This document shows positions 1-64,000 of a stretch of DNA of 64,000 bases, piece by piece (the stretch's first letter is position 1; the number at the start of each line of letters is the position of its first letter). Below the pieces are notes generated by a model. It was not told the origin of the DNA and made no database searches. It was given only the letters and a program-made list of their open reading frames with translations. The DNA lies in NCBI RefSeq assembly GCF_002939475.1, contig NZ_PKFQ01000001.1:1736001-1800000 (forward strand), read 5' to 3'. The DNA comes from Streptomyces cinnamoneus. Its GTDB lineage: Bacteria > Actinomycetota > Actinomycetes > Streptomycetales > Streptomycetaceae. The position numbers and the translations under genes are program-made.

Positions 1-129
1 TCCTGTCTTCCATAGTGCGGGTTCGGCGGTCCCACGGCCCGGACCGCGCGGCCGCGGCCGGGGCGTGCCGCCCGGCGGGGCCGTCGCGTCCTGCGGGGGC
101 CGCGGCCGCGTCTGCTCCGGCCACGTCCA

Positions 130-2130
130 TCATTCCTCCGCGTCGTCCATGATCTCGCCCGTCGCCATGTTGACCGCGGGGGCGGGCGGGGCCGCCCGGG
201 CCAGCGCGGCGACGATCGTCTCGGCCGTCTTGCGGCCGATCCCGGGCGTCTCGCAGATCTGCTCGACCGTGGCGGCGCGCAGCCGCTTGACCGAGCCGAA
301 GTGTTTGAGGAGGGCCTGCTTGCGGGTGCTGCCGAGGCCGGGGACCGTGTCGAGCGGCCCGGCCTTCATGGTCTTGGTGCGCTTGCCCCGCTGGTAGGCG
401 ATGGCGAAGCGGTGGGCCTCGTCGCGCACGCGCTGGAGCAGGTACAGCCCCTCGCTGGTGCGCGGCAGGACGACGGGGTCGTCCTCCTCCGGCAGCCAGA
501 CCTCCTCCAGGCGCTTGGCGAGGCCGCACACGGCCACGTCGGTGACGCCCAGCTCGTCCAGGGCCCGCTGGGCTGCCGCGACCTGGGGCTTTCCGCCGTC
601 GACGACCACGAGCTGCGGCGGGTAGGCGAAGCGCTTGGGCCGGTCGTCGCCCTCGGCGGAGACCTCGCCGTCGAGCGCCTCCTCGGTCCACTCCCCCGTC
701 TTCTGCTTCTCCTGCAGATAGCGGCGGAAGCGGCGGCTCACGACCTCGTGCATCGAGCGGACGTCGTCCTGGCCGGTGCCGTGCCAGACCTGTGTGTCCC
801 CGACGCGGCCCTTGATCTGGAAACGGCGGTACTCGCTCTTGCGGGCCAGGCCGTCCTCGAAGACGACCATGGACGCCACCACGTCCTGCCCCTGGAGGTG
901 GGAGATGTCGAAGCACTCGATGCGCAGGGGCGCGGAGTCCAGGCCCAGCGCCCCGGCGATCTCCTCCAGGGCGCGGGAGCGGGTGGTCAGATCGGAGGCG
1001 CGCCTGGTCTTGTGCAGGACGAGGGCCTGCTGGGCGTTGCGCTGGACCGTGGCCATCAGGTCCCTCTTGTCGCCGCGCTGCGGGATGCGCAGGTCGACGC
1101 GGGCGCCGCGGCGCTCGGTCAGCCACTGGGCGACGGGCTCCGCCGGCTGCGGCAGGGCGGGGACCAGGACCTCCTTGGGGACGGCGTCGCCGCTCTCCTC
1201 GCCGTAGAGCTGCTGGAGGGCGTGCTCGACGAGCCCGGCGGTGTCGACGGCCTCGACCTTGTCGGTCACCCAGCCGCGCTGGCCGCGCACGCGCCCGCCA
1301 CGCACGTGGAAGATCTGCACGGCCGCTTCGAGTTCGTCCTCGGCTACCGCGATCAGGTCCGCGTCGGTGGCGTCCGCGAGGACGACGGCGTTCTTCTCCA
1401 TGGCTCGCCGGAGCGCCTCTATGTCGTCCCGCAGTCGTGCTGCCCTCTCGTATTCCATCTCCTCGGCGGCATCGTGCATCCGCTGTTCCAAACGGCGGAT
1501 GTACGCGCCGGTACGCCCGGCCATGAAGTCGCAGAACTCCTCGGCCAGTTCGCGGTGCTCCTCGGGGGTGACCCGGCCGACGCAGGGGGCGGAGCACTTG
1601 CCGATGTAGCCGAGCAGGCAGGGGCGGCCGATCTGGGCGGAGCGCTTGAACACCCCGGCCGAGCACGTGCGTACGGGGAAGACGCGCAGCATCAGGTCGA
1701 CGGTCTCGCGGATGGCCCAGGCGTGGGCGTACGGGCCGAAGTAGCGCACGCCCTTCTTCTTGGGGCCGCGCATGACCTGGACGCGGGGGAACTCCTCGTT
1801 CAGCGTGACGGCGAGGGAGGGGTAGCTCTTGTCGTCGCGGTACTTCACGTTGAACCGCGGGTCGTACTCCTTGATCCAGGAGTATTCGAGCTGGAGCGCC
1901 TCGACCTCGGTGGAGACCACGGTCCATTCCACGGAGGCGGCCGTGGTGACCATGGTGCGGGTGCGCGGGTGGAGACCGGCGAGGTCCTGGAAGTACGAGG
2001 AGAGCCGCTGGCGGAGGCTCTTCGCCTTCCCGACGTAGATCACCCGGCCGTGCTCGTCACGGAACCTGTAGACCCCCGGCGAGTCGGGGATCTGTCCCGG
2101 CTTGGGTCGGTAGCTGCTGGGGTCTGCCAT
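130..2130 (-). CDS. uvrC: UvrABC excinuclease subunit C
   Basis: UvrC makes the dual 3' and 5' incisions around bulky DNA lesions after UvrA-UvrB have marked them, in cytoplasmic nucleotide excision repair. The 666-residue product has the family layout. An N-terminal GIY-YIG nuclease begins near residue 16 ([20 protein letters not shown]). A UVR domain lies around 205-245, the RNase H-like 5' nuclease in the middle third ([11 protein letters not shown]), and tandem helix-hairpin-helix motifs near the C-terminus ([18 protein letters not shown] and [16 protein letters not shown]). Length is usual for actinobacteria. uvrA and uvrB follow on the same strand at 6.6-9.5 and 16.9-19.0 kb, but as separate transcription units. 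No LexA-type operator is visible upstream. Identification is secure. Confidence 0.98.
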
Positions 2131-2187
2131 GTCTCACACCCTACTTGCGGGCGGTGACAATCGGCGTCCGCCCGCGGAGCGGGCGAC

Positions 2188-2221
2188 CGCGGCCCCGGCG
2201 GTGGTGGCCGCCGGGGCCGCG
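2188..2221 (-). terminator. hairpin terminator after the anchored-protein gene
   Basis: Perfect 14-bp GC arms (2188-2201 and 2208-2221) enclose a 6-base loop. The hairpin lies about 30 bp past the stop codon at 2252 and before uvrC. Like most Streptomyces terminators it has no U-run. Confidence 0.65.
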
Positions 2222-2251
2222 ACGGGCCGGCCGTGGGACCGGCCCGGTCCG

Positions 2252-3121
2252 TCAGCGGCGCCTCAGCCTCCTGCGCGCGGCCACCGCGCCGAGGCCCAGG
2301 GCGAGTGCCGTCCCGCCCGCGGCCGCGACGGTGCCGGCGCCCGGAGAGCCGCCGTCACCCGCGGGTGCCGCGACCGCCGCCCGGTCCGCGCCGGTCCCGG
2401 CCGCGGCCGAGTCCGGGGCGTTCTGTTCCGCATAGCCGCCCGCCACGCCCTTCTTGGCGTAGGCCGAGCCGGGCAGCTTGTCGCCGTACGCCTTGTGGAC
2501 CCTCGCGCGGTAGGCGTCCACGGTGGTGCCCCCCTCGCCGACGGCCTTGACGGCGTCCTCGTCGAGCGGCAGCACGCGGTCGCCGCGCTGGACGTACCAG
2601 GCGTTGATCTGGGGCTCGCGGAAGACCGTGCCGCCGCTGAGCTTCCGCGCGCCCTCGGCGGCGTAGCGCGTCTCGTCGTCACCGGTGGCGATGTTGACGA
2701 CCTTCCAGGTGTCCCCGGTGCGCGCGGTCCACACCGAGGCCTTCTGCCCGTCGGCCGAGACGGCCGTGCTGGCCAGGAACTCCAGCCTGGCGACGGCGGC
2801 GCCGTCCTCGCCCGCGACGAACTCGGGGGCGAGGGTGTAGACGGGCACCGTCGCGCCCTCGATCCGCGGCCGCGCCGCGGACCGGGCGACCGCCCCGTCG
2901 CGGGCGAAGAAGCGGGAGAGCGTCTCCAGGTTCGAGGGTGCCGCCGCCGCGTCGTGCGCCGCGGCGACCCCGCCCGCCGGGGGCGGCGTGGGGGCCGCCG
3001 GCGGCTGGGCGGCGTGGGCGAGGGGGGCGAGGCCGAGCAGGCCCGCGGTCAGGGCGCCGGCGGCCGCCGCGCGGACCGCGTTGCGCCGGGAGTGGTCGGG
3101 GGTGTACGGGTGGTCGGTCAC
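2252..3121 (-). CDS. secreted protein with C-terminal membrane anchor, function unknown
   Basis: I do not recognise a characterised family. From the GTG at 3121 the product has 289 residues. This start is chosen because the signal peptide then sits at the terminus: SRRNAVRAAAAG, a hydrophobic stretch, then LAHA at about residue 40. Translation upstream of it is threonine/glycine-rich nonsense antisense to the neighbouring gene. The middle contains strand-like sequence and an NIATGDDETRYAA segment. The C-terminus is a hydrophobic helix (GGTALALGLGAVAA) followed by RRRLRRR, the shape of a membrane or wall anchor without an LPXTG motif. The start lies 4 bp after the stop of the upstream papain-like protease gene, so the two are almost certainly co-transcribed and translationally coupled. 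The protein may be a partner, substrate or inhibitor of that protease; this is inference. Confidence 0.75.
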   Translation of the reverse strand: MTDHPYTPDHSRRNAVRAAAAGALTAGLLGLAPLAHAAQPPAAPTPPPAGGVAAAHDAAAAPSNLETLSRFFARDGAVARSAARPRIEGATVPVYTLAPEFVAGEDGAAVARLEFLASTAVSADGQKASVWTARTGDTWKVVNIATGDDETRYAAEGARKLSGGTVFREPQINAWYVQRGDRVLPLDEDAVKAVGEGGTTVDAYRARVHKAYGDKLPGSAYAKKGVAGGYAEQNAPDSAAAGTGADRAAVAAPAGDGGSPGAGTVAAAGGTALALGLGAVAARRRLRRR

Positions 3122-3125
3122 GGCC

Positions 3126-3749
3126 TCACGCCCCGATCCGGTAGAGGGAGTGGGTCCAGGAGAACCCGTCGTTGCCGACGTACCAGTTGTGCGAGGCCCA
3201 GTTGTAGCGGTTGCTGGAGGGCCACGGGTCGCCCCAGTACACCCAGCCGTTGGAGTCGTCGTACCCGTAGACCACGTGCATGTGGCCACCGCCGGAGGAC
3301 CACTGGATGCGGGTCTCGACGGGCCGGTCGGCGTTGATCTCGCTCTGCACGGTCGAGTAGCGCAGCCAGCCGGAGACGTACGAGCCCTGGTTGACGCCCG
3401 CCCAGGAGAGGGCGTTCTGCACGTTGCCCAGGGTGGCCTGGTTGTTGGGGCACTCCGTGCCCTGTTGCCGGTTGAAGGCGGCGTTGCAGAACTGGTTCTG
3501 GCTGTAGGTGCGCCCGAACCAGGTGGCGATGGTGTTGCCGGAGGCGGCCCAGCACCAGTTGTTCTTCTGCTGGGCCTGCATGACGATGTTCAGTCGCTTG
3601 GATGCGAGCAGGGACGACTGGTCGCCGGTCGCCGCGGTCGCCGTGGTGGGGACGGCGAGCAGGACGGAGGCGACGATCGCTGCCAGGGACAGCCGTCTGC
3701 CGCGTATGCGGGACTTCTCTGTGGGTGCCGATGCCGAAGCACGGGTCAT
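3126..3749 (-). CDS. secreted papain-like cysteine protease (AvrRpt2/C39-like)
   Basis: Predicted exported cysteine peptidase of 207 residues. The ATG at 3749 is chosen because GGGAGG sits 9 bp upstream; the longer reading frame adds an implausible arginine-rich leader. A signal peptide occupies residues 17-40 (RGRRLSLAAIVASVLL, then ATAA). The catalytic cysteine is C66 in QAQQKNNWCWAAS, the Q...CW signature of the papain-fold AvrRpt2/C39_2 group. The histidine is H156 or H158 in GGGHMHVVYGYD, and an Asp is at WGDPW (D174). Three further cysteines (C88, C100 and the active one) leave room for a disulfide. The gene leads a two-gene operon with the anchored protein at 2252-3121. The upstream region carries clustered GTGAAC half-sites shared with the divergent HTH regulator. 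Proteolytic function is supported by the triad; the substrate is unknown. Confidence 0.85.
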   Translation of the reverse strand: MTRASASAPTEKSRIRGRRLSLAAIVASVLLAVPTTATAATGDQSSLLASKRLNIVMQAQQKNNWCWAASGNTIATWFGRTYSQNQFCNAAFNRQQGTECPNNQATLGNVQNALSWAGVNQGSYVSGWLRYSTVQSEINADRPVETRIQWSSGGGHMHVVYGYDDSNGWVYWGDPWPSSNRYNWASHNWYVGNDGFSWTHSLYRIGA

Positions 3750-3867
3750 TTTCGCGTTCCTCCCGTGGCGGGGGGTTGTGGTGGAGGAGCGCGTCCGGAC
3801 GCGTGTGAGGAGCATCGGATGTTGTCGGAGAACGGTCAACCAGCTTCAATACGCCCAAGGACGGCGG

Positions 3868-3972
3868 TGTGAACGCGAGGAAGCGGATGTGAACAGCCGG
3901 TGCCCGTCAAGGAGGAACCAAACGCTCCTGACCACCTGAGCCGCTTCGGCAGATCGTGAACGTTCACATCCG
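3868..3972. promoter_or_regulatory. cluster of GTGAAC operator-like sites between divergent genes
   Basis: TGTGAAC occurs at 3868-3874 and 3888-3894, exactly 20 bp apart. A perfect 12-bp palindrome GTGAACGTTCAC lies at 3956-3967. CGGATGTGAAC (3884-3894) is an exact inverted copy of GTTCACATCCG (3962-3972). The cluster sits between the protease gene (start 3749, leftward) and the HTH regulator (start 4001, rightward). It is a natural candidate operator for that regulator. Spacing of 20 bp rather than 11 bp argues against a classical PhoP PHO box. Confidence 0.6.
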
Positions 3973-4000
3973 TGGAAGAGCTTCACAAAGGAGCGAGCGG

Positions 4001-4981
4001 ATGGCACGCACCAGGGGTGACGTCGGCGCGGGAGACGCAAGACAGGCCGGCGGCAAGGGGGCCGCGGAGACCGAACTGGCCCGGGCGCTGCGCACGGGTC
4101 CGTTCGACCTGGCGCTGCGCACGGCCCTGTCCGCCCGGGGGCTCGCTCTGCACCGCGTGCAGCACCGGCTGGCACAACGCGGCGTCAAGGTGGGCGTCAC
4201 CAGCCTCAGTTACTGGCAGCAGGGTGCGCGCCGGCCCCGGCGGGCGGAGTCGCTGCGGGCGGTGCGGATGCTGGAGGACGTGCTGGACCTGCCCGCACAG
4301 GCGCTGACCCGGCTGCTGGAGCCGGCCGCCCCCCGGCGGGGGACGGAGCGGCCGGCCGCCCGCTCCTACCGCACGCTGGTGGAGGAGTCCCGGGCGCTGG
4401 AGCGGCTGCTGGCCGAACTGGAGTCGCCGGCCGACGGCGGCCTGCACACCGTCTGCCACCTGGAACGGGTGCTCATAGGGGCGCGGCGCGAGATGCGCCG
4501 GCGCGACTCGCAGCACGTGGTCAGGGCGCACCGCGACGGTGTGGACCGCTACCTGGCCATCCACCACGGCGACCCGGGCTGCGACCCGGCCCGGGTGATC
4601 GTGCGGGCCGCCGAGAACTGCCGGGTCGGCCGGGTCCGGTGGCACGCGGCCTCGGGCGTGCTCGCCGCCGAACTCCTCTTCGACGCACGGCTGCGGGCCG
4701 GGGAGACGTACGTCTTCGGCTACGGCTTCGAGGACGGTACGGGCGGGACGAGCCGGGAGTACGTGCGCGGGTTCAGCTTCGCGGGCGGGCAGTACGTGCT
4801 CCAGGTCCGCTTCGACGCCGCCGCCCTGCCGGTGCGCTGCCGCCGCTTCACCCAGTCCTCGGCGAACGCCCCGCGCGGCGGTCAGCAGGAGCTGACGCTG
4901 GCGGGGCGGCACCGGGGCGTGCACCTGGTGGAGCAGGGGGTGCGGCCGGGGATCGTGGGCATCGGCTGGGACTGGTGCTGA
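4001..4981 (+). CDS. helix-turn-helix (XRE-like) regulator with C-terminal beta-rich domain
   Basis: The product has 326 residues from the ATG at 4001, which has AAAGGAG 8 bp upstream. After an Ala/Gly-rich tail, residues about 28-95 resemble an XRE-type DNA-binding unit (FDLALRTALSARGLALHRVQ, then VGVTSLSYWQQGARRPRR and an RMLEDVL helix). That is the pattern of Streptomyces regulators that choose between alternative codon-like helices. The rest (about 130-326) is a predicted sensor part with no family I recognise; it ends in GVRPGIVGIGWDWC. The gene is divergent from the protease operon, and the palindrome at 3956-3967 lies 33 bp before its start, suggesting autoregulation and control of the protease. 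Downstream it converges on the Rieske gene with a GC-palindrome (4987-5002) between them. Regulator identity is good; the ligand is unknown. Confidence 0.8.
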   Translation: MARTRGDVGAGDARQAGGKGAAETELARALRTGPFDLALRTALSARGLALHRVQHRLAQRGVKVGVTSLSYWQQGARRPRRAESLRAVRMLEDVLDLPAQALTRLLEPAAPRRGTERPAARSYRTLVEESRALERLLAELESPADGGLHTVCHLERVLIGARREMRRRDSQHVVRAHRDGVDRYLAIHHGDPGCDPARVIVRAAENCRVGRVRWHAASGVLAAELLFDARLRAGETYVFGYGFEDGTGGTSREYVRGFSFAGGQYVLQVRFDAAALPVRCRRFTQSSANAPRGGQQELTLAGRHRGVHLVEQGVRPGIVGIGWDWC

Positions 4982-5024
4982 GGCCGGGCCGCCGCGGCGG
5001 CCGGGCCCGGGCGGGTGCGGGCCC

Positions 5025-5456
5025 TCAGGCGTCCGGGCCGGCCACCAGCTTGCCGCCGTCCGCCTTGACCGGCACGGACGGCAGGGGCGCGCCCGCCGGG
5101 CCCTGGAGGACCTTGCCGGTCTGCGCGTCGAACTTGCTGCCGTGGCAGGGGCAGTTGACCTTCCCGTCCTCGATCTTGTCGACGACGCATCCCGCGTGGG
5201 TGCACACCGCGCTGAACGCCTTGTACTGCCCCTCGACGGGCTGCGCGACGATCAGTCGCTGCTCGCGGTAGAGCCGGGCGCCGCCGACGGGGACCTCGCC
5301 CGCGGCCCCGAGGTCCACCGGCGCGGTGGGGACGGCGGGACCCTTGGCGCCCGCGCCGCCGGAGCACGCGCTGGCGCCGAGCCCGGCGACGCCGGCCAGG
5401 GCCGCTCCGCGCAGCACGGTACGGCGGGAGGCCGAGGAGGCGGTGGGGGAAGACAT
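5025..5456 (-). CDS. Rieske [2Fe-2S] lipoprotein
   Basis: Electron-transfer protein of 143 residues from the ATG at 5456; the long upstream extension overlaps the divergent kinase promoter and is not credible. It begins with a twin-arginine-like leader ([18 protein letters not shown]) ending in a lipobox ASAC, so C31 is probably lipidated and the protein is tethered outside the membrane after Tat export. The cluster ligands are C85 and H87 in CTHAGC and C102 and H105 in CPCHGS, with C90/C104 positioned for the usual disulfide. It is a small stand-alone Rieske domain, too short to be the QcrA subunit of the bc1 complex. Its redox partner is not in the window. The fold is certain, the pathway unknown. 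Confidence 0.93.
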
Positions 5457-5571
5457 GGGGGCTCCAGCGGGGAAGGGCGGTACGACACGGCGACGATACG
5501 GCAGCCCTTCGTCCGGTCGTCCGGCGGCCAGGGGATTCCGGGGGCCGCGGGCTGCGTGGCAGACTCCCGGG

Positions 5572-6486
5572 ATGATCGTCGTAGCCGGAGAAGCGTTGAT
5601 CGATCTCGTACCGGACGGCCCCGGGGGCGACGCGGGCCTGCCGGCCCTGCTGCCCCGCCGCGGCGGCGGCCCGTACAACACGGCCGTGGCGCTGGGCCGG
5701 CTGGGCACGCCGGCCGCCTTCTGCTCCCGGGTGTCGGCGGACGCCTTCGGCGAGGCGCTGCTCGACGGTCTGCGGGCGGCGGAGGTGGACGTCTCGCTGG
5801 TGCAGCGCGGACCCGAGCCGACCACGCTCGCCGTGACGGAGATCGGTGCCGACGGCTCCGCGGGCTACGGCTTCTACGCGGGCGGCACCGCAGACCGGCT
5901 GTTCGAGCTGCCGGCCGCCCTGCCGGACACGGCGCGGGCGCTGTGCCTGGGCACGTGCTCGCTGGTGCTGGAGCCGGGCGCGAGCGCCTACGAGGCCCTG
6001 CTGCGGCGCGAGGCCCGGCGCGGGGTCCTCACCCTGCTCGACCCCAACATCCGGCCCGGCCTGATCCCCGACGCCGCCGCCTACCGCGCCCGGTTCCGCT
6101 CGTGGCTGCCGGACGTGACGCTGCTCAAGGTGTCCGAGGAGGACGCGCGGTGGCTGGACGGCTCGGTGGAGCAGTGGCTCGCCGCGGGCCCGGCCGCGGT
6201 GGTCGTCACCCGGGGCGCGGAGGGCCTGACGGTCCACACGCGACAGGGGGCCGTGTACGCCGTGCCGGCGGAGCGGGTGGCGGTGGTGGACACGATCGGC
6301 GCGGGCGACACGGTGAACGCCGCGCTGCTGCACCGGCTCGCGGCGCGGGACGCGCTCTCGCGCGCGGGGCTCGCCGCCCTCGACGAGGCGGGCTGGGGCG
6401 ACGTCCTGCGCTTCGCCGCCCGCGCGGCGGCCGTCACCTGCTCCCGGCGCGGCGCGGAACCGCCGCACGCGGCCGAGCTGGGCTGA
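5572..6486 (+). CDS. PfkB-family carbohydrate kinase (fructokinase-like)
   Basis: ATP-dependent sugar kinase of 304 residues. The ATG at 5572 is chosen because the family N-terminus ([15 protein letters not shown]) starts there and a frame running further upstream would overlap the divergent Rieske gene. Visible signatures are the substrate-side [15 protein letters not shown] (PfkB signature 1 region), the NIRPGLIPD segment, VVVTRGAEG and the catalytic [14 protein letters not shown], in which GAGD supplies the anion hole and the base Asp. Overall it most resembles fructokinase/ribokinase members. The substrate cannot be decided from sequence alone, and no sugar transporter is adjacent. A strong GC hairpin separates it from convergent uvrA. 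Confidence 0.93.
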
Positions 6487-6510
6487 GCGCCTGCCCGGGG
6501 GGACGGCAGA

Positions 6511-6545
6511 GGGCGGGGCGGGGAGGACCTCCCCCGCCCCGCCCC
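6511..6545. terminator. bidirectional GC hairpin between pfkB-type kinase and uvrA
   Basis: GGGCGGGGCGGGGAGG at 6511-6526 can pair with the C-rich arm ending at 6545, with one bulged base and a 2-3 base loop. It lies between convergent stop codons (6486 and 6558), so it can serve both genes. Confidence 0.7.
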
Positions 6546-6557
6546 CGTACGGACAGG

Positions 6558-9518
6558 TCAGGCCTTGCGGGCCCGCACCGTCTTCTTCACGGCGCCGGAC
6601 TTCGCCGCCACCGTCTTCTTCGCCGCTGCCCGCTTCTTCGGCGCCTTCGGCTCCGCGAGCGGCGGGGCGTCGCTCACCCGGTCGCCCAGCATGTCGCGCA
6701 GGAACTTGCCCGTGTGGCTGGCCGGGATCGCCGCCACCTCCTCCGGCGTGCCCTCCGCGACCACGAGGCCGCCTCCGCCGCCGCCCTCGGGGCCCATGTC
6801 GACGACCCAGTCGGCGGTCTTGATCACATCGAGGTTGTGCTCGATGACGATCACGGTGTTGCCCTTGTCGACCAGCCCGGACAGCACGGAGATCAGCTTG
6901 CTGATGTCCTCGAAGTGCAGACCGGTCGTCGGCTCGTCCAGCACGTAGACCGTGCGGCCCGTGGAGCGCTTCTGCAGCTCGCTCGCCAGCTTCACGCGCT
7001 GCGCCTCGCCGCCGGAGAGCGTCGGCGCGGACTGGCCGAGGCGGACGTAGCCGAGGCCGACCTCGTGGAGCGTGCGCAGGTGCCGGGCGATGGTGGGCAC
7101 CGCCTCGAAGAAGCTCAGCGCCTCCTCGATGGGCATGTCCAGCACCTCGGCGATGGACTTGCCCTTGTAGTGCACCTCCAGGGTCTCCCGGTTGTAGCGC
7201 GCGCCGTGGCAGACCTCGCACGGCACGTACACGTCCGGCAGGAAGTTCATCTCGATCTTGATGGTGCCGTCGCCGGAGCAGTTCTCGCAGCGGCCGCCCT
7301 TGACGTTGAAGGAGAAGCGACCGGGCAGATAGCCCCGGACCTTGGCCTCCATCGTCTCCGCGAAGAGCTTGCGGACGTGGTCGAAGACACCGGTGTACGT
7401 GGCCGGGTTGGACCGCGGCGTACGGCCGATGGGCGACTGGTCGACGTGGACGACCTTGTCGACCAGGTCGTCGCCGTCCACGCGCGTGTGCCGGCCGGGA
7501 ACGGCCCGGGCGCCGTTCAGCTCGCGGGCCAGGTGGGTGTACAGGATGTCGTTGACCAGCGTCGACTTGCCCGAACCGGACACGCCGGTGACGGCCGTGA
7601 GCACGCCGAGCGGGAAGGAGACGTCGATGTCGCGCAGGTTGTTCTCGCGGGCACCGCGCACCGTGATCCGCCGCTTGGGGTCGACGGGCCGGCGGACGTC
7701 GGGCGTCGGGATGGACTTCTTGCCGGACAGGTACTGCCCGGTCATCGACGCCTCGGTGCTCAGCAGCTCCTTCAGGGGACCGCTGTGCACGACCTTGCCG
7801 CCGTGCTCGCCGGCGCCGGGGCCGATGTCGACGACCCAGTCGGCCACCTTGATGGTGTCCTCGTCGTGCTCGACGACGATCAGGGTGTTGCCCATGTCGC
7901 GCAGGCGGACCAGCGTCTCGATGAGGCGGTGGTTGTCGCGCTGGTGCAGGCCGATGGAGGGCTCGTCCAGGACGTAGAGCACGCCGACGAGACCGGAGCC
8001 GATCTGGGTGGCGAGCCGGATGCGCTGGGCCTCGCCGCCGGAGAGCGTGCCGGCGGCGCGGTTGAGCGAGAGGTAGTCCAGGCCGACGTCGACCAGGAAC
8101 TTCAGCCGCTCGTTGACCTCCTTGAGCACCCGCTCGGCGATCTTCTTCTCGCGGCCGGTCAGCTTCATGTCGCGCAGGAAGTCGGCGCACTCGCTGATGG
8201 ACATCGCGGAGACCTCCGCGATGGAGCGGCCCTGCACGGTGACGGCGAGCACGATCGGCTTCAGGCGCGTGCCCTCACAGGTGGGGCAGGGCACCTCGCG
8301 CATGTAGCCCTCGAAGCGCTCGCGGCTGGAGTCGCTCTCGGCCTCCGAGTGGCGCCGCTTGACGAAGGGCACCGCGCCCTCGAAAGCGGTGGTGTACGCG
8401 CGCTCACGGCCGTAGCGGTTGCGGTAGCGGACCTCGATCTGGGTCTTGTGGCCGTTGAGCAGGGCCTTCTTGGCGCGCTGGGGCAGTCCGGCCCAGGGGA
8501 TGTCCGTACGGAAGCCCAGGGCGTCGGCGAGGGCGCCGACCAGCCGGCTGAAGTAGTCCTTGGTGTGGCCGTGGGACCAGGGGTTGATCGCGCCCTCGTC
8601 GAGGGACTTGTCCGGGTCCGGGACGATCAGCTCGGGGTCGACCTCCATGCGCGTGCCGATGCCAGTGCAGTCGGGGCAGGCGCCGAAGGGCGAGTTGAAG
8701 GAGAAGGAACGCGGCTCCAGCTCCTCGAACGACAGGTCGTCGTAGGGGCAGTAGAGGTGCTCGGAGTACATCCGCTCACGCTCGGGGTCGTCCTCGGGGA
8801 GGTCGACGAAGTCGAGGATGACCATGCCGCCCGACAGGCCCAGGGCGGTCTCGACGGAGTCGGTGAGCCGGCGCTTGGCGCTGTCCTTGACGGTGAGGCG
8901 GTCGACCACCACCTCGATGGTGTGCTTCTCCTGCTTCTTGAGCTTGGGCGGGTCGGTGAGGTGGATGGTCTCGCCGTCGACCCGGGCGCGGCTGTAGCCC
9001 TTGGCCTGGAGGTCGGCGAAGAGGTCGACGAACTCGCCCTTGCGCTCGCGCACCAGCGGGGACAGCACCTGGAAGCGGCTGCCCTCGGGCAGCTCCAGCA
9101 CCCTGTCCACGATGGCCTGCGGCGACTGCCGGGAGATGGGCCGCGCGCACTCGGGGCAGTGCGGCTTGCCGATCCTGGCGAAGAGCAGGCGGAGGTAGTC
9201 GTAGACCTCGGTGATCGTGCCGACGGTCGAGCGCGGGTTGCGCGAGGTCGACTTCTGGTCGATGGACACGGCCGGGGACAGGCCCTCGATGAAGTCCACG
9301 TCGGGCTTGTCCATCTGCCCGAGGAACTGCCGTGCGTAGGAGGAGAGCGACTCGACGTAGCGACGCTGCCCCTCGGCGAAGATCGTGTCGAACGCGAGGG
9401 ACGACTTGCCCGACCCCGAGAGTCCCGTGAAGACGATGAGGGAGTCACGCGGGAGGTCGAGCGAGACGTTCTTGAGGTTGTGCTCGCGAGCGCCACGGAC
9501 GATGAGACGGTCGGTCAC
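6558..9518 (-). CDS. uvrA: UvrABC excinuclease ATPase subunit A
   Basis: UvrA is the ABC-type ATPase that scans DNA for damage and loads UvrB. From the GTG at 9518 (AAAGG just upstream) the product has 986 residues. The N-terminus [19 protein letters not shown] is the family start; the in-frame extension upstream has no homologous look. It carries two nucleotide-binding domains (Walker [14 protein letters not shown] and [13 protein letters not shown]), two LSGGEAQR signatures, and zinc-binding cysteines in CPECARP and in CENCSGDG with CEVC. The last 30 or so residues form a Lys/Ala-rich basic tail ([16 protein letters not shown]). The promoter must lie in the 215-bp gap shared with the divergent gene at 9734. 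A very long open frame antisense to the body of this gene is a GC-rich shadow. Confidence 0.98.
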
Positions 9519-9733
9519 GCCGGTCGGCACCTTTCTTGAGAGTCGGCTCTGGAAGAGCAGGGGGGTGGGCCGGGCCGCGCCCCCGATCCAGAGTACGGGG
9601 GGCCTCTGACAACCGTGGGACACACGGATGCCGTAACGCGATGCCACCCTCGACCATATAGCACGCACATTCGATTTACGGGGGAAGTGTGACTCCTTCA
9701 CCCGAAGGAGTGGCGGCGGCTATCGTCGGCCGC

Positions 9734-10420
9734 ATGATTGATCATGTGCACGACCTGAACGCTGTACGTGAGGCAACCGACCGGCTGCTCTCCGCGGTCG
9801 GCGAACTGGACAACGCCGCCGTCGCCGAGGCGTCACGGCTGCCCGGCTGGTCCCGCGGCCACGTCCTCGCCCACCTCGCCCGCAACGCGGACGCCCTGGG
9901 GAACGTGCTCGAGGGCCGCCCCATGTACCCCAGCGCCGAGGCCCGCGACACCGACATCGAGCGGGGCGCCCCCCGCCCCCTGGAGACCCACCTCGCCGAC
10001 CTGCGGGACACCGCGGCCCGCTTCCTGGCGACGGCGGCCGCCCCCGCCGACTGGAACCGCACCGTCACCCTGCGCAACGGCGTGACGGACAGCGCCTCAC
10101 GCGTCCCCTTCCGCCGCCTCGTCGAGGTCGAGCTGCACCACGTCGACCTCGGGATCGGCTACGAGCTGGAGGACCTGGCGGCCGAATTCACCCACCGCGA
10201 GATCGACTTCCTCGCCCAGCGCTTCTCCGGCCACCCCGGCCTCCCGTCCCTGCGGCTCACCGCACCCGACGGCGGCCAGTGGCACACCGGCGCCGGCGAG
10301 GGCACCGCGCTGACCGTCACCGGCCCCGCCCCCGACCTGATGGGCTGGCTGGCCGGACGGCGCGACGGCGCCGCCCTGGAAGCCGGTGGCGCCCCGCTGC
10401 CCGCTCTGCCCCCGCTATAG
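9734..10420 (+). CDS. maleylpyruvate isomerase-family (DinB-fold, mycothiol-dependent type) protein
   Basis: The product has 228 residues from the ATG at 9734 (MIDHVHDLNAVREATDRLL). A GTG at 9689 would add 15 unlikely residues, though GAAGGAG at 9704 is distant from 9734, so the start is moderately sure. It has the four-helix DinB-like metal-binding fold of the actinobacterial maleylpyruvate isomerase family: LPGWSRGHVLAHLARNADAL near residue 40, then RLVEVELHHVDLGIGYE near residue 135. The conserved histidines (H in HVLAHL, then H in ELHHVDL) would bind the metal. A C-terminal SCP2-like part covers the last 60 residues. These enzymes use mycothiol as cofactor for isomerisation or detoxification; the actual substrate is unknown. 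The next gene starts 9 bp later, so the two form an operon. Confidence 0.88.
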   Translation: MIDHVHDLNAVREATDRLLSAVGELDNAAVAEASRLPGWSRGHVLAHLARNADALGNVLEGRPMYPSAEARDTDIERGAPRPLETHLADLRDTAARFLATAAAPADWNRTVTLRNGVTDSASRVPFRRLVEVELHHVDLGIGYELEDLAAEFTHREIDFLAQRFSGHPGLPSLRLTAPDGGQWHTGAGEGTALTVTGPAPDLMGWLAGRRDGAALEAGGAPLPALPPL

Positions 10421-10429
10421 GCTGAAACC

Positions 10430-11086
10430 ATGACCTACAGCGGAGCGGTACAGGTCGGCGGACCTGCGGATGTACACGAGTTGACCGATCTGATGATCTC
10501 CAAGGTCGCGGTCGGCCCGATGAACAACAACGCCTATCTCCTGCGGTGCCGTGCCACGGACGAGCAGTTGCTGATCGACGCGGCCGCCGAGCCGCACACC
10601 CTGCTCTCCCTCATCGGCGACAGCGGCATCACCTCGGTGGTCACCACCCACCAGCACGCCGACCACTGGGGCGCGCTGCGCGAGGTGGTCGCCGCCACCG
10701 GCGCCCGCACCTACGCGGGCAAGTACGACGCCGAGGGCATCCCGGTGGGCACCGACGAACTCGTCGAGGACGGCGACGTCATCCGGGTCGGACGCGTCGA
10801 GCTGACCGCCCGTCACCTCGTCGGCCACACCCCCGGCAGCATCGCCCTGGTGTACGACGACCCGCACGGGCACCCGCACCTCTTCACCGGCGACTGCCTC
10901 TTCCCGGGCGGCGTGGGCAACACCCACGACGACCCCGAGGCCTTCGCCAGCCTCCTCGGTGACGTCGAGACCAAGCTCTTCGGCCAGTTGCCGGACGAGA
11001 CCTGGGTCTACCCGGGCCACGGCGACGACACCACCCTGGGCGCCGAGCGCCCGCACCTGGCGGAGTGGCGCAAGCGCGGCTGGTGA
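10430..11086 (+). CDS. metallo-beta-lactamase-fold hydrolase, glyoxalase II-like
   Basis: The 218-residue hydrolase has a complete binuclear-zinc site. The THQHADHWGAL motif supplies the HxHxDH ligands, followed by HLVGHTPGS (His), FTGDCLFPGG (bridging Asp) and VYPGHGDDT (His). The closest functional group is hydroxyacylglutathione hydrolase (GloB), which in thiol-switched actinobacteria would act on mycothiol or other thioesters. It follows the maleylpyruvate isomerase-family gene by 9 bp, which fits a shared role in thiol-linked detoxification. A hairpin terminator follows at 11122-11152. The fold is certain, the substrate inferred. Confidence 0.92.
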   Translation: MTYSGAVQVGGPADVHELTDLMISKVAVGPMNNNAYLLRCRATDEQLLIDAAAEPHTLLSLIGDSGITSVVTTHQHADHWGALREVVAATGARTYAGKYDAEGIPVGTDELVEDGDVIRVGRVELTARHLVGHTPGSIALVYDDPHGHPHLFTGDCLFPGGVGNTHDDPEAFASLLGDVETKLFGQLPDETWVYPGHGDDTTLGAERPHLAEWRKRGW

Positions 11087-11121
11087 CGCCCGCCCGCGGC
11101 CTGCCGGCCCGGCCGGGGTAG

Positions 11122-11152
11122 CGCGCCGTCCGCACGAGAGGCGGACGGCGCG
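11122..11152 (+). terminator. hairpin terminator after the hydrolase
   Basis: Perfect 12-bp arms CGCGCCGTCCGC (11122-11133) and GCGGACGGCGCG (11141-11152) with a 7-base loop lie 35 bp past the stop codon. They separate the two-gene operon from the MFS transporter. Confidence 0.75.
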
Positions 11153-11223
11153 ATTCCCACACGCCCCCGCCAACACCCCCGTACGCCCCGTTTCCTGTCC
11201 GCCGCAGGGAAGTTGGGCAGTAC

Positions 11224-12525
11224 ATGCACCGTGACCGTTCCCCGGCCATGTTCCGCCTGGCGGCCGCGTCCATGGTCGGGACCGCCATCGAGTTCTACGA
11301 CTTCTTCACCTACGGCACCGCCGCGGCCCTGGTCCTGGGCCCGCTCTTCTTCCCCACCGTCTCCCCCCTCGCCGGCAGCCTCGCCGCCTTCGGCACGTTC
11401 GGCATCGGTTTCCTCGCCCGCCCTCTGGGCTCGGTGCTCTTCGGCCACATCGGCGACCGGGTCGGCCGCCGTCCCGTGCTCATCTCCTCGCTCCTGCTGA
11501 CCGGCCTCGCGACCATCGCGGTCGGCCTGGTGCCCACCTACCGCAGCATCGGCGTCGCCGCCCCGCTCCTGCTGCTCCTGCTGCGCTTCCTGCAAGGACT
11601 CGGGCTCGGCGGCGAATGGGGCGGAGCCGTCCTGCTCACCGCCGAACACGCGCCCGAGCACCGCCGGGCCCTGTGGTCGAGCTTCCCCCAAGTCGGCCCG
11701 GCCCTGGGCTTCCTGCTCGCCAACGGCATCACCGTGACCCTCTCCGCCGTCCTCAGCGACGCCCAGTTCCTGTCCTGGGGCTGGCGCGTACCCTTCTGGG
11801 GCGCGGGCGCCCTGGCGGCCGTCGGCCTGCTGCTGCGCAGCCGGCTCACCGAGACGCCTGTCTTCCGCACCCTCAGCGAGACCGAGAGCCGTGCCTCACT
11901 GCCCCTCGCCGAGGTCGTCCGCGGCAACTGGCGGCTCCTGCTGCTCACCGCCGGCGGCCTGTCCATCGGCTACGCGCTCTTCTACACGGTGACCACCTGG
12001 TCCCTCGCCTACGGCACCGAACGGCTCGGCGTCGACCGCACGGTGATACTGGGCTGCATCATGACGGCCGTCGCCGCCTCCGGCGTCGCCACGCCCCTCG
12101 TCGCCTTCTTCGCGGACCGCTTCGGCCGCCGCACGCTGTGCCTGTCCGGCTGCGCCGCCGTCGCCCTGTGGATGTTCCCGCTGATCGGCCTGTTGCGCAC
12201 CGGACGCCCGGCGCTGATGGTGCTGGGCTTCGTCATCGCGCTGCTGGCCTTCGCCACCGCCTTCGGCGTGGTGGGCGCCTACCTCCCCGAGCTCTACGAG
12301 GCCAGGATCCGCTGCACGGGTGCCGCCGTCGGCTACAACCTGGCCGGCGTCCTGGGCGGTGCCGTCACCCCCCTGGCCGCCACCGCCCTGGCCGGCCGGG
12401 ACGGGCCGCCCTGGGGCGTCGCCGTCTATCTGGTCGGCGTGGCCCTGCTGAGCATGGGGTGCTTCCTCGCCCTCCCCGAGACCAACCCGGCGGTCAAGGC
12501 CGCCACCGGCCCCGCCCCCGCCTGA
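11224..12525 (+). CDS. MFS transporter, metabolite:H+ symporter (MHS) family
   Basis: Twelve-helix inner-membrane transporter of 433 residues. The N-terminal sequence (SMVGTAIEFYDFFTYGTAAA) with acidic residues in helix 1 is typical of the MHS family (shikimate, alpha-ketoglutarate and proline/betaine symporters). The loop 2-3 MFS motif appears as GHIGDRVGRRPVL and its repeat as ADRFGRRTLCLSG. PELYEARIRCTGAAVGYN in the second half is another MHS hallmark. The substrate is probably a carboxylate or betaine but cannot be fixed. It is monocistronic and convergent with terC, with a tandem heptamer repeat between the stop codons. Confidence 0.93.
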   Translation: MHRDRSPAMFRLAAASMVGTAIEFYDFFTYGTAAALVLGPLFFPTVSPLAGSLAAFGTFGIGFLARPLGSVLFGHIGDRVGRRPVLISSLLLTGLATIAVGLVPTYRSIGVAAPLLLLLLRFLQGLGLGGEWGGAVLLTAEHAPEHRRALWSSFPQVGPALGFLLANGITVTLSAVLSDAQFLSWGWRVPFWGAGALAAVGLLLRSRLTETPVFRTLSETESRASLPLAEVVRGNWRLLLLTAGGLSIGYALFYTVTTWSLAYGTERLGVDRTVILGCIMTAVAASGVATPLVAFFADRFGRRTLCLSGCAAVALWMFPLIGLLRTGRPALMVLGFVIALLAFATAFGVVGAYLPELYEARIRCTGAAVGYNLAGVLGGAVTPLAATALAGRDGPPWGVAVYLVGVALLSMGCFLALPETNPAVKAATGPAPA

Positions 12526-12552
12526 GCGAAAGGGGACCGCGACGGCCGACAC

Positions 12553-12608
12553 GCTTCAGGCTTCAGGCTTCAGGCTTCAGGCTTCAGGCTTCAGGCTTCA
12601 GGCTTCAG
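12553..12608. repeat. eight tandem copies of GCTTCAG
   Basis: An uninterrupted 7-bp unit is repeated eight times (56 bp) in the gap between the convergent MFS and terC genes. The last unit overlaps the terC stop codon (12605-12607). Read on the minus strand the unit is CTGAAGC and, with a 7-bp period, places TGA in all three frames. Nothing similar is seen elsewhere in the window. Confidence 0.97.
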
Positions 12609-13651
12609 GCGCGAACGCCCTCGCGGTCCTTCTCGGTCTCCACGGCATCGTCCCCGTCGGGCCCGGCCGTCGGCCGACCCGCCGCTCCCCCGGCCGCCTC
12701 GGCCCGCTCCTGCTTGGCCGAGGCGCGCAGGCTGGTGATCGTGGTGACGACCAGCACGGCGCAGATGACGCCCAGCGAGACCGGAATGCTGATCTCGGGG
12801 ACCCCGACGCCGTTCTCGTGCAGGGCGTGCAGCACGAGCTTGACGCCGATGAAGCCGAGGATGACCGACAGGCCGTACGACAGGTGGACCAGCTTCTTCA
12901 GCAGGCCGCCTATCAGGAAGTACAGCTGCCGCAGCCCCATGAGCGCAAAGGCGTTGGCGGTGAAGACGATGTACGGGTCCTGGGTGAGGCCGAAGATCGC
13001 CGGTATGGAGTCGAGCGCGAAGAGGACGTCGGTCGTGCCGATCGCCAGCATAACGATCAGCATCGGGGTCATCAGCCGCTTGCCGTTCTCGACGGTGAAC
13101 AGCTTCGTGCCGTCATAGCGGTCGGTCGACGGGAAGCGCCGCTCGACCATCTTGAGAAAGCGGTTCTCCTCGAACTCCTCTTCCTCCTCGTCCGACCGCG
13201 CCTCCTGGATGAGCTTCCACGCGGTCCAGATGAGGAACGCGCCGAAGATGTAGAAGACCCAGGAGAAGTTGGCGATGATCGCCGCGCCGGCGCCGATGAA
13301 GACGGCCCGCAGCACCAGGGCTATGAGCACCCCGACCATGAGCACCCGCTGCTGGTACACCGGCGGCACCGCGAACTTCGCCATGATCAAGACGAAGACG
13401 AAGAGGTTGTCGACGCTCAGGGACTTCTCGGTCACGAACCCGGCGAAGAACTCACCGGCCGGCTGTCCGCCGCCGAAGACCAGGAGTCCCAGTCCGAACA
13501 GCCCGGCCAGGGCGACCCAGACCACCGTCCAGACGCCGGCTTCCTTGAGGGAGACCTCATGGGGCTTGCGGCCCCCGATGAAGAAGTCGGCGGCTATCAG
13601 AGCGCAGAGACCCAGGATGGTCAGCACCCACAGGGTCAGGGAGACGTCCAC
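12605..13651 (-). CDS. TerC-family integral membrane protein
   Basis: The 348-residue polytopic membrane protein starts at the GTG at 13651 with GGAGGAAC immediately upstream; longer frames run into arginine-rich nonsense. Hydrophobic segments begin with VSLTLWVLTILGLCALIAAD. The family signature FVTEKSLSVDNLFVFVLIM carries the conserved Asp/Asn cluster, mirrored in the second half by GTTDVLFALDSIPAIFG; these acidic membrane residues are thought to bind metal (manganese or calcium). A cytoplasmic EEEEEFEE loop separates the two halves, and a charged tail ends in EKDREGVRA. TerC proteins act in metal homeostasis and tellurite/stress tolerance, often with TerD proteins, and two TerD genes follow upstream on the same strand. 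A 12-bp direct repeat with a 22-bp period lies 40-70 bp before the start. Confidence 0.93.
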   Translation of the reverse strand: MDVSLTLWVLTILGLCALIAADFFIGGRKPHEVSLKEAGVWTVVWVALAGLFGLGLLVFGGGQPAGEFFAGFVTEKSLSVDNLFVFVLIMAKFAVPPVYQQRVLMVGVLIALVLRAVFIGAGAAIIANFSWVFYIFGAFLIWTAWKLIQEARSDEEEEEFEENRFLKMVERRFPSTDRYDGTKLFTVENGKRLMTPMLIVMLAIGTTDVLFALDSIPAIFGLTQDPYIVFTANAFALMGLRQLYFLIGGLLKKLVHLSYGLSVILGFIGVKLVLHALHENGVGVPEISIPVSLGVICAVLVVTTITSLRASAKQERAEAAGGAAGRPTAGPDGDDAVETEKDREGVRA

Positions 13652-13690
13652 TGTTCCTCCGGCATGTCGTACGGCGTACGAGCTGTCCCC

Positions 13691-13723
13691 AGAAGAGTAC
13701 AGGAAACACCAAGGAAGAGTAAA
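13691..13723 (-). promoter_or_regulatory. 12-bp direct repeat upstream of terC
   Basis: AGAAGAGTACAG (13691-13702) and GGAAGAGTAAAG (13713-13724) on the + strand match at 10 of 12 positions with a 22-bp period, about two helical turns. They lie 40-75 bp before the terC start. This could be an activator site or the -35 region of an alternative promoter. Inference from position and spacing only. Confidence 0.45.
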
Positions 13724-13841
13724 GAGAATCCCAAACGCCCTGCTGAACCGCCCTTCCCTTCCCTTTACCTTTCTCGGAGAAGTCCCCGCGGAAGCCGTCC
13801 GACGCCCCTCGGACGCCGCCCGGCGCCCGAGGGGGCAGACC

Positions 13842-15848
13842 TCAGATGCCGTAGGCCCGGCGCGCCTGGCCCACCTGCCACAGCACCTGCCGCACCACGT
13901 CGCTGCCGGCGGGGGCCATCGACGGCTCGTACGTCCAGGCGTGCCCCACCCAGGGGTCGGCGAGGTGGTCGTCGGGCACCGGCGTGACCCTGAGCAGGGA
14001 ACGCCACAGCGGGTCCAGCACGGGCCCGTACGCCCGCGCGTCGTCACGGTCGGCGATCATCACCAGGTGCACGCCCACGGCCGGGCCCTCGTCGGCGAGG
14101 TAGCGCAGCTGGGTGACGGCGCGATCGTCGAAGCCGTGCGGGAAGTCGTTCACGAGCAGCAGCTGCTCGGCGGTGTCGACGTCCGGCGGCAGCGCGTCCA
14201 CGGCGCCGCTGCGCACCGCCATCTGCACCAGGTCGACCCGCCGCGTCAGCCGTGCCAGGACCTCCGAGACCCCCTGGGCACCGGCCGCCGGCTGCTCCTT
14301 GAGGGCCCCGTACTCCAGCAACGGGGCCAGCGCCGTCCCCGCCGAGCCCGCTGGGTCGATGACGTGCACCGTGTAGTCGCCCACGGGGTGGACGGCCAGC
14401 AGCCGCACGGCTTGCGCCACCGCGCAGTCCACCGCGAGCCGGCGCAGCTCGGCCGAGTCCACGAGGGCGGCGTCCACCCCGCCCGAGGAACGGCCGCTGT
14501 CGATCCACAGCCCGCGCTCCAGCGGCAGCCGGACCAGCATCGGGATGCGCAGGTCCTTGCGCTCCGGCAGGTGCAGATCGCCGAGCCGCAGCGCCATGGG
14601 CCGCTCCAGGGGCACCTGGTAGCCCTGCCAGACGGGGCTGTCCCAGCGCGCGTAGGCGGGCGGCAGGGCGTGCTCGACGACCTCGGCCTCGGCGGCCAGC
14701 TGGGTGAGGTCGCGGTCGAGCACGGCCCGCGCCTGGTCCATCAGCTCACCGTGCCTGGCGCGCGCCTGGGCCCTGGCGGCGTCGGCGGCGGGACCCACCC
14801 GGGTGCTCGGGTCGGAGAGCACCCGGTCCAGCTCCTGCTCCAGGCGGGACTCCGCGAAGTCGACGGCGCTGCGGTAGGCCGCCGCCGCGCGGGCCAGGTC
14901 CTCGAACATGCCCCAGACCTGGTTGTAGAGCCGCTCGTTCATGGTCCAGCCCGTGGCGTCGCCCGCCACGGGCGCGCCGGCCCGGCCCGGCTCGGCGGCC
15001 GGGGCGGCCGGGGCCGGCTCCGGGGGCGTCGAGGTCCGGCGGCCGGGGTGCTGGTAGCTGATCGGGCCGGAGGCGCCCCCGGGCTGCCGCCCCGGGGCCT
15101 CGTCCGCACCACCCACCCCCTGGGCGGGCAGGGACACCGTGGGGTCGAGGCCGTCGGGGCCGGTCGCCTCGGCCGCCGCGTCCGGGACGGACCGGCCGTC
15201 CGCCGCGCTCCCGCGAACGTCCGCGGCCGGGGCGGACCCCCGGCCGGCTCCCTCGCCCGTGGCGAGCCGCGCGGGGGGCGGCACCACGGCGCGGGCCATG
15301 CCCTGGGCGACGGCCTCGTCGATGCTCGCCGCCAGCTCGGCGGCCTGCGGGATCCCGTGGTCGGCCAGCATCGAGGCCAGGCCGCCCGCGTACCCCTGCC
15401 CGACCGCGCGCACCTTCCAGGCTCCCTGCCTGCGGTACAGCTCGACCGCGACGACCGCGGTCTCCGCCTCCAGGTCGGTGATGGTGTAGCTGGCGATCTC
15501 GGTGCCGTCGAGGTCCGTGACCGCGACGAACGGCGCGGCGAGAGCGCCGAAGCGCACCGGGCCGCCCACGCCGGACGGCAGGGCCAGCACGATGCTGACC
15601 CGGTGCACGGCCTCGGAGACCGCCTCCAGGTCGAACGCCAGCCGGTGCTCCGCCGCGGCCTGCCGGGACACCTCGACGCCCGGGAGCCGGGGGGCGGCCG
15701 GATGTGCGACCCCGTCCGCGCCCGGGACCCGGCCCTCCGCGTCACCGAGCGTCGCCCCCGCCACCACCGGGTGGCCCGCCGAGACCCGGATCTCCAGTCG
15801 AGTCCCGGACAGCGGGTGGTTCTGCCCCCGCACCAGCTCGGCCGTCAT
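13842..15848 (-). CDS. TerD domain fused to a degenerate FtsK/HerA-like ATPase domain
   Basis: The 668-residue cytoplasmic protein has three parts. Residues 1-165 are TerD-like (LEIRVSAGHPVV, SIVLALPSGVGG, then AVTDLDGTEIASYTITDLEAETAVVAVELYRR split across the domain). Residues about 170-310 are a Pro/Gly/Ala-rich linker. From about 310 a helical, probably coiled-coil stretch (ARAQARARHGELMDQARAVL) leads into a domain patterned on FtsK/SpoIIIE ATPases. The position of the P-loop reads GLWIDSGRSSGGVDA near residue 449, so the Walker A lysine is missing. The Walker B position reads LLLVNDFPHGF near residue 562. The last part (GVHLVMIADRDD) matches the sensor strand of that family. It is probably a non-hydrolysing nucleotide- or protein-binding module in the Ter stress system. 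It lies between terC and terD on the same strand, with a terminator-like hairpin before it. Confidence 0.8.
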   Translation of the reverse strand: MTAELVRGQNHPLSGTRLEIRVSAGHPVVAGATLGDAEGRVPGADGVAHPAAPRLPGVEVSRQAAAEHRLAFDLEAVSEAVHRVSIVLALPSGVGGPVRFGALAAPFVAVTDLDGTEIASYTITDLEAETAVVAVELYRRQGAWKVRAVGQGYAGGLASMLADHGIPQAAELAASIDEAVAQGMARAVVPPPARLATGEGAGRGSAPAADVRGSAADGRSVPDAAAEATGPDGLDPTVSLPAQGVGGADEAPGRQPGGASGPISYQHPGRRTSTPPEPAPAAPAAEPGRAGAPVAGDATGWTMNERLYNQVWGMFEDLARAAAAYRSAVDFAESRLEQELDRVLSDPSTRVGPAADAARAQARARHGELMDQARAVLDRDLTQLAAEAEVVEHALPPAYARWDSPVWQGYQVPLERPMALRLGDLHLPERKDLRIPMLVRLPLERGLWIDSGRSSGGVDAALVDSAELRRLAVDCAVAQAVRLLAVHPVGDYTVHVIDPAGSAGTALAPLLEYGALKEQPAAGAQGVSEVLARLTRRVDLVQMAVRSGAVDALPPDVDTAEQLLLVNDFPHGFDDRAVTQLRYLADEGPAVGVHLVMIADRDDARAYGPVLDPLWRSLLRVTPVPDDHLADPWVGHAWTYEPSMAPAGSDVVRQVLWQVGQARRAYGI

Positions 15849-15887
15849 CGCCGCTCCCCCTCGATGTGTCTGTGCTCGCTGTGCCCG

Positions 15888-15919
15888 CGGGCCCGGCGGA
15901 TGATGCTCCGCCGGGCCCG
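15888..15919 (-). terminator. hairpin between terD and the TerD-fusion gene
   Basis: Perfect 13-bp arms (15888-15900 and 15907-15919) with a 6-base loop. The hairpin sits 40 bp before the TerD-fusion start and 117 bp after the terD stop. It could end the terD transcript or attenuate read-through into the fusion gene. Confidence 0.65.
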
Positions 15920-16035
15920 TTTCGTATCGCTGCGCTATGTGTGTACGTACGGCGCAAGAGTGTGGCGTACGTACGTGGGCGTGTCCTCACCGGGGCCCGG
16001 GCCCGGCCACGCGGGGCGCGGCCCGGAACCGGCCG

Positions 16036-16614
16036 TCAGAGGACGGACTGGATCTCGGCCAGGAGGTCCTGGAAGGTCCGGCCGTTGGCCGGGGTGCCGA
16101 TGGCCGTCATCTGCCAGCCGGCGCCGACGCGGTGCACCTTCGCCATGATCTGGGCGGTGTACGGGCCGCCGCCGTCCAGGGTGTAACGGGCCAGCTCCTG
16201 GCCGGTGGTCTCGTCGACCAGCCGGCAGAAAGCGTTCTGCACCTCGGCGAAGGTCTGACCGGTGAAGGAGTTCACCGTGAAGACGATCTGGTTGACGTGC
16301 ACGGGCACGCGCTGGAGGTCGACGAGGATCGACTCGTCGTCACCACCCTGGCCGGCACCGCCCACGAGGTTGTCGCCGGTGTGGCGCACCGAGCCGTCCT
16401 TGCTGACCAGCTGCTGGAAGAAGGCCACGTCGACCGGCTGCTTGTCGGCGAAGAGCACCGCCGAGGCATCGAGGTCGATCTCCCTCGTGCGCGACCCGAA
16501 CAGTCCGCGGCGAGGAGCCGCCTGCCAGCCCAGCCCCATCCGCACCGCGGTCAGGGTGGCCCCGTCGGCCTTCTGCAGGCTGATGCCCTGGCCCTTGGAC
16601 AAGTTGACCGTCAC
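16036..16614 (-). CDS. terD: TerD-family stress/calcium-binding protein
   Basis: 192-residue TerD protein with GTG start at 16614. The canonical N-terminus MTVNLSKGQGISLQKADGAT is followed by MGLGWQ, IDLDASAVLF, GDDESILVDLQRVP and FTVNSFTGQTF, the acidic segments that coordinate calcium in this fold. The C-terminal strand HRVGAGWQMTAIGTPANGRT is also typical. TerD proteins are cytoplasmic, linked to tellurite, oxidative and phage stress responses, and in Streptomyces influence development. It groups with the TerD-fusion gene and terC downstream on the same strand. Length is the family norm. Confidence 0.95.
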   Translation of the reverse strand: MTVNLSKGQGISLQKADGATLTAVRMGLGWQAAPRRGLFGSRTREIDLDASAVLFADKQPVDVAFFQQLVSKDGSVRHTGDNLVGGAGQGGDDESILVDLQRVPVHVNQIVFTVNSFTGQTFAEVQNAFCRLVDETTGQELARYTLDGGGPYTAQIMAKVHRVGAGWQMTAIGTPANGRTFQDLLAEIQSVL

Positions 16615-16901
16615 GCGCAGTCCCTCTCTCGTTCGTTCGTCCCCGTGACCACACGTCCGATCGCGCGGTCTTCTTGAACGACCCTATGCACAGCTGCCCA
16701 CAGCACACTCACCCGAGGGGGGTTTGTGGCGGTCTTGCAACATCATCCGCCTCGCCGCGCCATCTCTGCCCCGCCTTGAGCACGAGGCCCGTTTTGCCCA
16801 TGGTTCGTCAGGAAACAGGCCCGCGCCGTACATGAACGGAGCGGGCCGCTCAGCGGCGCACCGGGCGCGACGACGGCCCGCCGTCCACCCCTTCCGGGCC
16901 G

Positions 16902-19049
<2,148 letters not shown>

Positions 19050-19225
19050 GAGACCACGGTACGGCCGACCACTGACAACCAGCGTGTCCGGCCGCGTCCC
19101 GGCTGGCCGGCGGCCCCGGACCAGGGCGTTCACGGGTCGTTCGGCAGGCGAACGGCCGGCGAAATGTCGGCAAAGCGTCCCGGCTCCGGCGGGTACGGGG
19201 CGCCGGGATCGCGTAGGTGTTTCGT

Positions 19226-19283
19226 GTACGACTCTCCGTGCACGGGGTACGACTCTCCGTGCGTCCGGGTACGACATCCGCAC
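19226..19283 (+). promoter_or_regulatory. triple direct repeat upstream of the glycerophosphodiesterase
   Basis: GTACGACTCTCCGTGC occurs exactly at 19226-19241 and 19247-19262. A degenerate third copy GTACGACATCCGCAC is at 19269-19283. Periods are 21 and 22 bp, so all copies face the same side of the helix. The array ends about 50 bp before the ATG at 19336 and is a good candidate operator. Confidence 0.6.
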
Positions 19284-19335
19284 ACGCCCGGCCGGGCGCG
19301 CCCCGCCTCCGGCCAGGACGAGACGAGGAGCCTCC

Positions 19336-20307
19336 ATGCGCATTCGCCCCGCCTCCGCCGTGACCAGCGCGTTCGTCGGTCTGTCCGTCACGGCGCTCAC
19401 CGCCCTCGGGTCGCTCGGCGTGGCCTCTCCCCCCGTCCACGCGGCCCAGCGCGTCTCCTCGCCCGTCGTCATCGGCCACCGGGGCGTGCCGGCCCGGGCC
19501 CCCGAGAACACCCTCGCCTCCATCGACAGAGCCGCGAAACTGGGTGTCCGGTGGGTGGAGAACGACGTCCAGCGCACCAAGGACGGTGCTCTGATCGTCA
19601 TGCACGACACCACCCTGGCCCGGACGACGGACGTCGAGCAGCGCTACCCCGACCGTGCGCCCTGGAAGGTCTCCGACTTCACGCTCGCGGAGATCCAGAA
19701 GCTGGACGCCGGGAGCTGGTACGCCCCGCGCTTCGCCGGCGAGCGCGTCCCCACCCTGAGCAGCTACCTGCGCCGCGTGGACCGCAACCGCCAGAAGCTG
19801 CTCCTGGAGGTCAAGGCGCCGGAGCTCTACCCGGGCATCGAGCGGCAGATACTGGCCGAACTGGACCGCACCGGCTGGCTCGACCGGCGGCACGTCGACG
19901 GCAGGCTCGTCGTCCAGAGCTTCGACGCGGCCTCCCTGCGGACCGTCCACCAGCTGCGCCCGGACGTGAAGACGGGATTCCTGGGCGCCCCCAAGCCCTC
20001 CGAACTCCGCTCGTACGCCGCCTTCGCCGACCAGATCAACCCGTCCTACAAGAGCGTCACCGAGGCGTGGGTGCGCTCCGTGCACGCCCTGAAGGGCCCG
20101 CACGGGCGCCGTCTGGAGGTCTCCGCGTGGACCGTCGACGACGGTGACGACGCGGTCTCCCTCGCCCGCAAGGGCGTCGACGGGATCATCAGCAACGCCC
20201 CGCACGAGGTGGCGGCGGCGCTGGCCGAGGACGCCGACGACGACGCCTTCCTGAACGGACTGACGAACCCCGCCGACACGGACGCCCTCGTCGACGGCAT
20301 CCTCTGA
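19336..20307 (+). CDS. glpQ: secreted glycerophosphodiester phosphodiesterase
   Basis: Hydrolyses glycerophosphodiesters to glycerol 3-phosphate and an alcohol, scavenging phosphate and carbon outside the cell. The 323-residue product starts at the ATG at 19336 with GAGGAG 5 bp upstream. A Sec signal peptide runs to about residue 35 ([20 protein letters not shown]). The GDPD TIM-barrel follows with catalytic [15 protein letters not shown] (His-Arg and Glu), [12 protein letters not shown] (metal-binding Glu/Asp), [11 protein letters not shown] (second His), [13 protein letters not shown] (Glu-Lys) and C-terminal [17 protein letters not shown] end and an acidic tail complete it. The direct-repeat array upstream suggests specific regulation, perhaps by phosphate or carbon state. 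Confidence 0.95.
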
Positions 20308-20364
20308 GGACCCCGGGGACGGCGGCAGGGACGCTGCTTTCCGCTTGGCTCTACGCTTGATCCC

Positions 20365-20940
20365 GTGACGGATTCGGAGCGCCCCCTGCCGCCGCCCGGC
20401 CCCAGGCCGTGGGCGTGGACCACCATCGACACGCCCGTCGGCCCGCTGGGGCTGGCCGCGACGGCGCAGGGCCTGCTCAGCGTCGTCTTCCGGGCCGACG
20501 CCGGCACCGCGGCCACGGCTGTCGCCCGCCTGACCCAGCAGCTGGGCTCGCCCCCCTGCCCACCGCCCTCCCCTTGCAACGGGCTGCTCGCCGAGGCGTC
20601 GGCGCAGCTCGGGGACTACTTCGCCGGCCGGCTACGGACGTTCTCCGTCCCCCTTGACTGGTCGCTGACCTCGGGCTTCAACCGCCGTGCCCTCCGCGAA
20701 CTCCTCGCCCACGTCCCCTACGGCGCCCTGGCCGCCTACCAGGACCTGGCCGACCGCACCGGCGAACCGGGCGCGGCCCGCGCGGTGGGTGTGGCCATGG
20801 GCAGCAATCCCCTGCCCATAGTCGTCCCCTGCCACCGGGTCGTCGAGAGCGGCGGCGGCCTGGGCGGCTTCGGCCCCGGCCTGGAGATCAAACGGGCTCT
20901 GCTGGCGCTGGAGGGCGTGCTGCCGGAGCCGCTGTTCTGA
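20365..20940 (+). CDS. ogt: methylated-DNA--[protein]-cysteine S-methyltransferase
   Basis: Suicide repair enzyme that transfers alkyl groups from O6-alkylguanine to its own cysteine. The 191-residue product has GTG start at 20365 and no obvious Shine-Dalgarno; the short distance from a TACGCT hexamer at 20352 suggests a nearly leaderless mRNA. The active site is PIVVPCHRVVESGG with the acceptor Cys, and the DNA-binding helix precedes it (FNRRALRELLAHVPYG, then AAYQDLADRTG and ARAVGVAMGSNP). The N-terminal part is a short RNase H-like lobe. Fifty-seven base pairs separate it from the upstream phosphodiesterase gene. Confidence 0.95.
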   Translation: MTDSERPLPPPGPRPWAWTTIDTPVGPLGLAATAQGLLSVVFRADAGTAATAVARLTQQLGSPPCPPPSPCNGLLAEASAQLGDYFAGRLRTFSVPLDWSLTSGFNRRALRELLAHVPYGALAAYQDLADRTGEPGAARAVGVAMGSNPLPIVVPCHRVVESGGGLGGFGPGLEIKRALLALEGVLPEPLF

Positions 20941-21030
20941 AACGAGCACTGTTCTGACGCGCGCACGCTTCAAACGCCCGGATCGAACGCACGGGATCGG
21001 GTGGATCCTGGTAGTGGGAGATGGTGCGTC

Positions 21031-21303
21031 ATGCGTACGGGCAACGAACCGATGACCGCCCGGAGCCCGCTACGGCTCAGGTGCGGGCTGGCGGCCTTCG
21101 GGCTGGTGTGGACGATCGCCGGAACCGTGCTGTTCGCGCTGGCGGGGCAGCCGGGGTGGGCGATCGCCTGCGGGGTGCTGGTGGCCGTGACGGTGGTGGA
21201 CCTGACCCTGATCATCCGCCACATCCGGCAGGGCCCGCACTACCAGCCGGGACGGGACGTACCGCCGTACGAAGCGGTGCGGGAGGAGAGGCGGGGGCGC
21301 TAA
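21031..21303 (+). CDS. DUF6343-type small membrane protein
   Basis: 90-residue protein from the ATG at 21031, which has GGGAGATGG upstream; an earlier in-frame start at 21001 lacks a site. Two hydrophobic helices (CGLAAFGLVWTIAGTVLFAL and GWAIACGVLVAVTVVDLTLI) are followed by HIRQGPHYQPGRDVPPYEAV, a tail I recognise from the Streptomyces DUF6343 family. Function is unknown. Its stop codon overlaps by 4 bp the stop of the convergent gene at 21300-21668, marking the edge of the accessory block. Confidence 0.8.
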   Translation: MRTGNEPMTARSPLRLRCGLAAFGLVWTIAGTVLFALAGQPGWAIACGVLVAVTVVDLTLIIRHIRQGPHYQPGRDVPPYEAVREERRGR

Positions 21304-21668
21304 CGCGCGGGCCTGTCCCAGGACTCCTGCCGGCGGCTGAGGGAAACGCCCTCACCCAGGGCATCGCCGGAAGCATCCAGAAGCTGGCGGGCTTCATGTG
21401 TGTACTGTTCACGCTCTGCCTGGGGCATCTGCTCCCATGCCGCACGAACCGGCTGGACATGTTCGCCCAGCGCGTCGGCGTAGGCCCCGACGCGCATGGC
21501 CTCACGAAGACCGATACGCCCGGAGAGGACCTCTCGTGCCATTTCCCGGAGGACGTCGTCGTCTCCTCCGGTCGCCAGGTGCTGAAGGGCTTTGTGCACG
21601 ACCTGGGCCTGCGCATGGTCACGCCCCCGGCTCAGGAACTCCTCGTAGCCCACTTCTGATTCACTCAT
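21300..21668 (-). CDS. hypothetical protein, last gene of the WXG100-like operon
   Basis: 122-residue soluble, mostly helical protein. ATG at 21668 (MSESEVGYEEFLSRGRDHAQ). It has no signal peptide and no motif I recognise; it is rich in Arg, Glu and Gln, and a central LREMAREVLSGRIGLREAMR looks like paired helices. It follows the larger WXG-like gene by 14 bp on the same strand, so it is likely an accessory, chaperone or immunity-type partner; that role is only inferred from position. Codons here use more A/T at third positions than the neighbouring core genes. Confidence 0.7.
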   Translation of the reverse strand: MSESEVGYEEFLSRGRDHAQAQVVHKALQHLATGGDDDVLREMAREVLSGRIGLREAMRVGAYADALGEHVQPVRAAWEQMPQAEREQYTHEARQLLDASGDALGEGVSLSRRQESWDRPAR

Positions 21669-21682
21669 GGTGCCTCCGCTCC

Positions 21683-22420
21683 TCAGACCGCCGGGTGGTC
21701 ATAGCTCGCTCCCGGCAGGGGGAAGGTGTTGAGCTTGGCCATGGCTTCTCCCCCGACCCTCCCCATGGCCGCGTAGCCGGCGTTCATAGCCAGTTGGGCG
21801 GCGTTAATGAGCCTGGTCATGCGTTCCCATTCCTTGATGATGACCCGCGCCTCCTGCGCTCCGAGCGCGTATCCCATCGCGGCGGCCCAGCCCGTCCAGC
21901 CGAGCGCGGTCGAGGCGGCGGCAGCGATGGCCCCGGTGACGAGCGCGTCCGTGATGGCTCCGATGCATTCGCCGATGGCCTGTCCCGCAGCTGAGACGGC
22001 TTGTGCGACGGCGAGGTACTCGTCGCCCATCGCCTGCAGGGAGGTGCGGAATTCCTCCAAGTCCCCACGTAGGGCGTCGAAGTAACGGAGGGCCGCTTCT
22101 GCGGCGTTTCCGTCCCACGTCGCGTCGATGTCCTTGACCCCAGCATCGATGTTCCGTGCGACGGCGTCACATGCCTGCCCTGCCCTTCGCCATGTTTCCG
22201 AGCACTTGGCATAGGCCTTCCAGTCTCCGGCGAGCTGTTCCTGAGCCCAAGCCACGGGGTCTCTCGGCAGCATCAGTTCTGCGAGCTTGAGCAGCCAGGA
22301 ACCTGGGGTGAGCACATCGCACACGGCGTTGATCGATTCCAACGGATCGAGGAAGTCCTCCGGCTCCCCAGGTGGCTTCAGGCAGGCCGTGGGCTCCCGC
22401 ACATCAACGAACTGCGTCAC
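21683..22420 (-). CDS. WXG100/ESX-like large helical protein
   Basis: 245-residue protein starting at the GTG at 22420 (VTQFVDVREPTACLKPPGEP), with GGAGGGAG upstream. The start overlaps the stop of the preceding gene in a GTGA arrangement, which implies translational coupling. After a short leader the pattern is that of long WXG-type proteins: AYAKCSETWRRAGQACDAVA and IDATWDGNAAEAALRYFDAL give two helices joined by a W-x-G turn (WDG). Next come SAAGQAIGECIGAITDALV and a glycine/alanine-rich hydrophobic hairpin (STALGWTGWAAAMGYALG). Such proteins are substrates or N-terminal modules of type VII-like (Esx) export. No C-terminal toxin domain is present and no EccC ATPase is in the window. Confidence 0.75.
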   Translation of the reverse strand: MTQFVDVREPTACLKPPGEPEDFLDPLESINAVCDVLTPGSWLLKLAELMLPRDPVAWAQEQLAGDWKAYAKCSETWRRAGQACDAVARNIDAGVKDIDATWDGNAAEAALRYFDALRGDLEEFRTSLQAMGDEYLAVAQAVSAAGQAIGECIGAITDALVTGAIAAAASTALGWTGWAAAMGYALGAQEARVIIKEWERMTRLINAAQLAMNAGYAAMGRVGGEAMAKLNTFPLPGASYDHPAV

Positions 22421-22737
22421 AGCTGAGCTCCCTCCCCGGGGTGGACGGCGTCCATGGCCGCAGCCACGGCCCGATCGGTCCGGCGGTAGTACGCGGCTGA
22501 TTCCTGCAACTCCTCCGACGAGCACAGAAGGATCTCAGAGAGGCGGTGGAGCGCCTGCAGCACACCACTTCGTAATTCGGTGTGATGACCGATCGCCGAA
22601 CCCATGAGCCCCTCGTTGCGTGCCGAGATGCGGGTGAAGTCCCGGGTGCGACCCAGGACCTCCCGCGAGTCCTCAGCAGCTCTTCCGATTTGTCGCGCAA
22701 ACGCTTCCAGCTGCCCGGGGTCGACACGAAGATCCAC
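22417..22737 (-). CDS. small WXG100-like helical protein
   Basis: 106-residue protein. Two consecutive GTG codons (22740 and 22737) follow AGGAGG; 22737 gives better spacing. The sequence (VDPGQLEAFARQIGRAAEDS, later HTELRSGVLQALHRLSEILL and SAAYYRRTDRAVAAAMDAVH) is the antiparallel helical hairpin of Esx-type proteins, with the usual opening DPGQLEAFA. The canonical W-x-G is replaced by a longer turn. It is first of the coupled pair with 22420-21683 and probably forms a heterodimer with it, as Esx proteins do; this is an inference. Upstream is a membrane-protein gene 31 bp away. Confidence 0.72.
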   Translation of the reverse strand: MDLRVDPGQLEAFARQIGRAAEDSREVLGRTRDFTRISARNEGLMGSAIGHHTELRSGVLQALHRLSEILLCSSEELQESAAYYRRTDRAVAAAMDAVHPGEGAQL

Positions 22738-22768
22738 CACAGCTCCTCCTTCAGAAAAGAAAACCGAG

Positions 22769-23353
22769 TCAATGCGACACCAGTGCAAACACGAAACACA
22801 GCAGCAAGCCCCCGGCCCCGGCCCAGCGCAGCGCCGCGACATAGGGCGCCCCGGGGTGTCGTTCCATCAAGGACCTGACAACGGTGAACTCGTCGACCGT
22901 CCTGGCGTGGACCCCCGACAGGGCGGTGGTCGCGCCCCTGCACACCGCCAGCACGCTCAGGAAGAAGAAAGCCAGCCAGCCCCAGAAGGACCGCCAGCTG
23001 ATGAGGTGGTACTCGTAGTCCTCGCGGTACACGCGCACGTGCTCGCCGGGGATGTGGTCCCCCTCGAGTTCCGTCTCGTCCCGCACGGCGGGGCCTCTCC
23101 CCGGCCGGAAGGTCCCCACACACATCGTCTTGTCACCACCGTGCCGCCCGGACACGTGACGCACGGTGCAACTCTCCACGGTCAGGGTGCCTTTGTGGGC
23201 CACCTCGCCCGTCGCCTTCGTCGCCTGGGTCGCCGTCGCGCCCATGCACAGGAGACCGAGGAGGACGTAGCCCGCGCCGATGAGCCACGTCTTGTAGCGC
23301 GGCTCGGTCGGAGTCGCGAAAGGGCTTGAGGAAAGCATGTCCGGCATGGCCAC
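22769..23353 (-). CDS. hypothetical membrane protein with C-terminal hydrophobic segments
   Basis: 194 residues from the GTG at 23353 (an ATG at 23347 is equally possible; neither has a strong Shine-Dalgarno). A transmembrane segment lies at about 24-45 (WLIGAGYVLLGLLCMGATAT), a cysteine-containing extracytoplasmic region at about 55-115 (ESCTVRHVSGR, MCVGTFRPGRG), a second helix at about 120-140 (FWGWLAFFFLSVLAVCRGA), and a last helix at the C-terminus (WAGAGGLLLCFVFALVSH). I recognise no family. It heads the four-gene block that includes two WXG-like genes, so it may belong to the same secretion or surface system. Confidence 0.7.
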   Translation of the reverse strand: MAMPDMLSSSPFATPTEPRYKTWLIGAGYVLLGLLCMGATATQATKATGEVAHKGTLTVESCTVRHVSGRHGGDKTMCVGTFRPGRGPAVRDETELEGDHIPGEHVRVYREDYEYHLISWRSFWGWLAFFFLSVLAVCRGATTALSGVHARTVDEFTVVRSLMERHPGAPYVAALRWAGAGGLLLCFVFALVSH

Positions 23354-23563
23354 GGGCGGTTCCCCAGGGAGCAGGTGACGGGAGAGCCCGATGAAACCAC
23401 GTTGCGCACGCCGTCGACGGCACGGAGGGAGCAGGCCGGCGCACGGGCCGCAGGACTACGCGGAGGCCGTCCTTCCCGCCCTCACCGGCCCGCGACCACC
23501 CGGCGCGTCATGTCTGGACGCACCCGGCCCCTCACCCGATATGACGAACCGACCGGGCGGCGT

Positions 23564-24181
23564 TCACTCACCCTCGGTGGGGGATCCCGCGGCCCGTTCC
23601 CGCAGGTCCTCCCACACCGTCCTCACCCGCGGCTCCAGCTCCGCCAGGGGGACGTCGTTGTCGATGACGACGTCCGCGACGGCCAGGCGGGCCTCCCGGG
23701 TGGCCTGGGCGGCCATGCGGGCCCGGGCTTCGGAGGGGGTCATGCCGCGGAGGCGGACCAGGCGGTCCAGGCGGGTCTCCGGGGAGGCGTCGATCACGAC
23801 GACGACGTCGTAGAGGGGGGCCAGGCCGTTCTCGGCGAGCAGGGGGACGTCGTGGACCACCACCGCGTCGGCCGGGGCCGCCGACTCCAGGGCCTCGGCG
23901 CGGGCGCGGACGAGGGGGTGGACGATGGCGTTGAGGGCGGCCAGGCGGGTCTCGTCGGCGAAGACGATCGCCCCCAGCTTGGGGCGGTCGAGGGTGCCGT
24001 CCGCGGTCAGCACGCCGGGGCCGAACTCCGCGACCACCGCCGCGAGTCCGGGCGTGCCCGGCTCGACCACTTCCCGCGCGATCCTGTCGGAGTCGACGAT
24101 CACCGCTCCGTACGACGCGAGGAGCCGCGAGACCTCGCTCTTGCCCGCACCGATTCCGCCTGTGAGGCCCACCTTCAGCAT
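23564..24181 (-). CDS. coaE: dephospho-CoA kinase
   Basis: Last step of coenzyme A synthesis: ATP-dependent phosphorylation of the 3'-hydroxyl of dephospho-CoA. 205 residues from the ATG at 24181, where the family N-terminus [20 protein letters not shown] with its P-loop (GGIGAGKS) begins. [13 protein letters not shown] carries the catalytic Asp and the LID-region arginine. [13 protein letters not shown] and the later [18 protein letters not shown] are also conserved. Length is normal, without the C-terminal GrpB-like domain found in mycobacteria. It lies 25 bp downstream of the PAC2 gene, so the two are probably co-transcribed. Confidence 0.97.
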
Positions 24182-24206
24182 GGGCCCCACGCTATAGCCC
24201 CCGCCG

Positions 24207-25151
24207 TCAGCGGCCGCCGTCGCCCTCCCTGTCGGCGAGGAAGCGCTCGAACTCCGCGCCCAGTTCGTCGGCGGACGGCAGGTCGACGGGCTCGGCGACG
24301 AGGCTGCCGCGGGTCTCGGCGCCGGCCACCGCGTCGTACTGGTGCTCAAGGCCCCGTACGAGCGCGACGAGCTCCTCGTCGCCCTCGGCCAGCTGACGCT
24401 CGATCTCCTCCTGGGTGCGCAACGCCTCGGAGCGCAGGGCGTGCGCGGCGTTCGGCAGGACGAGACCCGTGGCGGCGGTGACCGCCTCAAGGACCGTCAG
24501 CGCGGCGTCCGGGTAGGGGGAGCGGGCCACGTAGTGCGGGACGTGCGCGGCGACGCCCAGGACGTCGTGGCCGGCCTCGGCCAGGCGGAACTCGACAAGC
24601 GACTCCGCGCTGCCGGGGACCTGGGCCTCGTCGAAGTAGCTGCGGTGCCCCGGGGTGAGGTCCGTGCGGTTGCCGTGCGGGGTGAGGCCGACGGGGCGGG
24701 TGTGGGGCACACCCATGGGGATGCCGTGGAAGTTCACGGACAGGCGGACGCCCAGGCGCTCGACGAGCTGGCGGACGGCGACCGCGAAGCGCTCCCACTC
24801 CACGTCGGGCTCCGGCCCGGTGAGGAGGTAGAAGGGGGCGCCGGTGGCGTCCTGCACCAGATACAGCTCGATCTTCGGGACCTCGTACGCGCTCCACCGG
24901 TCCCGCTGGAAGGTCAGCAGGGGGCGGCGCGCCCGGTAGTCGATGAGCCTGTCGTGGTCGAAGCGGGCGACGACCTGGTGGGGCTGGCCGTCCAGCAGCC
25001 GCTTGACGATCTGCTCGCCCGCGTCACCCGCGTCGATGTAGCCGTCGAAGTGGTAGAGCATGACCAGACCAGCCGTGTCCTGGGCCAGGGCCAGGTCGGC
25101 CACGGCGAGCCCCTTGGGCTCCCATTCGTACAAACCCTGCGGATCCAACAC
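24207..25151 (-). CDS. PAC2-family protein
   Basis: 314-residue member of the PAC2 family (proteasome-assembly-chaperone fold), common beside coaE and rpsA in actinobacteria. GTG start at 25151, right after a CCTCC-complement site. Recognisable segments are [20 protein letters not shown] near residue 30, [49 protein letters not shown] and [19 protein letters not shown]. The C-terminal 70 residues are a helical, acidic extension. In archaea and eukaryotes such proteins assist 20S proteasome assembly. A similar role in Streptomyces, which has a proteasome, is plausible but unproven. Confidence 0.9.
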
Positions 25152-25228
25152 AGTGACCGTTCCTCCTCATGTTCCGTACGGGGGAACGTCCTTGGGGCCA
25201 CTGGTCATTCCCGACCCCGGAACATGAG

Positions 25229-25260
25229 TAAGGCCCGCTCTCCAAGGAAAGCGGGCCTTA
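25229..25260 (-). terminator. rpsA terminator
   Basis: An 11-bp perfect stem (25229-25239 with 25250-25260) with a 10-base loop. TAAGGCCCGCT is matched by AGCGGGCCTTA. On the minus strand it lies 40 bp after the rpsA stop, and the arm's TTA end gives a few Us. Confidence 0.88.
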
Positions 25261-25299
25261 CATCAGTCAGCTGCGGTCAGCTGCGCGTCGGTTCGAGCC

Positions 25300-26799
25300 T
25301 CAGCTCTGGCCGCCGGCGAGCTTCTCGCGGAGGGCGGCGAGCGCCTCGTCCGACGCCAGGGCGCCGGAGGTGTCGGCCGACTCCGAGGAGTACGAGCCGC
25401 CGGAGACCTGGCCACCGGCCTGCGGGGCGGCCTGGGCGCCCTCGGCCGCAGCCTCGGCGTCCGCCTCGCGGGACTTGATGACCTGCGCCTGGTGCTGCTC
25501 GAAGCGCTGCTGCGCCTCGGCGTACTGGCGCTCCCACTCCTCGCGCTGCTTCTCGTAACCCGGCAGCCAGTCGTTGGCCTCGGGGTCGAAGCCCTCGGGG
25601 TAGATGTAGTTGCCCTGGTCGTCGTAGGACGCGGCCATGCCGTACAGGGTCGGGTCGAACTCGACCACGGACGGGTCGGCACCGAAGGACTCGTTGGCCT
25701 GCTTCAGCGAGAGGCTGATGCGACGACGCTCGAGGTCGATGTCGATGACCTTGACGAAGATCTCGTCGTTGACCTGGACGACCTGCTCCGGGATCTCCAC
25801 GTGGCGCTCGGCCAGCTCGGAGATGTGGACCAGGCCCTCGATGCCCTCGTCGACGCGCACGAACGCACCGAAGGGAACGAGCTTGGTGACCTTACCCGGG
25901 ACGACCTGACCGATCTGGTGGGTCCGGGCGAACTGCTGCCACGGGTCTTCCTGGGTCGCCTTGAGCGACAGGGAGACGCGCTCGCGGTCCATGTCGACGT
26001 CCAGGACCTCGACCGTGACCTCCTGGCCGACCTCGACGACCTCGGAGGGGTGGTCGATGTGCTTCCAGGACAGCTCGGAGACGTGAACGAGACCGTCGAC
26101 GCCACCCAGGTCCACGAAGGCACCGAAGTTGACGATGGAGGAGACGACGCCGGAGCGCACCTGACCCTTCTGGAGGGTGGTGAGGAAGGTCTGGCGGACC
26201 TCGCTCTGGGTCTGCTCCAGCCAGGCGCGGCGGGACAGGACCACGTTGTTGCGGTTCTTGTCCAGCTCGATGATCTTGGCCTCGAGCTCCTTGCCCACGT
26301 AGGGCTGGAGGTCGCGGACGCGACGCATCTCGACCAGGGAGGCCGGCAGGAAGCCACGGAGGCCGATGTCGAGGATGAGACCACCCTTGACGACCTCGAT
26401 GACGGTACCGGTGACGATGCCGTCCTCTTCCTTGATCTTCTCGATGGTGCCCCAGGCGCGCTCGTACTGGGCGCGCTTCTTCGAGAGGATCAGGCGGCCT
26501 TCCTTGTCCTCCTTCTGGAGGACCAGGGCCTCGATCTCGTCGCCGACCTTGACGACCTCGTTCGGGTCGACGTCGTGCTTGATCGAGAGCTCGCGCGAGG
26601 GGATGACACCCTCGGTCTTGTAACCGATGTCGAGCAGGACCTCGTCCCGGTCGACCTTCACGATGACGCCGTCGACGATGTCGCCGTCGTTGAAGTACTT
26701 GATCGTCTCGTCGATCGCGGCGAGGAAGGCTTCCTCGTTACCGATGTCGTTGACCGCAACCTGCGGGGTGGTGGCGGTGGTCTCGGTGCTGCTCGTCAT
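25300..26799 (-). CDS. rpsA: 30S ribosomal protein S1
   Basis: Ribosomal S1 helps mRNA binding and initiation on the 30S subunit. 499 residues from the ATG at 26799 (MTSSTETTATTPQVAVNDIG); upstream in-frame sequence belongs to the leader. Four S1/OB repeats can be read, beginning at GDIVDGVIVKVDRDEVLLD, EEDGIVTGTVIEVVKGGLIL, GQVRSGVVSSIVNFGAFVD and GQVVPGKVTKLVPFGAFVRV. An acidic, Gln-rich unstructured tail (about 400-499) follows. Four domains instead of six is the actinobacterial form. A near-consensus promoter at 27017-27045 gives a leader of about 210 nt, and the terminator is at 25229-25260. Codon bias is strongly optimised (AAG, CTC, GTC), as expected for a highly expressed gene. Confidence 0.98.
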   Translation of the reverse strand: MTSSTETTATTPQVAVNDIGNEEAFLAAIDETIKYFNDGDIVDGVIVKVDRDEVLLDIGYKTEGVIPSRELSIKHDVDPNEVVKVGDEIEALVLQKEDKEGRLILSKKRAQYERAWGTIEKIKEEDGIVTGTVIEVVKGGLILDIGLRGFLPASLVEMRRVRDLQPYVGKELEAKIIELDKNRNNVVLSRRAWLEQTQSEVRQTFLTTLQKGQVRSGVVSSIVNFGAFVDLGGVDGLVHVSELSWKHIDHPSEVVEVGQEVTVEVLDVDMDRERVSLSLKATQEDPWQQFARTHQIGQVVPGKVTKLVPFGAFVRVDEGIEGLVHISELAERHVEIPEQVVQVNDEIFVKVIDIDLERRRISLSLKQANESFGADPSVVEFDPTLYGMAASYDDQGNYIYPEGFDPEANDWLPGYEKQREEWERQYAEAQQRFEQHQAQVIKSREADAEAAAEGAQAAPQAGGQVSGGSYSSESADTSGALASDEALAALREKLAGGQS

Positions 26800-27016
26800 G
26801 TGGGAAAGGGCTCCGGTACGGACATTGAAGTCGTAGGTACTGCTACGCCGAGAGCCCGTATCGCACCGCCGAAGCCGGACAGCCTTGGAGGCGCACTCTC
26901 CATTGGGGGTCCGAAGACCCGAAATATCGGGAGCACCTCGACAACCGAGGGGACATACAACAAGTGCGAGCGCGACCTGCTCCGTCTGAGGCGCGCAGGC
27001 CCGCAGCGCAACTTGT

Positions 27017-27045
27017 AGCATACGGGGGCAGCCGGGCACGGTCAA
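27017..27045 (-). promoter_or_regulatory. housekeeping (HrdB/sigma70-type) promoter of rpsA
   Basis: On the minus strand, TTGACC (27040-27045) and TATGCT (27017-27022) are separated by exactly 17 bp. This is the best -35/-10 pair I noticed in the window. Transcription would start near 27010, giving a leader of about 210 nt before the rpsA ATG. Confidence 0.85.
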
Positions 27046-27396
27046 TGCGCGAAGGCGAACACCCGGGACGAAACGCCGTAATTCCGGCGCAATTCGGGTT
27101 GTGCGAGGCCACGACGGCCCCCGAACGCCCCCGCCGAGCGCCCCGGAGCGGCGCCTGCAAAGATCGTTCCCCGTCGGCGTGCCGCGCGAGGCCCGCCCCC
27201 GGGCCGCTGACCGCGGGGGCACGACAGATTACCGCCGGGTAGGGCCGACGATCCAGCGCGCCGGGCGCGGCCGGCCCGCCAGCCGGCCGACGAGCCGGCA
27301 GGGCCGGCCCGGCGTCCGCGGGCCCGCCCCGGCCCCAGACCGCGCACCGCCACACCATCCATCCACCGCCGAGGCCGAGGGCGAGCGACCGCCGAG
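27046..27396. other. 350-bp gene-free stretch between rpsA promoter and methyltransferase
   Basis: Very GC-rich sequence with only low-complexity open frames. I see no gene, RNA or clear hairpin. It must hold the promoter of the rightward methyltransferase gene at 27397, but no confident -10/-35 pair stands out. Confidence 0.6.
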
Positions 27397-28200
27397 ATGA
27401 CCGAAGAACACGAGCCCGCAGCGACCCGCCGGGAGACCGGCGAGACCGAGAGCAGCCGCGCCAGCCGCGGCTGGTGGGACCGCAACGCCGACGAGTACCA
27501 GACCGAGCACGGCGGCTTCCTCGGCGACGACCGGTTCGTCTGGGGCCCCGAGGGCCTCGACGAGGCCGACGCGGCCCTGCTGGGCCCCGCGAGCGCCCTC
27601 AAGGGCCTCGACGTCCTGGAGATCGGGGCGGGCGCGGCGCAGTGCTCGCGCTGGCTGGCCGCCCGGGGCGCGCGGCCCGTAGCCCTCGACCTCTCCCACC
27701 GGCAGCTCCAGCACGCCCTGCGCATCGGCGCGGACTTCCCGCTGGTGGAGGCGGACGCCGGGGCCCTGCCCTTCGCGGACGGCTCCTTCGACCTCGCGTG
27801 CTCGGCCTACGGCGCCGTGCCGTTCGTCGCCGATCCCGTACGGGTGATGCGCGAGGTGCACCGGGTGCTGCGCCCCGGCGCACGCTGGGTCTTCAGCGTC
27901 ACTCATCCCGTCCGCTGGGCCTTCCCCGACGAGCCGGGGCCCGAAGGGCTGTCCGTCGCGGCCTCCTACTTCGACCGCACGCCGTACGTGGAGCAGGACG
28001 AGACGGGCCGTGCCGTCTATGTGGAGCACCACCGGACGGTCGGCGACCGGGTGCGGGACATCGTGGCGGCCGGCTTCCGGCTGGTCGACCTGGTCGAGCC
28101 CGAGTGGCCGGCCTGGAACACCCAGGAGTGGGGCGGCTGGTCCCCGCTGCGCGGCCATCTGATCCCCGGCACGGCGATCTTCGTCTGCGAGCGCGGCTGA
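27397..28200 (+). CDS. class I SAM-dependent methyltransferase
   Basis: 267 residues from the ATG at 27397. A Rossmann-fold methyltransferase: the WWDRNADEYQTEHG N-terminal helix, motif I DVLEIGAGAAQCSRWLAARG binding SAM, motif II ALDLSHRQL, ADAGALPFADGSFDLACSAY (motif III/IV) and HRVLRPGARWVFSVTHPVRW. The aromatic C-terminus (PEWPAWNTQEWGGWSPLRG) is characteristic of an actinobacterial group whose substrate I do not know. It precedes hrpB by 74 bp on the same strand. Confidence 0.9.
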   Translation: MTEEHEPAATRRETGETESSRASRGWWDRNADEYQTEHGGFLGDDRFVWGPEGLDEADAALLGPASALKGLDVLEIGAGAAQCSRWLAARGARPVALDLSHRQLQHALRIGADFPLVEADAGALPFADGSFDLACSAYGAVPFVADPVRVMREVHRVLRPGARWVFSVTHPVRWAFPDEPGPEGLSVAASYFDRTPYVEQDETGRAVYVEHHRTVGDRVRDIVAAGFRLVDLVEPEWPAWNTQEWGGWSPLRGHLIPGTAIFVCERG

Positions 28201-28274
28201 CCCGCCGCGCCCCGTCCCCGGCCGGGCCACGGCCTGCGCGCCGGCCCGGCCGGGGCCTCGGAGAGACTTGACCC

Positions 28275-30944
28275 GTGATCCCTGCCGACGCCCTCGAACG
28301 ACTGCCCGTACGGACCGCGCTGCCCGCCCTCACCCGCGCGTTGGACGAGCACGGCGCGGCGGTGCTGTGCGCGCCACCCGGTACGGGCAAGACGACGCTC
28401 GTCCCGCTGGTCCTGGCGGGACTGGCGGGGCCGCCGGGAGACGAGGCGCGCGACGCCGCCGAGCGGCCCGTGCGCCGGGTCGTGGTCGCCGAGCCGCGGC
28501 GCATCGCGGCGCGGGCCGCCGCGCGACGCATGGCCTGGCTGCTGGGCGAGGAGGTCGGCGGGAGGGTCGGTTTCACCGTCCGCGGCGAGCGGCGCGCCGG
28601 GCCCTCGACGGTGGTCGAGGTGGTCACGACCGGTGTGCTGCTGCAACGTCTCCAGCGCGACCCGGAGCTGGCCGGCGTGGACGCCGTGGTGCTCGACGAG
28701 TGCCACGAACGGCATCTGGACGCCGACACCGCCGCGGCCTTCCTCCTGGACGTACGGGCGGCCCTCCGGCCGGAGCTGCGGCTGGTCGCCGCCTCCGCCA
28801 CGACGGACGCGGAGGGCTGGGCCCGGCTGCTGGGCGGGGCGCCCGTCGTCGAGGCGCAGGGCGTGTCGCATCCCGTCGACGTGGTGTGGGCGCCCCCGGA
28901 GCGTCCGGTGCGGCCGCCGCACGGCATGCGGGTGGATCCCGTACTGCTGGAGCACGTGGCCGCGGTGGTGCGGCGGGCGCTGCGCGAGCGGGAGGGGGAC
29001 GTGCTGTGCTTCCTTCCCGGCGTCGGCGAGATCGGCCGGGTGGCGGGCCTGCTGGGCGGCGCACAGGGGCCGGGCGGCGCGGAGGTGCTCCAGGTGCACG
29101 GGCGGGCACCGGCCACCGTGCAGGACGCCGTGCTGGCGGGCGGCTCGGGCCGGCGCCGGGTGGTGCTGGCGACTTCCGTCGCGGAGTCGAGCCTGACCGT
29201 GCCGGGTGTGCGGATCGTGGTGGACGCGGGCCTGGCGCGCGAGCCGCGCACCGACCACGCCCGGGGGCTGAGCGCCCTCACGACCGTACGGGCGTCGCGG
29301 GCGGCCGCCCGGCAGCGCGCGGGCCGGGCGGGGCGTGAGGCGCCGGGGACGGTGTACCGCTGCTGGGCGGAGGCGGACGACGTGCGGCTGCCGGCGTTCC
29401 CGGCGGCCGAGATCACGGTGGCGGACCTGACCGCGTTCGCCCTCCAGGTGGCCTGCTGGGGTGATCCGGACGCGACGGGGCTGGCCCTCCTCGACGCGCC
29501 GCCGCCGGGTGCGCTGGCCGCGGCGCGCGGCGTCCTGACGGCCACGGGCGCGGTCGACGCGGTGGGGCGGCCCACGGACCGGGGCCGGCGCATGGCCCGC
29601 CTGGGCGTGCATCCCCGCCTGGCACGCGCCCTCCTGGACGGCGCTCGCGAGGTGGGCGCGCGCCGGGCGGCGGAGGTCGTGGCCCTGCTGAGCGAGGAGC
29701 CGCCGCGGGAGTACGGCGACGACCTGGCCGCCGCCTGGCGTTCCGCCCGCCGCGGGGGCGACGCCTACGGCGCCCGCTGGAAGGCCGAGGCCAAACGCCT
29801 GGAGAGCGCCGTGCGGAGCGCCTCCGGCGGGGCGGCGCCCGAGGCCCGCGGTCCGCAGCGGACGGAGGGGCCCGGGCAGCCGGCCGCTTCCGGCGCTGGA
29901 GGGGCGCGCGACGGCCTGTCCGCGCCGCAGGGCGGTTCGCGCTCCCCCGCCGGTTCCCCGCACGCCGACGACGCCGTCGCCGGGCTGATCGCCGCGCTCG
30001 CCTTCCCGGAGCGGGTGGCCCGGGCGCGGGGCGGAGAGTCCTACCTCATGGTGTCCGGCACCGGCGCCGGCCTGGGCGAGGGGTCACGGCTGCACAGCGC
30101 GCCCTGGCTCGCGATCGCGGTGGCGGACCGCCCGGTGACGGCGGCCTCCGCGCGGGTGCGGCTGGGTGCGGTGATCGACGAGGACACGGCGCGGGAGGCC
30201 GCCGGGGCGCTGTTCTCGGAGAGCGAGGAGGTGTGCTGGTCCGGGGAGCGGCGGGACGTCGTGGCGCGCCGGGTGGCGCGACTGGGCGCGGTGGAACTGA
30301 CGGCCGGGACGCTCGCCTCGCCGGACCCGTCCCTGGTGCGGGCCGCCCTGGTCGAGGGCCTGCGCCGGGAGGGGCTCGGGCTGCTGCGGTGGAGCCCGGA
30401 GGCGGTGGGCCTGCGGCAGCGGCTGGCGTTCCTGCGCCGGGAGCTGGGCGATCCGTGGCCCGACGTCTCGGACGAGGCGCTGCTCGGCCGGGCGGACGAC
30501 TGGCTGGGCTGGGAGCTGGACCGGGCCCGGCGGCGCGCCGATCTGGAGCGGCTGGACGCCGGCAAGGGTCTGGAGCGGCTGCTTCCGTGGGCGGGCGGTG
30601 AGGCCGCCCGGCTGGAGGAGCTGGCCCCGGAGCGCATCGAGGTGCCGAGCGGTTCGCGGATCCGCGTGGACTACGCGGGTGAGCAGCCCGTGCTGGCCGT
30701 CAAGCTGCAGGAGCTCTTCGGCATGCGGGAGACGCCGCGCTTGGCGGGCGGGCGCGTGCCCGTGCTCGTCCACCTGCTGTCGCCGGCGGGACGGCCGGCG
30801 GCGGTCACGGCGGACCTGGCGTCGTTCTGGCGGGACGGCTACCGGTCCGTACGGGCGGAGCTGCGCGGCCGGTACCCGCAGCACCCGTGGCCCGAGGACC
30901 CCTCCACGGCGACGGCGACGCGGCGCACCAACGCCAGGCGCTAG
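28275..30944 (+). CDS. hrpB: ATP-dependent helicase HrpB
   Basis: DEAH-family RNA/DNA helicase of 889 residues, GTG start at 28275. Motif I APPGTGKTTLVPLVL, Ia [18 protein letters not shown], motif II as DECHERHLD, motif III ASATTDAE, then IV-VI (VLATSVAESSLTVPGV; ARQRAGRAGREAPG). The C-terminal HrpB domain follows (RIEVPSGSRIRVDYAGEQPV with LQELFGMRETP). A Gly/Ala-rich insert about residues 515-560 is unusual but of low complexity. The physiological role of HrpB in Streptomyces is unclear; in other bacteria it is linked to RNA processing. A 12-bp-arm hairpin follows before the convergent gene at 31194. Confidence 0.95.
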   Translation: MIPADALERLPVRTALPALTRALDEHGAAVLCAPPGTGKTTLVPLVLAGLAGPPGDEARDAAERPVRRVVVAEPRRIAARAAARRMAWLLGEEVGGRVGFTVRGERRAGPSTVVEVVTTGVLLQRLQRDPELAGVDAVVLDECHERHLDADTAAAFLLDVRAALRPELRLVAASATTDAEGWARLLGGAPVVEAQGVSHPVDVVWAPPERPVRPPHGMRVDPVLLEHVAAVVRRALREREGDVLCFLPGVGEIGRVAGLLGGAQGPGGAEVLQVHGRAPATVQDAVLAGGSGRRRVVLATSVAESSLTVPGVRIVVDAGLAREPRTDHARGLSALTTVRASRAAARQRAGRAGREAPGTVYRCWAEADDVRLPAFPAAEITVADLTAFALQVACWGDPDATGLALLDAPPPGALAAARGVLTATGAVDAVGRPTDRGRRMARLGVHPRLARALLDGAREVGARRAAEVVALLSEEPPREYGDDLAAAWRSARRGGDAYGARWKAEAKRLESAVRSASGGAAPEARGPQRTEGPGQPAASGAGGARDGLSAPQGGSRSPAGSPHADDAVAGLIAALAFPERVARARGGESYLMVSGTGAGLGEGSRLHSAPWLAIAVADRPVTAASARVRLGAVIDEDTAREAAGALFSESEEVCWSGERRDVVARRVARLGAVELTAGTLASPDPSLVRAALVEGLRREGLGLLRWSPEAVGLRQRLAFLRRELGDPWPDVSDEALLGRADDWLGWELDRARRRADLERLDAGKGLERLLPWAGGEAARLEELAPERIEVPSGSRIRVDYAGEQPVLAVKLQELFGMRETPRLAGGRVPVLVHLLSPAGRPAAVTADLASFWRDGYRSVRAELRGRYPQHPWPEDPSTATATRRTNARR

Positions 30945-31131
30945 CCAGAAGGCGCTAGCCGGAAGGCGCCCTGCGGCCGGACCGGCCGTGGCACCCGGGC
31001 GGCGTCGGTGCCGGGGGGCGTGCGTGGGCGTGCGGCTACGGGCCGCGGCCTGAAGGGCAGCCGAGCCGGGCTGACGCACAGGACACCGCCTGCCGCGCGG
31101 CCGTCACCCGGACGGCACCCGGGGGCGGTGT

Positions 31132-31173
31132 CGTGCCGGCCGGGCAGAGGGCCTTGATGCGCCGGCCGGCACG
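31132..31173. terminator. bidirectional hairpin between hrpB and the 63-residue gene
   Basis: Arms of 12 bp (31132-31143 and 31162-31173, core GTGCCGGCCGG) with an 18-base loop lie between convergent stops at 30944 and 31194. Confidence 0.55.
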
Positions 31174-31193
31174 GGGACGGGCGTGGGGGGAGG

Positions 31194-31385
31194 TCAGGGG
31201 AGGTAGCGCTCGACGGCCGCCGCCCCCTGTTCCTCGATCAGGCGCTTGGCCCGTTCGATCCGCTCGGGCGTCACGTCGTGACCGGAGGCCATGACCAGGT
31301 CCTCGGGGTCGAAGGGCCGCTCGCCGCCGGTGTAGAGCCGGCTCGGCCTGGACGTTTTCGATGTGTCCTCGGGACTCTCCTTCAC
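31194..31385 (-). CDS. conserved small acidic/basic protein, unknown function
   Basis: 63 residues, GTG at 31385 overlapping the stop of the DUF3068 gene by 4 bp (GTGA), which implies coupling. A charged N-terminus (MKESPEDTSKTSRPSRLYTG) precedes FDPEDLVMASGHDVTPERIE and a final amphipathic helix RAKRLIEEQGAAAVERYLP. The strict overlap and the structured C-terminus argue that it is real although short. I do not recognise a domain. Last gene of the operon that begins with the 44-residue protein at 32554. Confidence 0.75.
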   Translation of the reverse strand: MKESPEDTSKTSRPSRLYTGGERPFDPEDLVMASGHDVTPERIERAKRLIEEQGAAAVERYLP

Positions 31386-32404
31386 GGCGAGCCTCCTCTG
31401 CTCAGCGCCCCCTCACCGGGGGCCGCCCGTTCGGGTTTCCCTCCATCGTGTGACAGTTCGGCGGCGCGTGCACGACGATCTCGGGCCTCCAGGACCAGGG
31501 AGAGGACGAGCAGGGCGCCGCCGAGGGCCAGGAAGCCCCAGGGCAGGTAGCTGGTGAGCAGGAGGACGAGCTGTCGCTGGGACTTCACGAGGGCGACGGT
31601 GGAGTCGACGTAGTCCGGGCGCATCTTCACATGGCCGGCGAAGGCGGTGATCGGCTTCTTCTCGGGGTGGCCGGTCCAGCGCATCTCCTCCTGGTGGACC
31701 TCTTCGCCGTTGACGGGGGCGCCGGTGGTGGGGTCCACCCAGAACATGCGTCTGGTGCTGTACCAGCGCTCCAGGCCGAGCGCCCGGACGGTGTCGGGGG
31801 TGATGCCGAGCGGGAGCCGCCGGGGCAGGGGCACCTCGGTCCAGGGGATCGTCTGCTCGAAGTAGTAGACACGCAGTCCGTGGAAGTCGCGGGTGCCGCG
31901 GTAGTGAATGGGCGCGGACGTGCGGGTCATCAGGTCGAAGTAGCGGTAGTCGCGCTTCTCGACGAGGAACGGCCATTTGAACTCGATGCCGTCGCGCCGC
32001 ACCGGGGTGCCGTCGACGTGCTCGCCGCCCGCGTGCACGGGCTGCTGGCTGTGGGCGTCGAAGACGTAGCGCTCGGGGATCTGCGAGACCATCGCGCCGT
32101 CGGGTCCGGCGGCGTGGGAGAGGGTGTCCCAGACGACGACGTCCCTGCCCGTCTCCTTCTTGACCTTGTTGGCCTCCTCCACGTTGCCCTTGAGGGTCTG
32201 GATCATGGTGAGGCGGGGGACCGTGCGGGGTTCGAGGGTGCCGTAGTCGATGAGGGTGGCGTCCTTGGCCTCCAGGACGACCGTCTGGTAGCGGCCCGCC
32301 GGGACCTTGGCCAGCCGGGGGAAGGCGTACCAGCGCAGCAGGGGCGACAGGGCGGCGAAGAAGACGGCGAGGGCCAGCAGCACCAGGCTCGCTCTGCGGC
32401 GCAT
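31382..32404 (-). CDS. DUF3068 (PorA-family) membrane protein
   Basis: 340 residues from the ATG at 32404. An N-terminal transmembrane helix (SLVLLALAVFFAALSPLLRW) is followed by a large extracytoplasmic domain (about 30-290) rich in beta strands, with YRYFDLMTRTSAPIHYRGTR and FWVDPTTGAPVNGEEVHQEE. A second helix lies at about 297-318 (LLTSYLPWGFLALGGALLVL), then a short basic tail. This is the DUF3068/PorA family seen across mycolate and non-mycolate actinobacteria; function is unknown, and porin activity should not be assumed in Streptomyces. It lies 15 bp after the 44-residue gene and overlaps the 63-residue gene, making a three-gene operon. Confidence 0.9.
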   Translation of the reverse strand: MRRRASLVLLALAVFFAALSPLLRWYAFPRLAKVPAGRYQTVVLEAKDATLIDYGTLEPRTVPRLTMIQTLKGNVEEANKVKKETGRDVVVWDTLSHAAGPDGAMVSQIPERYVFDAHSQQPVHAGGEHVDGTPVRRDGIEFKWPFLVEKRDYRYFDLMTRTSAPIHYRGTRDFHGLRVYYFEQTIPWTEVPLPRRLPLGITPDTVRALGLERWYSTRRMFWVDPTTGAPVNGEEVHQEEMRWTGHPEKKPITAFAGHVKMRPDYVDSTVALVKSQRQLVLLLTSYLPWGFLALGGALLVLSLVLEARDRRARAAELSHDGGKPERAAPGEGALSRGGSP

Positions 32405-32419
32405 GGCGGGTCCCTCCCG

Positions 32420-32554
32420 CTAGGGGTGTGCGGGGGCGGAGGTCAGCAGGGGCCTGGGGGAGGTCTCGCCCCGGGGCGGGCCGACGGCCGTGAGGGTCAG
32501 GACCAGGGCGAGGGCGGCGGCCAGTCCGACGGCCGCGGCGGCCAGTGCGCGCAT
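32420..32554 (-). CDS. SPW_0924-type 44-residue exported/membrane peptide
   Basis: Short gene missed by length-limited callers. ATG at 32554 with GGGAGG 7 bp upstream; stop TAG at 32420. The peptide starts MRALAAAAVGLAAALALVL, a single hydrophobic helix, and ends with a short Pro-rich tail (RPLLTSAPAHP). It matches my memory of the Streptomyces SPW_0924 family. It leads the operon with the DUF3068 protein 15 bp downstream, so it may be a signal-anchored subunit of the same membrane assembly; that is inference. Confidence 0.8.
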   Translation of the reverse strand: MRALAAAAVGLAAALALVLTLTAVGPPRGETSPRPLLTSAPAHP

Positions 32555-32637
32555 GCGGAGCCTCCCGGCGGGATCCCGACACCTGACGATGCGTCAGGAT
32601 CAGGGAACGGTAGCAACGCCGGACGGAGATGAGAACA

Positions 32638-32688
32638 ACGCGTCACGGCTCTTCTCCCCCCGTGCGGGGGAGAAGAGCCGTGACGCGT
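32638..32688. terminator. very long perfect hairpin after polA
   Basis: A 23-bp perfect inverted repeat (32638-32660 and 32666-32688) with a 5-base loop CGTGC. It is the longest stem noticed in this window. It lies 98 bp after the polA stop and 84 bp before the start of the 44-residue gene, so it ends the polA transcript. Confidence 0.9.
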
Positions 32689-32786
32689 ACCGGTGTCCCG
32701 GACCAGGGCCTCCGCGGTGACCCCGGCCGCCGGGGCGCGCCGCGCCGGGCGCTCGCCCGGACCGGCGGTGCCGCTGGTGCGGTCCG

Positions 32787-35630
32787 TCAGTGCGCGGCGG
32801 ACTCCCAGTCCCCGCCGACGCCCACCGACACGTCCAGCGGGGCGCGCAGCTCGACCGCGCCGGCCATCTCGCGCCGGACCAGCGTCTCGACCTTCTCGCG
32901 CTCGCCGGGAGCGATCTCCAGCACGATTTCGTCGTGCACCTGGAGGATCATCCGGGAGGTGAGCCCCTCGGCGGTCAGCGCCTCGGCCACCCGCAGCATC
33001 GCGACCTTGACGATGTCGGCGGCCGTGCCCTGGATCGGGGCGTTGAGGGCCATGCGCTCGGCCATCTCACGGCGCTGGCGGTTGTCGCTGTTGAGATCCG
33101 GGAGGTAACGGCGACGACCCATGATCGTCTCGGTGTAGCCCGTGGCGCGGGCCTCCTCGACGACGCGCTGGAGGTAGTCGCGCACCCCGCCGAACCGCTC
33201 GAAGAACGTGTCCATCAAACGGCGCGCCTCATCGGGCGCGATGTTCAGCTGCTGGGAGAGGCCGAAGGCGGACAGGCCGTAGGCCAGTCCGTACGACATC
33301 GCCTTGATCTTGCGGCGCATCTCGGGGTCGACCTCGCTCTTGGCGACGCCGAACACCTGGGAGGCGACGGTGGTGTGCAGGTCCTCGCCGGAGGTGAAGG
33401 CCTCGATCAGGCCCTCGTCCTCGGAGAGGTGGGCCATCACGCGCAGTTCGATCTGGCTGTAGTCGGCCGTCATCAGGGACTCATGGCCCTCACCGACGAC
33501 GAAACACCTGCGGATGCGGCTGCCGTCGGCGGTGCGCACCGGGATGTTCTGCAGGTTCGGGTCGGTGGACGAGAGCCGGCCGGTGGCCGCCACCATCTGG
33601 TTGAAGGTGGTGTGGATGCGGCCGTCCGCGGCGACGTTGTTGATCAGACCGTCGACGGTGGTGCGCAGCTTGGCGCGGTCACGGTGGCGCAGCAGGACGA
33701 CCGGGAGCTCGTTCTCCGTCTGGGCGGCGAGCCAGGCCAGCGCGTCGGCGTCGGTGGTGTAACCCGTCTTGATCTTCTTGGTCTTCGGCAGCCCGAGCTC
33801 GTCGAAGAGGACTTCCTGGAGCTGCTTGGGCGAGGAGAGGTTGAACTCCCGCCCGGCGGCGGCGTGCGCCTCCTTGACGGCCTGCTCCATCTCGCCCTGG
33901 TACTCCTCGGACAGCCGCTGCAGGCGCTCACGGTCGACCGCGATGCCTTCGCGCTCCATGGCGACCAGCAGGTCGCCGACCGGGAACTCCAGCTCGCGCA
34001 TGAGCTTCAGCGCACCGGTGCCGGCCAGCTTCCGCTCGTAGAACTGACCGAGGTCGAGCACGGCGCGGCCTTCGAGCATGAGCTTCTCGGCGGCGTCCTT
34101 GTCGCCTTCGCCGTCGAAGTCGAACGCCTGCTGCCCGGCGTCGGCCTTCTCGGGGTCGACGCGCGGCAGGACGCGGCCCAGCTTGTCCTCGACGAGGACC
34201 TCCAGCTCGGTGAGCTGGCGCTTGCCCTTGTTGAACCGCACCTTGCCGGCCCGCTTCTGCCGGTGGCGGTTGAGCGGGTCCGTCTCGAACAGCCGCGCCC
34301 CGGGCTCGTCCACATAGGCGGCGACCGCGGTGTCCATCGTGACGCCCGCCACGTTCCAGCCGCGCTCGGCGAAGACGCGCACGACCCGCTTGGCCATGTG
34401 GAGGACCTTGGGGCGGCCGGCGTCCGCCAGCCAGCCGGCGAAGGCCCGGTCGTCGCCCTCCGTCAGGTCCTGCGGCACGAACCAGCAGGCACGGCCGTCG
34501 GGCAGCGCGAGGGCCACCTCGTGGACGTCACCGCTGCCCAGCTTCCAGTCGTAGCCCGCGACGACCGCGGCCGGCACGTCCGCCGGGATGGCCGCCAGCC
34601 ACGGGGCCAGCTCGTCGGCGCCCAGCATGCGGCCGTCGAGCTCGATCTCGATCTCCTCCGCGGCCTCCTGCACGGCCGCCGCCGGGTCGGTGCCGTTCAG
34701 CCGGTCCCGCAGGCTCTTGTTGCGGATCTCCAGCTCGTCCAGCAGCTCGGTCAGGGCCGGCAGGTCGTAGGCCTCGCGGATCAGGCCCTCGGGGCCCGTG
34801 GACAGCTCGACGTCACGCACCATCTCCGTCAGACGGCGGTTGAGCTTGACCGCCTCCAGGTGATCGCGGAGGTTCTGCCCGGCCTTGCCCTTGACCTCCT
34901 CGACGCGCTCGACCAGCTCGGCGAACGAACCGAACTGGTTGATCCACTTCGCGGCCGTCTTCTCGCCCACGCCCGGGATGCCCGGGAGGTTGTCCGACGG
35001 GTCACCGCGCAGCGCCGCGAAGTCGGGGTACTGCGCCGGGGTCAGCCCGTACTTCTCCACGACCTTCTCGGGGGTGAATCGCGTGAGCTCCGAGACCCCC
35101 TTGGTCGGATACAGCACCGTGACGCTGTCGCTGACCAGCTGGAAGGAGTCCCGGTCGCCGGTGACGATCGCGACCTCGAAGCCCTTGGCCTCGGCCTGGG
35201 TGGCGAGCGTGGCGATCACGTCGTCGGCCTCGAAGCCGTCCACGGCGAAGCGCGGCACCTGCATGTGGTCCAGCAGCCGGCCGATCAGCTCCACCTGGCT
35301 CTTGAACTCGTCCGGCGTCTTCGACCGGGTCGCCTTGTACTCGGGGAACTCCTCCGAGCGCCAGGTCTTGCGCGAGACGTCGAACGCCACCGCGAAGTGC
35401 GTGGGCTGCTCGTCACGCAGCGTGTTGGCCAGCATCGACGCGAAGCCGTACACCGCGTTCGTGTGCTGCCCGGCGGACGTCGTGAAGTTCTCCACGGGCA
35501 GGGCGAAGAACGCCCGGTACGCCATGGAGTGCCCGTCCATCAGGAGCAGGCGGGGACGACCCCCCTCCGCCGCCTCGGCGCCGGTCGGGTCTTTCACTTC
35601 GGACGGTGTTTTCGATGCCTTTGCTGCCAC
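32787..35630 (-). CDS. polA: DNA polymerase I
   Basis: Repair and Okazaki-fragment polymerase of 947 residues from the GTG at 35630. The N-terminal 5'-3' nuclease shows LLLMDGHSMAYRAFFALP, VDGFEADDVIATLA and VTGDRDSFQLVSD. The middle domain is shaped like a 3'-5' exonuclease but lacks the DxE and HNxxYD motifs (it reads VVAGYDWKLGSG and LHMAKRVVRV), so proofreading is presumably absent, as known for actinobacterial PolA. The polymerase domain carries motif A ADYSQIELRVMAHL, motif B RRKIKAMSYGLAYGLSAFG and motif C LQVHDEIVLE. The gene is divergent from the FdhF/YdeP gene across 199 bp. A start at 35535 (LLLMDGHSMAY region) is too far downstream to keep the domain. Confidence 0.98.
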   Translation of the reverse strand: MAAKASKTPSEVKDPTGAEAAEGGRPRLLLMDGHSMAYRAFFALPVENFTTSAGQHTNAVYGFASMLANTLRDEQPTHFAVAFDVSRKTWRSEEFPEYKATRSKTPDEFKSQVELIGRLLDHMQVPRFAVDGFEADDVIATLATQAEAKGFEVAIVTGDRDSFQLVSDSVTVLYPTKGVSELTRFTPEKVVEKYGLTPAQYPDFAALRGDPSDNLPGIPGVGEKTAAKWINQFGSFAELVERVEEVKGKAGQNLRDHLEAVKLNRRLTEMVRDVELSTGPEGLIREAYDLPALTELLDELEIRNKSLRDRLNGTDPAAAVQEAAEEIEIELDGRMLGADELAPWLAAIPADVPAAVVAGYDWKLGSGDVHEVALALPDGRACWFVPQDLTEGDDRAFAGWLADAGRPKVLHMAKRVVRVFAERGWNVAGVTMDTAVAAYVDEPGARLFETDPLNRHRQKRAGKVRFNKGKRQLTELEVLVEDKLGRVLPRVDPEKADAGQQAFDFDGEGDKDAAEKLMLEGRAVLDLGQFYERKLAGTGALKLMRELEFPVGDLLVAMEREGIAVDRERLQRLSEEYQGEMEQAVKEAHAAAGREFNLSSPKQLQEVLFDELGLPKTKKIKTGYTTDADALAWLAAQTENELPVVLLRHRDRAKLRTTVDGLINNVAADGRIHTTFNQMVAATGRLSSTDPNLQNIPVRTADGSRIRRCFVVGEGHESLMTADYSQIELRVMAHLSEDEGLIEAFTSGEDLHTTVASQVFGVAKSEVDPEMRRKIKAMSYGLAYGLSAFGLSQQLNIAPDEARRLMDTFFERFGGVRDYLQRVVEEARATGYTETIMGRRRYLPDLNSDNRQRREMAERMALNAPIQGTAADIVKVAMLRVAEALTAEGLTSRMILQVHDEIVLEIAPGEREKVETLVRREMAGAVELRAPLDVSVGVGGDWESAAH

Positions 35631-35829
35631 GCCCCCGATCCTGCCACGGCCCACTGACAATCCCGACCGCCCCGAGCCACGGATCACCCTCCGCCATCCC
35701 CACCGTCCGACCCCCGTGACAGGATCGGCACCGCACGCACGACCGCGACGCGCCCACCGGCCGCGCCGCGCGGCCCGCGCACCACCGAGGCCACCCCGAG
35801 CACCACCGATCCGCTCAAGGGAGAGCGAC

Positions 35830-38142
35830 ATGGCAGGCAAGCCGCCCACCGGCGACCCCGTACAGGACGCACCCGACGTCACCGCCCCGCAGCACGCCGC
35901 CGCCGGCCTGCCCGCCATCGCCCACACCCTGCGCATCGCCCAGCAGCAGATGGGCGTGCGCCGCACCGCCCTGACCCTCCTCAAGGTCAACCAGAAGGAC
36001 GGCTTCGACTGCCCCGGCTGTGCCTGGCCCGAACCCGACAAGCGCCACGCCGCCGAGTTCTGCGAGAACGGCGCCAAGGCCGTCGCCGAGGAAGCCACGC
36101 TGCGCCGCGTCACCCCCGCCTTCTTCGCCGCCCACCCCGTCGCCCAGCTCGCCGACCGCAGCGGCTACTGGCTCGGCCAGCAGGGCCGGCTCACCGAACC
36201 CATGTACCTGGCCGAGGGCGCCGAGCACTACGAGCCCGTCTCCTGGGAACGGGCCTTCGACATCGTCGCCGAGGAACTCACCGCCCTCACCTCCCCCGAC
36301 GAAGCCGTCTTCTACACCTCCGGGCGCACCAGCAACGAAGCCGCCTTCCTCTACCAGCTCTTCGCCCGCGAGTACGGCACCAACAACCTGCCCGACTGCT
36401 CCAACATGTGCCACGAGTCCTCGGGCTCCGCACTCACCGAGACCATCGGCATCGGCAAGGGCAGCGTCCTCCTGGAGGACCTCCACAAGGCCGACCTGAT
36501 CATCGTCGCCGGCCAGAACCCCGGCACCAACCACCCCCGCATGCTCAGCGCCCTGGAGAAGGCCAAGACCGGCGGCGCACGGATCATCACGGTCAACCCC
36601 CTGCCCGAGGCCGGCCTGGAGCGGTTCAAGAACCCCCAGAACGCCCGCGGCCTCGCCGGCGGCGGCACCGCCCTGACCGACCTCTTCCTCCAGATCCGCC
36701 TCGGCGGCGACCAGGCCCTCTTCCGCCTCCTCAACAAGCTGGTCCTCGACACCGACGGCGCCGTCGACACCGACTTCGTCCGCGAGCACACCCACGGCTT
36801 CGAGGAGTTCGCCCGCGCGGCCCGCGCCGCCGACTGGGACGAGACCCTGCGCGCCACCGGCCTGCCCCGCGAGGACATCGAGGCCGCCCTGCGCATGGTC
36901 CTCGCCTCCCGCCGCACCGTCGTGTGCTGGGCCATGGGCCTCACCCAGCACAAGCACGCCGTGCCCACCATCAAGGAAGTCGTCAACTTCCTGCTGCTGC
37001 GCGGCAACATCGGCCGGCCCGGCGCCGGCGTCTGCCCCGTCCGCGGACACAGCAACGTCCAGGGCGACCGCACCATGGGCATCTTCGAACGCCCCGCCCC
37101 CGCGTTCCTCGACGCCCTGGAGAAGGAGTTCGGCTTCGCCCCGCCCCGAGAGCACGGCCTCGACGTCGTCCGGGCCATCCGAGCCCTCCGCGACGGAGCC
37201 GCCAAGGTCTTCTTCGCCATGGGCGGCAACTTCGTCGCCGCCACCCCCGACACCGACGTCACCGAGGCCGCCATCCGCCGCGCCCGCCTCACCGTCCACG
37301 TCTCCACCAAACTCAACCGCTCACACGTGATCACCGGCGCACGGGCCCTGATCCTGCCCACCCTCGGCCGCACCGAACGCGACCGCCAGGCCTCGGGCGA
37401 CCAGTTCGTCACCGTCGAGGACTCCATGGGCATGGTCCACGCCTCCCGCGGACGCCTGGAACCCGCCGGCCCGCGACTGCTGTCCGAGCCGGCCATCGTG
37501 TGCCGCCTCGCCCGCCGCGTCCTCGGCGACGGCAGCAAGACACCGTGGGAGGCCTTCGAGCGCGACTACGCCGCCATCCGCGACCGCATCGCCCGCGTCA
37601 TCCCCGGCTTCGAGGACTTCAACACCCGCGTCGCCGAGCCCGGAGGCTTCACCCTCCCCCACGCCCCCCGCGACAGCCGCCGCTTCCCCACCACCACCGG
37701 CAAGGCCAACTTCACCGCCGCCGCCGTCGAGTACCCGCGCGTGCCCGAGGGACGCCTCCTCCTCCAGACCCTCCGCTCGCACGACCAGTACAACACCACC
37801 ATCTACGGCCTGGACGACCGCTACCGCGGCATCAAGAACGGCCGCCGCGTCGTCCTCCTCCACCCCGACGACGCCCGCGACCTCGACCTCGCCGACGGCG
37901 CCTACGCCGACCTCGTCAGCGAATGGACCGACGGCAGCGAACGCCGCGCACCCGGCTTCCGCGTCGTCCACTACCCCACGGCCCGCGGCTGCGCCGCCGC
38001 CTACTACCCCGAGACCAACGTCCTCGTCCCCCTGGACCACACCGCCGACACCAGCAACACCCCGGCCAGCAAGTCCGTCGTCATCAGGATCGAACGCCCC
38101 CACGACGCCCCGGCCCAGGACCCGTCCCCCGGCAACCGTTGA
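35830..38142 (+). CDS. FdhF/YdeP-family molybdopterin oxidoreductase
   Basis: 770-residue molybdopterin-dependent oxidoreductase related to formate dehydrogenase alpha subunits and E. coli YdeP. ATG at 35830, preceded by AGGGAGAG. An N-terminal Cys cluster (FDCPGCAWPEPDKRHAAEFC) may hold an Fe-S cluster. The cofactor domain follows with FYTSGRTSNEAAFLYQLFAR, NLPDCSNMCHESSG, AGQNPGTNHPRMLSAL and PVRGHSNVQGDRTMG. The C-terminal molybdopterin dinucleotide-binding barrel ends with RSHDQYNTTIYGLDDRYRG and TARGCAAAYYPETNVLVPLD. The substrate of this group is uncertain; YdeP is linked to acid resistance. Coding here is strongly C- and A-ending. The thioesterase gene follows 66 bp later. Confidence 0.93.
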   Translation: MAGKPPTGDPVQDAPDVTAPQHAAAGLPAIAHTLRIAQQQMGVRRTALTLLKVNQKDGFDCPGCAWPEPDKRHAAEFCENGAKAVAEEATLRRVTPAFFAAHPVAQLADRSGYWLGQQGRLTEPMYLAEGAEHYEPVSWERAFDIVAEELTALTSPDEAVFYTSGRTSNEAAFLYQLFAREYGTNNLPDCSNMCHESSGSALTETIGIGKGSVLLEDLHKADLIIVAGQNPGTNHPRMLSALEKAKTGGARIITVNPLPEAGLERFKNPQNARGLAGGGTALTDLFLQIRLGGDQALFRLLNKLVLDTDGAVDTDFVREHTHGFEEFARAARAADWDETLRATGLPREDIEAALRMVLASRRTVVCWAMGLTQHKHAVPTIKEVVNFLLLRGNIGRPGAGVCPVRGHSNVQGDRTMGIFERPAPAFLDALEKEFGFAPPREHGLDVVRAIRALRDGAAKVFFAMGGNFVAATPDTDVTEAAIRRARLTVHVSTKLNRSHVITGARALILPTLGRTERDRQASGDQFVTVEDSMGMVHASRGRLEPAGPRLLSEPAIVCRLARRVLGDGSKTPWEAFERDYAAIRDRIARVIPGFEDFNTRVAEPGGFTLPHAPRDSRRFPTTTGKANFTAAAVEYPRVPEGRLLLQTLRSHDQYNTTIYGLDDRYRGIKNGRRVVLLHPDDARDLDLADGAYADLVSEWTDGSERRAPGFRVVHYPTARGCAAAYYPETNVLVPLDHTADTSNTPASKSVVIRIERPHDAPAQDPSPGNR

Positions 38143-38208
38143 CGCCGGGCCGTCCGGCCGAAAACAATTTCACACCACAACGACCACGGGTGATCGGAGC
38201 CACGACGC

Positions 38209-38670
38209 ATGGGCGAGCGCAGCAAGACCACGTTCCCGCAGGAGATCCTCGACCAGTGGGCCGGCAGCGGGCTCGACCTCAACGCCCTCTTCTCCGCCGG
38301 ACACCTCGGCGAACGCATGAGCGTGGACGTGTCCGAGGCATCCCCCGAGCGCGTCGTGGGCACCATGCCCGTCGAGGGCAACACCCAGCCGTACGGACTC
38401 CTGCACGGCGGCGCCTCCGCCGTGCTCGCCGAAACCCTCGGCTCCGTCGGCGCCATGCTCCACGGCGGCCCCGCCCGCATCGCGGTCGGCGTGGACCTCA
38501 ACTGCACCCACCACCGCGGAGTGCGCTCCGGCCTGGTCACCGGCGTCGCCACCCCCGTCCACCGCGGACGCACCACCGCCACCTACGAGATCGTCATCAC
38601 CGACGAACACGACAAGCGCGTGTGCACCGCCCGCCTCACCTGCATCCTGCGCGACAACGAAACGATCTGA
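38209..38670 (+). CDS. PaaI-type hotdog-fold thioesterase
   Basis: 153 residues from the ATG at 38209. Hotdog fold: central helix GLLHGGASAVLAETLGSVGA with the active-site HGG, acidic residue in AETLGS, and strands VGVDLNCTHHRGVRSGLVTG and RTTATYEIVITDEHDKRVCT. This group hydrolyses small acyl-CoA or phenylacetyl-CoA-type thioesters; the exact substrate is unknown. It may share a transcript with the oxidoreductase upstream, or be separate from the liv operon that starts 255 bp on. Confidence 0.92.
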   Translation: MGERSKTTFPQEILDQWAGSGLDLNALFSAGHLGERMSVDVSEASPERVVGTMPVEGNTQPYGLLHGGASAVLAETLGSVGAMLHGGPARIAVGVDLNCTHHRGVRSGLVTGVATPVHRGRTTATYEIVITDEHDKRVCTARLTCILRDNETI

Positions 38671-38925
38671 ACCACGGTCTGCACCGGGAACGACCGCACG
38701 CGCACACCACACGGACAGGCCGGGGCGAAGGCACGACAAGCGGCATAACAAGACAGTCACATCGTGTCCCCCACCTCTGCCCCACCGAGCCGACCACCCC
38801 CTAAAGTCACGGCCCATCACGACCCCGCCGGGCGGTACACCCACCACCCCCGCACTCGGATCCCCCCGCCCTCGCCCGGCGAGCGCCACGGCACCTCAAC
38901 AGCCGCGCCAGGGAAAGGATTCACC

Positions 38926-40179
38926 GTGCCACACCGCGTGCGCCACCGCCCCTTTCTCCTCCTCACCACCACCCTCACCACCTGCGCCCTGGCCCTCTCC
39001 GCCTGCGGATCACGCGACCCTCAGAAGGCCGGCGACGCCGCCGGCGACGCCGCCGGCAAAACCGTCGTCGCCATCGGCGTCGACGCCCCCCTCACCGGAT
39101 CCGTCTCCGCCATCGGCCAGGGCATCAAGAACTCCGTCGACCTCGCCGTCCGCACCGCCAACAAATACGGCGAAGTCAAAGGCATCACCTTCAAGACCGT
39201 CGCCCTCGACGACCAGGCCGTACCCGGCACCGGCCAGCAGAACGCCGCCAAACTCGCCGCCGACAAAACCGTCCTCGGCGTCGTCGGCCCCTACAACTCC
39301 GGCGTCGCCCAGTCCATGCAGGGCATCTTCGCCAAATCCCACCTCACCCAGGTCTCCCCCGCCAACACCAACCCGGCACTCAGCCTCGGCGACGCCTGGG
39401 CCAAAGGCGACAAGAAACGCCCCTTCCCCACCTACTTCCGCACCGCCACCACCGACCTCGTCCAAGGACGCTTCGCCGCCCAGTACTACTACAACGAATC
39501 CAAGAAACGACGCGTCTTCGTCGTCGACGACAAACAGACCTACGGCATGGGCCTCGCAGCCATCTTCGCCCAGGAATTCAAACACCTCGGCGGCCAGGTC
39601 GTCGGCACCGACCACCTCACCGTCAAAGAAACCGATTTCTCCGGCATCGCCAACAAAGTCAAATCCTCCGGCGCCGACTCCGTCTACTTCGGCGGCCAGT
39701 ACCCCGAAGGCGGCCTCCTGTCCGACCAGGTCAAAAAAACCGGCGCCCACATCCCCCTCATGGGGGGCGACGGCATGTACGACCCTGCCTTCATCACCGC
39801 GTCCGGCGAAAGCAACGACGGCGACCTCGTCACCTCCGTCGGCTACCCCGTCGAAGAACTGCACTCCGCCAGGACATTCATCAAGAACTACAAAAAAACC
39901 GGCTACAAGGACCCCTACGCCTCACACGGCGGCTACTCCTACGACGCCGCCTGGGCCATCATCCAAGCCATCAAGAAAACCGTTCAGGACAACGACGGAA
40001 AACTCCCCGAAAACCCCCGCCCCAAAATCGTCGAAGCCATGAGCGACGTCTACTTCGGCGGGGTCACCGGCAAAGTTTCCTTCGACGAATACGGCGACAC
40101 CACCAACAAACAGATGACCGTCTACCAAGTCGCCGGGAAAATCTGGAAACCCATCAAGAGCACCACCTTCGAAGGCTGA
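38926..40179 (+). CDS. livJ: branched-chain amino acid ABC transporter substrate-binding lipoprotein
   Basis: 417 residues from the GTG at 38926, with GGGAAAGG 7 bp upstream; earlier in-frame codons lack a site. A signal peptide ends in a lipobox (LALSACGS), so the mature protein is anchored outside the membrane. The periplasmic-binding-protein type I fold follows: VVAIGVDAPLTGSVSAIGQG, VVGPYNSGVAQSMQGIFAK, FFRT-like TYFRTATTDLVQGRFAAQYY and IPLMGGDGMYDPAFI. It delivers leucine, isoleucine or valine (or related amino acids) to LivHM. Lysine is coded mostly by AAA and Glu by GAA, unusual for this genome and shared along the operon. A 255-bp leader region precedes it; I see no certain promoter there. 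Confidence 0.95.
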   Translation: MPHRVRHRPFLLLTTTLTTCALALSACGSRDPQKAGDAAGDAAGKTVVAIGVDAPLTGSVSAIGQGIKNSVDLAVRTANKYGEVKGITFKTVALDDQAVPGTGQQNAAKLAADKTVLGVVGPYNSGVAQSMQGIFAKSHLTQVSPANTNPALSLGDAWAKGDKKRPFPTYFRTATTDLVQGRFAAQYYYNESKKRRVFVVDDKQTYGMGLAAIFAQEFKHLGGQVVGTDHLTVKETDFSGIANKVKSSGADSVYFGGQYPEGGLLSDQVKKTGAHIPLMGGDGMYDPAFITASGESNDGDLVTSVGYPVEELHSARTFIKNYKKTGYKDPYASHGGYSYDAAWAIIQAIKKTVQDNDGKLPENPRPKIVEAMSDVYFGGVTGKVSFDEYGDTTNKQMTVYQVAGKIWKPIKSTTFEG

Positions 40180-40259
40180 CACCCCGCACACACGCACACC
40201 GCACGCGCGCCCGGCCCCACGCCGCGCCGCAACCCATCACACCCTCAACGGGGAGGCCC

Positions 40260-41192
40260 GTGGTGCACGAACTGCCCCAAGTGCTGGTCAGCGGAATAGC
40301 CCTCGGTGCCCTCTACGGCCTCATCGCCATCGGGTACACCATGGTGTACGGCATCGTCCAACTCATCAACTTCGCCCACGGCGAGATCGTCATGATCGGC
40401 GCCTTCGGCGCCCTCACCATCCACCTCTGGCTGCCCGACACCATCCCCCTCGCCGCCACCCTCCCCCTCATGCTCCTCGGCGGAGTCATAGCCTCCGTCA
40501 CCGTCGCCGGCGCCGCCGAACGCTTCGCCTACCGCCCCCTGCGCAACGCCCCCCGCCTCGCCCCCCTCATCACCACCATCGGCCTGTCCATCGCACTCCA
40601 GCAAATCGTCTGGGCCTTCTACCCCGACGCCAAGAAGTCCCGCAGCTTCCCCCAGTTCGGCGACGCCTTCCAGCTCGCCGGCAACCTCCGCCTCCAACGC
40701 GACGACCTCTTCGTCCTCATCGCCGCCCCCCTGTGCATGCTCGCCCTCGGCATCTTCGTCGCCAAGAGCCGCACCGGCCGCGCCATGCAGGCCACCGCAC
40801 AGGACCCCGACACCGCCCGCCTCATGGGCATCAACACCGACCGCATCATCGTCCTGGCCTTCGCCATCGGCGGCGCCTTCGCCGCCGTCGCCGCCGTGGC
40901 CCAGGGACTGCGCGCCGGTCAGATCAACTTCGAAATGGGCTTCGTCCTCGGCCTCAAGGCCTTCACCGCCGCCGTCCTCGGCGGCATCGGCAACATCTAC
41001 GGCGCCATGCTCGGCGGAGTCCTCCTCGGCATCGGCGAAATCGCCTCCGTCACCTACATCCAGCACATCCCCGGCATGCACCAACTCGGCGGCGGAGGCT
41101 GGAAGGACGTATGGGCCTTCGCCATGCTCATCGCCGTCCTCCTCGTCCGCCCCCAGGGACTGCTCGGCGAACGCGTCGCGGATCGGGCGTGA
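40260..41192 (+). CDS. livH: branched-chain amino acid ABC transporter permease LivH
   Basis: 310-residue inner-membrane permease. Two adjacent GTG codons (40260 and 40263) follow GGGGAGG; either could start. About eight hydrophobic helices; the signature LYGLIAIGYTMVYGIVQLIN followed by FAHGEIVMIGAFG, and AERFAYRPLRNAPRLAPLIT. The EAA-like loop RAMQATAQDPDTARLMGIN contacts the ATPases. It sits 80 bp after livJ and 5 bp before livM. Confidence 0.96.
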   Translation: MVHELPQVLVSGIALGALYGLIAIGYTMVYGIVQLINFAHGEIVMIGAFGALTIHLWLPDTIPLAATLPLMLLGGVIASVTVAGAAERFAYRPLRNAPRLAPLITTIGLSIALQQIVWAFYPDAKKSRSFPQFGDAFQLAGNLRLQRDDLFVLIAAPLCMLALGIFVAKSRTGRAMQATAQDPDTARLMGINTDRIIVLAFAIGGAFAAVAAVAQGLRAGQINFEMGFVLGLKAFTAAVLGGIGNIYGAMLGGVLLGIGEIASVTYIQHIPGMHQLGGGGWKDVWAFAMLIAVLLVRPQGLLGERVADRA

Positions 41193-41197
41193 GAGAC

Positions 41198-42975
41198 ATG
41201 ACCACACACCCCGCCACCCTCTCCCCCACCACCGCCACCGCCCTCACCACCTGCGGCGCCGCCCTCACCGCCTTCTCCACCTACCTCCCCTGGACCTGGA
41301 CCACCGCCTTCCCCGGCAACCTCACCATCACCGGCTACCCCGGCGGCCTCCAACTCTTCACCCTCATCGGCGCCGCCCTCACCCTCATCCAACTCCTCGC
41401 CGGACACGGCATCCCCGGCCTCCGCTGGCTCAACCCCGCCCGCACCCACACCCCCGCCCTCCTCCTCGCCACCGGCACCCTCGCCACCACCTGGTACACC
41501 CTCATCGCCATCGCCGTACAACTCGGCGGACTCGTCAACCTCGAACCCGGCGGCGCCGTAGCCGCCATCGCCCCCCTCATCACCCTCACCGGCACCCTCG
41601 CCCTCGCCCACCACCACGCCACCGAGGACCACACCCACCAGGACCGGACCACCACCGCCACCGCCGCCCTGCTCCGCACCGCACGCACCCTGCTCAACGG
41701 ACCCGGCAGCCACACACCGCCCCCACCCCGGCCGCTGCCCGCCCCCGCCGGCATCGCCATCATCGCGGCGGTCTTCGCACTCGCCCTCTACGTCCTCACC
41801 TACGGCATCGGCACCGCATACGGCGAACTCTTCACCGGCTTCCTCCTCCTCGCCGCCTTCACCACGGCGGCACTCTTCAAAGCCGGACTCATCACACGCC
41901 TACGACACCTCACCCACCAGCACCGCCACGTCACCATCACCGCGGCCTTCCTCACCGCCGCCCTCTTCCCCCTCACCCAGGACACCGACGAATACACCCT
42001 CATCATCGTCAACATCCTGATCTTCGCCACGGTCGCCCTCGGCCTCAACGTCGTCGTCGGCCTCGCCGGCCTCCTCGACCTCGGCTACGTCGCCTTCCTC
42101 GGCGTCGGCGCCTACACCGCAGCCCTCGTCTCCGGCTCCACCGCCTCCACCCTCCACGTCCACTTCCCCTTCTGGGCCGCCGCCCTCACCGGCGCCGCCG
42201 CCTCCCTCATCTTCGGCATCGTCATCGGCGCACCCACCCTCCGCCTGCGCGGCGACTACCTCGCCATCGTCACCCTCGGCTTCGGAGAGATCTTCCGCAT
42301 CGCCGTCGGCAACCTCAACGGCGAATCAGGCCCCTCACTCACCAACGGCCCCAACGGGATCCCCAACATCCCCGACCTCGCCCTCGGCAGCTACCACTTC
42401 GGCGACACCCACTCCCTCGCCGGCATCACCCTCACCCCCTTCGCCAACTACTACTTCCTGATGCTCCTCATCACCGTCATCGTCGTCCTCGTCTTCAGCC
42501 GCGCCGGAAACTCCCGCATCGGCCGCGCCTGGATCGCCATCCGCGAGGACGAGACCGCCGCGACCGCCATGGGCATCAACAGCTTCCGCCTCAAACTCCT
42601 CGCCTTCGCGCTCGGCGCCACCCTCGCCGGCCTCGCCGGCACCGTCCAAGCCCACGTCGCCCAAACCGTCGTCCCCGAGCAGTACGTCTTCGCCGGCCCC
42701 GTACCACCCAACTCCGCATTCCTCCTCGCCGCCGTCATCCTCGGCGGCATGGGCACCATCAGCGGCCCCCTTCTCGGCGCCGCCCTGCTCTACCTCATCC
42801 CCGCCAAACTCCAATTCCTCCAGGACTACCAACTCCTCGCCTTCGGCATCGCCCTCATCCTCCTCATGCGCTTCCGCCCCGAAGGCCTCATCCCCAGCCG
42901 CCGACAACAGCTCGAATTCCACGACACCACCGACAACCGCCCCGACGACGGCGTCCAGCTCACCAAGGCGGAGGC

Positions 42976-42979
<4 letters not shown>
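41198..42979 (+). CDS. livM: branched-chain amino acid ABC transporter permease LivM with long N-terminal extension
   Basis: 593 residues from the ATG at 41198, with GAGAG just upstream. The C-terminal 330 residues are a typical LivM permease (VALGLNVVVGLAGLLDLGYV, RLRGDYLAIVTLGFGEIFRI, IGRAWIAIREDETAATAMGI, LGGMGTISGPLLGAALLYLI). Preceding them is about 180 residues carrying four or more extra hydrophobic helices (for example SPTTATALTTCGAALTAFST and FTLIGAALTLIQLLAG) joined by a His-rich loop (LAHHHATEDHTHQDRTT). Such extensions are known from Streptomyces LivM proteins but their role is unclear. The stop overlaps livG by 4 bp (ATGA). Confidence 0.95.
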
Positions 42980-43802
<823 letters not shown>

Positions 43803-43806
<4 letters not shown>

Positions 43807-44519
43807 CCGCCCTCCTCGAAATCGACAACCTCCACGTCGCCTACGGAAAAATCAAAGCCGTCAAAGGCATCTCCCTCACCGTCCACACCGGCCAAATCGT
43901 CACCCTCGTCGGCACCAACGGCGCCGGAAAAACCACTACCCTCCGCACCATCTCCGGTCTCCTCACCCCTCACTCCGGCACCATCCACTTCGACGGCCAA
44001 CCCCTCACCCACACCCCCGCCCACCGCATCGTCGCCCGCGGCCTCGCCCACTCCCCCGAAGGCCGCCACATCTTCCCCCGCCTCACCATCGCCGAAAACC
44101 TCCACCTCGGAGCGTTCCTCAGAAAAGACACCGACGGCATCACCCACGACATCCACCGCGTCTACGAACTCTTCCCCGTCCTCGGCGAACGCTCCACCCA
44201 AAAAGCCGGCACCCTCTCCGGCGGGGAGCAACAAATGCTCGCCATGGGCCGCGCCCTCATGTCCCGGCCCAAACTCCTCATGCTCGACGAACCCTCCATG
44301 GGCCTCTCACCGATCATGATGCAGAAAATCACAGCCACCATCACCGAACTCAAAGCCACCGGCACCACCATCCTGCTCGTCGAACAGAACGCCCGAGCCG
44401 CACTCGCCCTCGCCGACCACGGCCACGTCATGGAAACCGGCCGCATCGTCCTCTCCGGAACAGGCACAGACCTCCTCCACGACGAATCCGTACGCAAGGC
44501 CTACCTCGGCGAAGACTGA
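43803..44519 (+). CDS. livF: branched-chain amino acid ABC transporter ATPase LivF
   Basis: 238-residue ATP-binding subunit, ATG at 43803 in an ATGA overlap with livG. Walker A LVGTNGAGKTTTLRTI, SPEGRHIFPRLTIAENL, the signature LSGGEQQMLAMGRAL, Walker B LLMLDEPSMGLSPIM and H-loop LLVEQNARAAL distinguish LivF from LivG. Last gene of the livJHMGF operon, followed by a hairpin terminator. Confidence 0.97.
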
Positions 44520-44546
44520 CACCCGACAACCCCCGGCAACGCAAAA

Positions 44547-44572
44547 GGCCCGAGTCCCCACGGACCCGGGCC
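44547..44572 (+). terminator. liv operon terminator
   Basis: GGCCCGaGTCC and GGACcCGGGCC form an 11-position stem with one mismatch and a 4-base loop CCAC. It is placed between convergent livF (stop 44519) and the response regulator (stop 44593), so it may work in both directions. Confidence 0.78.
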
Positions 44573-44592
44573 CCACCACAACGACGAGCGGA

Positions 44593-45243
44593 CTACTGCC
44601 CCTTCGCCTGCTTCTTCTCCTGCGCGTCCTCGATGACCGCCTCCGCCACCTGCTGCATCGACATCCGCCGGTCCATCGACGTCTTCTGAATCCACCGGAA
44701 CGCCGCCGGCTCCGTCAGCCCGTACTGCGTCTGCAGCACGCTCTTCGCCCGGTCCACCAGCTTCCGCGTCTCCAGCCGCTGCGAGAGGTCCGCGACCTCC
44801 TGCTCCAGTGCCCTCAGCTCCGTGAACCGCGACACCGCCATCTCGATCGCCGGCACGACGTCGCTCTTGCTGAACGGCTTCACCAGATACGCCATGGCCC
44901 CGGCGTCCCGGGCCCGCTCCACAAGATCACGCTGCGAGAACGCGGTCAGCATCAAAACCGGGGCGATCGACTCCCCCGCGATCCGCTCGGCCGCGGAGAT
45001 CCCGTCGAGCACCGGCATCTTCACATCGAGGATCACCAGATCCGGCCGGTGCTCGCGCGCGAGCGCGACGGCCGTCTCGCCGTCGCCCGCCTCGCCCACG
45101 ACGGAGTAGCCCTCTTCTTCGAGCATCTCTTTGAGGTCGAGGCGGATGAGGGCCTCGTCCTCGGCGATCACGACGCGGGTGATGTGCGGAGGGGTGTGCT
45201 GCGGCTCGTCGTCGACGGGCGGCTGGGGCTCGGCGGCGGTCAC
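44593..45243 (-). CDS. pdtaR: ANTAR-domain response regulator (PdtaR-like)
   Basis: 216-residue response regulator that binds RNA rather than DNA. GTG at 45243 with AAGGAG 4 bp upstream. The receiver domain (about 22-140) has VVIAEDEALIRLDLKEML acidic pocket, LVILDVKMPVLDG phospho-acceptor Asp, MLTAFSQRDLV switch Thr and AYLVKPFSKSDV Lys. A coiled linker leads to a C-terminal ANTAR domain (RKLVDRAKSVLQTQYGLTEP, then AFRWIQKTSMDRRMSMQQVA). ANTAR proteins act by antitermination at paired hairpins in target mRNAs. The cognate histidine kinase is not adjacent. Divergent from the tRNA gene across 99 bp. Confidence 0.93.
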   Translation of the reverse strand: MTAAEPQPPVDDEPQHTPPHITRVVIAEDEALIRLDLKEMLEEEGYSVVGEAGDGETAVALAREHRPDLVILDVKMPVLDGISAAERIAGESIAPVLMLTAFSQRDLVERARDAGAMAYLVKPFSKSDVVPAIEMAVSRFTELRALEQEVADLSQRLETRKLVDRAKSVLQTQYGLTEPAAFRWIQKTSMDRRMSMQQVAEAVIEDAQEKKQAKGQ

Positions 45244-45307
45244 GGGTCTCCTTGGTAGGGCAGGGGTACTGCCCCACGAGCCTACCTAGGTCCTGTATGT
45301 TTGATGC

Positions 45308-45332
45308 ACGAAGGTCACTCGTGGACCTTCGT
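45308..45332 (+). repeat. 9-bp inverted repeat just upstream of the tRNA
   Basis: ACGAAGGTC (45308-45316) and GACCTTCGT (45324-45332) form perfect arms around a 7-base loop, ending 10 bp before the tRNA 5' end. The right arm recurs downstream of the tRNA. Confidence 0.85.
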
Positions 45333-45342
45333 TTCGCAGGAG

Positions 45343-45416
45343 GCCCCGGTACTCCAACGGTTAGAGAGACGGTGCTCAAACCACCGACAGTGTGGGTTCG
45401 AATCCCACTCGGGGCA
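45343..45416 (+). tRNA. tRNA with CAA anticodon (nominally Leu) but short variable arm
   Basis: A 74-nt cloverleaf. The 7-bp acceptor stem GCCCCGG (45343-45349) pairs with TCGGGGC (45409-45415) with one G-T pair, and the discriminator is A at 45416. The anticodon stem CGGTG/CACCG (45370-45374, 45382-45386) holds loop CTCAAAC, anticodon CAA (45377-45379). The T-arm is GTGGG-TTCGAAT-CCCAC. CCA is not encoded. Between anticodon and T stems are only five bases (ACAGT), so this is a type I tRNA, whereas genuine leucine tRNAs have a long variable arm. The D-arm pairs only three bases well (CTC/GAG). It may be a charged-as-something-else or specialised tRNA. Not a pseudogene by the stems alone. Confidence 0.8.
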
Positions 45417-45419
45417 CTT

Positions 45420-45436
45420 GACCTTCGAATCGAAGG
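45420..45436 (+). repeat. downstream copy of the tRNA-flanking motif
   Basis: GACCTTCGAATCG (45420-45432) matches GACCTTCGTTTCG (45324-45336) at 11 of 13 positions, so a near-direct repeat brackets the tRNA. The copy is itself part of a small palindrome CCTTCG-AAT-CGAAGG (45422-45436), which could also act as the tRNA terminator. Confidence 0.75.
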
Positions 45437-45526
45437 CTCGCCAGCCTGCTGGTGATCTTCACTCGCTACGGTGAACATTTCTTCGAGCCGGCTCGCTGCC
45501 ACACACGTTCAGGCACGCCCGCAGCT

Positions 45527-46300
45527 GTGTACGACACCGAAACGCGCCAGCGTGCACTCGCCCTCGTCGATCAGGGCCACAGCCTCAATGCCGTGAGCAA
45601 GCAGACCGGCATATCCAGGTACGCGATCCGCTCGTGGCAGACCAGGCTCGAACCCCTCCCCCGCACGCACGAATGCTCGCGCTGCTGCAGCACACCGCAC
45701 CCCCGCCGATGTCAGCCGCGTACGCCTATCTGCTCGGCCTCTACCTGGGCGACGGCCACATCATCGACTACCGCAAACACCGGGCACCGAGCATGTCTCT
45801 CGCGTGCGGCGACAAGTGGCCCGGCCTCATCGAAGCCGCCGCACAGGCCCTCAACGCCGTGTTCCCCGACAACAAGGTCTGCCAGGTGAGCGGCACCGGT
45901 TGCACCTACGTGAAGGTGCACTCGAAACACCTCCCGTGCCTCTTCCCTCAGCACGGCCCCGGCAAGAAGCACGAGCGCCGCATCGTGCTGGAAGCCTGGC
46001 AGCAGCGAATCGTGGACGCACACCCGTGGGAGTTCCTCCGCGGACTCATCCACTCCGACGGCTCGCGCATCACCAACTGGACCACCCGCACCATCAACGG
46101 TGAGGTCAAGCGCTACGAGTACTCCCGCTACTTCTTCACCAACACATCCACCGACATCCTGATGCTCTTCACCGAGACCCTCGACAAGGTGGGCGTCGAA
46201 TGGAAGTCCACCCACCCAGAGCCGACGCGCCCAGAACATCTCCGTAGCCCGCCGCGCCTCCGTCGCCCTCATGGACGCCCACATAGGACCGAAGTACTGA
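45527..46300 (+). pseudogene. HTH-LAGLIDADG homing-endonuclease-like gene, two compensating frameshifts
   Basis: Starting at the GTG at 45527, frame 2 encodes a helix-turn-helix (RQRALALVDQGHSLNAVSKQ, ISRYAIRSWQTRL). Near the CCCCC run at about 45702 the coding potential moves to frame 1. There it shows two LAGLIDADG-type motifs: YLLGLYLGDGHI (about 45727-45762) and FLRGLIHSDGSR (about 46033-46068). After EWKSTHP (about 46219) it returns to frame 2 for NISVARRASVALMDAHIGPK and the stop at 46298-46300. The net length (258 codons) is what an intact relative would have, as I remember the Streptomyces HTH proteins with this ending. So a 1-base loss and a 1-base gain (or two homopolymer sequencing errors) broke it. 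Frames 1 and 2 alone each look like partial ORFs. The gene lies 110 bp after the tRNA and 6 bp from the convergent pyk stop. Confidence 0.8.
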
Positions 46301-46306
46301 TCGCCC

Positions 46307-47740
46307 CTACTTCGGCGAGTCGTCCTCCCCGATGTGGTGCACCCGCACCAGGTTCGTCGTCCCCGGCGTCCCGGGTGGGGAGCCCGCCGTGATGATGACC
46401 ATGTCGCCCTTGCGGCAGCGGCCGATCCGCAGCAGGTGCTCGTCGACCTGCTCGACCATCTCGTCGGTCGTCTGCACCATCGGGCCCAGGAACGTCTCCA
46501 CCCCCCACGTGAGGTTCAGCTGCGAGCGCGTCGCCGGCTCGGGGGTGAACGCCAGCAGCGGGATGGGTGACCGGTAGCGCGACAGCCTGCGGACCGTGTC
46601 ACCGGATTGAGTGAAGGCCACCAGGAACTTGGCGCCGAGAAAGTCGCCCATTTCGGCGGCGGCGCGGGCGACGGAGCCTCCCTGGGTGCGGGGCTTGCTG
46701 CGTTCGGTGAGAGGGGGGAGGCCTTTGGCGAGGACGTCTTCCTCCGCCGCGGCGACGATGCGGCCCATGGTCTTGACGGTCTCGACGGGGTACTTGCCGA
46801 CGCTGGTCTCACCGCTGAGCATGACGGCGTCGGTGCCGTCGATGACGGCGTTGGCGACGTCGGAGGCTTCGGCGCGGGTGGGGCGGGAGGCGTCGATCAT
46901 GGAGTCGAGCATCTGGGTGGCGACGATGACCGGCTTGGCGTTGCGCTTGGCGAGCTTGATCGCTCGTTTCTGCACGATCGGGACTGTTTCCAGTGGCATT
47001 TCGACACCGAGGTCGCCGCGGGCGACCATGATGCCGTCGAAGGCGGCGACGATGTCGTCGAGGTTCTGGACAGCCTGGGGCTTTTCGATCTTGGCGATGA
47101 CGGGGAGGCGGCGGCCTTCTTCGTCCATGACGCGGTGTACGTCGTCGATGTCGTGTCCGGTGCGGACGAAGGAGAGGGCGATGATGTCGGCGCCGGTCCT
47201 GATGGCCCAGCGGAGGTCTTCGACGTCCTTCGCGGAGAGGGCGGGGACGGAGACGGCGACTCCGGGGAGGTTGAGTCCCTTGTGGTCGGAGACCATGCCG
47301 CCTTCGATGACCATGGTCCTGACCCGGGGGCCGTGGACGTCGATGACTTCAAGAGTTACACGGCCGTCGTCGACGAGGATGCGTTCGCCCCTGGAGACGT
47401 CGTGGGCGAGGCCGGGGTAGGTGGTGCCGCAGGAGTGGCGGTCGCCTTCGACGTCCTCGACGGTGATGGTGAACTCGTCGCCGCGCTCGAGGAGGACGGG
47501 GCCTTCGCGGAAGCGGCCGAGGCGGATCTTCGGGCCTTGAAGGTCGGCGAGGACGCCGACGCTGCGTCCGATTTCGTCGGAGGCCTTGCGGACCCGCTGG
47601 TAGCGGGTCTCGTGTTCGACGTACGTGCCGTGGCTGAGGTTGAAGCGGGCGACGTCCATGCCGGCTTCGACGAGTGCCTTGATCTGCTCGTACGAGTCGG
47701 TGGCGGGCCCCAGGGTGCAGACGATTTTCGCTCGGCGCAT
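46307..47740 (-). CDS. pyk: pyruvate kinase
   Basis: Last step of glycolysis: phosphoenolpyruvate plus ADP to pyruvate plus ATP. 477 residues from the ATG at 47740 (MRRAKIVCTLGPATDSYEQI). RFNLSHGTY binds the substrate side, VIAKIEKPQAVQNLDDI carries the catalytic Lys, GIMVARGDLGVEMPLETVPI the metal-binding region and DAVMLSGETSVGKYPVETVK the conserved SGET. Streptomyces has two pyk genes; from context this would be the one next to the ANTAR regulator. Codon third positions differ between the two ends of the gene, switching near 46.62 kb (see findings). Confidence 0.98.
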   Translation of the reverse strand: MRRAKIVCTLGPATDSYEQIKALVEAGMDVARFNLSHGTYVEHETRYQRVRKASDEIGRSVGVLADLQGPKIRLGRFREGPVLLERGDEFTITVEDVEGDRHSCGTTYPGLAHDVSRGERILVDDGRVTLEVIDVHGPRVRTMVIEGGMVSDHKGLNLPGVAVSVPALSAKDVEDLRWAIRTGADIIALSFVRTGHDIDDVHRVMDEEGRRLPVIAKIEKPQAVQNLDDIVAAFDGIMVARGDLGVEMPLETVPIVQKRAIKLAKRNAKPVIVATQMLDSMIDASRPTRAEASDVANAVIDGTDAVMLSGETSVGKYPVETVKTMGRIVAAAEEDVLAKGLPPLTERSKPRTQGGSVARAAAEMGDFLGAKFLVAFTQSGDTVRRLSRYRSPIPLLAFTPEPATRSQLNLTWGVETFLGPMVQTTDEMVEQVDEHLLRIGRCRKGDMVIITAGSPPGTPGTTNLVRVHHIGEDDSPK

Positions 47741-47884
47741 GGTACGAGCCTATGACCTACCGACCGGTAGGGAATTCGCCCGCCGCAAGTGCTCAAAGTC
47801 CTTTGGGTAAACCCTTGTTGACACCTTGTGAAACGTGCAGCGAGGCGCTCCGATGAGCGCCTCCGGCCGCCGCGGTGGTGGGCC

Positions 47885-48601
47885 TCAGAGGGTGGGGGGC
47901 GTCATCGTAAACCGGGCGTTGACGTGGGCGTGGACGGTCTGGCGGCGGGGTTCGAGGTCGAGGGTGGGGGGCGGGGTGGGCGGGGCGCCGCCGAAGCCGG
48001 AGCGCATCATGCCGCCGGGCGCGGCGGGGGGCCCTGCGGGGGCGGTGGGGAGGGTGTGCTCGGCGCCGGTGTCGGCGAGTTCGACGAGGGCGACGAGTCG
48101 GGAGCCGAGGGCGTCGGCGTATTCGCGGGCGCGTTGTACGGCTTCGCGTACGGCCTTTTGGCGGGCTTCGCGGTGGGCGGGTGAGTCGGGGCGCAGGCTC
48201 CACCAGGGGCCGTTGATGCGGATGAGGTCGTTCTCGGAGAGGCGGGTGACGAGTTCGCCGAGGGTGGTGAAGTCGGTGACGGTGGCGGTGTGGTGGACGT
48301 GGCCGTGGTAGGCGTGGACGCGTTCGTGGCGGCCTTTGTCGTTGAGTTGGGGGGTGATGGTGAAGCTTCCTGTTTCGATTTTCTCGATGGCTTGTCCGTA
48401 GCTCCTGAGGAGTTCGAGGGTGTGGTTGTTGCGGCGGGTGAGGTCGTCGAGAGTGGTGCGGCGGTCGGTGCCGCGGGCGCTGATGCTGATGCCGAGGTGG
48501 GCGATTTCGGGGTCGACTTCGAGGCGGGCTTCGCCGCGGACGGCGACTCGGGGGGCGTCGGGGGTGCCGTAGGGCAGGGGTGCGGGGTGGGGTGTGGTCA
48601 T
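47885..48601 (-). CDS. SIMPL-domain (DUF541) protein
   Basis: 238 residues from the ATG at 48601. The SIMPL fold is visible as VAVRGEARLEVDPEIAHLGI and SISARGTDRRTTLDDLTRRN, followed by IEKIETGSFTITPQL and ARQKAVREAVQRAREYADAL. It lacks a signal peptide, unlike many Gram-negative members. A Gly/Pro-rich low-complexity segment (about 190-215) precedes the last strand. Function of the family is unknown; some members influence oxidative or envelope stress. Third positions are C- or A-ending on the minus strand. Confidence 0.9.
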   Translation of the reverse strand: MTTPHPAPLPYGTPDAPRVAVRGEARLEVDPEIAHLGISISARGTDRRTTLDDLTRRNNHTLELLRSYGQAIEKIETGSFTITPQLNDKGRHERVHAYHGHVHHTATVTDFTTLGELVTRLSENDLIRINGPWWSLRPDSPAHREARQKAVREAVQRAREYADALGSRLVALVELADTGAEHTLPTAPAGPPAAPGGMMRSGFGGAPPTPPPTLDLEPRRQTVHAHVNARFTMTPPTL

Positions 48602-48764
48602 GGGGTCAGGGTGGCAGGCGTGGTGCGGGGGTGTCGTGGCTGGTGGGTGGTGATGTGGATCGCAGGGTGTTGAGGGTGTTGGGGGGTGTGGGGGGTGGGC
48701 CAGAATCTACGCGCGTTGGCTCTGGCCGCGTTGGTTCTGGTGATGAATGGGGAGAACAGAACAT

Positions 48765-50573
48765 ATGCCGCTCAATCGTAGGAACTTCCTGGGGCGTACG
48801 GCTGTGACGGGTGCCGGTGTGGCGTTGGCGGGGGCTGCGGGTGCCGTGCCGGCCGAGGCGCGGACTGCGGACCAGGAGCGGGGTCGGGGGAAGAAGCGCT
48901 ACTCCTTGACCGTGATGGGGACGACCGACCTGCACGGCAACGTCTTCAACTGGGACTATTTCACCGATGCCGAGTTCGATGACAAGGCGCACAACGACGT
49001 CGGGCTGGCGAAGATTTCGACGCTGGTGGGTCAGGTCCGGGCGGAGAAGGGGCGTCGGAACACGCTTTTGATCGATGCCGGTGACACGATTCAGGGGACT
49101 CAGCTTTCGTATTACTACGCCAGGGTGGATCCGATCACGGGTCCGGGAGGGCCGGTGCACCCGATGGCGCAGGCGATGAACGCGATCGGCTATGACGCTG
49201 CCGCGCTGGGCAACCATGAGTTCAACTACGGCATTCCGACGTTGCGGAAGTTCGAGGAGCAGTGTGATTTTCCGCTGCTGGGTGCGAACGCTCTGGATGC
49301 GAAGACCATGCGGCCGGCGTTCCGTCCGTATGTGATGAAGCGGGTGTGCACGCCGCATGGTCGTGATGTGCGGGTGGCGGTTCTGGGTTTGACGAATCCG
49401 GGGATCGCGATCTGGGACAAGGCGAACGTGCAGGGGAAGATGGTGTTTCCCGGTCTGGAGGAGCAGGCGGCGAAGTGGGTGCCGAAGCTCCGGTCGATGG
49501 GCGCGGACGTGGTGATCGTTGCGGCGCATTCGGGTTCGAGCGGCACGTCGTCGTACGGTGATCAGTTGCCGTACGTGGAGAACGCGGCGGCGTTGGTGGC
49601 GGAGCAGGTGCCGGGTATCGACGCGATTCTGGTGGGGCACGCTCACACGGAGATTCCCGAGTACCGGGTGGCGAACAAGGAGACCGGCAAGCAGGTCGTG
49701 CTGTCGGAGCCCTTGAAGTGGGGTCAGCGGCTGACGCTGTTCGACTTCGACCTGGTGTGGGAGCGGGGCGGCTGGCAGGTGGAGTCGGTCTCGGCGAAGG
49801 TGCTGAACTCCAATACGGTGGCGGAGGACGCCCGGATCACCGGTTTGCTGCGTGATGAGCACCGGAAGGTGGTGGCGTATGTGAACCAGGTGATCGGTTC
49901 GTCGTCGGCGGCGATGAGTGCCGCGGAGGCGCCGTACAAGGACACGCCGATCATTGATTTCATCAATCATGTGCAGGCGGAGACGGTGCGGGGTGCTCTG
50001 GCGGGTTCGGCGTACGCGTCGTTGCCAGTGTTGTCCCAGGCTTCGTGTTTTTCGCGTACGGCTGCGGTGCCGGCGGGGAAGGTGACGATTCGCGAGGTGG
50101 CGGGGCTGTATCCGTTTGAGAACACGCTGGAGGCGCGGTTGATGACCGGTGCCCAGTTGCGTGAGTATCTGGAGTTCTCGGTGCGCTATTACGCGCAGAC
50201 CGCTGTGGGTGCGCCGGTGGATCCGTCGAAGTTGACGAATGCGGAGGGGGTTCCGGATTACAACTACGACGTGGTGAGTGGTCTGTCGTACGAGGTGGAC
50301 ATCGCTCGGGCGCCGGGGTCGCGGATCGTGGGCCTGTCGTTCGCGGGGAAGCCGTTGGACGACTCCGCCGAGTTCGTTCTGGCGGTGAACAACTACCGGG
50401 CGAGTGGCGGGGGTGGTTTCCCGCATGTGGCGCGTGCCAAGCAGTTGTGGGCGAACTCGGAGGAGATCCGCAACACGATCATCGGTTGGGTGAAGGCGAA
50501 GGGGTCGATCGATGTGGGGGCGTTCGCTTCAGTGGACTGGAAGCTGACGCGGGATGGTGTGCCGGTTTTCTGA
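48765..50573 (+). CDS. Tat-exported bifunctional metallophosphatase/5'-nucleotidase
   Basis: 602 residues from the ATG at 48765, with GGGGAGAAC upstream. A twin-arginine signal (LNRRNFLGRTAVTGAGVALA) directs a folded enzyme outside the cell. The metallophosphoesterase domain carries TTDLHGNVFNWDYF, LIDAGDTIQGTQLSYY, ALGNHEFNYG, VVIVAAHSG and GHAHTEIPEY, the complete binuclear metal site. The C-terminal 5'-nucleotidase substrate domain starts about residue 380 and includes GLYPFENTLEARLMTGAQLR and YNYDVVSGLSYEVD. It probably hydrolyses nucleoside mono- or 2',3'-cyclic phosphates for phosphate or nucleoside uptake. Codon use is strongly G- or T-ending. The last 45 bp overlap the 3' end of the convergent N-monooxygenase gene. 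Confidence 0.95.
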   Translation: MPLNRRNFLGRTAVTGAGVALAGAAGAVPAEARTADQERGRGKKRYSLTVMGTTDLHGNVFNWDYFTDAEFDDKAHNDVGLAKISTLVGQVRAEKGRRNTLLIDAGDTIQGTQLSYYYARVDPITGPGGPVHPMAQAMNAIGYDAAALGNHEFNYGIPTLRKFEEQCDFPLLGANALDAKTMRPAFRPYVMKRVCTPHGRDVRVAVLGLTNPGIAIWDKANVQGKMVFPGLEEQAAKWVPKLRSMGADVVIVAAHSGSSGTSSYGDQLPYVENAAALVAEQVPGIDAILVGHAHTEIPEYRVANKETGKQVVLSEPLKWGQRLTLFDFDLVWERGGWQVESVSAKVLNSNTVAEDARITGLLRDEHRKVVAYVNQVIGSSSAAMSAAEAPYKDTPIIDFINHVQAETVRGALAGSAYASLPVLSQASCFSRTAAVPAGKVTIREVAGLYPFENTLEARLMTGAQLREYLEFSVRYYAQTAVGAPVDPSKLTNAEGVPDYNYDVVSGLSYEVDIARAPGSRIVGLSFAGKPLDDSAEFVLAVNNYRASGGGGFPHVARAKQLWANSEEIRNTIIGWVKAKGSIDVGAFASVDWKLTRDGVPVF

Positions 50574-51962
50574 GCCGATGGCGGTCTGGGGTCGTGGTTG
50601 TGGCCGCGGCTCCAGGCCGAAGGTGGTGAAGGCGGTGCGCTGGGGCAGGGCGTAGACGGTTTTCCCCGTGAGGGCGTTGAGGATGACGGCGCTGCGCCAG
50701 GCGGCGAGGCCGAGGTCGGGGGCGCCGACGCCGTGGGTGTGGGTTTCGGCGTTCTGGACGTGGACGGCTCCCTTGACGGAGGGGTCGAGGATGAGCCGGT
50801 GGTGTTCGTCGATGCGGGGGCGGCCGCTGGAGTCTCGGCGGATGTAGGGGTCGAGGGCGGCGAGGAGGGTGTCGACGCGGCGTTCGCGGTAGCCGGTGGC
50901 GAGGACGACGGCGTCGGTGGTGAGGCGGGAGCGGCTGCCTTGCTGGGTGTGTTCGAGGTGGAGTTCGACGCGGGTGGTGCCGACGCGTCCGGCGGTGCGG
51001 ACGAAGACTCCGGGGGTGAGGGTGGCGTCGGGCCAGCCGCCGTGGAGGCTGCGGCGGTAGAGCTCGTCGTGGATGTCGGCGATGGTGTGGGTGTCGATGC
51101 CCTGGTGGAGCTGCCACTGCTGGGGCAGGACCTGGTCGCGGACGGGTTCGGGGAGGGTGCGGAAGTAGTGGGTGTAGTCGGGGGTGAAGTGCTCGAGGCC
51201 GAGCTTGCTGTACTCCATGGGGGCGAAGGCGGGGGTGCGGGCGATCCAGTGGAGTTTTTCGCGGCCTTCGGGGCGGCGGCGGAGGAGGTCGAGGAAGACC
51301 TCGGCGCCTGACTGTCCGCTGCCGATGACGGTGATGTGTTCGGCTTCGAGGAGTCTGTCGCGGTGGGAGAGGTAGTCCGCGGCGTGGATGACGGGGACGT
51401 TGGGGGCGTCGACGAGGGGGCGGAGCGGTTCGGGGACGTAGGGGGCGGTCCCCACGCCGAGGACGAGGTTGCGGGTGTAGGCGCGGCCGAGGGCGTCGGC
51501 TTCGCCGTCGGGGTCGAGCTGGGTGTAGTCGATCTCGAAGAGGACGCGTTCGGGGTTCCAGCGGACGGCGTCGATGTGGTGGTTGAAGTGGAGTCCGCGG
51601 AGGTTCTCGCTGACCCAGCGGCAGTAGGCGTCGTATTCGGCGCGGTGGATGTGCTGGCGCTCGGCGAAGTAGAAGGGGTAGAGGCGTTCGCGGGTCTTGA
51701 GGTAGTTGAGGAAGGACCAGGGGCTGGTGGGGTCGGCGAGGGTGACGAGATCGGCGAGGTGGGGGACCTGGAGGGCGGTGCCGTCGATGAGGAGGCCGGG
51801 GTGCCACTGGAAGGACGGGCTCTGGTCGTAGAAGGCGGCCTTGAGGTCCTGGAGGGGGTGGGCGAGGGCGGCGAGGGAGAGGTTGAAGGGGCCGATGCCG
51901 ATGCCGACGAGGTCGAGGGGGTGGTCGGGGGCGGAGGCGGGGGGCTCTTGGGGGCTGGTCAT
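50529..51962 (-). CDS. L-lysine/L-ornithine N-monooxygenase (SidA/IucD/PvdA family)
   Basis: 477 residues from the ATG at 51962; an in-frame extension upstream is arginine/proline-rich nonsense. FAD-binding LVGIGIGPFNLSLAALAH, substrate-side YDQSPSFQWHPGLLIDGTAL, NADPH-binding ITVIGSGQSGAEVFLDLL, FAPMEYSKLGLEHFTPDY and VVLATGYRERRVDTLLAAL identify the N-hydroxylase that starts hydroxamate siderophore synthesis. No siderophore synthetase or transporter is adjacent, and Streptomyces normally encodes a separate desferrioxamine hydroxylase elsewhere, so this looks like an orphan or second copy. The C-terminal residues overlap the nucleotidase gene. Confidence 0.94.
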   Translation of the reverse strand: MTSPQEPPASAPDHPLDLVGIGIGPFNLSLAALAHPLQDLKAAFYDQSPSFQWHPGLLIDGTALQVPHLADLVTLADPTSPWSFLNYLKTRERLYPFYFAERQHIHRAEYDAYCRWVSENLRGLHFNHHIDAVRWNPERVLFEIDYTQLDPDGEADALGRAYTRNLVLGVGTAPYVPEPLRPLVDAPNVPVIHAADYLSHRDRLLEAEHITVIGSGQSGAEVFLDLLRRRPEGREKLHWIARTPAFAPMEYSKLGLEHFTPDYTHYFRTLPEPVRDQVLPQQWQLHQGIDTHTIADIHDELYRRSLHGGWPDATLTPGVFVRTAGRVGTTRVELHLEHTQQGSRSRLTTDAVVLATGYRERRVDTLLAALDPYIRRDSSGRPRIDEHHRLILDPSVKGAVHVQNAETHTHGVGAPDLGLAAWRSAVILNALTGKTVYALPQRTAFTTFGLEPRPQPRPQTAIGSENRHTIPRQLPVH

Positions 51963-52347
51963 CGGGTGGTGTGGCCTTCCACGAGTGTCGGCGGTGCCGG
52001 GGTCGTCGGGGGCGGGTACCGGGCGGGGTCCGGAGCGGGCTCGAATGATCGCGTCGGCGGGGCCGGCTCCGGGGCGGGTGCGCGCCGCGGGCCGGGTGCG
52101 GCGGTGGCCGGAGGCTGTTCTCGGGGCGTTCTCCCTGGTCTGTGGCGGGCCGGGCTGGCGCCAACGGCTCAAGCTACCGGCTGTGCTCGCACGGTGACGT
52201 GGGGTGGGGAAGGTTTCGCCCGATGGGGGTACGGGCCCGGCGAGGCCTTGCGCGGGCGCGGAGTTGGGGGCGCGGGGGCGTGGGGCGAGGCCGTGGCGGG
52301 GGGTGCGGTTCGGCGGTGGGGAGGGGCTTCAAGGTAATGTGCTCACC
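51963..52347. other. 385-bp divergent intergenic region
   Basis: Separates the N-monooxygenase and the b-subunit paralogue. I find no credible gene. TAATGT at 52335-52340 could be a -10 element placing transcription start next to the ATG at 52348 (leaderless mRNA). AGGTAATGTGCTCACC (52332-52347) has some likeness to the Streptomyces iron box but needs a 2-bp gap. Confidence 0.5.
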
Positions 52348-52902
52348 ATGGCCATGACTTTTGCTCTCGACGTAGGGCCGCTGAAGCCCGAGCCCGCACC
52401 GCTCATCCTGGGTCTGGTGCTGTTCTTCCTCACCTTCTGGGTGATGGCGAAGGTGATCCTTCCGCGCGTCAACAAGGTCCTCATCGAGCGTGAGAACGCC
52501 ACCGAGGGGCGTTTCGAGGAGGCCGAGGAGACGCGTGCCGAGGCGGCGCGGGTCCACGCCGAGTACCAGGAGCTGCTGGCGGAGGCCCGCCACGAGGCGG
52601 CGCGGCTGCGGCAGGAGTCGTTCGAGCAGGGCACGGCGATCATCGCGGAGCTGCGGGCCGAGGGCCAGCGGCAGCGTGAGGAGATCATCTCCGCCGGTCA
52701 CGCGGTGATCGACGCGGAGCGCGCGGTGGCCGAGGCGGAGCTGCGCGAGCAGGTCGGCGTGCTGGCCACGGACCTCGCGGGCAAGATCGTCGGCGAGCCG
52801 ATGACGGACTACGCCCGGGAGAGCGGTGTCGTCGACCGCTTCCTGGAGGAGCTGCGCACGGCGAAGGCGTCGGACGCGGCAGCGGGCGAGACCCGCGACT
52901 GA
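52348..52902 (+). CDS. orphan F0F1 ATP synthase subunit b paralogue
   Basis: 184 residues from the ATG at 52348 (a second ATG at 52354 is possible). A single N-terminal membrane helix (APLILGLVLFFLTFWVMAKV) is followed by a long coiled-coil stalk: RFEEAEETRAEAARVHAEYQ, LAEARHEAARLRQESFEQGT and IAELRAEGQRQREEIISAGH. That closely resembles authentic AtpF of Streptomyces from memory, ending with LATDLAGKIVGEPMTDYARE. No other ATP synthase gene is nearby and the canonical atp operon would lie elsewhere. It may form an alternative stator or regulate the ATPase; this is inference. A 15-bp-arm terminator follows. Confidence 0.88.
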   Translation: MAMTFALDVGPLKPEPAPLILGLVLFFLTFWVMAKVILPRVNKVLIERENATEGRFEEAEETRAEAARVHAEYQELLAEARHEAARLRQESFEQGTAIIAELRAEGQRQREEIISAGHAVIDAERAVAEAELREQVGVLATDLAGKIVGEPMTDYARESGVVDRFLEELRTAKASDAAAGETRD

Positions 52903-52924
52903 CAACCGGCAGAGCCATAGGCCC

Positions 52925-52958
52925 AGGCTCCCCGCACCCTTCCGGGTGCGGGGAGCCT
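52925..52958. terminator. strong hairpin terminator
   Basis: Perfect 15-bp arms AGGCTCCCCGCACCC (52925-52939) and GGGTGCGGGGAGCCT (52944-52958) with loop TTCC, followed by TGTCGTTT. It sits between convergent stops at 52902 and 53051 and can serve both genes. Confidence 0.93.
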
Positions 52959-53050
52959 TGTCGTTTCCCGGGTTCGTTTCCCGGGAGGCCTTTCCCAGGT
53001 GTCGTTCTCAGATGTCGTTTCCGGGCCCGCCCTGTGGGAGGGCCCGGGGG

Positions 53051-55567
53051 TCATCCCTGGGCGGCGTGGATGGCCAGGGCGCGGCGCAGGTCGTCGAGCT
53101 GGTCGGTGAGGCGGCGGCGCAGCGCGGGGGTGGGGTCGGCGTCGCGCAGGCACTGTTCGCCGCGGCGCAGGTTCTCCTCGTCGATGAGGGTGCGGGGGAA
53201 CCCGTCGCGGCCGGCGGCGACGGCGAGGGCGGGTCCGCGGCGGGCGGCGACGGCGACGGCGTCGGGGTAGTAGCGGTCGAGGTAGGGGCGGAGGAGGTCG
53301 GTCTGCTCGGGCTGCCAGAAGCCCTGTGCGGTGGCGGTGAAGAGGTAGTTGGACAGGTCGTCGCCGCCGTACATGGCGTGCCAGGCGGCTTCCTTGGTCA
53401 CCGGGTCGGGGAGGGCGGCGCGGCAGCGTGCGGCGCCTTCCTGGCCGGTGGCGCTGGGGTCGCGGGTGAGTTCGGCGTCGATGTCGGCGGTGGTGGTGGC
53501 GCCGAGGACGGCCAGGCGGGCGAGGATGCCCCAGCGCAGTTCGGGGTCGAGGGCGGGGCCGGCGGGGACGGTGCCGGCGGCCAGCCAGTCCTGGAGGGTG
53601 GTGGGGGTGGTGGCGCTGGAGATGAGGGTGCGGACGGCGGTCAGGCGCAGGCCGTGGGCGTCGGTGCCCTCGGTGCGGGTGAGGAGGTCGTGGCAGAGGT
53701 CGGTGAGGGTGGCGAGGGCGGCGGGGCGGTCCTTCGCGGTCGTGTAGTGGTCGGCGATCGCGGTGCGGGCGAAGGCGAGGACGCCTTGGGTGATGGCGAT
53801 GTCGTTCTCGTGCGGCAGGTGGGCGCGGGCGGCGTCGAGGTAGGCGGCGGGGGCGAGCTCGGCGTCGCGGACCATGTCGCGGGCGGCGTTCCACAGGACG
53901 GCCCGGGTGAGGGGGTCGGGGAGGGAGGAGAGGGAGGTGAGGGCGGTGGTCCAGGAGTCGGGGTCGAGGCGGACCTTGGCGTAGGTGAGGTCGCCGTCGT
54001 TGAGGAGGACGAGTGCGGGGCGGGGGCCGGGGAGGTCGAGGACGGGGGTGTGGCCGTCGGCGGGGAGGTCGAGGGTGAGGGGGGTGCGGGGGGTGAGGGC
54101 GTGGGGGTCGTCGGGGGTGTGGTCGTAGAGGCCGACGGTGAGGTGGTGGGGGCGGGTGCCGTCGTGGTGGAGCTCCAGTCGCCAGGTGCCGGGGGTGGTG
54201 GGGGCGGGGGTGTGGGGGGTGAGGGTGTCGACTCCGCTGGTGCGCAGCCAGTGGGCGGCCCAGGTGGGGACGTCGCGGCTGGAGTGGCGGTCGAGGGAGT
54301 CGATGAAGTCGGCGAGGGTGGCGTTGCCGAAGCGGTGGCGGGAGAAGTGGTCGTTGATGCCGGCGAGGAAGTCCTTCTCGCCGAGCCAGGTGACGAGCTG
54401 GCGCAGGGCGCTGGCGCCCTTGGCGTAGGAGATGCCGTCGAAGTTGAGGAGTGCGGAGGCGGTGTCGGTCACGGCGCCGGGGGCGGGGGCGACGGGGTGG
54501 GTGGAGGGGCGTTGGTCGGCGTCGTAGCCCCAGCTCTTGCGGGCGATGGCGAAGTCGGTCCAGGTGCCGGTGAAGCGGGTGGCGTCGGCGAGGACCTGGT
54601 ACCCCATGTACTCGGCGAAGGACTCGTTGAGCCAGATGTCGTCCCACCAGCGGAGGGTGACGAGGTCGCCGAACCACATGTGGGCCATCTCGTGGGCGAT
54701 GACCATGCCGCGGGTCTGGCGTTCGGTGTCGGTGACGGCGGAGCGGTAGACGAATTCGTCGCGGAAGGTGACGAGGCCGGGGTTCTCCATGGCGCCGGCG
54801 TTGAACTCGGGGACGAACGCCTGGTCGTAGGAGTCGAAGGGGTAGGGCTCGTCGAAGATCTCGTGGTAGCGGTCGAAGCAGCGCCGGGTGATGTCGAGGA
54901 GTTCGCCGGCGTCGGCGTCGAGGTGGGGGGCGAGGGAACGGCGGCAGTGCAGGGCGAAGGGCAGGCCGGCGTGCTCGGTGTGGACGCTGTGCCAGGGGCC
55001 GGCGGCGAAAGCGACGAAGTAGGTGCTCAGGGGTTTCGTGGTGGCCAGGTGCCAGCGGCCTTGGGCGGGCGGTCCGACGCGGGTGGCGCGGGCGTTGCCG
55101 AGAACGGTCCAGTGCGGGGGTGCGGTGACGGTGGCGTCGTAGACGGCCTTGAGGTCGGGCTGGTCGAAGGCGGCGAAGACGCGCTGGGCGTCGTCGATGA
55201 AGGTCTGGGTGTAGAGGTAGGTCTCCCCGTCGGCGGGGTCGGTGAAGCGGTGCATGCCCTCGCCGGTGCGGGAGTAGCGCATGTCGGCTTCGACGTGGAG
55301 TTCGTGGGGGCCGGCGGTGAGGGTGAGCGGTAGCCGGTTGTCGTCGAGCGTGGCGGGGTCGAGCGGGGTGCCGTCGAGGCGGACGGTGTGCAGGGTGGCG
55401 GGTTTGAGTTCGACGAAGGTGTCGCCGGAGTTCCGTGCGGTGAAGTGGATGACGGTGGTGGAGCGGAAGTGTTCGTCGCCGCGGGTGAGGTCGAGGTCGA
55501 TCTCGTAGCGGTGGACGTCGAGGAGGCGGGCTCGGGTCTGGGCTTCGTCACACGTCAGTACGGGCAT
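53051..55567 (-). CDS. pepN: aminopeptidase N (M1 family)
   Basis: Zinc aminopeptidase of 838 residues from the ATG at 55567 (MPVLTCDEAQTRARLLDVHR); an earlier ATG adds six residues. N-terminal beta-saddle domain, then the exopeptidase motif FNAGAMENPGLVTFRD (GAMEN), the zinc site GMVIAHEMAHMWFGDLVTLR (HExxH) with the third ligand Glu in WLNESFAEYMGYQ, and the catalytic Tyr in LNFDGISYAKGASALRQL. The C-terminal ERAP1-like helical domain completes the usual actinobacterial length. No signal peptide; cytoplasmic peptide turnover is expected. Confidence 0.97.
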   Translation of the reverse strand: MPVLTCDEAQTRARLLDVHRYEIDLDLTRGDEHFRSTTVIHFTARNSGDTFVELKPATLHTVRLDGTPLDPATLDDNRLPLTLTAGPHELHVEADMRYSRTGEGMHRFTDPADGETYLYTQTFIDDAQRVFAAFDQPDLKAVYDATVTAPPHWTVLGNARATRVGPPAQGRWHLATTKPLSTYFVAFAAGPWHSVHTEHAGLPFALHCRRSLAPHLDADAGELLDITRRCFDRYHEIFDEPYPFDSYDQAFVPEFNAGAMENPGLVTFRDEFVYRSAVTDTERQTRGMVIAHEMAHMWFGDLVTLRWWDDIWLNESFAEYMGYQVLADATRFTGTWTDFAIARKSWGYDADQRPSTHPVAPAPGAVTDTASALLNFDGISYAKGASALRQLVTWLGEKDFLAGINDHFSRHRFGNATLADFIDSLDRHSSRDVPTWAAHWLRTSGVDTLTPHTPAPTTPGTWRLELHHDGTRPHHLTVGLYDHTPDDPHALTPRTPLTLDLPADGHTPVLDLPGPRPALVLLNDGDLTYAKVRLDPDSWTTALTSLSSLPDPLTRAVLWNAARDMVRDAELAPAAYLDAARAHLPHENDIAITQGVLAFARTAIADHYTTAKDRPAALATLTDLCHDLLTRTEGTDAHGLRLTAVRTLISSATTPTTLQDWLAAGTVPAGPALDPELRWGILARLAVLGATTTADIDAELTRDPSATGQEGAARCRAALPDPVTKEAAWHAMYGGDDLSNYLFTATAQGFWQPEQTDLLRPYLDRYYPDAVAVAARRGPALAVAAGRDGFPRTLIDEENLRRGEQCLRDADPTPALRRRLTDQLDDLRRALAIHAAQG

Positions 55568-55808
55568 GCGGTCATGCTGCCGCATCAGGGGGGTGGGGGC
55601 CGAGGGGGTTTTCCGCGTCCGGATTCGCTGTGGCGGCCGGGTGGTGTGGGGCTCCTGTTGTGGCCCGGCCTGGGCGGGGGGCTGTCGAGGCCCGGTCGTG
55701 GGCGGGCCCGGTGGCGTCCGGGACCCGCTGGGGTCCACTCGTGCCCCAGGCCCCGGGCCGGAGAGCCGGAGAGCCGGGGGCCGCGGGTGCGGCCCGTCCG
55801 GCGTGGGG

Positions 55809-56120
55809 TCAGGCCCGGGCGATGGTCTCGTGGTGGCGGATGACCTCCGCGATGATGAAGTTGAGGAACTTCTCCGCGAAGGCGGGGTCAAGTTTCGCGT
55901 TCTCGGCGAGTTCGCGCAGGCGGGCGATCTGGCGGGACTCGCGGGCGGGGTCGGCGGGGGGCATCTTGTGGGCGGCCTTGAGGTGGCCGACCTGCTGGGT
56001 GCATTTGAAGCGCTCGGCGAGCATGTGGATCACCGCGGCGTCGATGTTGTCGATGCTGTCGCGCAGGCGCGTGAGCTCCGCACGCACGGACTCGTCGTTG
56101 GCACTGTTGTTCATCTCCAC
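55809..56120 (-). CDS. chorismate mutase (AroQ class)
   Basis: 103 residues. Start GTG at 56120 is preferred over ATG at 56114 because AGG sits 8 bp before it. All-helical AroQ fold: LTRLRDSIDNIDAAVIHMLA with the active-site Arg, ERFKCTQQVGHLKAAHKMPP (Arg/Lys), ESRQIARLRELAENAKLDP and FLNFIIAEVIRHHETIA. Converts chorismate to prephenate for Phe/Tyr synthesis. It is not fused to prephenate dehydratase. Its start lies only 9 bp downstream of the AraC regulator stop on the same strand, so read-through from that gene is possible. Confidence 0.93.
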   Translation of the reverse strand: MEMNNSANDESVRAELTRLRDSIDNIDAAVIHMLAERFKCTQQVGHLKAAHKMPPADPARESRQIARLRELAENAKLDPAFAEKFLNFIIAEVIRHHETIARA

Positions 56121-56129
56121 ACCACGAGC

Positions 56130-57020
56130 CTATGCGGAAGGGCGCGATCCAATGACCGGCGGGTGCTCCGGATCGGGGACGCGGTCGCTCCAGCCGCCGG
56201 GCAGGGCACGGCCGACGCGCTCGCGGAAGCGGACGGGGGCGGTGCCGACGCGGCGGGTGAAGAGGCGGCTGAAGTAGGCGGGGTCGTCGTAGCCGACGCG
56301 GCGGGCGACGGCGGCGACGGGCAGCTCGGTGGCGGCGAGGAGTTCCTTGGCGCGGCCGAGCCGGATGCCCAGCAGGTAGTCCTTGGGGCTGCAGCCGGCG
56401 CCGCGGCGCACGGCGGTGCGCAGCTCGGCGGGGGTCATGCCGTGGCGGGCGGCGTGCTGGGTGACGGACAGGGGCAGGAAGGCGTCGCGGGCCAGGGCCG
56501 CGAGGACGGGGTCGGCGCCGGTGGCGGTGTCGGCGCGGGCCCGGCGCAGGGCGACGAGCAGTTCGTGGACGGCGGCGGAGGTCTCGACCTCCAGCAGGGG
56601 GTTGCCGCGGCGGGCGGCGCGGGCGATGCGGGTGACGGCGGCGCGGGCGCCGGTGGTGTCGGTGAGGGGGACGACGGGGCGTTCGGGTTCGATGTAGCCG
56701 AGTTCGGTGTAGGCGCCGACGGCGGTGCCGGTGAAGTCGACGAAGGCCTCGTCCCAGCCGGCGCCGTGGCCGGCGCCGTAGTGGTGGGGGGTGCCGGGGG
56801 TGAGCCAGAGCAGGGCGGGGGCGATGACGGGGCGGGTACGGCCGTCGGGGGTGCGGTACCAGCCGGCTCCGGCGCTGACGACGACGGCGACGTGGTGGTC
56901 GAGGGTGCGGGGGCCGACGGGCGGCAGGGCGCCGTGCTGGAGTCCCACGCCGAGGCAGACCAGGCCGAGCCGGTGGTGGACCGGGCCGGGCGTGAAGTAG
57001 CGCATCCAGGTGTGGTACAC
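56130..57020 (-). CDS. AraC-family transcriptional regulator
   Basis: 296 residues from the GTG at 57020, with GAAAGGCGG about 8 bp upstream (an ATG at 57005 is a weaker alternative). An N-terminal AraC-type cupin sensor (HHVAVVVSAGAGWYRTPDGR, LLWLTPGTPHHYGAGHGAGW) is followed by two HTH motifs in the C-terminal domain (TQHAARHGMTPAELRTAVRR; LPVAAVARRVGYDDPAYFSR, LFTRRVGTAPVRFRER). It is divergent from the GH35 gene, and the TGGAC box (57044-57072) lies 23 bp upstream, so it probably senses a released sugar and activates GH35 and, through the same box at 62232, GH101. Moderate certainty for the regulon, high for the family. Confidence 0.94.
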   Translation of the reverse strand: MYHTWMRYFTPGPVHHRLGLVCLGVGLQHGALPPVGPRTLDHHVAVVVSAGAGWYRTPDGRTRPVIAPALLWLTPGTPHHYGAGHGAGWDEAFVDFTGTAVGAYTELGYIEPERPVVPLTDTTGARAAVTRIARAARRGNPLLEVETSAAVHELLVALRRARADTATGADPVLAALARDAFLPLSVTQHAARHGMTPAELRTAVRRGAGCSPKDYLLGIRLGRAKELLAATELPVAAVARRVGYDDPAYFSRLFTRRVGTAPVRFRERVGRALPGGWSDRVPDPEHPPVIGSRPSA

Positions 57021-57043
57021 GCGCCGCCGCCTTTCCGTGACTC

Positions 57044-57072
57044 GTCCAATCAGGGCCGATCTTTGTCCATGG
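57044..57072 (+). promoter_or_regulatory. AraC-type operator box in front of GH35
   Basis: GTCCAA (57044-57049) and CTTTGTCCATGG (57061-57072): two direct GTCCA half-sites 21 bp apart, two helical turns. The same composite box occurs before the GH101 gene in the same orientation relative to the gene. It overlaps the first ATG of the GH35 frame (57069). Confidence 0.75.
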
Positions 57073-57143
57073 CCCCCTCCCCCGCCAGAGGGCGACGATG
57101 GTCTCCGGACGCCGGAGTGGGCCGAGGGCAGGGGGCGGGGTCG

Positions 57144-58943
57144 GTGGCGCGTTTCGTCGGGAACGGGGACGGGGGCGGGGACGCGGAGGCCGGTGGGTGG
57201 CCGGTGCGGCTGTTGTCGGGGGCGATGCACTACTTCCGGGTGCACGAGGCGCACTGGGCGCACCGTCTGGGGATGTTGCGGGCGATGGGTCTCAACTGCG
57301 TGGAGACGTATGTGCCGTGGAACCGGCACGAGCCCCTTCCGGGGCGCCCGCGTGACGTTCAGGAGCTGGGGCGTTTCCTCGACGCGGCGGCAGCGGCGGG
57401 GTTGTGGGCGGTCGTGCGGCCCGGCCCGTACATCTGCGCGGAGTGGGAGAACGGGGGGTTGCCGTTCTGGCTGACGGGGCGGTTGGGGCGGCGGGTGCGC
57501 ACGCGGGACGCCGCTTTCCTGCGGGCGGTGGACGGCTGGTTCGCGCTGGTGGCGGAGCAGGTGGTGGGCCGGCAGGCGGACCGGGGTGGTCCGGTGGTGC
57601 TGGTGCAGGTGGAGAACGAGTACGGGTCGTATGGGAGTGACGAGGTTTATCTGCGGCATCTCGTAGAACGGTTGCGTGGGTGCGGTGTCACGGTTCCGCT
57701 GGTGACCTCCGACGGGCCGGAGGATCACATGCTGTCGGGTGGCACGGTGCCGGGGCTGCCGGCGACGGTGAACTTCGGTTCGGGGGCGGGTGAGGCGTTC
57801 GCGGCGCTGCGGCGGCACCGGCCGGAGGGCGGGCCGTTGATGTGCATGGAGTTCTGGTGCGGCTGGTTCACGCACTGGGGCGGGCGTCCGGCCGTCCGGG
57901 AGGCCGGGGAGGCGGCGGGGGTGCTGCGGGAGATCGTGGGGCGTGGTGCGTCGGTCAACGTCTACATGGCGCACGGGGGGACGAACTTCGGTGGCTGGTC
58001 GGGGGCGAACCGCTCGGGTGAGGACCACCGTGGGGTGCTGGAGCCGGTGGTGACGTCGTACGACTACGACGCGCCGGTCGACGAGTACGGCCGTCCGACG
58101 GCGAAGTTCTGGGCGTTCCGCGAGGTGCTGGCCGCCTGTCCGGACCGTGCGGGGCCGCCGCCCCCGCCGCCCGCGGCGCCGGCGGCGTTGCGGGCGGCGG
58201 TGCGGGTGCCGCTGGTGGAGTGGGCCGCGCTGGGTGGGGTCGTGGACGTGCTGGGCGGGCCGGAGGCGGTGGGCCCGGTGCCGCCGTCGTTCGAGGAGCT
58301 GGGGGTCGAGCGGGGGGTGGTGCGGTACCGCTTCGACGTGCCGGGGCCGCGGCGGGCGTATCCGCTGCGGGTGGCGGGGCTGCGGGACGTGGCGGTGGCG
58401 TACGTGGACGGGGTCCGTGCGGCCACGGTGGAGACGGAGTCGGGGGTGATCGGTGAGGTGCCGGGGCCGGCCCGTGTGGAGCTGTGGGTGGAGTCGCTGG
58501 GCCGGGTCAATTACGGGCCGCGGCTGGGTGAGGCCAAGGGCCTCACGGGCGGGCTGCTGCACGAGCGGCAGTACGTGCACGGGGTGCGGGCGCGGGGGCT
58601 GCGGCTGGAGGCGCTGGAGGAGGCGGGGGCGGCGGCGCGGGTGCCGTGGCGGGGCCGGGTGGGCGCGGGGGGTGCTCCGGGGCTGTACCGGGGGAGGTTC
58701 GCGGTGGCGGGGGCGGGGGACGCGGTGCTGGAGCTGCCCGGCTGGGGGCGGGGCTACGTGTGGGTGAACGGCTTCTGTCTGGGCCGTCACTGGGACCGGG
58801 GGCCGCAGCGTTCGCTGTACGTGCCGGGTCCGGTGCTGCGGGAGGGGGGCAACGAACTGCTGGTCCTGGAGTTCGACCGGGCGGGTGACCGGGAGGCGGT
58901 GCTGGGGTGCCTTCCCGGCCCCGCGTCGCCGCCGGTCCGCTGA
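57144..58943 (+). CDS. beta-galactosidase, glycoside hydrolase family 35
   Basis: 599 residues from the GTG at 57144. An ATG at 57069 is in frame, but it lies inside the operator box that recurs elsewhere, so the later start is preferred. The TIM-barrel shows VRLLSGAMHYFRVH, ETYVPWNRHEP, RPGPYICAEWENGGLPFWL, the acid/base Glu in VQVENEYGSYG and the nucleophile Glu in CMEFWCGWFTHWGG, plus YMAHGGTNFGGWSGAN. C-terminal jelly-roll domains end in GYVWVNGFCLGRHWDRGPQR. It has no signal peptide, so it would act in the cytoplasm on imported disaccharide. GH35 enzymes cleave terminal beta-galactosides, often beta-1,3, which fits the product of the GH101 enzyme at 59044-62169. A Pro-rich insertion (PPPPPPAAPAAL) joins domains. 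Confidence 0.94.
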   Translation: MARFVGNGDGGGDAEAGGWPVRLLSGAMHYFRVHEAHWAHRLGMLRAMGLNCVETYVPWNRHEPLPGRPRDVQELGRFLDAAAAAGLWAVVRPGPYICAEWENGGLPFWLTGRLGRRVRTRDAAFLRAVDGWFALVAEQVVGRQADRGGPVVLVQVENEYGSYGSDEVYLRHLVERLRGCGVTVPLVTSDGPEDHMLSGGTVPGLPATVNFGSGAGEAFAALRRHRPEGGPLMCMEFWCGWFTHWGGRPAVREAGEAAGVLREIVGRGASVNVYMAHGGTNFGGWSGANRSGEDHRGVLEPVVTSYDYDAPVDEYGRPTAKFWAFREVLAACPDRAGPPPPPPAAPAALRAAVRVPLVEWAALGGVVDVLGGPEAVGPVPPSFEELGVERGVVRYRFDVPGPRRAYPLRVAGLRDVAVAYVDGVRAATVETESGVIGEVPGPARVELWVESLGRVNYGPRLGEAKGLTGGLLHERQYVHGVRARGLRLEALEEAGAAARVPWRGRVGAGGAPGLYRGRFAVAGAGDAVLELPGWGRGYVWVNGFCLGRHWDRGPQRSLYVPGPVLREGGNELLVLEFDRAGDREAVLGCLPGPASPPVR

Positions 58944-58987
58944 GCCCGCCCGGCCCCCGGCGGCGCGGGGTGGTGGCTGAGCCCCCC

Positions 58988-59027
58988 GTCCCGCTGGTCA
59001 CCGGCCGATGACGGTGACCAACGGGAC
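58988..59027. terminator. bidirectional hairpin between GH35 and GH101 genes
   Basis: 16-position arms (58988-59003 and 59012-59027) with one mismatch and an 8-base loop, between convergent stops at 58943 and 59044. Confidence 0.85.
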
Positions 59028-59043
59028 GGAACCCCGTGGATGT

Positions 59044-62000
59044 CTATTGCCCGACCTGCCGCACGGTGAAGCCGTCCAGGCAGAACTCAGTGGTCCCGCT
59101 TTCCCCCACCTTCCGTAGTCCCACCCACGCCTCACCCGTATCCGGCGCGGTGAAGTCGTACGAGTACGTCGTCGGCCCGGTGGCGGCCGGCAGGGGCGCG
59201 CGGGTCAGCTCGCGCGGCTGCGGCTCGTCCACGGCGGTCACCCACGCGTACTGTTCCGCCTGCTCGTTCTCGTAGCGGAAGGTGACGCGGTAGCGGTGTC
59301 CGGGCTCGAAGCGCACGGTGTGGGGGACCGTGCGGTAGACGAGGCCCGGGTTCTCGCCCCGCGACTTGAGGGACTGTGTGCCGTCGATGACGTCGTCGAC
59401 GGCCTTGCGGTTCCAGCCGCGCTGCGTGTAGGGCGCGTGCCGCTGGGCGATGTGGGTACGCGGGTCGGTGGTGCCGCCGGCGTTGCCCTTGACGAACGGG
59501 CCCCAGCCCTGCGGCACGTTCTCGAAGTCCTCGGAGACGAGGGTGCCGGGGGGTGCTTCTGTGCGCCGGCCGGGTACGACCCGCAGCGCGTCGAACCGTA
59601 CGCGTGCCCGCCCCGCCGCCACCGTGAGGGCCAGGGTGACCGGGCCGCCGCCGTCGGGGACGGTGAACCAGGTGAACATCCGCTGGAACCGGGTGCCGTG
59701 CTTGCGGTCGGCCGCCATGTGGTTGCCGGCCGTGGAGGTGTCCGTCCAGTTGACGGCGGTGACGCCGTCGGCCGTGCGGACCTGGAGGGCGGCTCTGCGC
59801 CGCTCCCCCGCCGTGGCGCCGACTTCGACCTGGACGGACGCCGCGTACGTGCCGGGTTGGAGACGCGCCAGTCGCTGGCTGACGGTGGCCGCCGCCCCGG
59901 CGCCGACGACGAGTTCGGGGTCGCCCAGGGGACTTTCCACGACGCGGGCGGGGCCGGTGATCTGCCAGGCGTCGAGGGTCTGGGACAGGAAGTGGGGGTC
60001 GCGCAGGGGTGTGCCCTCGCCCCAGTCCGGGTCGGCGGGGGCCGGCCCGTGGGGGTCCGGCTCGCGGGTGAGGACGTAGGGCCGGCCGGCCGCGGCCTCG
60101 ATGGTGACCCTGCCGCGGTGTACGGGCAGGGCCACGGTGCCCGTGCGTCCTCGGGTGGTGAGGCGGTGGAGGTGGACGGTGCGCCGGTGGGCCCAGCCGC
60201 GCGGCAGGGTCCAGGTGGTGGTGCCGCCGTGGGGGTTGTGGTGGTAGAGCTTGGCGGGGTCGGTGGCGCGGCGCGGTTCCCAGGGCAGGAGGTAGGTGTC
60301 GCCGACGGCGACGGTGCGGCCGTCGGTGGTGATCCGCCGGGTGCCGCCGCGGTCGGTGACGTGGACGGTGATGTGGGAGTGGGCGAGGGTGACGTCGTGG
60401 TCGTCCCAGGTCCGGATCGCGAACGCCTGGAGGTACTTCGCGGGGAGGTTGTCGGTCCACAGCTGCCGGTAGAACGCCGTCCAGTCCGTCTTGCCGCGCC
60501 AGCCCTCGAAGTTGCCGAGTCTGGCGGTGGGCAGCAGTGGCCACTTGTCGGCGAAGACGTCTTTCTGGTGGTGGCGGAGGAAGCGGATGAGCCGGGAGTT
60601 GATGCCGCGTGAGGTGTCGGGCCCGTAGTCGGTCTCGGTGGCCCAGTGGGACCAGAGGCTGGAGCGTTCCAGGCCGTGGCCCCATTCGGTGGTGATCTGC
60701 CAGCCCTGCTCGCGCAGGAGGCGCTGGAGCCGGTCGGAGTTCCAGCCGGATTCGCGGAAGACGTCGATGTAGAGGGTGGTCAGCGCCGGGTCGGTCTCCT
60801 CGCGCAGCTGCCGGAAGCGGCGGGCGAGGTCACCGGAGACGAGGTCGCGACGGGGGTCGATGCGGTACGACTGGTCGAGCCAGTCCCACTGCGGGTCGTT
60901 CTCGTCGACGAGCGTCTCGGAGAAGGCGTGGGCCACGGGGTAGGACTCGGTGGTGTTGACGTGGACGGCGAAGTCGCTGTTCCACTTCTTTCCGGCGCGC
61001 AGGAGGGTGTTGAGGTCCGCGAGGCCGCCGGCGCGGGTGTTGTAGTTGCCGCCGTAGTCGGGGTGGGCGGAGTCATGGCCTTCGGACTGGTAGCCCTTGA
61101 GGAGGGTGAACTGCCGTAGCCCGTCGGTGGCCAGGTGGATGCGCTTGATGTTGTCGAGGGTGGTCAGGAACGGGTTGGTGGCCTGGCTGGCGAAGTTGAA
61201 GGGGATGTGCGGGACGACGCGCAGGTGCTGTTCGTCGGCGCCGGGCGGGTCGGTCATGATCTCGCGCAGGGCGATGGCGGCGTCCTGCCAGTCGGTCCTG
61301 CCGTCGCCGTTGCGGTCCCGGGTGAGGATGACGCTGACGCGGGGCAGGGGGGCGGTGTCGTCGGCGGGGGCGGTGGCGGCCCGGTGCGTCCACTGGCCGG
61401 CGGTGATGCGGGCCTCGGTGTGGCCGGGGCGGGCGAGGGTCTGCCGCCACAGACGGCCGTTCTCCCACGCGGTGCGCGCGTCGGGCCGGTCCTGGACGGT
61501 GTTGGTCTCGATGGCGGCGGCGAGCCGGTCGGTGCTGACGACGGCGTAGGCGCACCCCAGGGGCGCCGGGTCGGGGGGTGTGGCCGGGGTGACCCGTACG
61601 AGGGTGTCGCCGTTGCCGGCGGCGTCGAGGGCGATCCGTGCGGCGAGCAGGGTGGCGCCGGGCTGGGTGTCGCGGACGGCGAGGAAGGCGAGGCCGGGGA
61701 TCTGGAGGGTGCCGACGCGGCGGGGCGGGCCGGGGGCGTCGGCGATGCGGGTCACCCGCCAGTCCACGCGCCATCCGTCGACGTGGATCTCGGCGTCGAT
61801 GCGGGTGCCGGTGGGGAGGGTGAGGGTGTAGGTGGCGCGGTCGGCGGTGGTGGTGGCGGTGACGTGGGGGGTGTGCGTGGTCCCGTCGATCAGGAGGGTC
61901 GTGACGGGTTCCTCCTGGCCGTACAGGACGGCGCCGGTGGCGCGGTCGGTGTAGGACAGGATGCGGGGGAAGGCGGTGTCGACCCGGACGTCGAGGGCGG

Positions 62001-62169
62001 CGGAGCGCAGGACGGCCTCGGCGGGGGTGCGGGCCGTGCGGGCGGCCGCGGTGGCGGGGGCGAGGGCCGTGCCGAGGCCGGCGAGGGCGGTGGTGACGAC
62101 GGCGGTCCGGCGGCTCGGGCCGGTCCGGGGGGTGGGGCCGGGGCGGGCTTCGCGTCGGTCTGCGGTCAC
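59044..62169 (-). CDS. secreted endo-alpha-N-acetylgalactosaminidase, glycoside hydrolase family 101
   Basis: 1041 residues from the GTG at 62169. A Tat-like/Sec leader (PSRRTAVVTTALAGLGTALA) precedes the catalytic region. GH101 hallmarks are LLKGYQSEGHDSAHPDYGGN near residue 360, the nucleophile Asp in TLYIDVFRESGWNSDRL and the acid/base Glu in WQITTEWGHGLERSSLWSHW. The family releases Gal-beta-1,3-GalNAc (core 1) from Ser/Thr of mucin-type glycoproteins. Distal beta-sandwich domains follow (about 690-1041), the last with a carbohydrate-binding-like FRYENEQAEQYAWVTAVDEP. At 1041 residues it is shorter than the 1500-plus-residue gut and pathogen enzymes and lacks a sortase motif, so it is probably released. 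The shared operator box 62 bp upstream links it with the AraC/GH35 pair. Confidence 0.9.
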   Translation of the reverse strand: MTADRREARPGPTPRTGPSRRTAVVTTALAGLGTALAPATAAARTARTPAEAVLRSAALDVRVDTAFPRILSYTDRATGAVLYGQEEPVTTLLIDGTTHTPHVTATTTADRATYTLTLPTGTRIDAEIHVDGWRVDWRVTRIADAPGPPRRVGTLQIPGLAFLAVRDTQPGATLLAARIALDAAGNGDTLVRVTPATPPDPAPLGCAYAVVSTDRLAAAIETNTVQDRPDARTAWENGRLWRQTLARPGHTEARITAGQWTHRAATAPADDTAPLPRVSVILTRDRNGDGRTDWQDAAIALREIMTDPPGADEQHLRVVPHIPFNFASQATNPFLTTLDNIKRIHLATDGLRQFTLLKGYQSEGHDSAHPDYGGNYNTRAGGLADLNTLLRAGKKWNSDFAVHVNTTESYPVAHAFSETLVDENDPQWDWLDQSYRIDPRRDLVSGDLARRFRQLREETDPALTTLYIDVFRESGWNSDRLQRLLREQGWQITTEWGHGLERSSLWSHWATETDYGPDTSRGINSRLIRFLRHHQKDVFADKWPLLPTARLGNFEGWRGKTDWTAFYRQLWTDNLPAKYLQAFAIRTWDDHDVTLAHSHITVHVTDRGGTRRITTDGRTVAVGDTYLLPWEPRRATDPAKLYHHNPHGGTTTWTLPRGWAHRRTVHLHRLTTRGRTGTVALPVHRGRVTIEAAAGRPYVLTREPDPHGPAPADPDWGEGTPLRDPHFLSQTLDAWQITGPARVVESPLGDPELVVGAGAAATVSQRLARLQPGTYAASVQVEVGATAGERRRAALQVRTADGVTAVNWTDTSTAGNHMAADRKHGTRFQRMFTWFTVPDGGGPVTLALTVAAGRARVRFDALRVVPGRRTEAPPGTLVSEDFENVPQGWGPFVKGNAGGTTDPRTHIAQRHAPYTQRGWNRKAVDDVIDGTQSLKSRGENPGLVYRTVPHTVRFEPGHRYRVTFRYENEQAEQYAWVTAVDEPQPRELTRAPLPAATGPTTYSYDFTAPDTGEAWVGLRKVGESGTTEFCLDGFTVRQVGQ

Positions 62170-62231
62170 GCTGCTCGTGCCTCCTCGCGCTGGTGGCTAT
62201 GCGTCACCTTGGGCGAGGGGGGCCGGGGTGC

Positions 62232-62261
62232 CCATGGACAAAGGAGTAACCCGTGTTGGAC
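62232..62261 (-). promoter_or_regulatory. AraC-type operator box in front of GH101
   Basis: CCATGGACAAAG (62232-62243) then TTGGAC (62256-62261): TGGAC half-sites 22 bp apart, the same 12-mer and hexamer as at 57044-57072. Read toward the GH101 gene it is GTCCAA then CTTTGTCCATGG, the orientation seen at GH35. It ends 62 bp before the GTG. Confidence 0.75.
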
Positions 62262-62334
62262 TAACGGATGTGTGGGGCGTGGGTGGCCGGGGCCCCCGTT
62301 TCGTCGCGGCGCGGGGCGCGGCATGATGCCGTAC

Positions 62335-62724
62335 ATGATCGCCACGATGCAGTGCACCGTCATCGACTGCCCCGACCCGCTGGCCCTGGCGCGTTTCTAC
62401 GCGGCCGTCCTGGGCTGGCGCGTCGGCGACGAGGACAGCGACCCCGCCTGGGTGTGGCTGACCGATCCCGCGACGGGGCAGCGCCTCGCCTTCCAGGGCG
62501 TCGAGGAGTACCACCCGCCCCACTGGCCGGACCCCGCTCGTCCGCAGCAGATGCACCTGGACTTCGACGTGCCGGAGCGGGCGGACGTGGAGCGGGCGAA
62601 GGGGGAGGTCGTCGCCCTCGGGGCGACGTTCCTGCACGACAGCGGTGGGGAGAAGCGGGGGTTCCTCGTGTTCTCGGACCCGGCGGGGCATCCCTTCTGC
62701 CTGTGCTACGGCCAGACGGGCTGA
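62335..62724 (+). CDS. VOC (glyoxalase/bleomycin-resistance-like) protein
   Basis: 129 residues from the ATG at 62335; ATGs at 62323 and 62326 are possible. Vicinal-oxygen-chelate fold: CTVIDCPDPLALARFYAAVL near the N-terminus, then RLAFQGVEEYHPPHWPDPAR, MHLDFDVPE (His metal ligand) and GFLVFSDPAGHPFCLCYGQT (Glu-type position replaced by the C-terminal strand). This compact, single-repeat-pair group of Streptomyces proteins has no known substrate. It is divergent from GH101 and shares that promoter region. Confidence 0.88.
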   Translation: MIATMQCTVIDCPDPLALARFYAAVLGWRVGDEDSDPAWVWLTDPATGQRLAFQGVEEYHPPHWPDPARPQQMHLDFDVPERADVERAKGEVVALGATFLHDSGGEKRGFLVFSDPAGHPFCLCYGQTG

Positions 62725-62740
62725 ACGGGCCTCGGGCCGG

Positions 62741-63304
62741 TCACCGCTTGCGGTAGGCGAGGCGCAGGTTCTGCAGGCCGCGGTCGGCCCGGCGGAGTTC
62801 GAAGGCTCCGCCGCGGGCCAGGTGGGTGAGCGCGGTGGTCCTGTGGCGTCCCACCAGGGGGCGCCACAGGAACAGCACGAGCTGTCCGCCCGGGCGCAGG
62901 ACCCGTTCCGCCTCGGCCAGGGCGGTGTGCTCGGGCATCTCCTCCAGGCTGTAGCTGTAGAGCAGGGCGTCGAGGGCGGCGGACGCGAAGGGCAGGGCGC
63001 AGCCGTCGCCGGCGACGTGGACGGTCCGGGCGCCCGGGCCCGCGCCGTGCTGCGCGCGGGGGTCGTGGGCGGCGGGGTCCAGGGCGACGAGGAGGCTGCC
63101 GGGGCCCAGGTGGCGCGCCAGGGCGGTGGTGTAGAAGCCGCCCCCGCTGCCGATCTCGGCGCAGCGCAGGCCGGGGCCGGGGGTGATCCAGCGGACGTCG
63201 CGGGGTGGGCTGTCGCCCAGGGCGGCTCTGATGAGGCGGTGGCTGATGAAGGCGTAGCAGCGGGTGGGGGTTCTGGGCATAGAGGGATGTTTCCCCCATA
63301 TCAC
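62741..63304 (-). CDS. class I SAM-dependent methyltransferase
   Basis: 187 residues. ATG at 63304 has GAGAGGGG upstream; an ATG at 63280 is in frame but has no site. Motif I RCAEIGSGGGFYTTALARHL, motif II VALDPAAHD, ALPFASAALDALLYSYSLEE (motif IV) and AERVLRPGGQLVLFLWRPLV. The sequence is short for the family and the substrate is unknown. Convergent with the VOC gene across 16 bp. Confidence 0.88.
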   Translation of the reverse strand: MIWGKHPSMPRTPTRCYAFISHRLIRAALGDSPPRDVRWITPGPGLRCAEIGSGGGFYTTALARHLGPGSLLVALDPAAHDPRAQHGAGPGARTVHVAGDGCALPFASAALDALLYSYSLEEMPEHTALAEAERVLRPGGQLVLFLWRPLVGRHRTTALTHLARGGAFELRRADRGLQNLRLAYRKR

Positions 63305-63333
63305 CCCTCTCTACTGCACCGGCGCGCGGCGGC

Positions 63334-64000
63334 TCAGGTGGCGGGCCCGCCGAGCTGCCGGGCCACGGCCCTGAGCGCCTCGCCGGCGCCGCCGACGAGG
63401 GGGGCGCCGTGGCCGAAGCAGGCGGTCTCCACCTCCAGCGCGGCCTGGCGGTGGAAGGCGGCGAGGACCTGCGCGCGGTCGACGTTGAAGACGCCCGGCA
63501 TCAGCTGCTCCACGTTGGCGATGGTGTCGCCCGTGAAGAGCACGCCGGTGCGGGGCAGGTGGAGGGCGATGCTGCCGGCGGTGTGGCCGGGCACGTGGAC
63601 GACCCGGACCTCCTGGCCCCAGTCCAGGGTGTCGCCGTCCGCGAGCTCCCGGTCCACCGGGCAGGGGCCCGGTGGCGGGAGGTCCGGCATGTTCGCGTGG
63701 ACGGCGTCCCACAGCGGCACCTCCCAGTCCTCCAGGACCGGCGGCGGCTCCGGCACCTCGCCCCGGATGACGGGCGCGTCCGCGGCTCCGGCGAGGACCG
63801 TCGCGCCGGTGGCCGCGGCGAGGTCGGCGGCGGAGCCGACGTGGTCCAGGTGGGAGTGGGTGAGCACGATGTCGCGCAGGTCGGCGCAGCCCGTCCCGTC
63901 GAGCCGGCGCAGGGCGGCCAGGACCTGCTCGGCGTGGCCGGGCAGGCCCGTGTCGACCAGGGACCAGCCGTCGGGCAGGCGCAGTGCATAGGCCTGCCCG
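63334..64000 (-). CDS. metallo-beta-lactamase-fold hydrolase, 5' end beyond window
   Basis: Partial: the frame is open to the right edge, so the N-terminus is outside. What is seen runs from QAYALRLPDGWSLVDTGLPG through VLTHSHLDHVGSAADLAA (HxHxDH zinc motif), VVHVPGHTAGSIALHL (His), GVLFTGDTIANVEQLMPGVF (bridging Asp) to CFGHGAPLVGG (His) and the stop at 63334. It resembles the N-acyl homoserine lactonase/RNase Z-like hydrolase branch. Substrate unknown. An internal ATG at 63867 would cut off the first strands and is not the true start. Confidence 0.9.
   Translation of the reverse strand, partial: GQAYALRLPDGWSLVDTGLPGHAEQVLAALRRLDGTGCADLRDIVLTHSHLDHVGSAADLAAATGATVLAGAADAPVIRGEVPEPPPVLEDWEVPLWDAVHANMPDLPPPGPCPVDRELADGDTLDWGQEVRVVHVPGHTAGSIALHLPRTGVLFTGDTIANVEQLMPGVFNVDRAQVLAAFHRQAALEVETACFGHGAPLVGGAGEALRAVARQLGGPAT

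Follow-up and report, generated by a model that had tools for sequence, protein, structure and literature searches.

A Putative AraC-Type Regulon of Streptomyces for Mucin-Type O-Glycan Digestion, Marked by a Shared Direct-Repeat Box

Introduction

Soil actinomycetes are usually pictured as organisms that break down chitin and the polymers of plants and microbes. Enzymes of family GH101 free the core-1 disaccharide. Mucin-type glycoside hydrolase genes, GH101 included, have been counted in Streptomyces earlier (PMC9120202); the accessible part of that paper names no regulator or operator for them. The stretch of Streptomyces cinnamoneus DNA analyzed here (64,000 nucleotides, below referred to as the window) contains genes for an AraC-family regulator, a GH35 enzyme and a GH101 enzyme. 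An initial annotation, based on the letters of the window, had noticed similar boxes in front of the two hydrolase genes and proposed that one AraC activator controls a two-step O-glycan pathway. We asked whether the box is a genuine operator, whether it belongs to the neighboring AraC protein and which substrate the genes behind it serve.

Results

The regulator and the hydrolases

The features discussed here are listed in Table 1. Gene calls around the boxes were made with a simple codon-position GC script, independent of any annotation. In the AraC protein, whose alignment comprised 17 sequences, HTH_18 scored 72.3 bits and AraC_binding 35.2 bits. By sequence, the PDB chain closest to its HTH is that of AraC (2k9s); the score against the AraC equivalog model, 57 bits, is far below the cut-off of 208. 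The AlphaFold model of the protein has a mean pLDDT of 61, and no claim made below rests on it.

Table 1. Predicted genes, putative operator boxes and promoter-like elements. Coordinates are those of the window except for the GH31 gene.
Feature	Coordinates	Strand	Remarks
araC, AraC-family regulator, 296 aa	56130..57020	-	AraC-like ligand-binding domain and double HTH (HTH_18); above Pfam cut-offs
GH35 beta-galactosidase, 599 aa	57144..58943	+	Above Pfam cut-offs; predicted start codon GTG 57144
GH101 endo-alpha-N-acetylgalactosaminidase, 1041 aa	59044..62169	-	Above Pfam cut-offs; predicted twin-arginine signal peptide (SRRTAVV)
Operator box facing GH35	57044..57072	+	Putative; GTCCAA-N12-TTTGTCCATGG; sequence toward GH35, GTCCAATCAGGGCCGATCTTTGTCCATGG
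Operator box facing GH101	62232..62261	-	Putative; GTCCAA-N13-TTTGTCCATGG; sequence toward GH101, GTCCAACACGGGTTACTCCTTTGTCCATGG
-10-like hexamer GACGAT	57094..57099	+	Prediction, low information; 25 nt past TTTGTCC of GH35 box
-10-like hexamer CAAGGT	62206..62211	-	Prediction, low information; 24 nt past TTTGTCC of GH101 box
GH31 orthologue of the window's genome	C1:1479005-1481242		Outside the window, 0.3 Mb away; GTCCACGCGCGCGGTGCGTCCGTCCATGG 34 nt before predicted start (weaker box)

The GH35 protein (PF01301, 331.7 bits) has no hydrophobic stretch at its N-terminus. Its nearest solved relatives are 4mad, 8h25 (second-best) and 4e8c, and its QVENEYG and MEFWCGW motifs, which we take to hold the catalytic Glu pair, align to 4mad and 4e8c. 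The latter two are presumably BgaC-type beta-1,3-galactosidases, and the nearest solved relatives suggest a beta-1,3 specificity, a property that is not readable from sequence. The GH101 protein contains PF12905 (413 bits) together with PF18080, PF17451, PF21466 and PF17974. Its motifs YIDVF (467-471) and EWGHG (495-499) are present, and the Asp and Glu motifs, presumably the catalytic residues, align to 5a55. An RR pair was found in the N-terminal stretch of all 37 GH101 orthologues described below, which is a loose test of a twin-arginine signal. A search of the genome for a GH112 phosphorylase gave no match, yet none of 14 controls matched either.

Two boxes in the window

Both boxes were found where the initial annotation had placed them, with the half-site spacings and the common orientation toward the hydrolase that it had described. 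The half-sites of the GH35 box (GTCCA at 57044-57048 and GTCCATGG at 57065-57072) are 21 bp apart; the box lies in the divergent araC/GH35 gap, 71 nt upstream of the predicted GH35 start and only 23 nt from the araC start. The GH101 box is a direct repeat of GTCCA with a 22-bp spacing, 62 nt upstream of the predicted GH101 start. An exact 12-mer, CCATGGACAAAG, is present in two copies in the window, at 57061-57072 (minus strand) and 62232-62243 (plus strand). Allowing up to three mismatches, 42 copies were observed against 29.6 expected in the window, which is hardly informative; for the 17 fixed letters with two spacers, the chance expectation calculated from base composition only is ca. 2e-6 per 64 kb.

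A profile was trained on the boxes of relatives with the window left out. It scored the GH35 box at 33.6 bits, the GH101 box at 26.9 bits and the next-best site in the window at 7 bits. In the genome-wide search (6.66 Mb) that the initial annotation had proposed as a check, the two window sites were the only ones at E <= 10 among the 150 of 1604 first-look candidates that were scored. A loose pattern, GTCCAN{14,20}TTGTCCA, produced 17 matches in the genome and 7 when reversed; the two boxes, genome position 1388257 and L015 were among the 17. Position 1388257 was dropped as a site: it lies inside a coding gene that is argJ-like, as named by eye from the translation.

Conservation of the boxes in AraC loci

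A search for AraC orthologues in genome contigs retrieved 384 relatives, and the best 80 of these 384 (79 titled Streptomyces and one Streptosporangium) were analyzed. A first scan let the stretch from GTCCA to the proximal motif vary from 12 to 16 bases; the pattern used for the loci was GTCCA, 13-14 bases, TTTGTCCAT and then G or A. That GTCCA and TTTGTCCAT never vary among the aligned boxes is a product of this selection and is not evidence. In 69 of the best 80 loci, GH35 and araC are divergently arranged, and the box is present in 68 of these 69 gaps, the remaining one (L090) having one mismatch. GH101 matches longer than 2 kb were found in 37 of the 80 loci, each with an upstream box, some of which end in CATAG or CATGT rather than CATGG. 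The half-site spacing is 21 bp in all 68 GH35 boxes and 22 bp in 36 of the 37 GH101 boxes (21 bp in one). No box was found when the same loci, 1,517,397 bases, were read backwards. Spacer and flanks differ between the GH35 and GH101 sites of the relatives, and the likeness of the boxes is therefore not explained by simple duplication of long stretches. Of the 108 boxes in the 80 loci, all but three belong to these two positions; the three (L050, L094, L107) occupy sites from which GH101 is missing. Orphan boxes where GH101 is missing were seen at these three loci and at L045.

In the other 11 of the 80 loci, GH101 adjoins araC in place of GH35. The GH101 box matches all 17 fixed letters in each of the 11. 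On the araC side, the best match in nine of them carries 5-7 mismatches, no better than random 250-bp pieces. At L099, the araC-side box is weak (3 mismatches); at L127, it has 0 mismatches and a spacer 4 bp shorter than that of the GH35 form. On a gene tree of araC made by a quick method (80 loci and the window), the presence of GH35 changes five times, at least two of these on well supported branches. Since the araC-side box decays without GH35, the box tracks hydrolase genes and is seemingly not kept for araC. The first box had been described as standing in front of GH35/AraC; it seems to serve the hydrolase rather than araC itself, having decayed in ten of the 11 loci where GH35 is not at araC's side.

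Genus and family surveys

Among 295 congeners, the 30-bp form of the box was found in 53 genomes, one copy in each, and the reversed pattern matched once. Twenty-nine of the 53 boxes adjoin GH101 orthologues (the window's own is counted in, and one box is 1.3 kb from its gene), 11 a diverged GH101, one a GH101 remnant, three GH35, six an MFS transporter and one GH31; one is an orphan and one is at a contig end. Thus, 44 of the 53 boxes precede GH101 or GH35, the one remnant being counted. The diverged GH101, 44-46% identical, has the box upstream in its 11 genomes, and in all 11 it stands tail to tail with a diverged AraC gene (62-70% identical). The GH101 remnant behind a box lacks the catalytic domain.

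Of the 52 other genomes that have the 30-bp box, 51 contain an AraC homologue (E <= 1e-60), versus 14 of 28 tested genomes without it (Fisher p = 3e-7, a value that ignores relatedness and comes from a sample of 28 of the 242 non-box genomes). The remaining box-containing genome, G276, an assembly of 1770 contigs, gave no AraC match. The presence of GH101 relative to AraC was considered as support and rejected: in the 28-genome sample lacking the 30-bp box, GH101 occurs in 8 of 14 AraC-positive and 0 of 14 AraC-negative ones, but six of the eight have only a boxless paralogue.

A scan of the family with the 29/30-bp pattern retrieved the box from 26 of 150 genomes and no match to the reversed pattern; outside the genus, 13 of 112 genomes have it. 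Ten loci fetched from other genera consist of four GH101 genes (67-72% identical) and six divergent pairs of AraC (58-61%) and GH35 (55-59%) genes. In these genera the spacings are swapped, the GH101 sites being shorter and the GH35 sites longer, so spacing is not tied to the enzyme. Absence of the boxes from orthologous clusters, against which the initial annotation had staked its proposal, was not what we found: they are carried by 68 of 69 AraC/GH35 gaps, 37 of 37 GH101 upstream regions and all ten other-genus loci.

Genes outside the pattern

GH101 was also sought in 40 genomes, where 18 matches were found in 14 genomes. A box with at most one mismatch accompanies each of the five matches at least 68% identical, and none of the 13 matches at 46-52% identity has one. 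Since all 13 of the latter are without the box, they form a second GH101 group outside the regulon.

The six boxes at MFS genes precede an AraJ/Cmx-like transporter and not an O-glycan enzyme; two of these proteins were tested and fell below every NCBIfam cut-off shown. All six genomes have AraC, and the AraC/GH35 pair with its box is present in all four examined (L174, L176, L178, L180). GH101 was found in none of the six.

A GH31 gene as a likely third target

The genus box assigned to GH31 (genome G034) is 32 nt upstream of a gene whose product has a signal-peptide-like start. The best solved relatives of this protein are alpha-N-acetylgalactosaminidase entries (375-379 bits; next, 196 bits), which presumably represent the enzyme of E. 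faecalis. A GH31 alpha-N-acetylgalactosaminidase of such type is cited in the accessible part of PMC11992087. The orthologue in the window's own genome scored 393-397 bits against 6m76, 7f7r and 7f7q and 199 bits against the next entry; by these scores, it appears closer to the solved alpha-N-acetylgalactosaminidases than to other solved GH31 enzymes.

The bare repeat GTCCA-N15..18-GTCCATGG matched the genome of the window eight times (reversed, 0): at three promoters (GH31, GH35 and GH101), inside genes four times and once over the bioB start. In four genomes with close AraC relatives, it matched 17 times (reversed, 1), namely at seven promoters (four GH101, two GH31, one GH35), inside genes eight times and twice over bioB starts. 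When the window's genome and these four were taken together, all ten occurrences of GTCCA-N16/17-GTCCATGG outside genes were found to precede GH101 (5), GH35 (2) or GH31 (3), and the remaining 15 are in genes or over bioB starts.

A survey of 150 congeners gave 43 matches to GH31 relatives, spread over 41 genomes. Among 30 such loci examined, five have the full repeat, for which the background is 0.00046 per 170 bp, and ten have GTCCATGG upstream; the full repeat is absent from the other 25. At several GH31 loci, the distal half-site sits in a terminator-like hairpin. GH31 is likely a member of the regulon in the window's clade, G034 and G093. According to the accessible text of PMC11992087, a GH31 enzyme of B. 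theta released GalNAc from mucin and was inactive on the Tn antigen tested. The GH31 of the proposed regulon may likewise act on GalNAc carried by mucin.

Discussion

The box shared by GH35 and GH101 is genuine, and it is an old and conserved operator-like element. Its assignment to the neighboring AraC is strongly supported by the sequence comparisons, and the O-glycan role of the regulon is well supported by them. We consider it probable that the AraC protein binds the direct-repeat operator at GH35, at GH101 and, as a weaker copy, at GH31 and activates all three genes for the digestion of mucin-type O-glycans. The pathway proposed at the outset is supported, AraC going with the box in 51 of 52 genomes versus 14 of 28. 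It would comprise three enzymes rather than two, and GH31 as the likely third target strengthens the O-glycan reading.

To judge from the geometry, two AraC subunits would each contact a GTCCA half-site, the half-sites being two helical turns apart, and the proximal half-site (TTTGTCCATGG) would lie at about the position of the -35 element, as in AraC-type activation. A weak -10-like hexamer is seen 24-25 nt past the proximal GTCC at GH35, GH101 and GH31. With half-sites two turns apart and the proximal one ending ca. 20 nt before this hexamer, the arrangement would fit AraC-type activation in which the proximal subunit sits at the -35 region. As their families suggest, secreted GH101 would free Gal-beta-1,3-GalNAc (core 1), secreted GH31 would remove core GalNAc from mucin, and the imported disaccharide would be split by cytoplasmic GH35. 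Searching the window's genome for the box revealed no importer gene behind it. Candidate inducers are the core-1 disaccharide, galactose or GalNAc.

The alternative that survives best, which we nevertheless regard as unlikely, accepts the AraC operator and takes the pathway to be one for plant or microbial beta-galactosides, GH101 being accessory and the O-glycan label wrong or too narrow. It would agree with the several kinds of beta-galactoside substrates of GH35 enzymes (PMC11739564, accessible part), with the six congeners in which the box is at the MFS gene and AraC occurs without a GH101 match, and with the 43 of 69 GH35 loci where the stretch examined contains no GH101 longer than 2 kb. 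However, 41 of the 53 genus boxes face GH101 (one of these a remnant) and one faces the alpha-N-acetylgalactosaminidase-like GH31, 11 loci keep araC, GH101 and the box without a GH35 beside araC, and the nearest solved relatives of GH35 (4mad, 8h25 and 4e8c) also argue for O-glycans.

It is improbable that the AraC protein binds the box in order to repress, or chiefly controls its own gene. In the window, the box lies just 23 nt from the start of araC, near enough for an effect on araC transcription; yet the araC-side box decays without an adjacent GH35 although araC remains, and the boxes assigned to a GH35, GH101, GH31 or MFS gene point at that gene. Somewhat less probable still is that the box is a promoter-like element (a sigma-factor promoter) or a site of another regulator, such as a global carbon regulator. 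TTGTCC can indeed be read as a -35 hexamer, and G276 has the box and no AraC match, but the box has almost no counterpart elsewhere in the genome, maintains two half-sites at 21-22 bp and goes with AraC across genomes, including the diverged AraC/GH101 and the other-genus AraC/GH35 pairs. Chance similarity of two intergenic sequences, conceivable given few sites in one genome, is negligible against 2e-6 expected in the window and boxes in 68 of 69 gaps and 37 of 37 GH101 loci.

To the proposed activation of O-glycan genes by AraC we add a broader reading, to which we give an even chance: Streptomycetaceae would possess a dedicated, previously undescribed regulon in which an AraC-type sensor of core-1 sugar governs secreted GH101, secreted GH31 and cytoplasmic GH35, the GTCCA box would predate the genera of the family, and these soil bacteria would forage for animal, probably arthropod, glycoproteins. 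No report of the regulon turned up in the open-licence library searched. The set would be one more AraC-type catabolic regulon, a kind that is known. If correct, the proposal defines a sensor, an operator and an enzyme set for the use of mucin-type O-glycans in soil actinomycetes, and supplies an exact DNA box for finding further O-glycan enzymes, which has already led to the GH31 gene, beyond the view of the initial annotation. It would also provide enzymes that can be tested for use in the analysis of glycoproteins, and a clear example of how operators evolve, the box being kept with a hydrolase gene and lost along with it.

Comparison with known systems

At araI1-I2, the AraC protein of E. 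coli exemplifies class II activation by its family, with direct repeats ca. 21 bp apart and the proximal half near -35. The protein described here likewise combines a ligand domain with a double HTH, and its putative half-sites are direct repeats about 21 bp apart, of which the proximal one would lie near the -35 position; unlike in E. coli, the half-site sequence is different and a 22-bp spacing is used too. The GH101, predicted to be secreted, resembles the bifidobacterial EngBF (2zxq), to which its sequence is related over its length. In the bifidobacterial galacto-N-biose pathway, however, the disaccharide is phosphorolyzed inside the cell by GH112.

The gnb system of lactobacilli relies on GnbPTS and the intracellular GnbG for hydrolysis of galacto-N-biose in the cell (PMC5583593, accessible part), and a lactobacillus GH35 highly active on galacto-N-biose is cited in the part of PMC11739564 available. 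The common feature would be an intracellular glycosidase for galacto-N-biose, here putatively the GH35; as far as those texts go, the differences are that here no PTS was seen under the box, the regulator is another one and a predicted secreted GH101 would belong to the regulon. The PUL BT4240-50 of B. theta acts on core-1 glycoproteins and is upregulated on core-1 disaccharide (PMC11992087, accessible part). According to the same text, B. theta differs in its GH2 galactosidase, SusCD transport, Gram-negative locus and GH101-free genome. It nevertheless resembles the regulon proposed here in directing a beta-1,3-galactosidase and alpha-N-acetylgalactosaminidases (its GH109, with GH31 elsewhere in that genome) at core-1 glycoproteins.

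Boxes without an intact GH101 gene, and GH101 genes without the box

At four loci from relatives' genomes (L050, L094, L107 and L045), GH101-type boxes, which are GTCCA direct repeats of the putative AraC operator, are aimed at the 3′ end of the GH35 gene. No GH101 remnant was found at these four boxes, which are probably traces of recent GH101 deletions. Two further loci carry GH101 genes from which the catalytic domain is missing: in L088, the N-terminal and C-terminal parts are directly joined, and in L181, the box is retained. A second GH101 group (L264–L276, 46–52% identical), with open frames of ca. 1150–1400 codons, lacked the box in all 13 matches.

Features in the window and in relatives' loci (position in locus)
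Feature	Location	Strand	Remark
Chorismate mutase type II gene	window 55809-56114	(-)	start 15 nt past araC
Glyoxalase-like gene	window 62335-62724	(+)	divergent from GH101
Lysine/ornithine N-monooxygenase	window 50529-52172	(-)	siderophore-type enzyme; 379 bits
GH101-type boxes	L050:7854, L094:7859, L107:7925, L045:1501		aimed at GH35 3′ end
GH101 gene	L088:7055-8016		catalytic domain missing
GH101 gene	L181:2365-3708		catalytic domain missing

Genes neighbouring araC and the boxes

Among the best 80 of 384 loci of AraC relatives, araC is followed on the same strand, at most 300 bp away, by a chorismate mutase type II gene in 74, and a relative of the glyoxalase-like gene was found in 11. In the window, the latter gene and GH101 have a common upstream region.

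An AraJ/Cmx-like MFS transporter, with its aligned start 47–82 nt past the box, was found at L028, L029, L038, L043, L048 and L184. A GH101 search of these six genomes gave no match; all six carry AraC. The transporter may be a sugar exporter or importer that belongs to the same putative AraC regulon.
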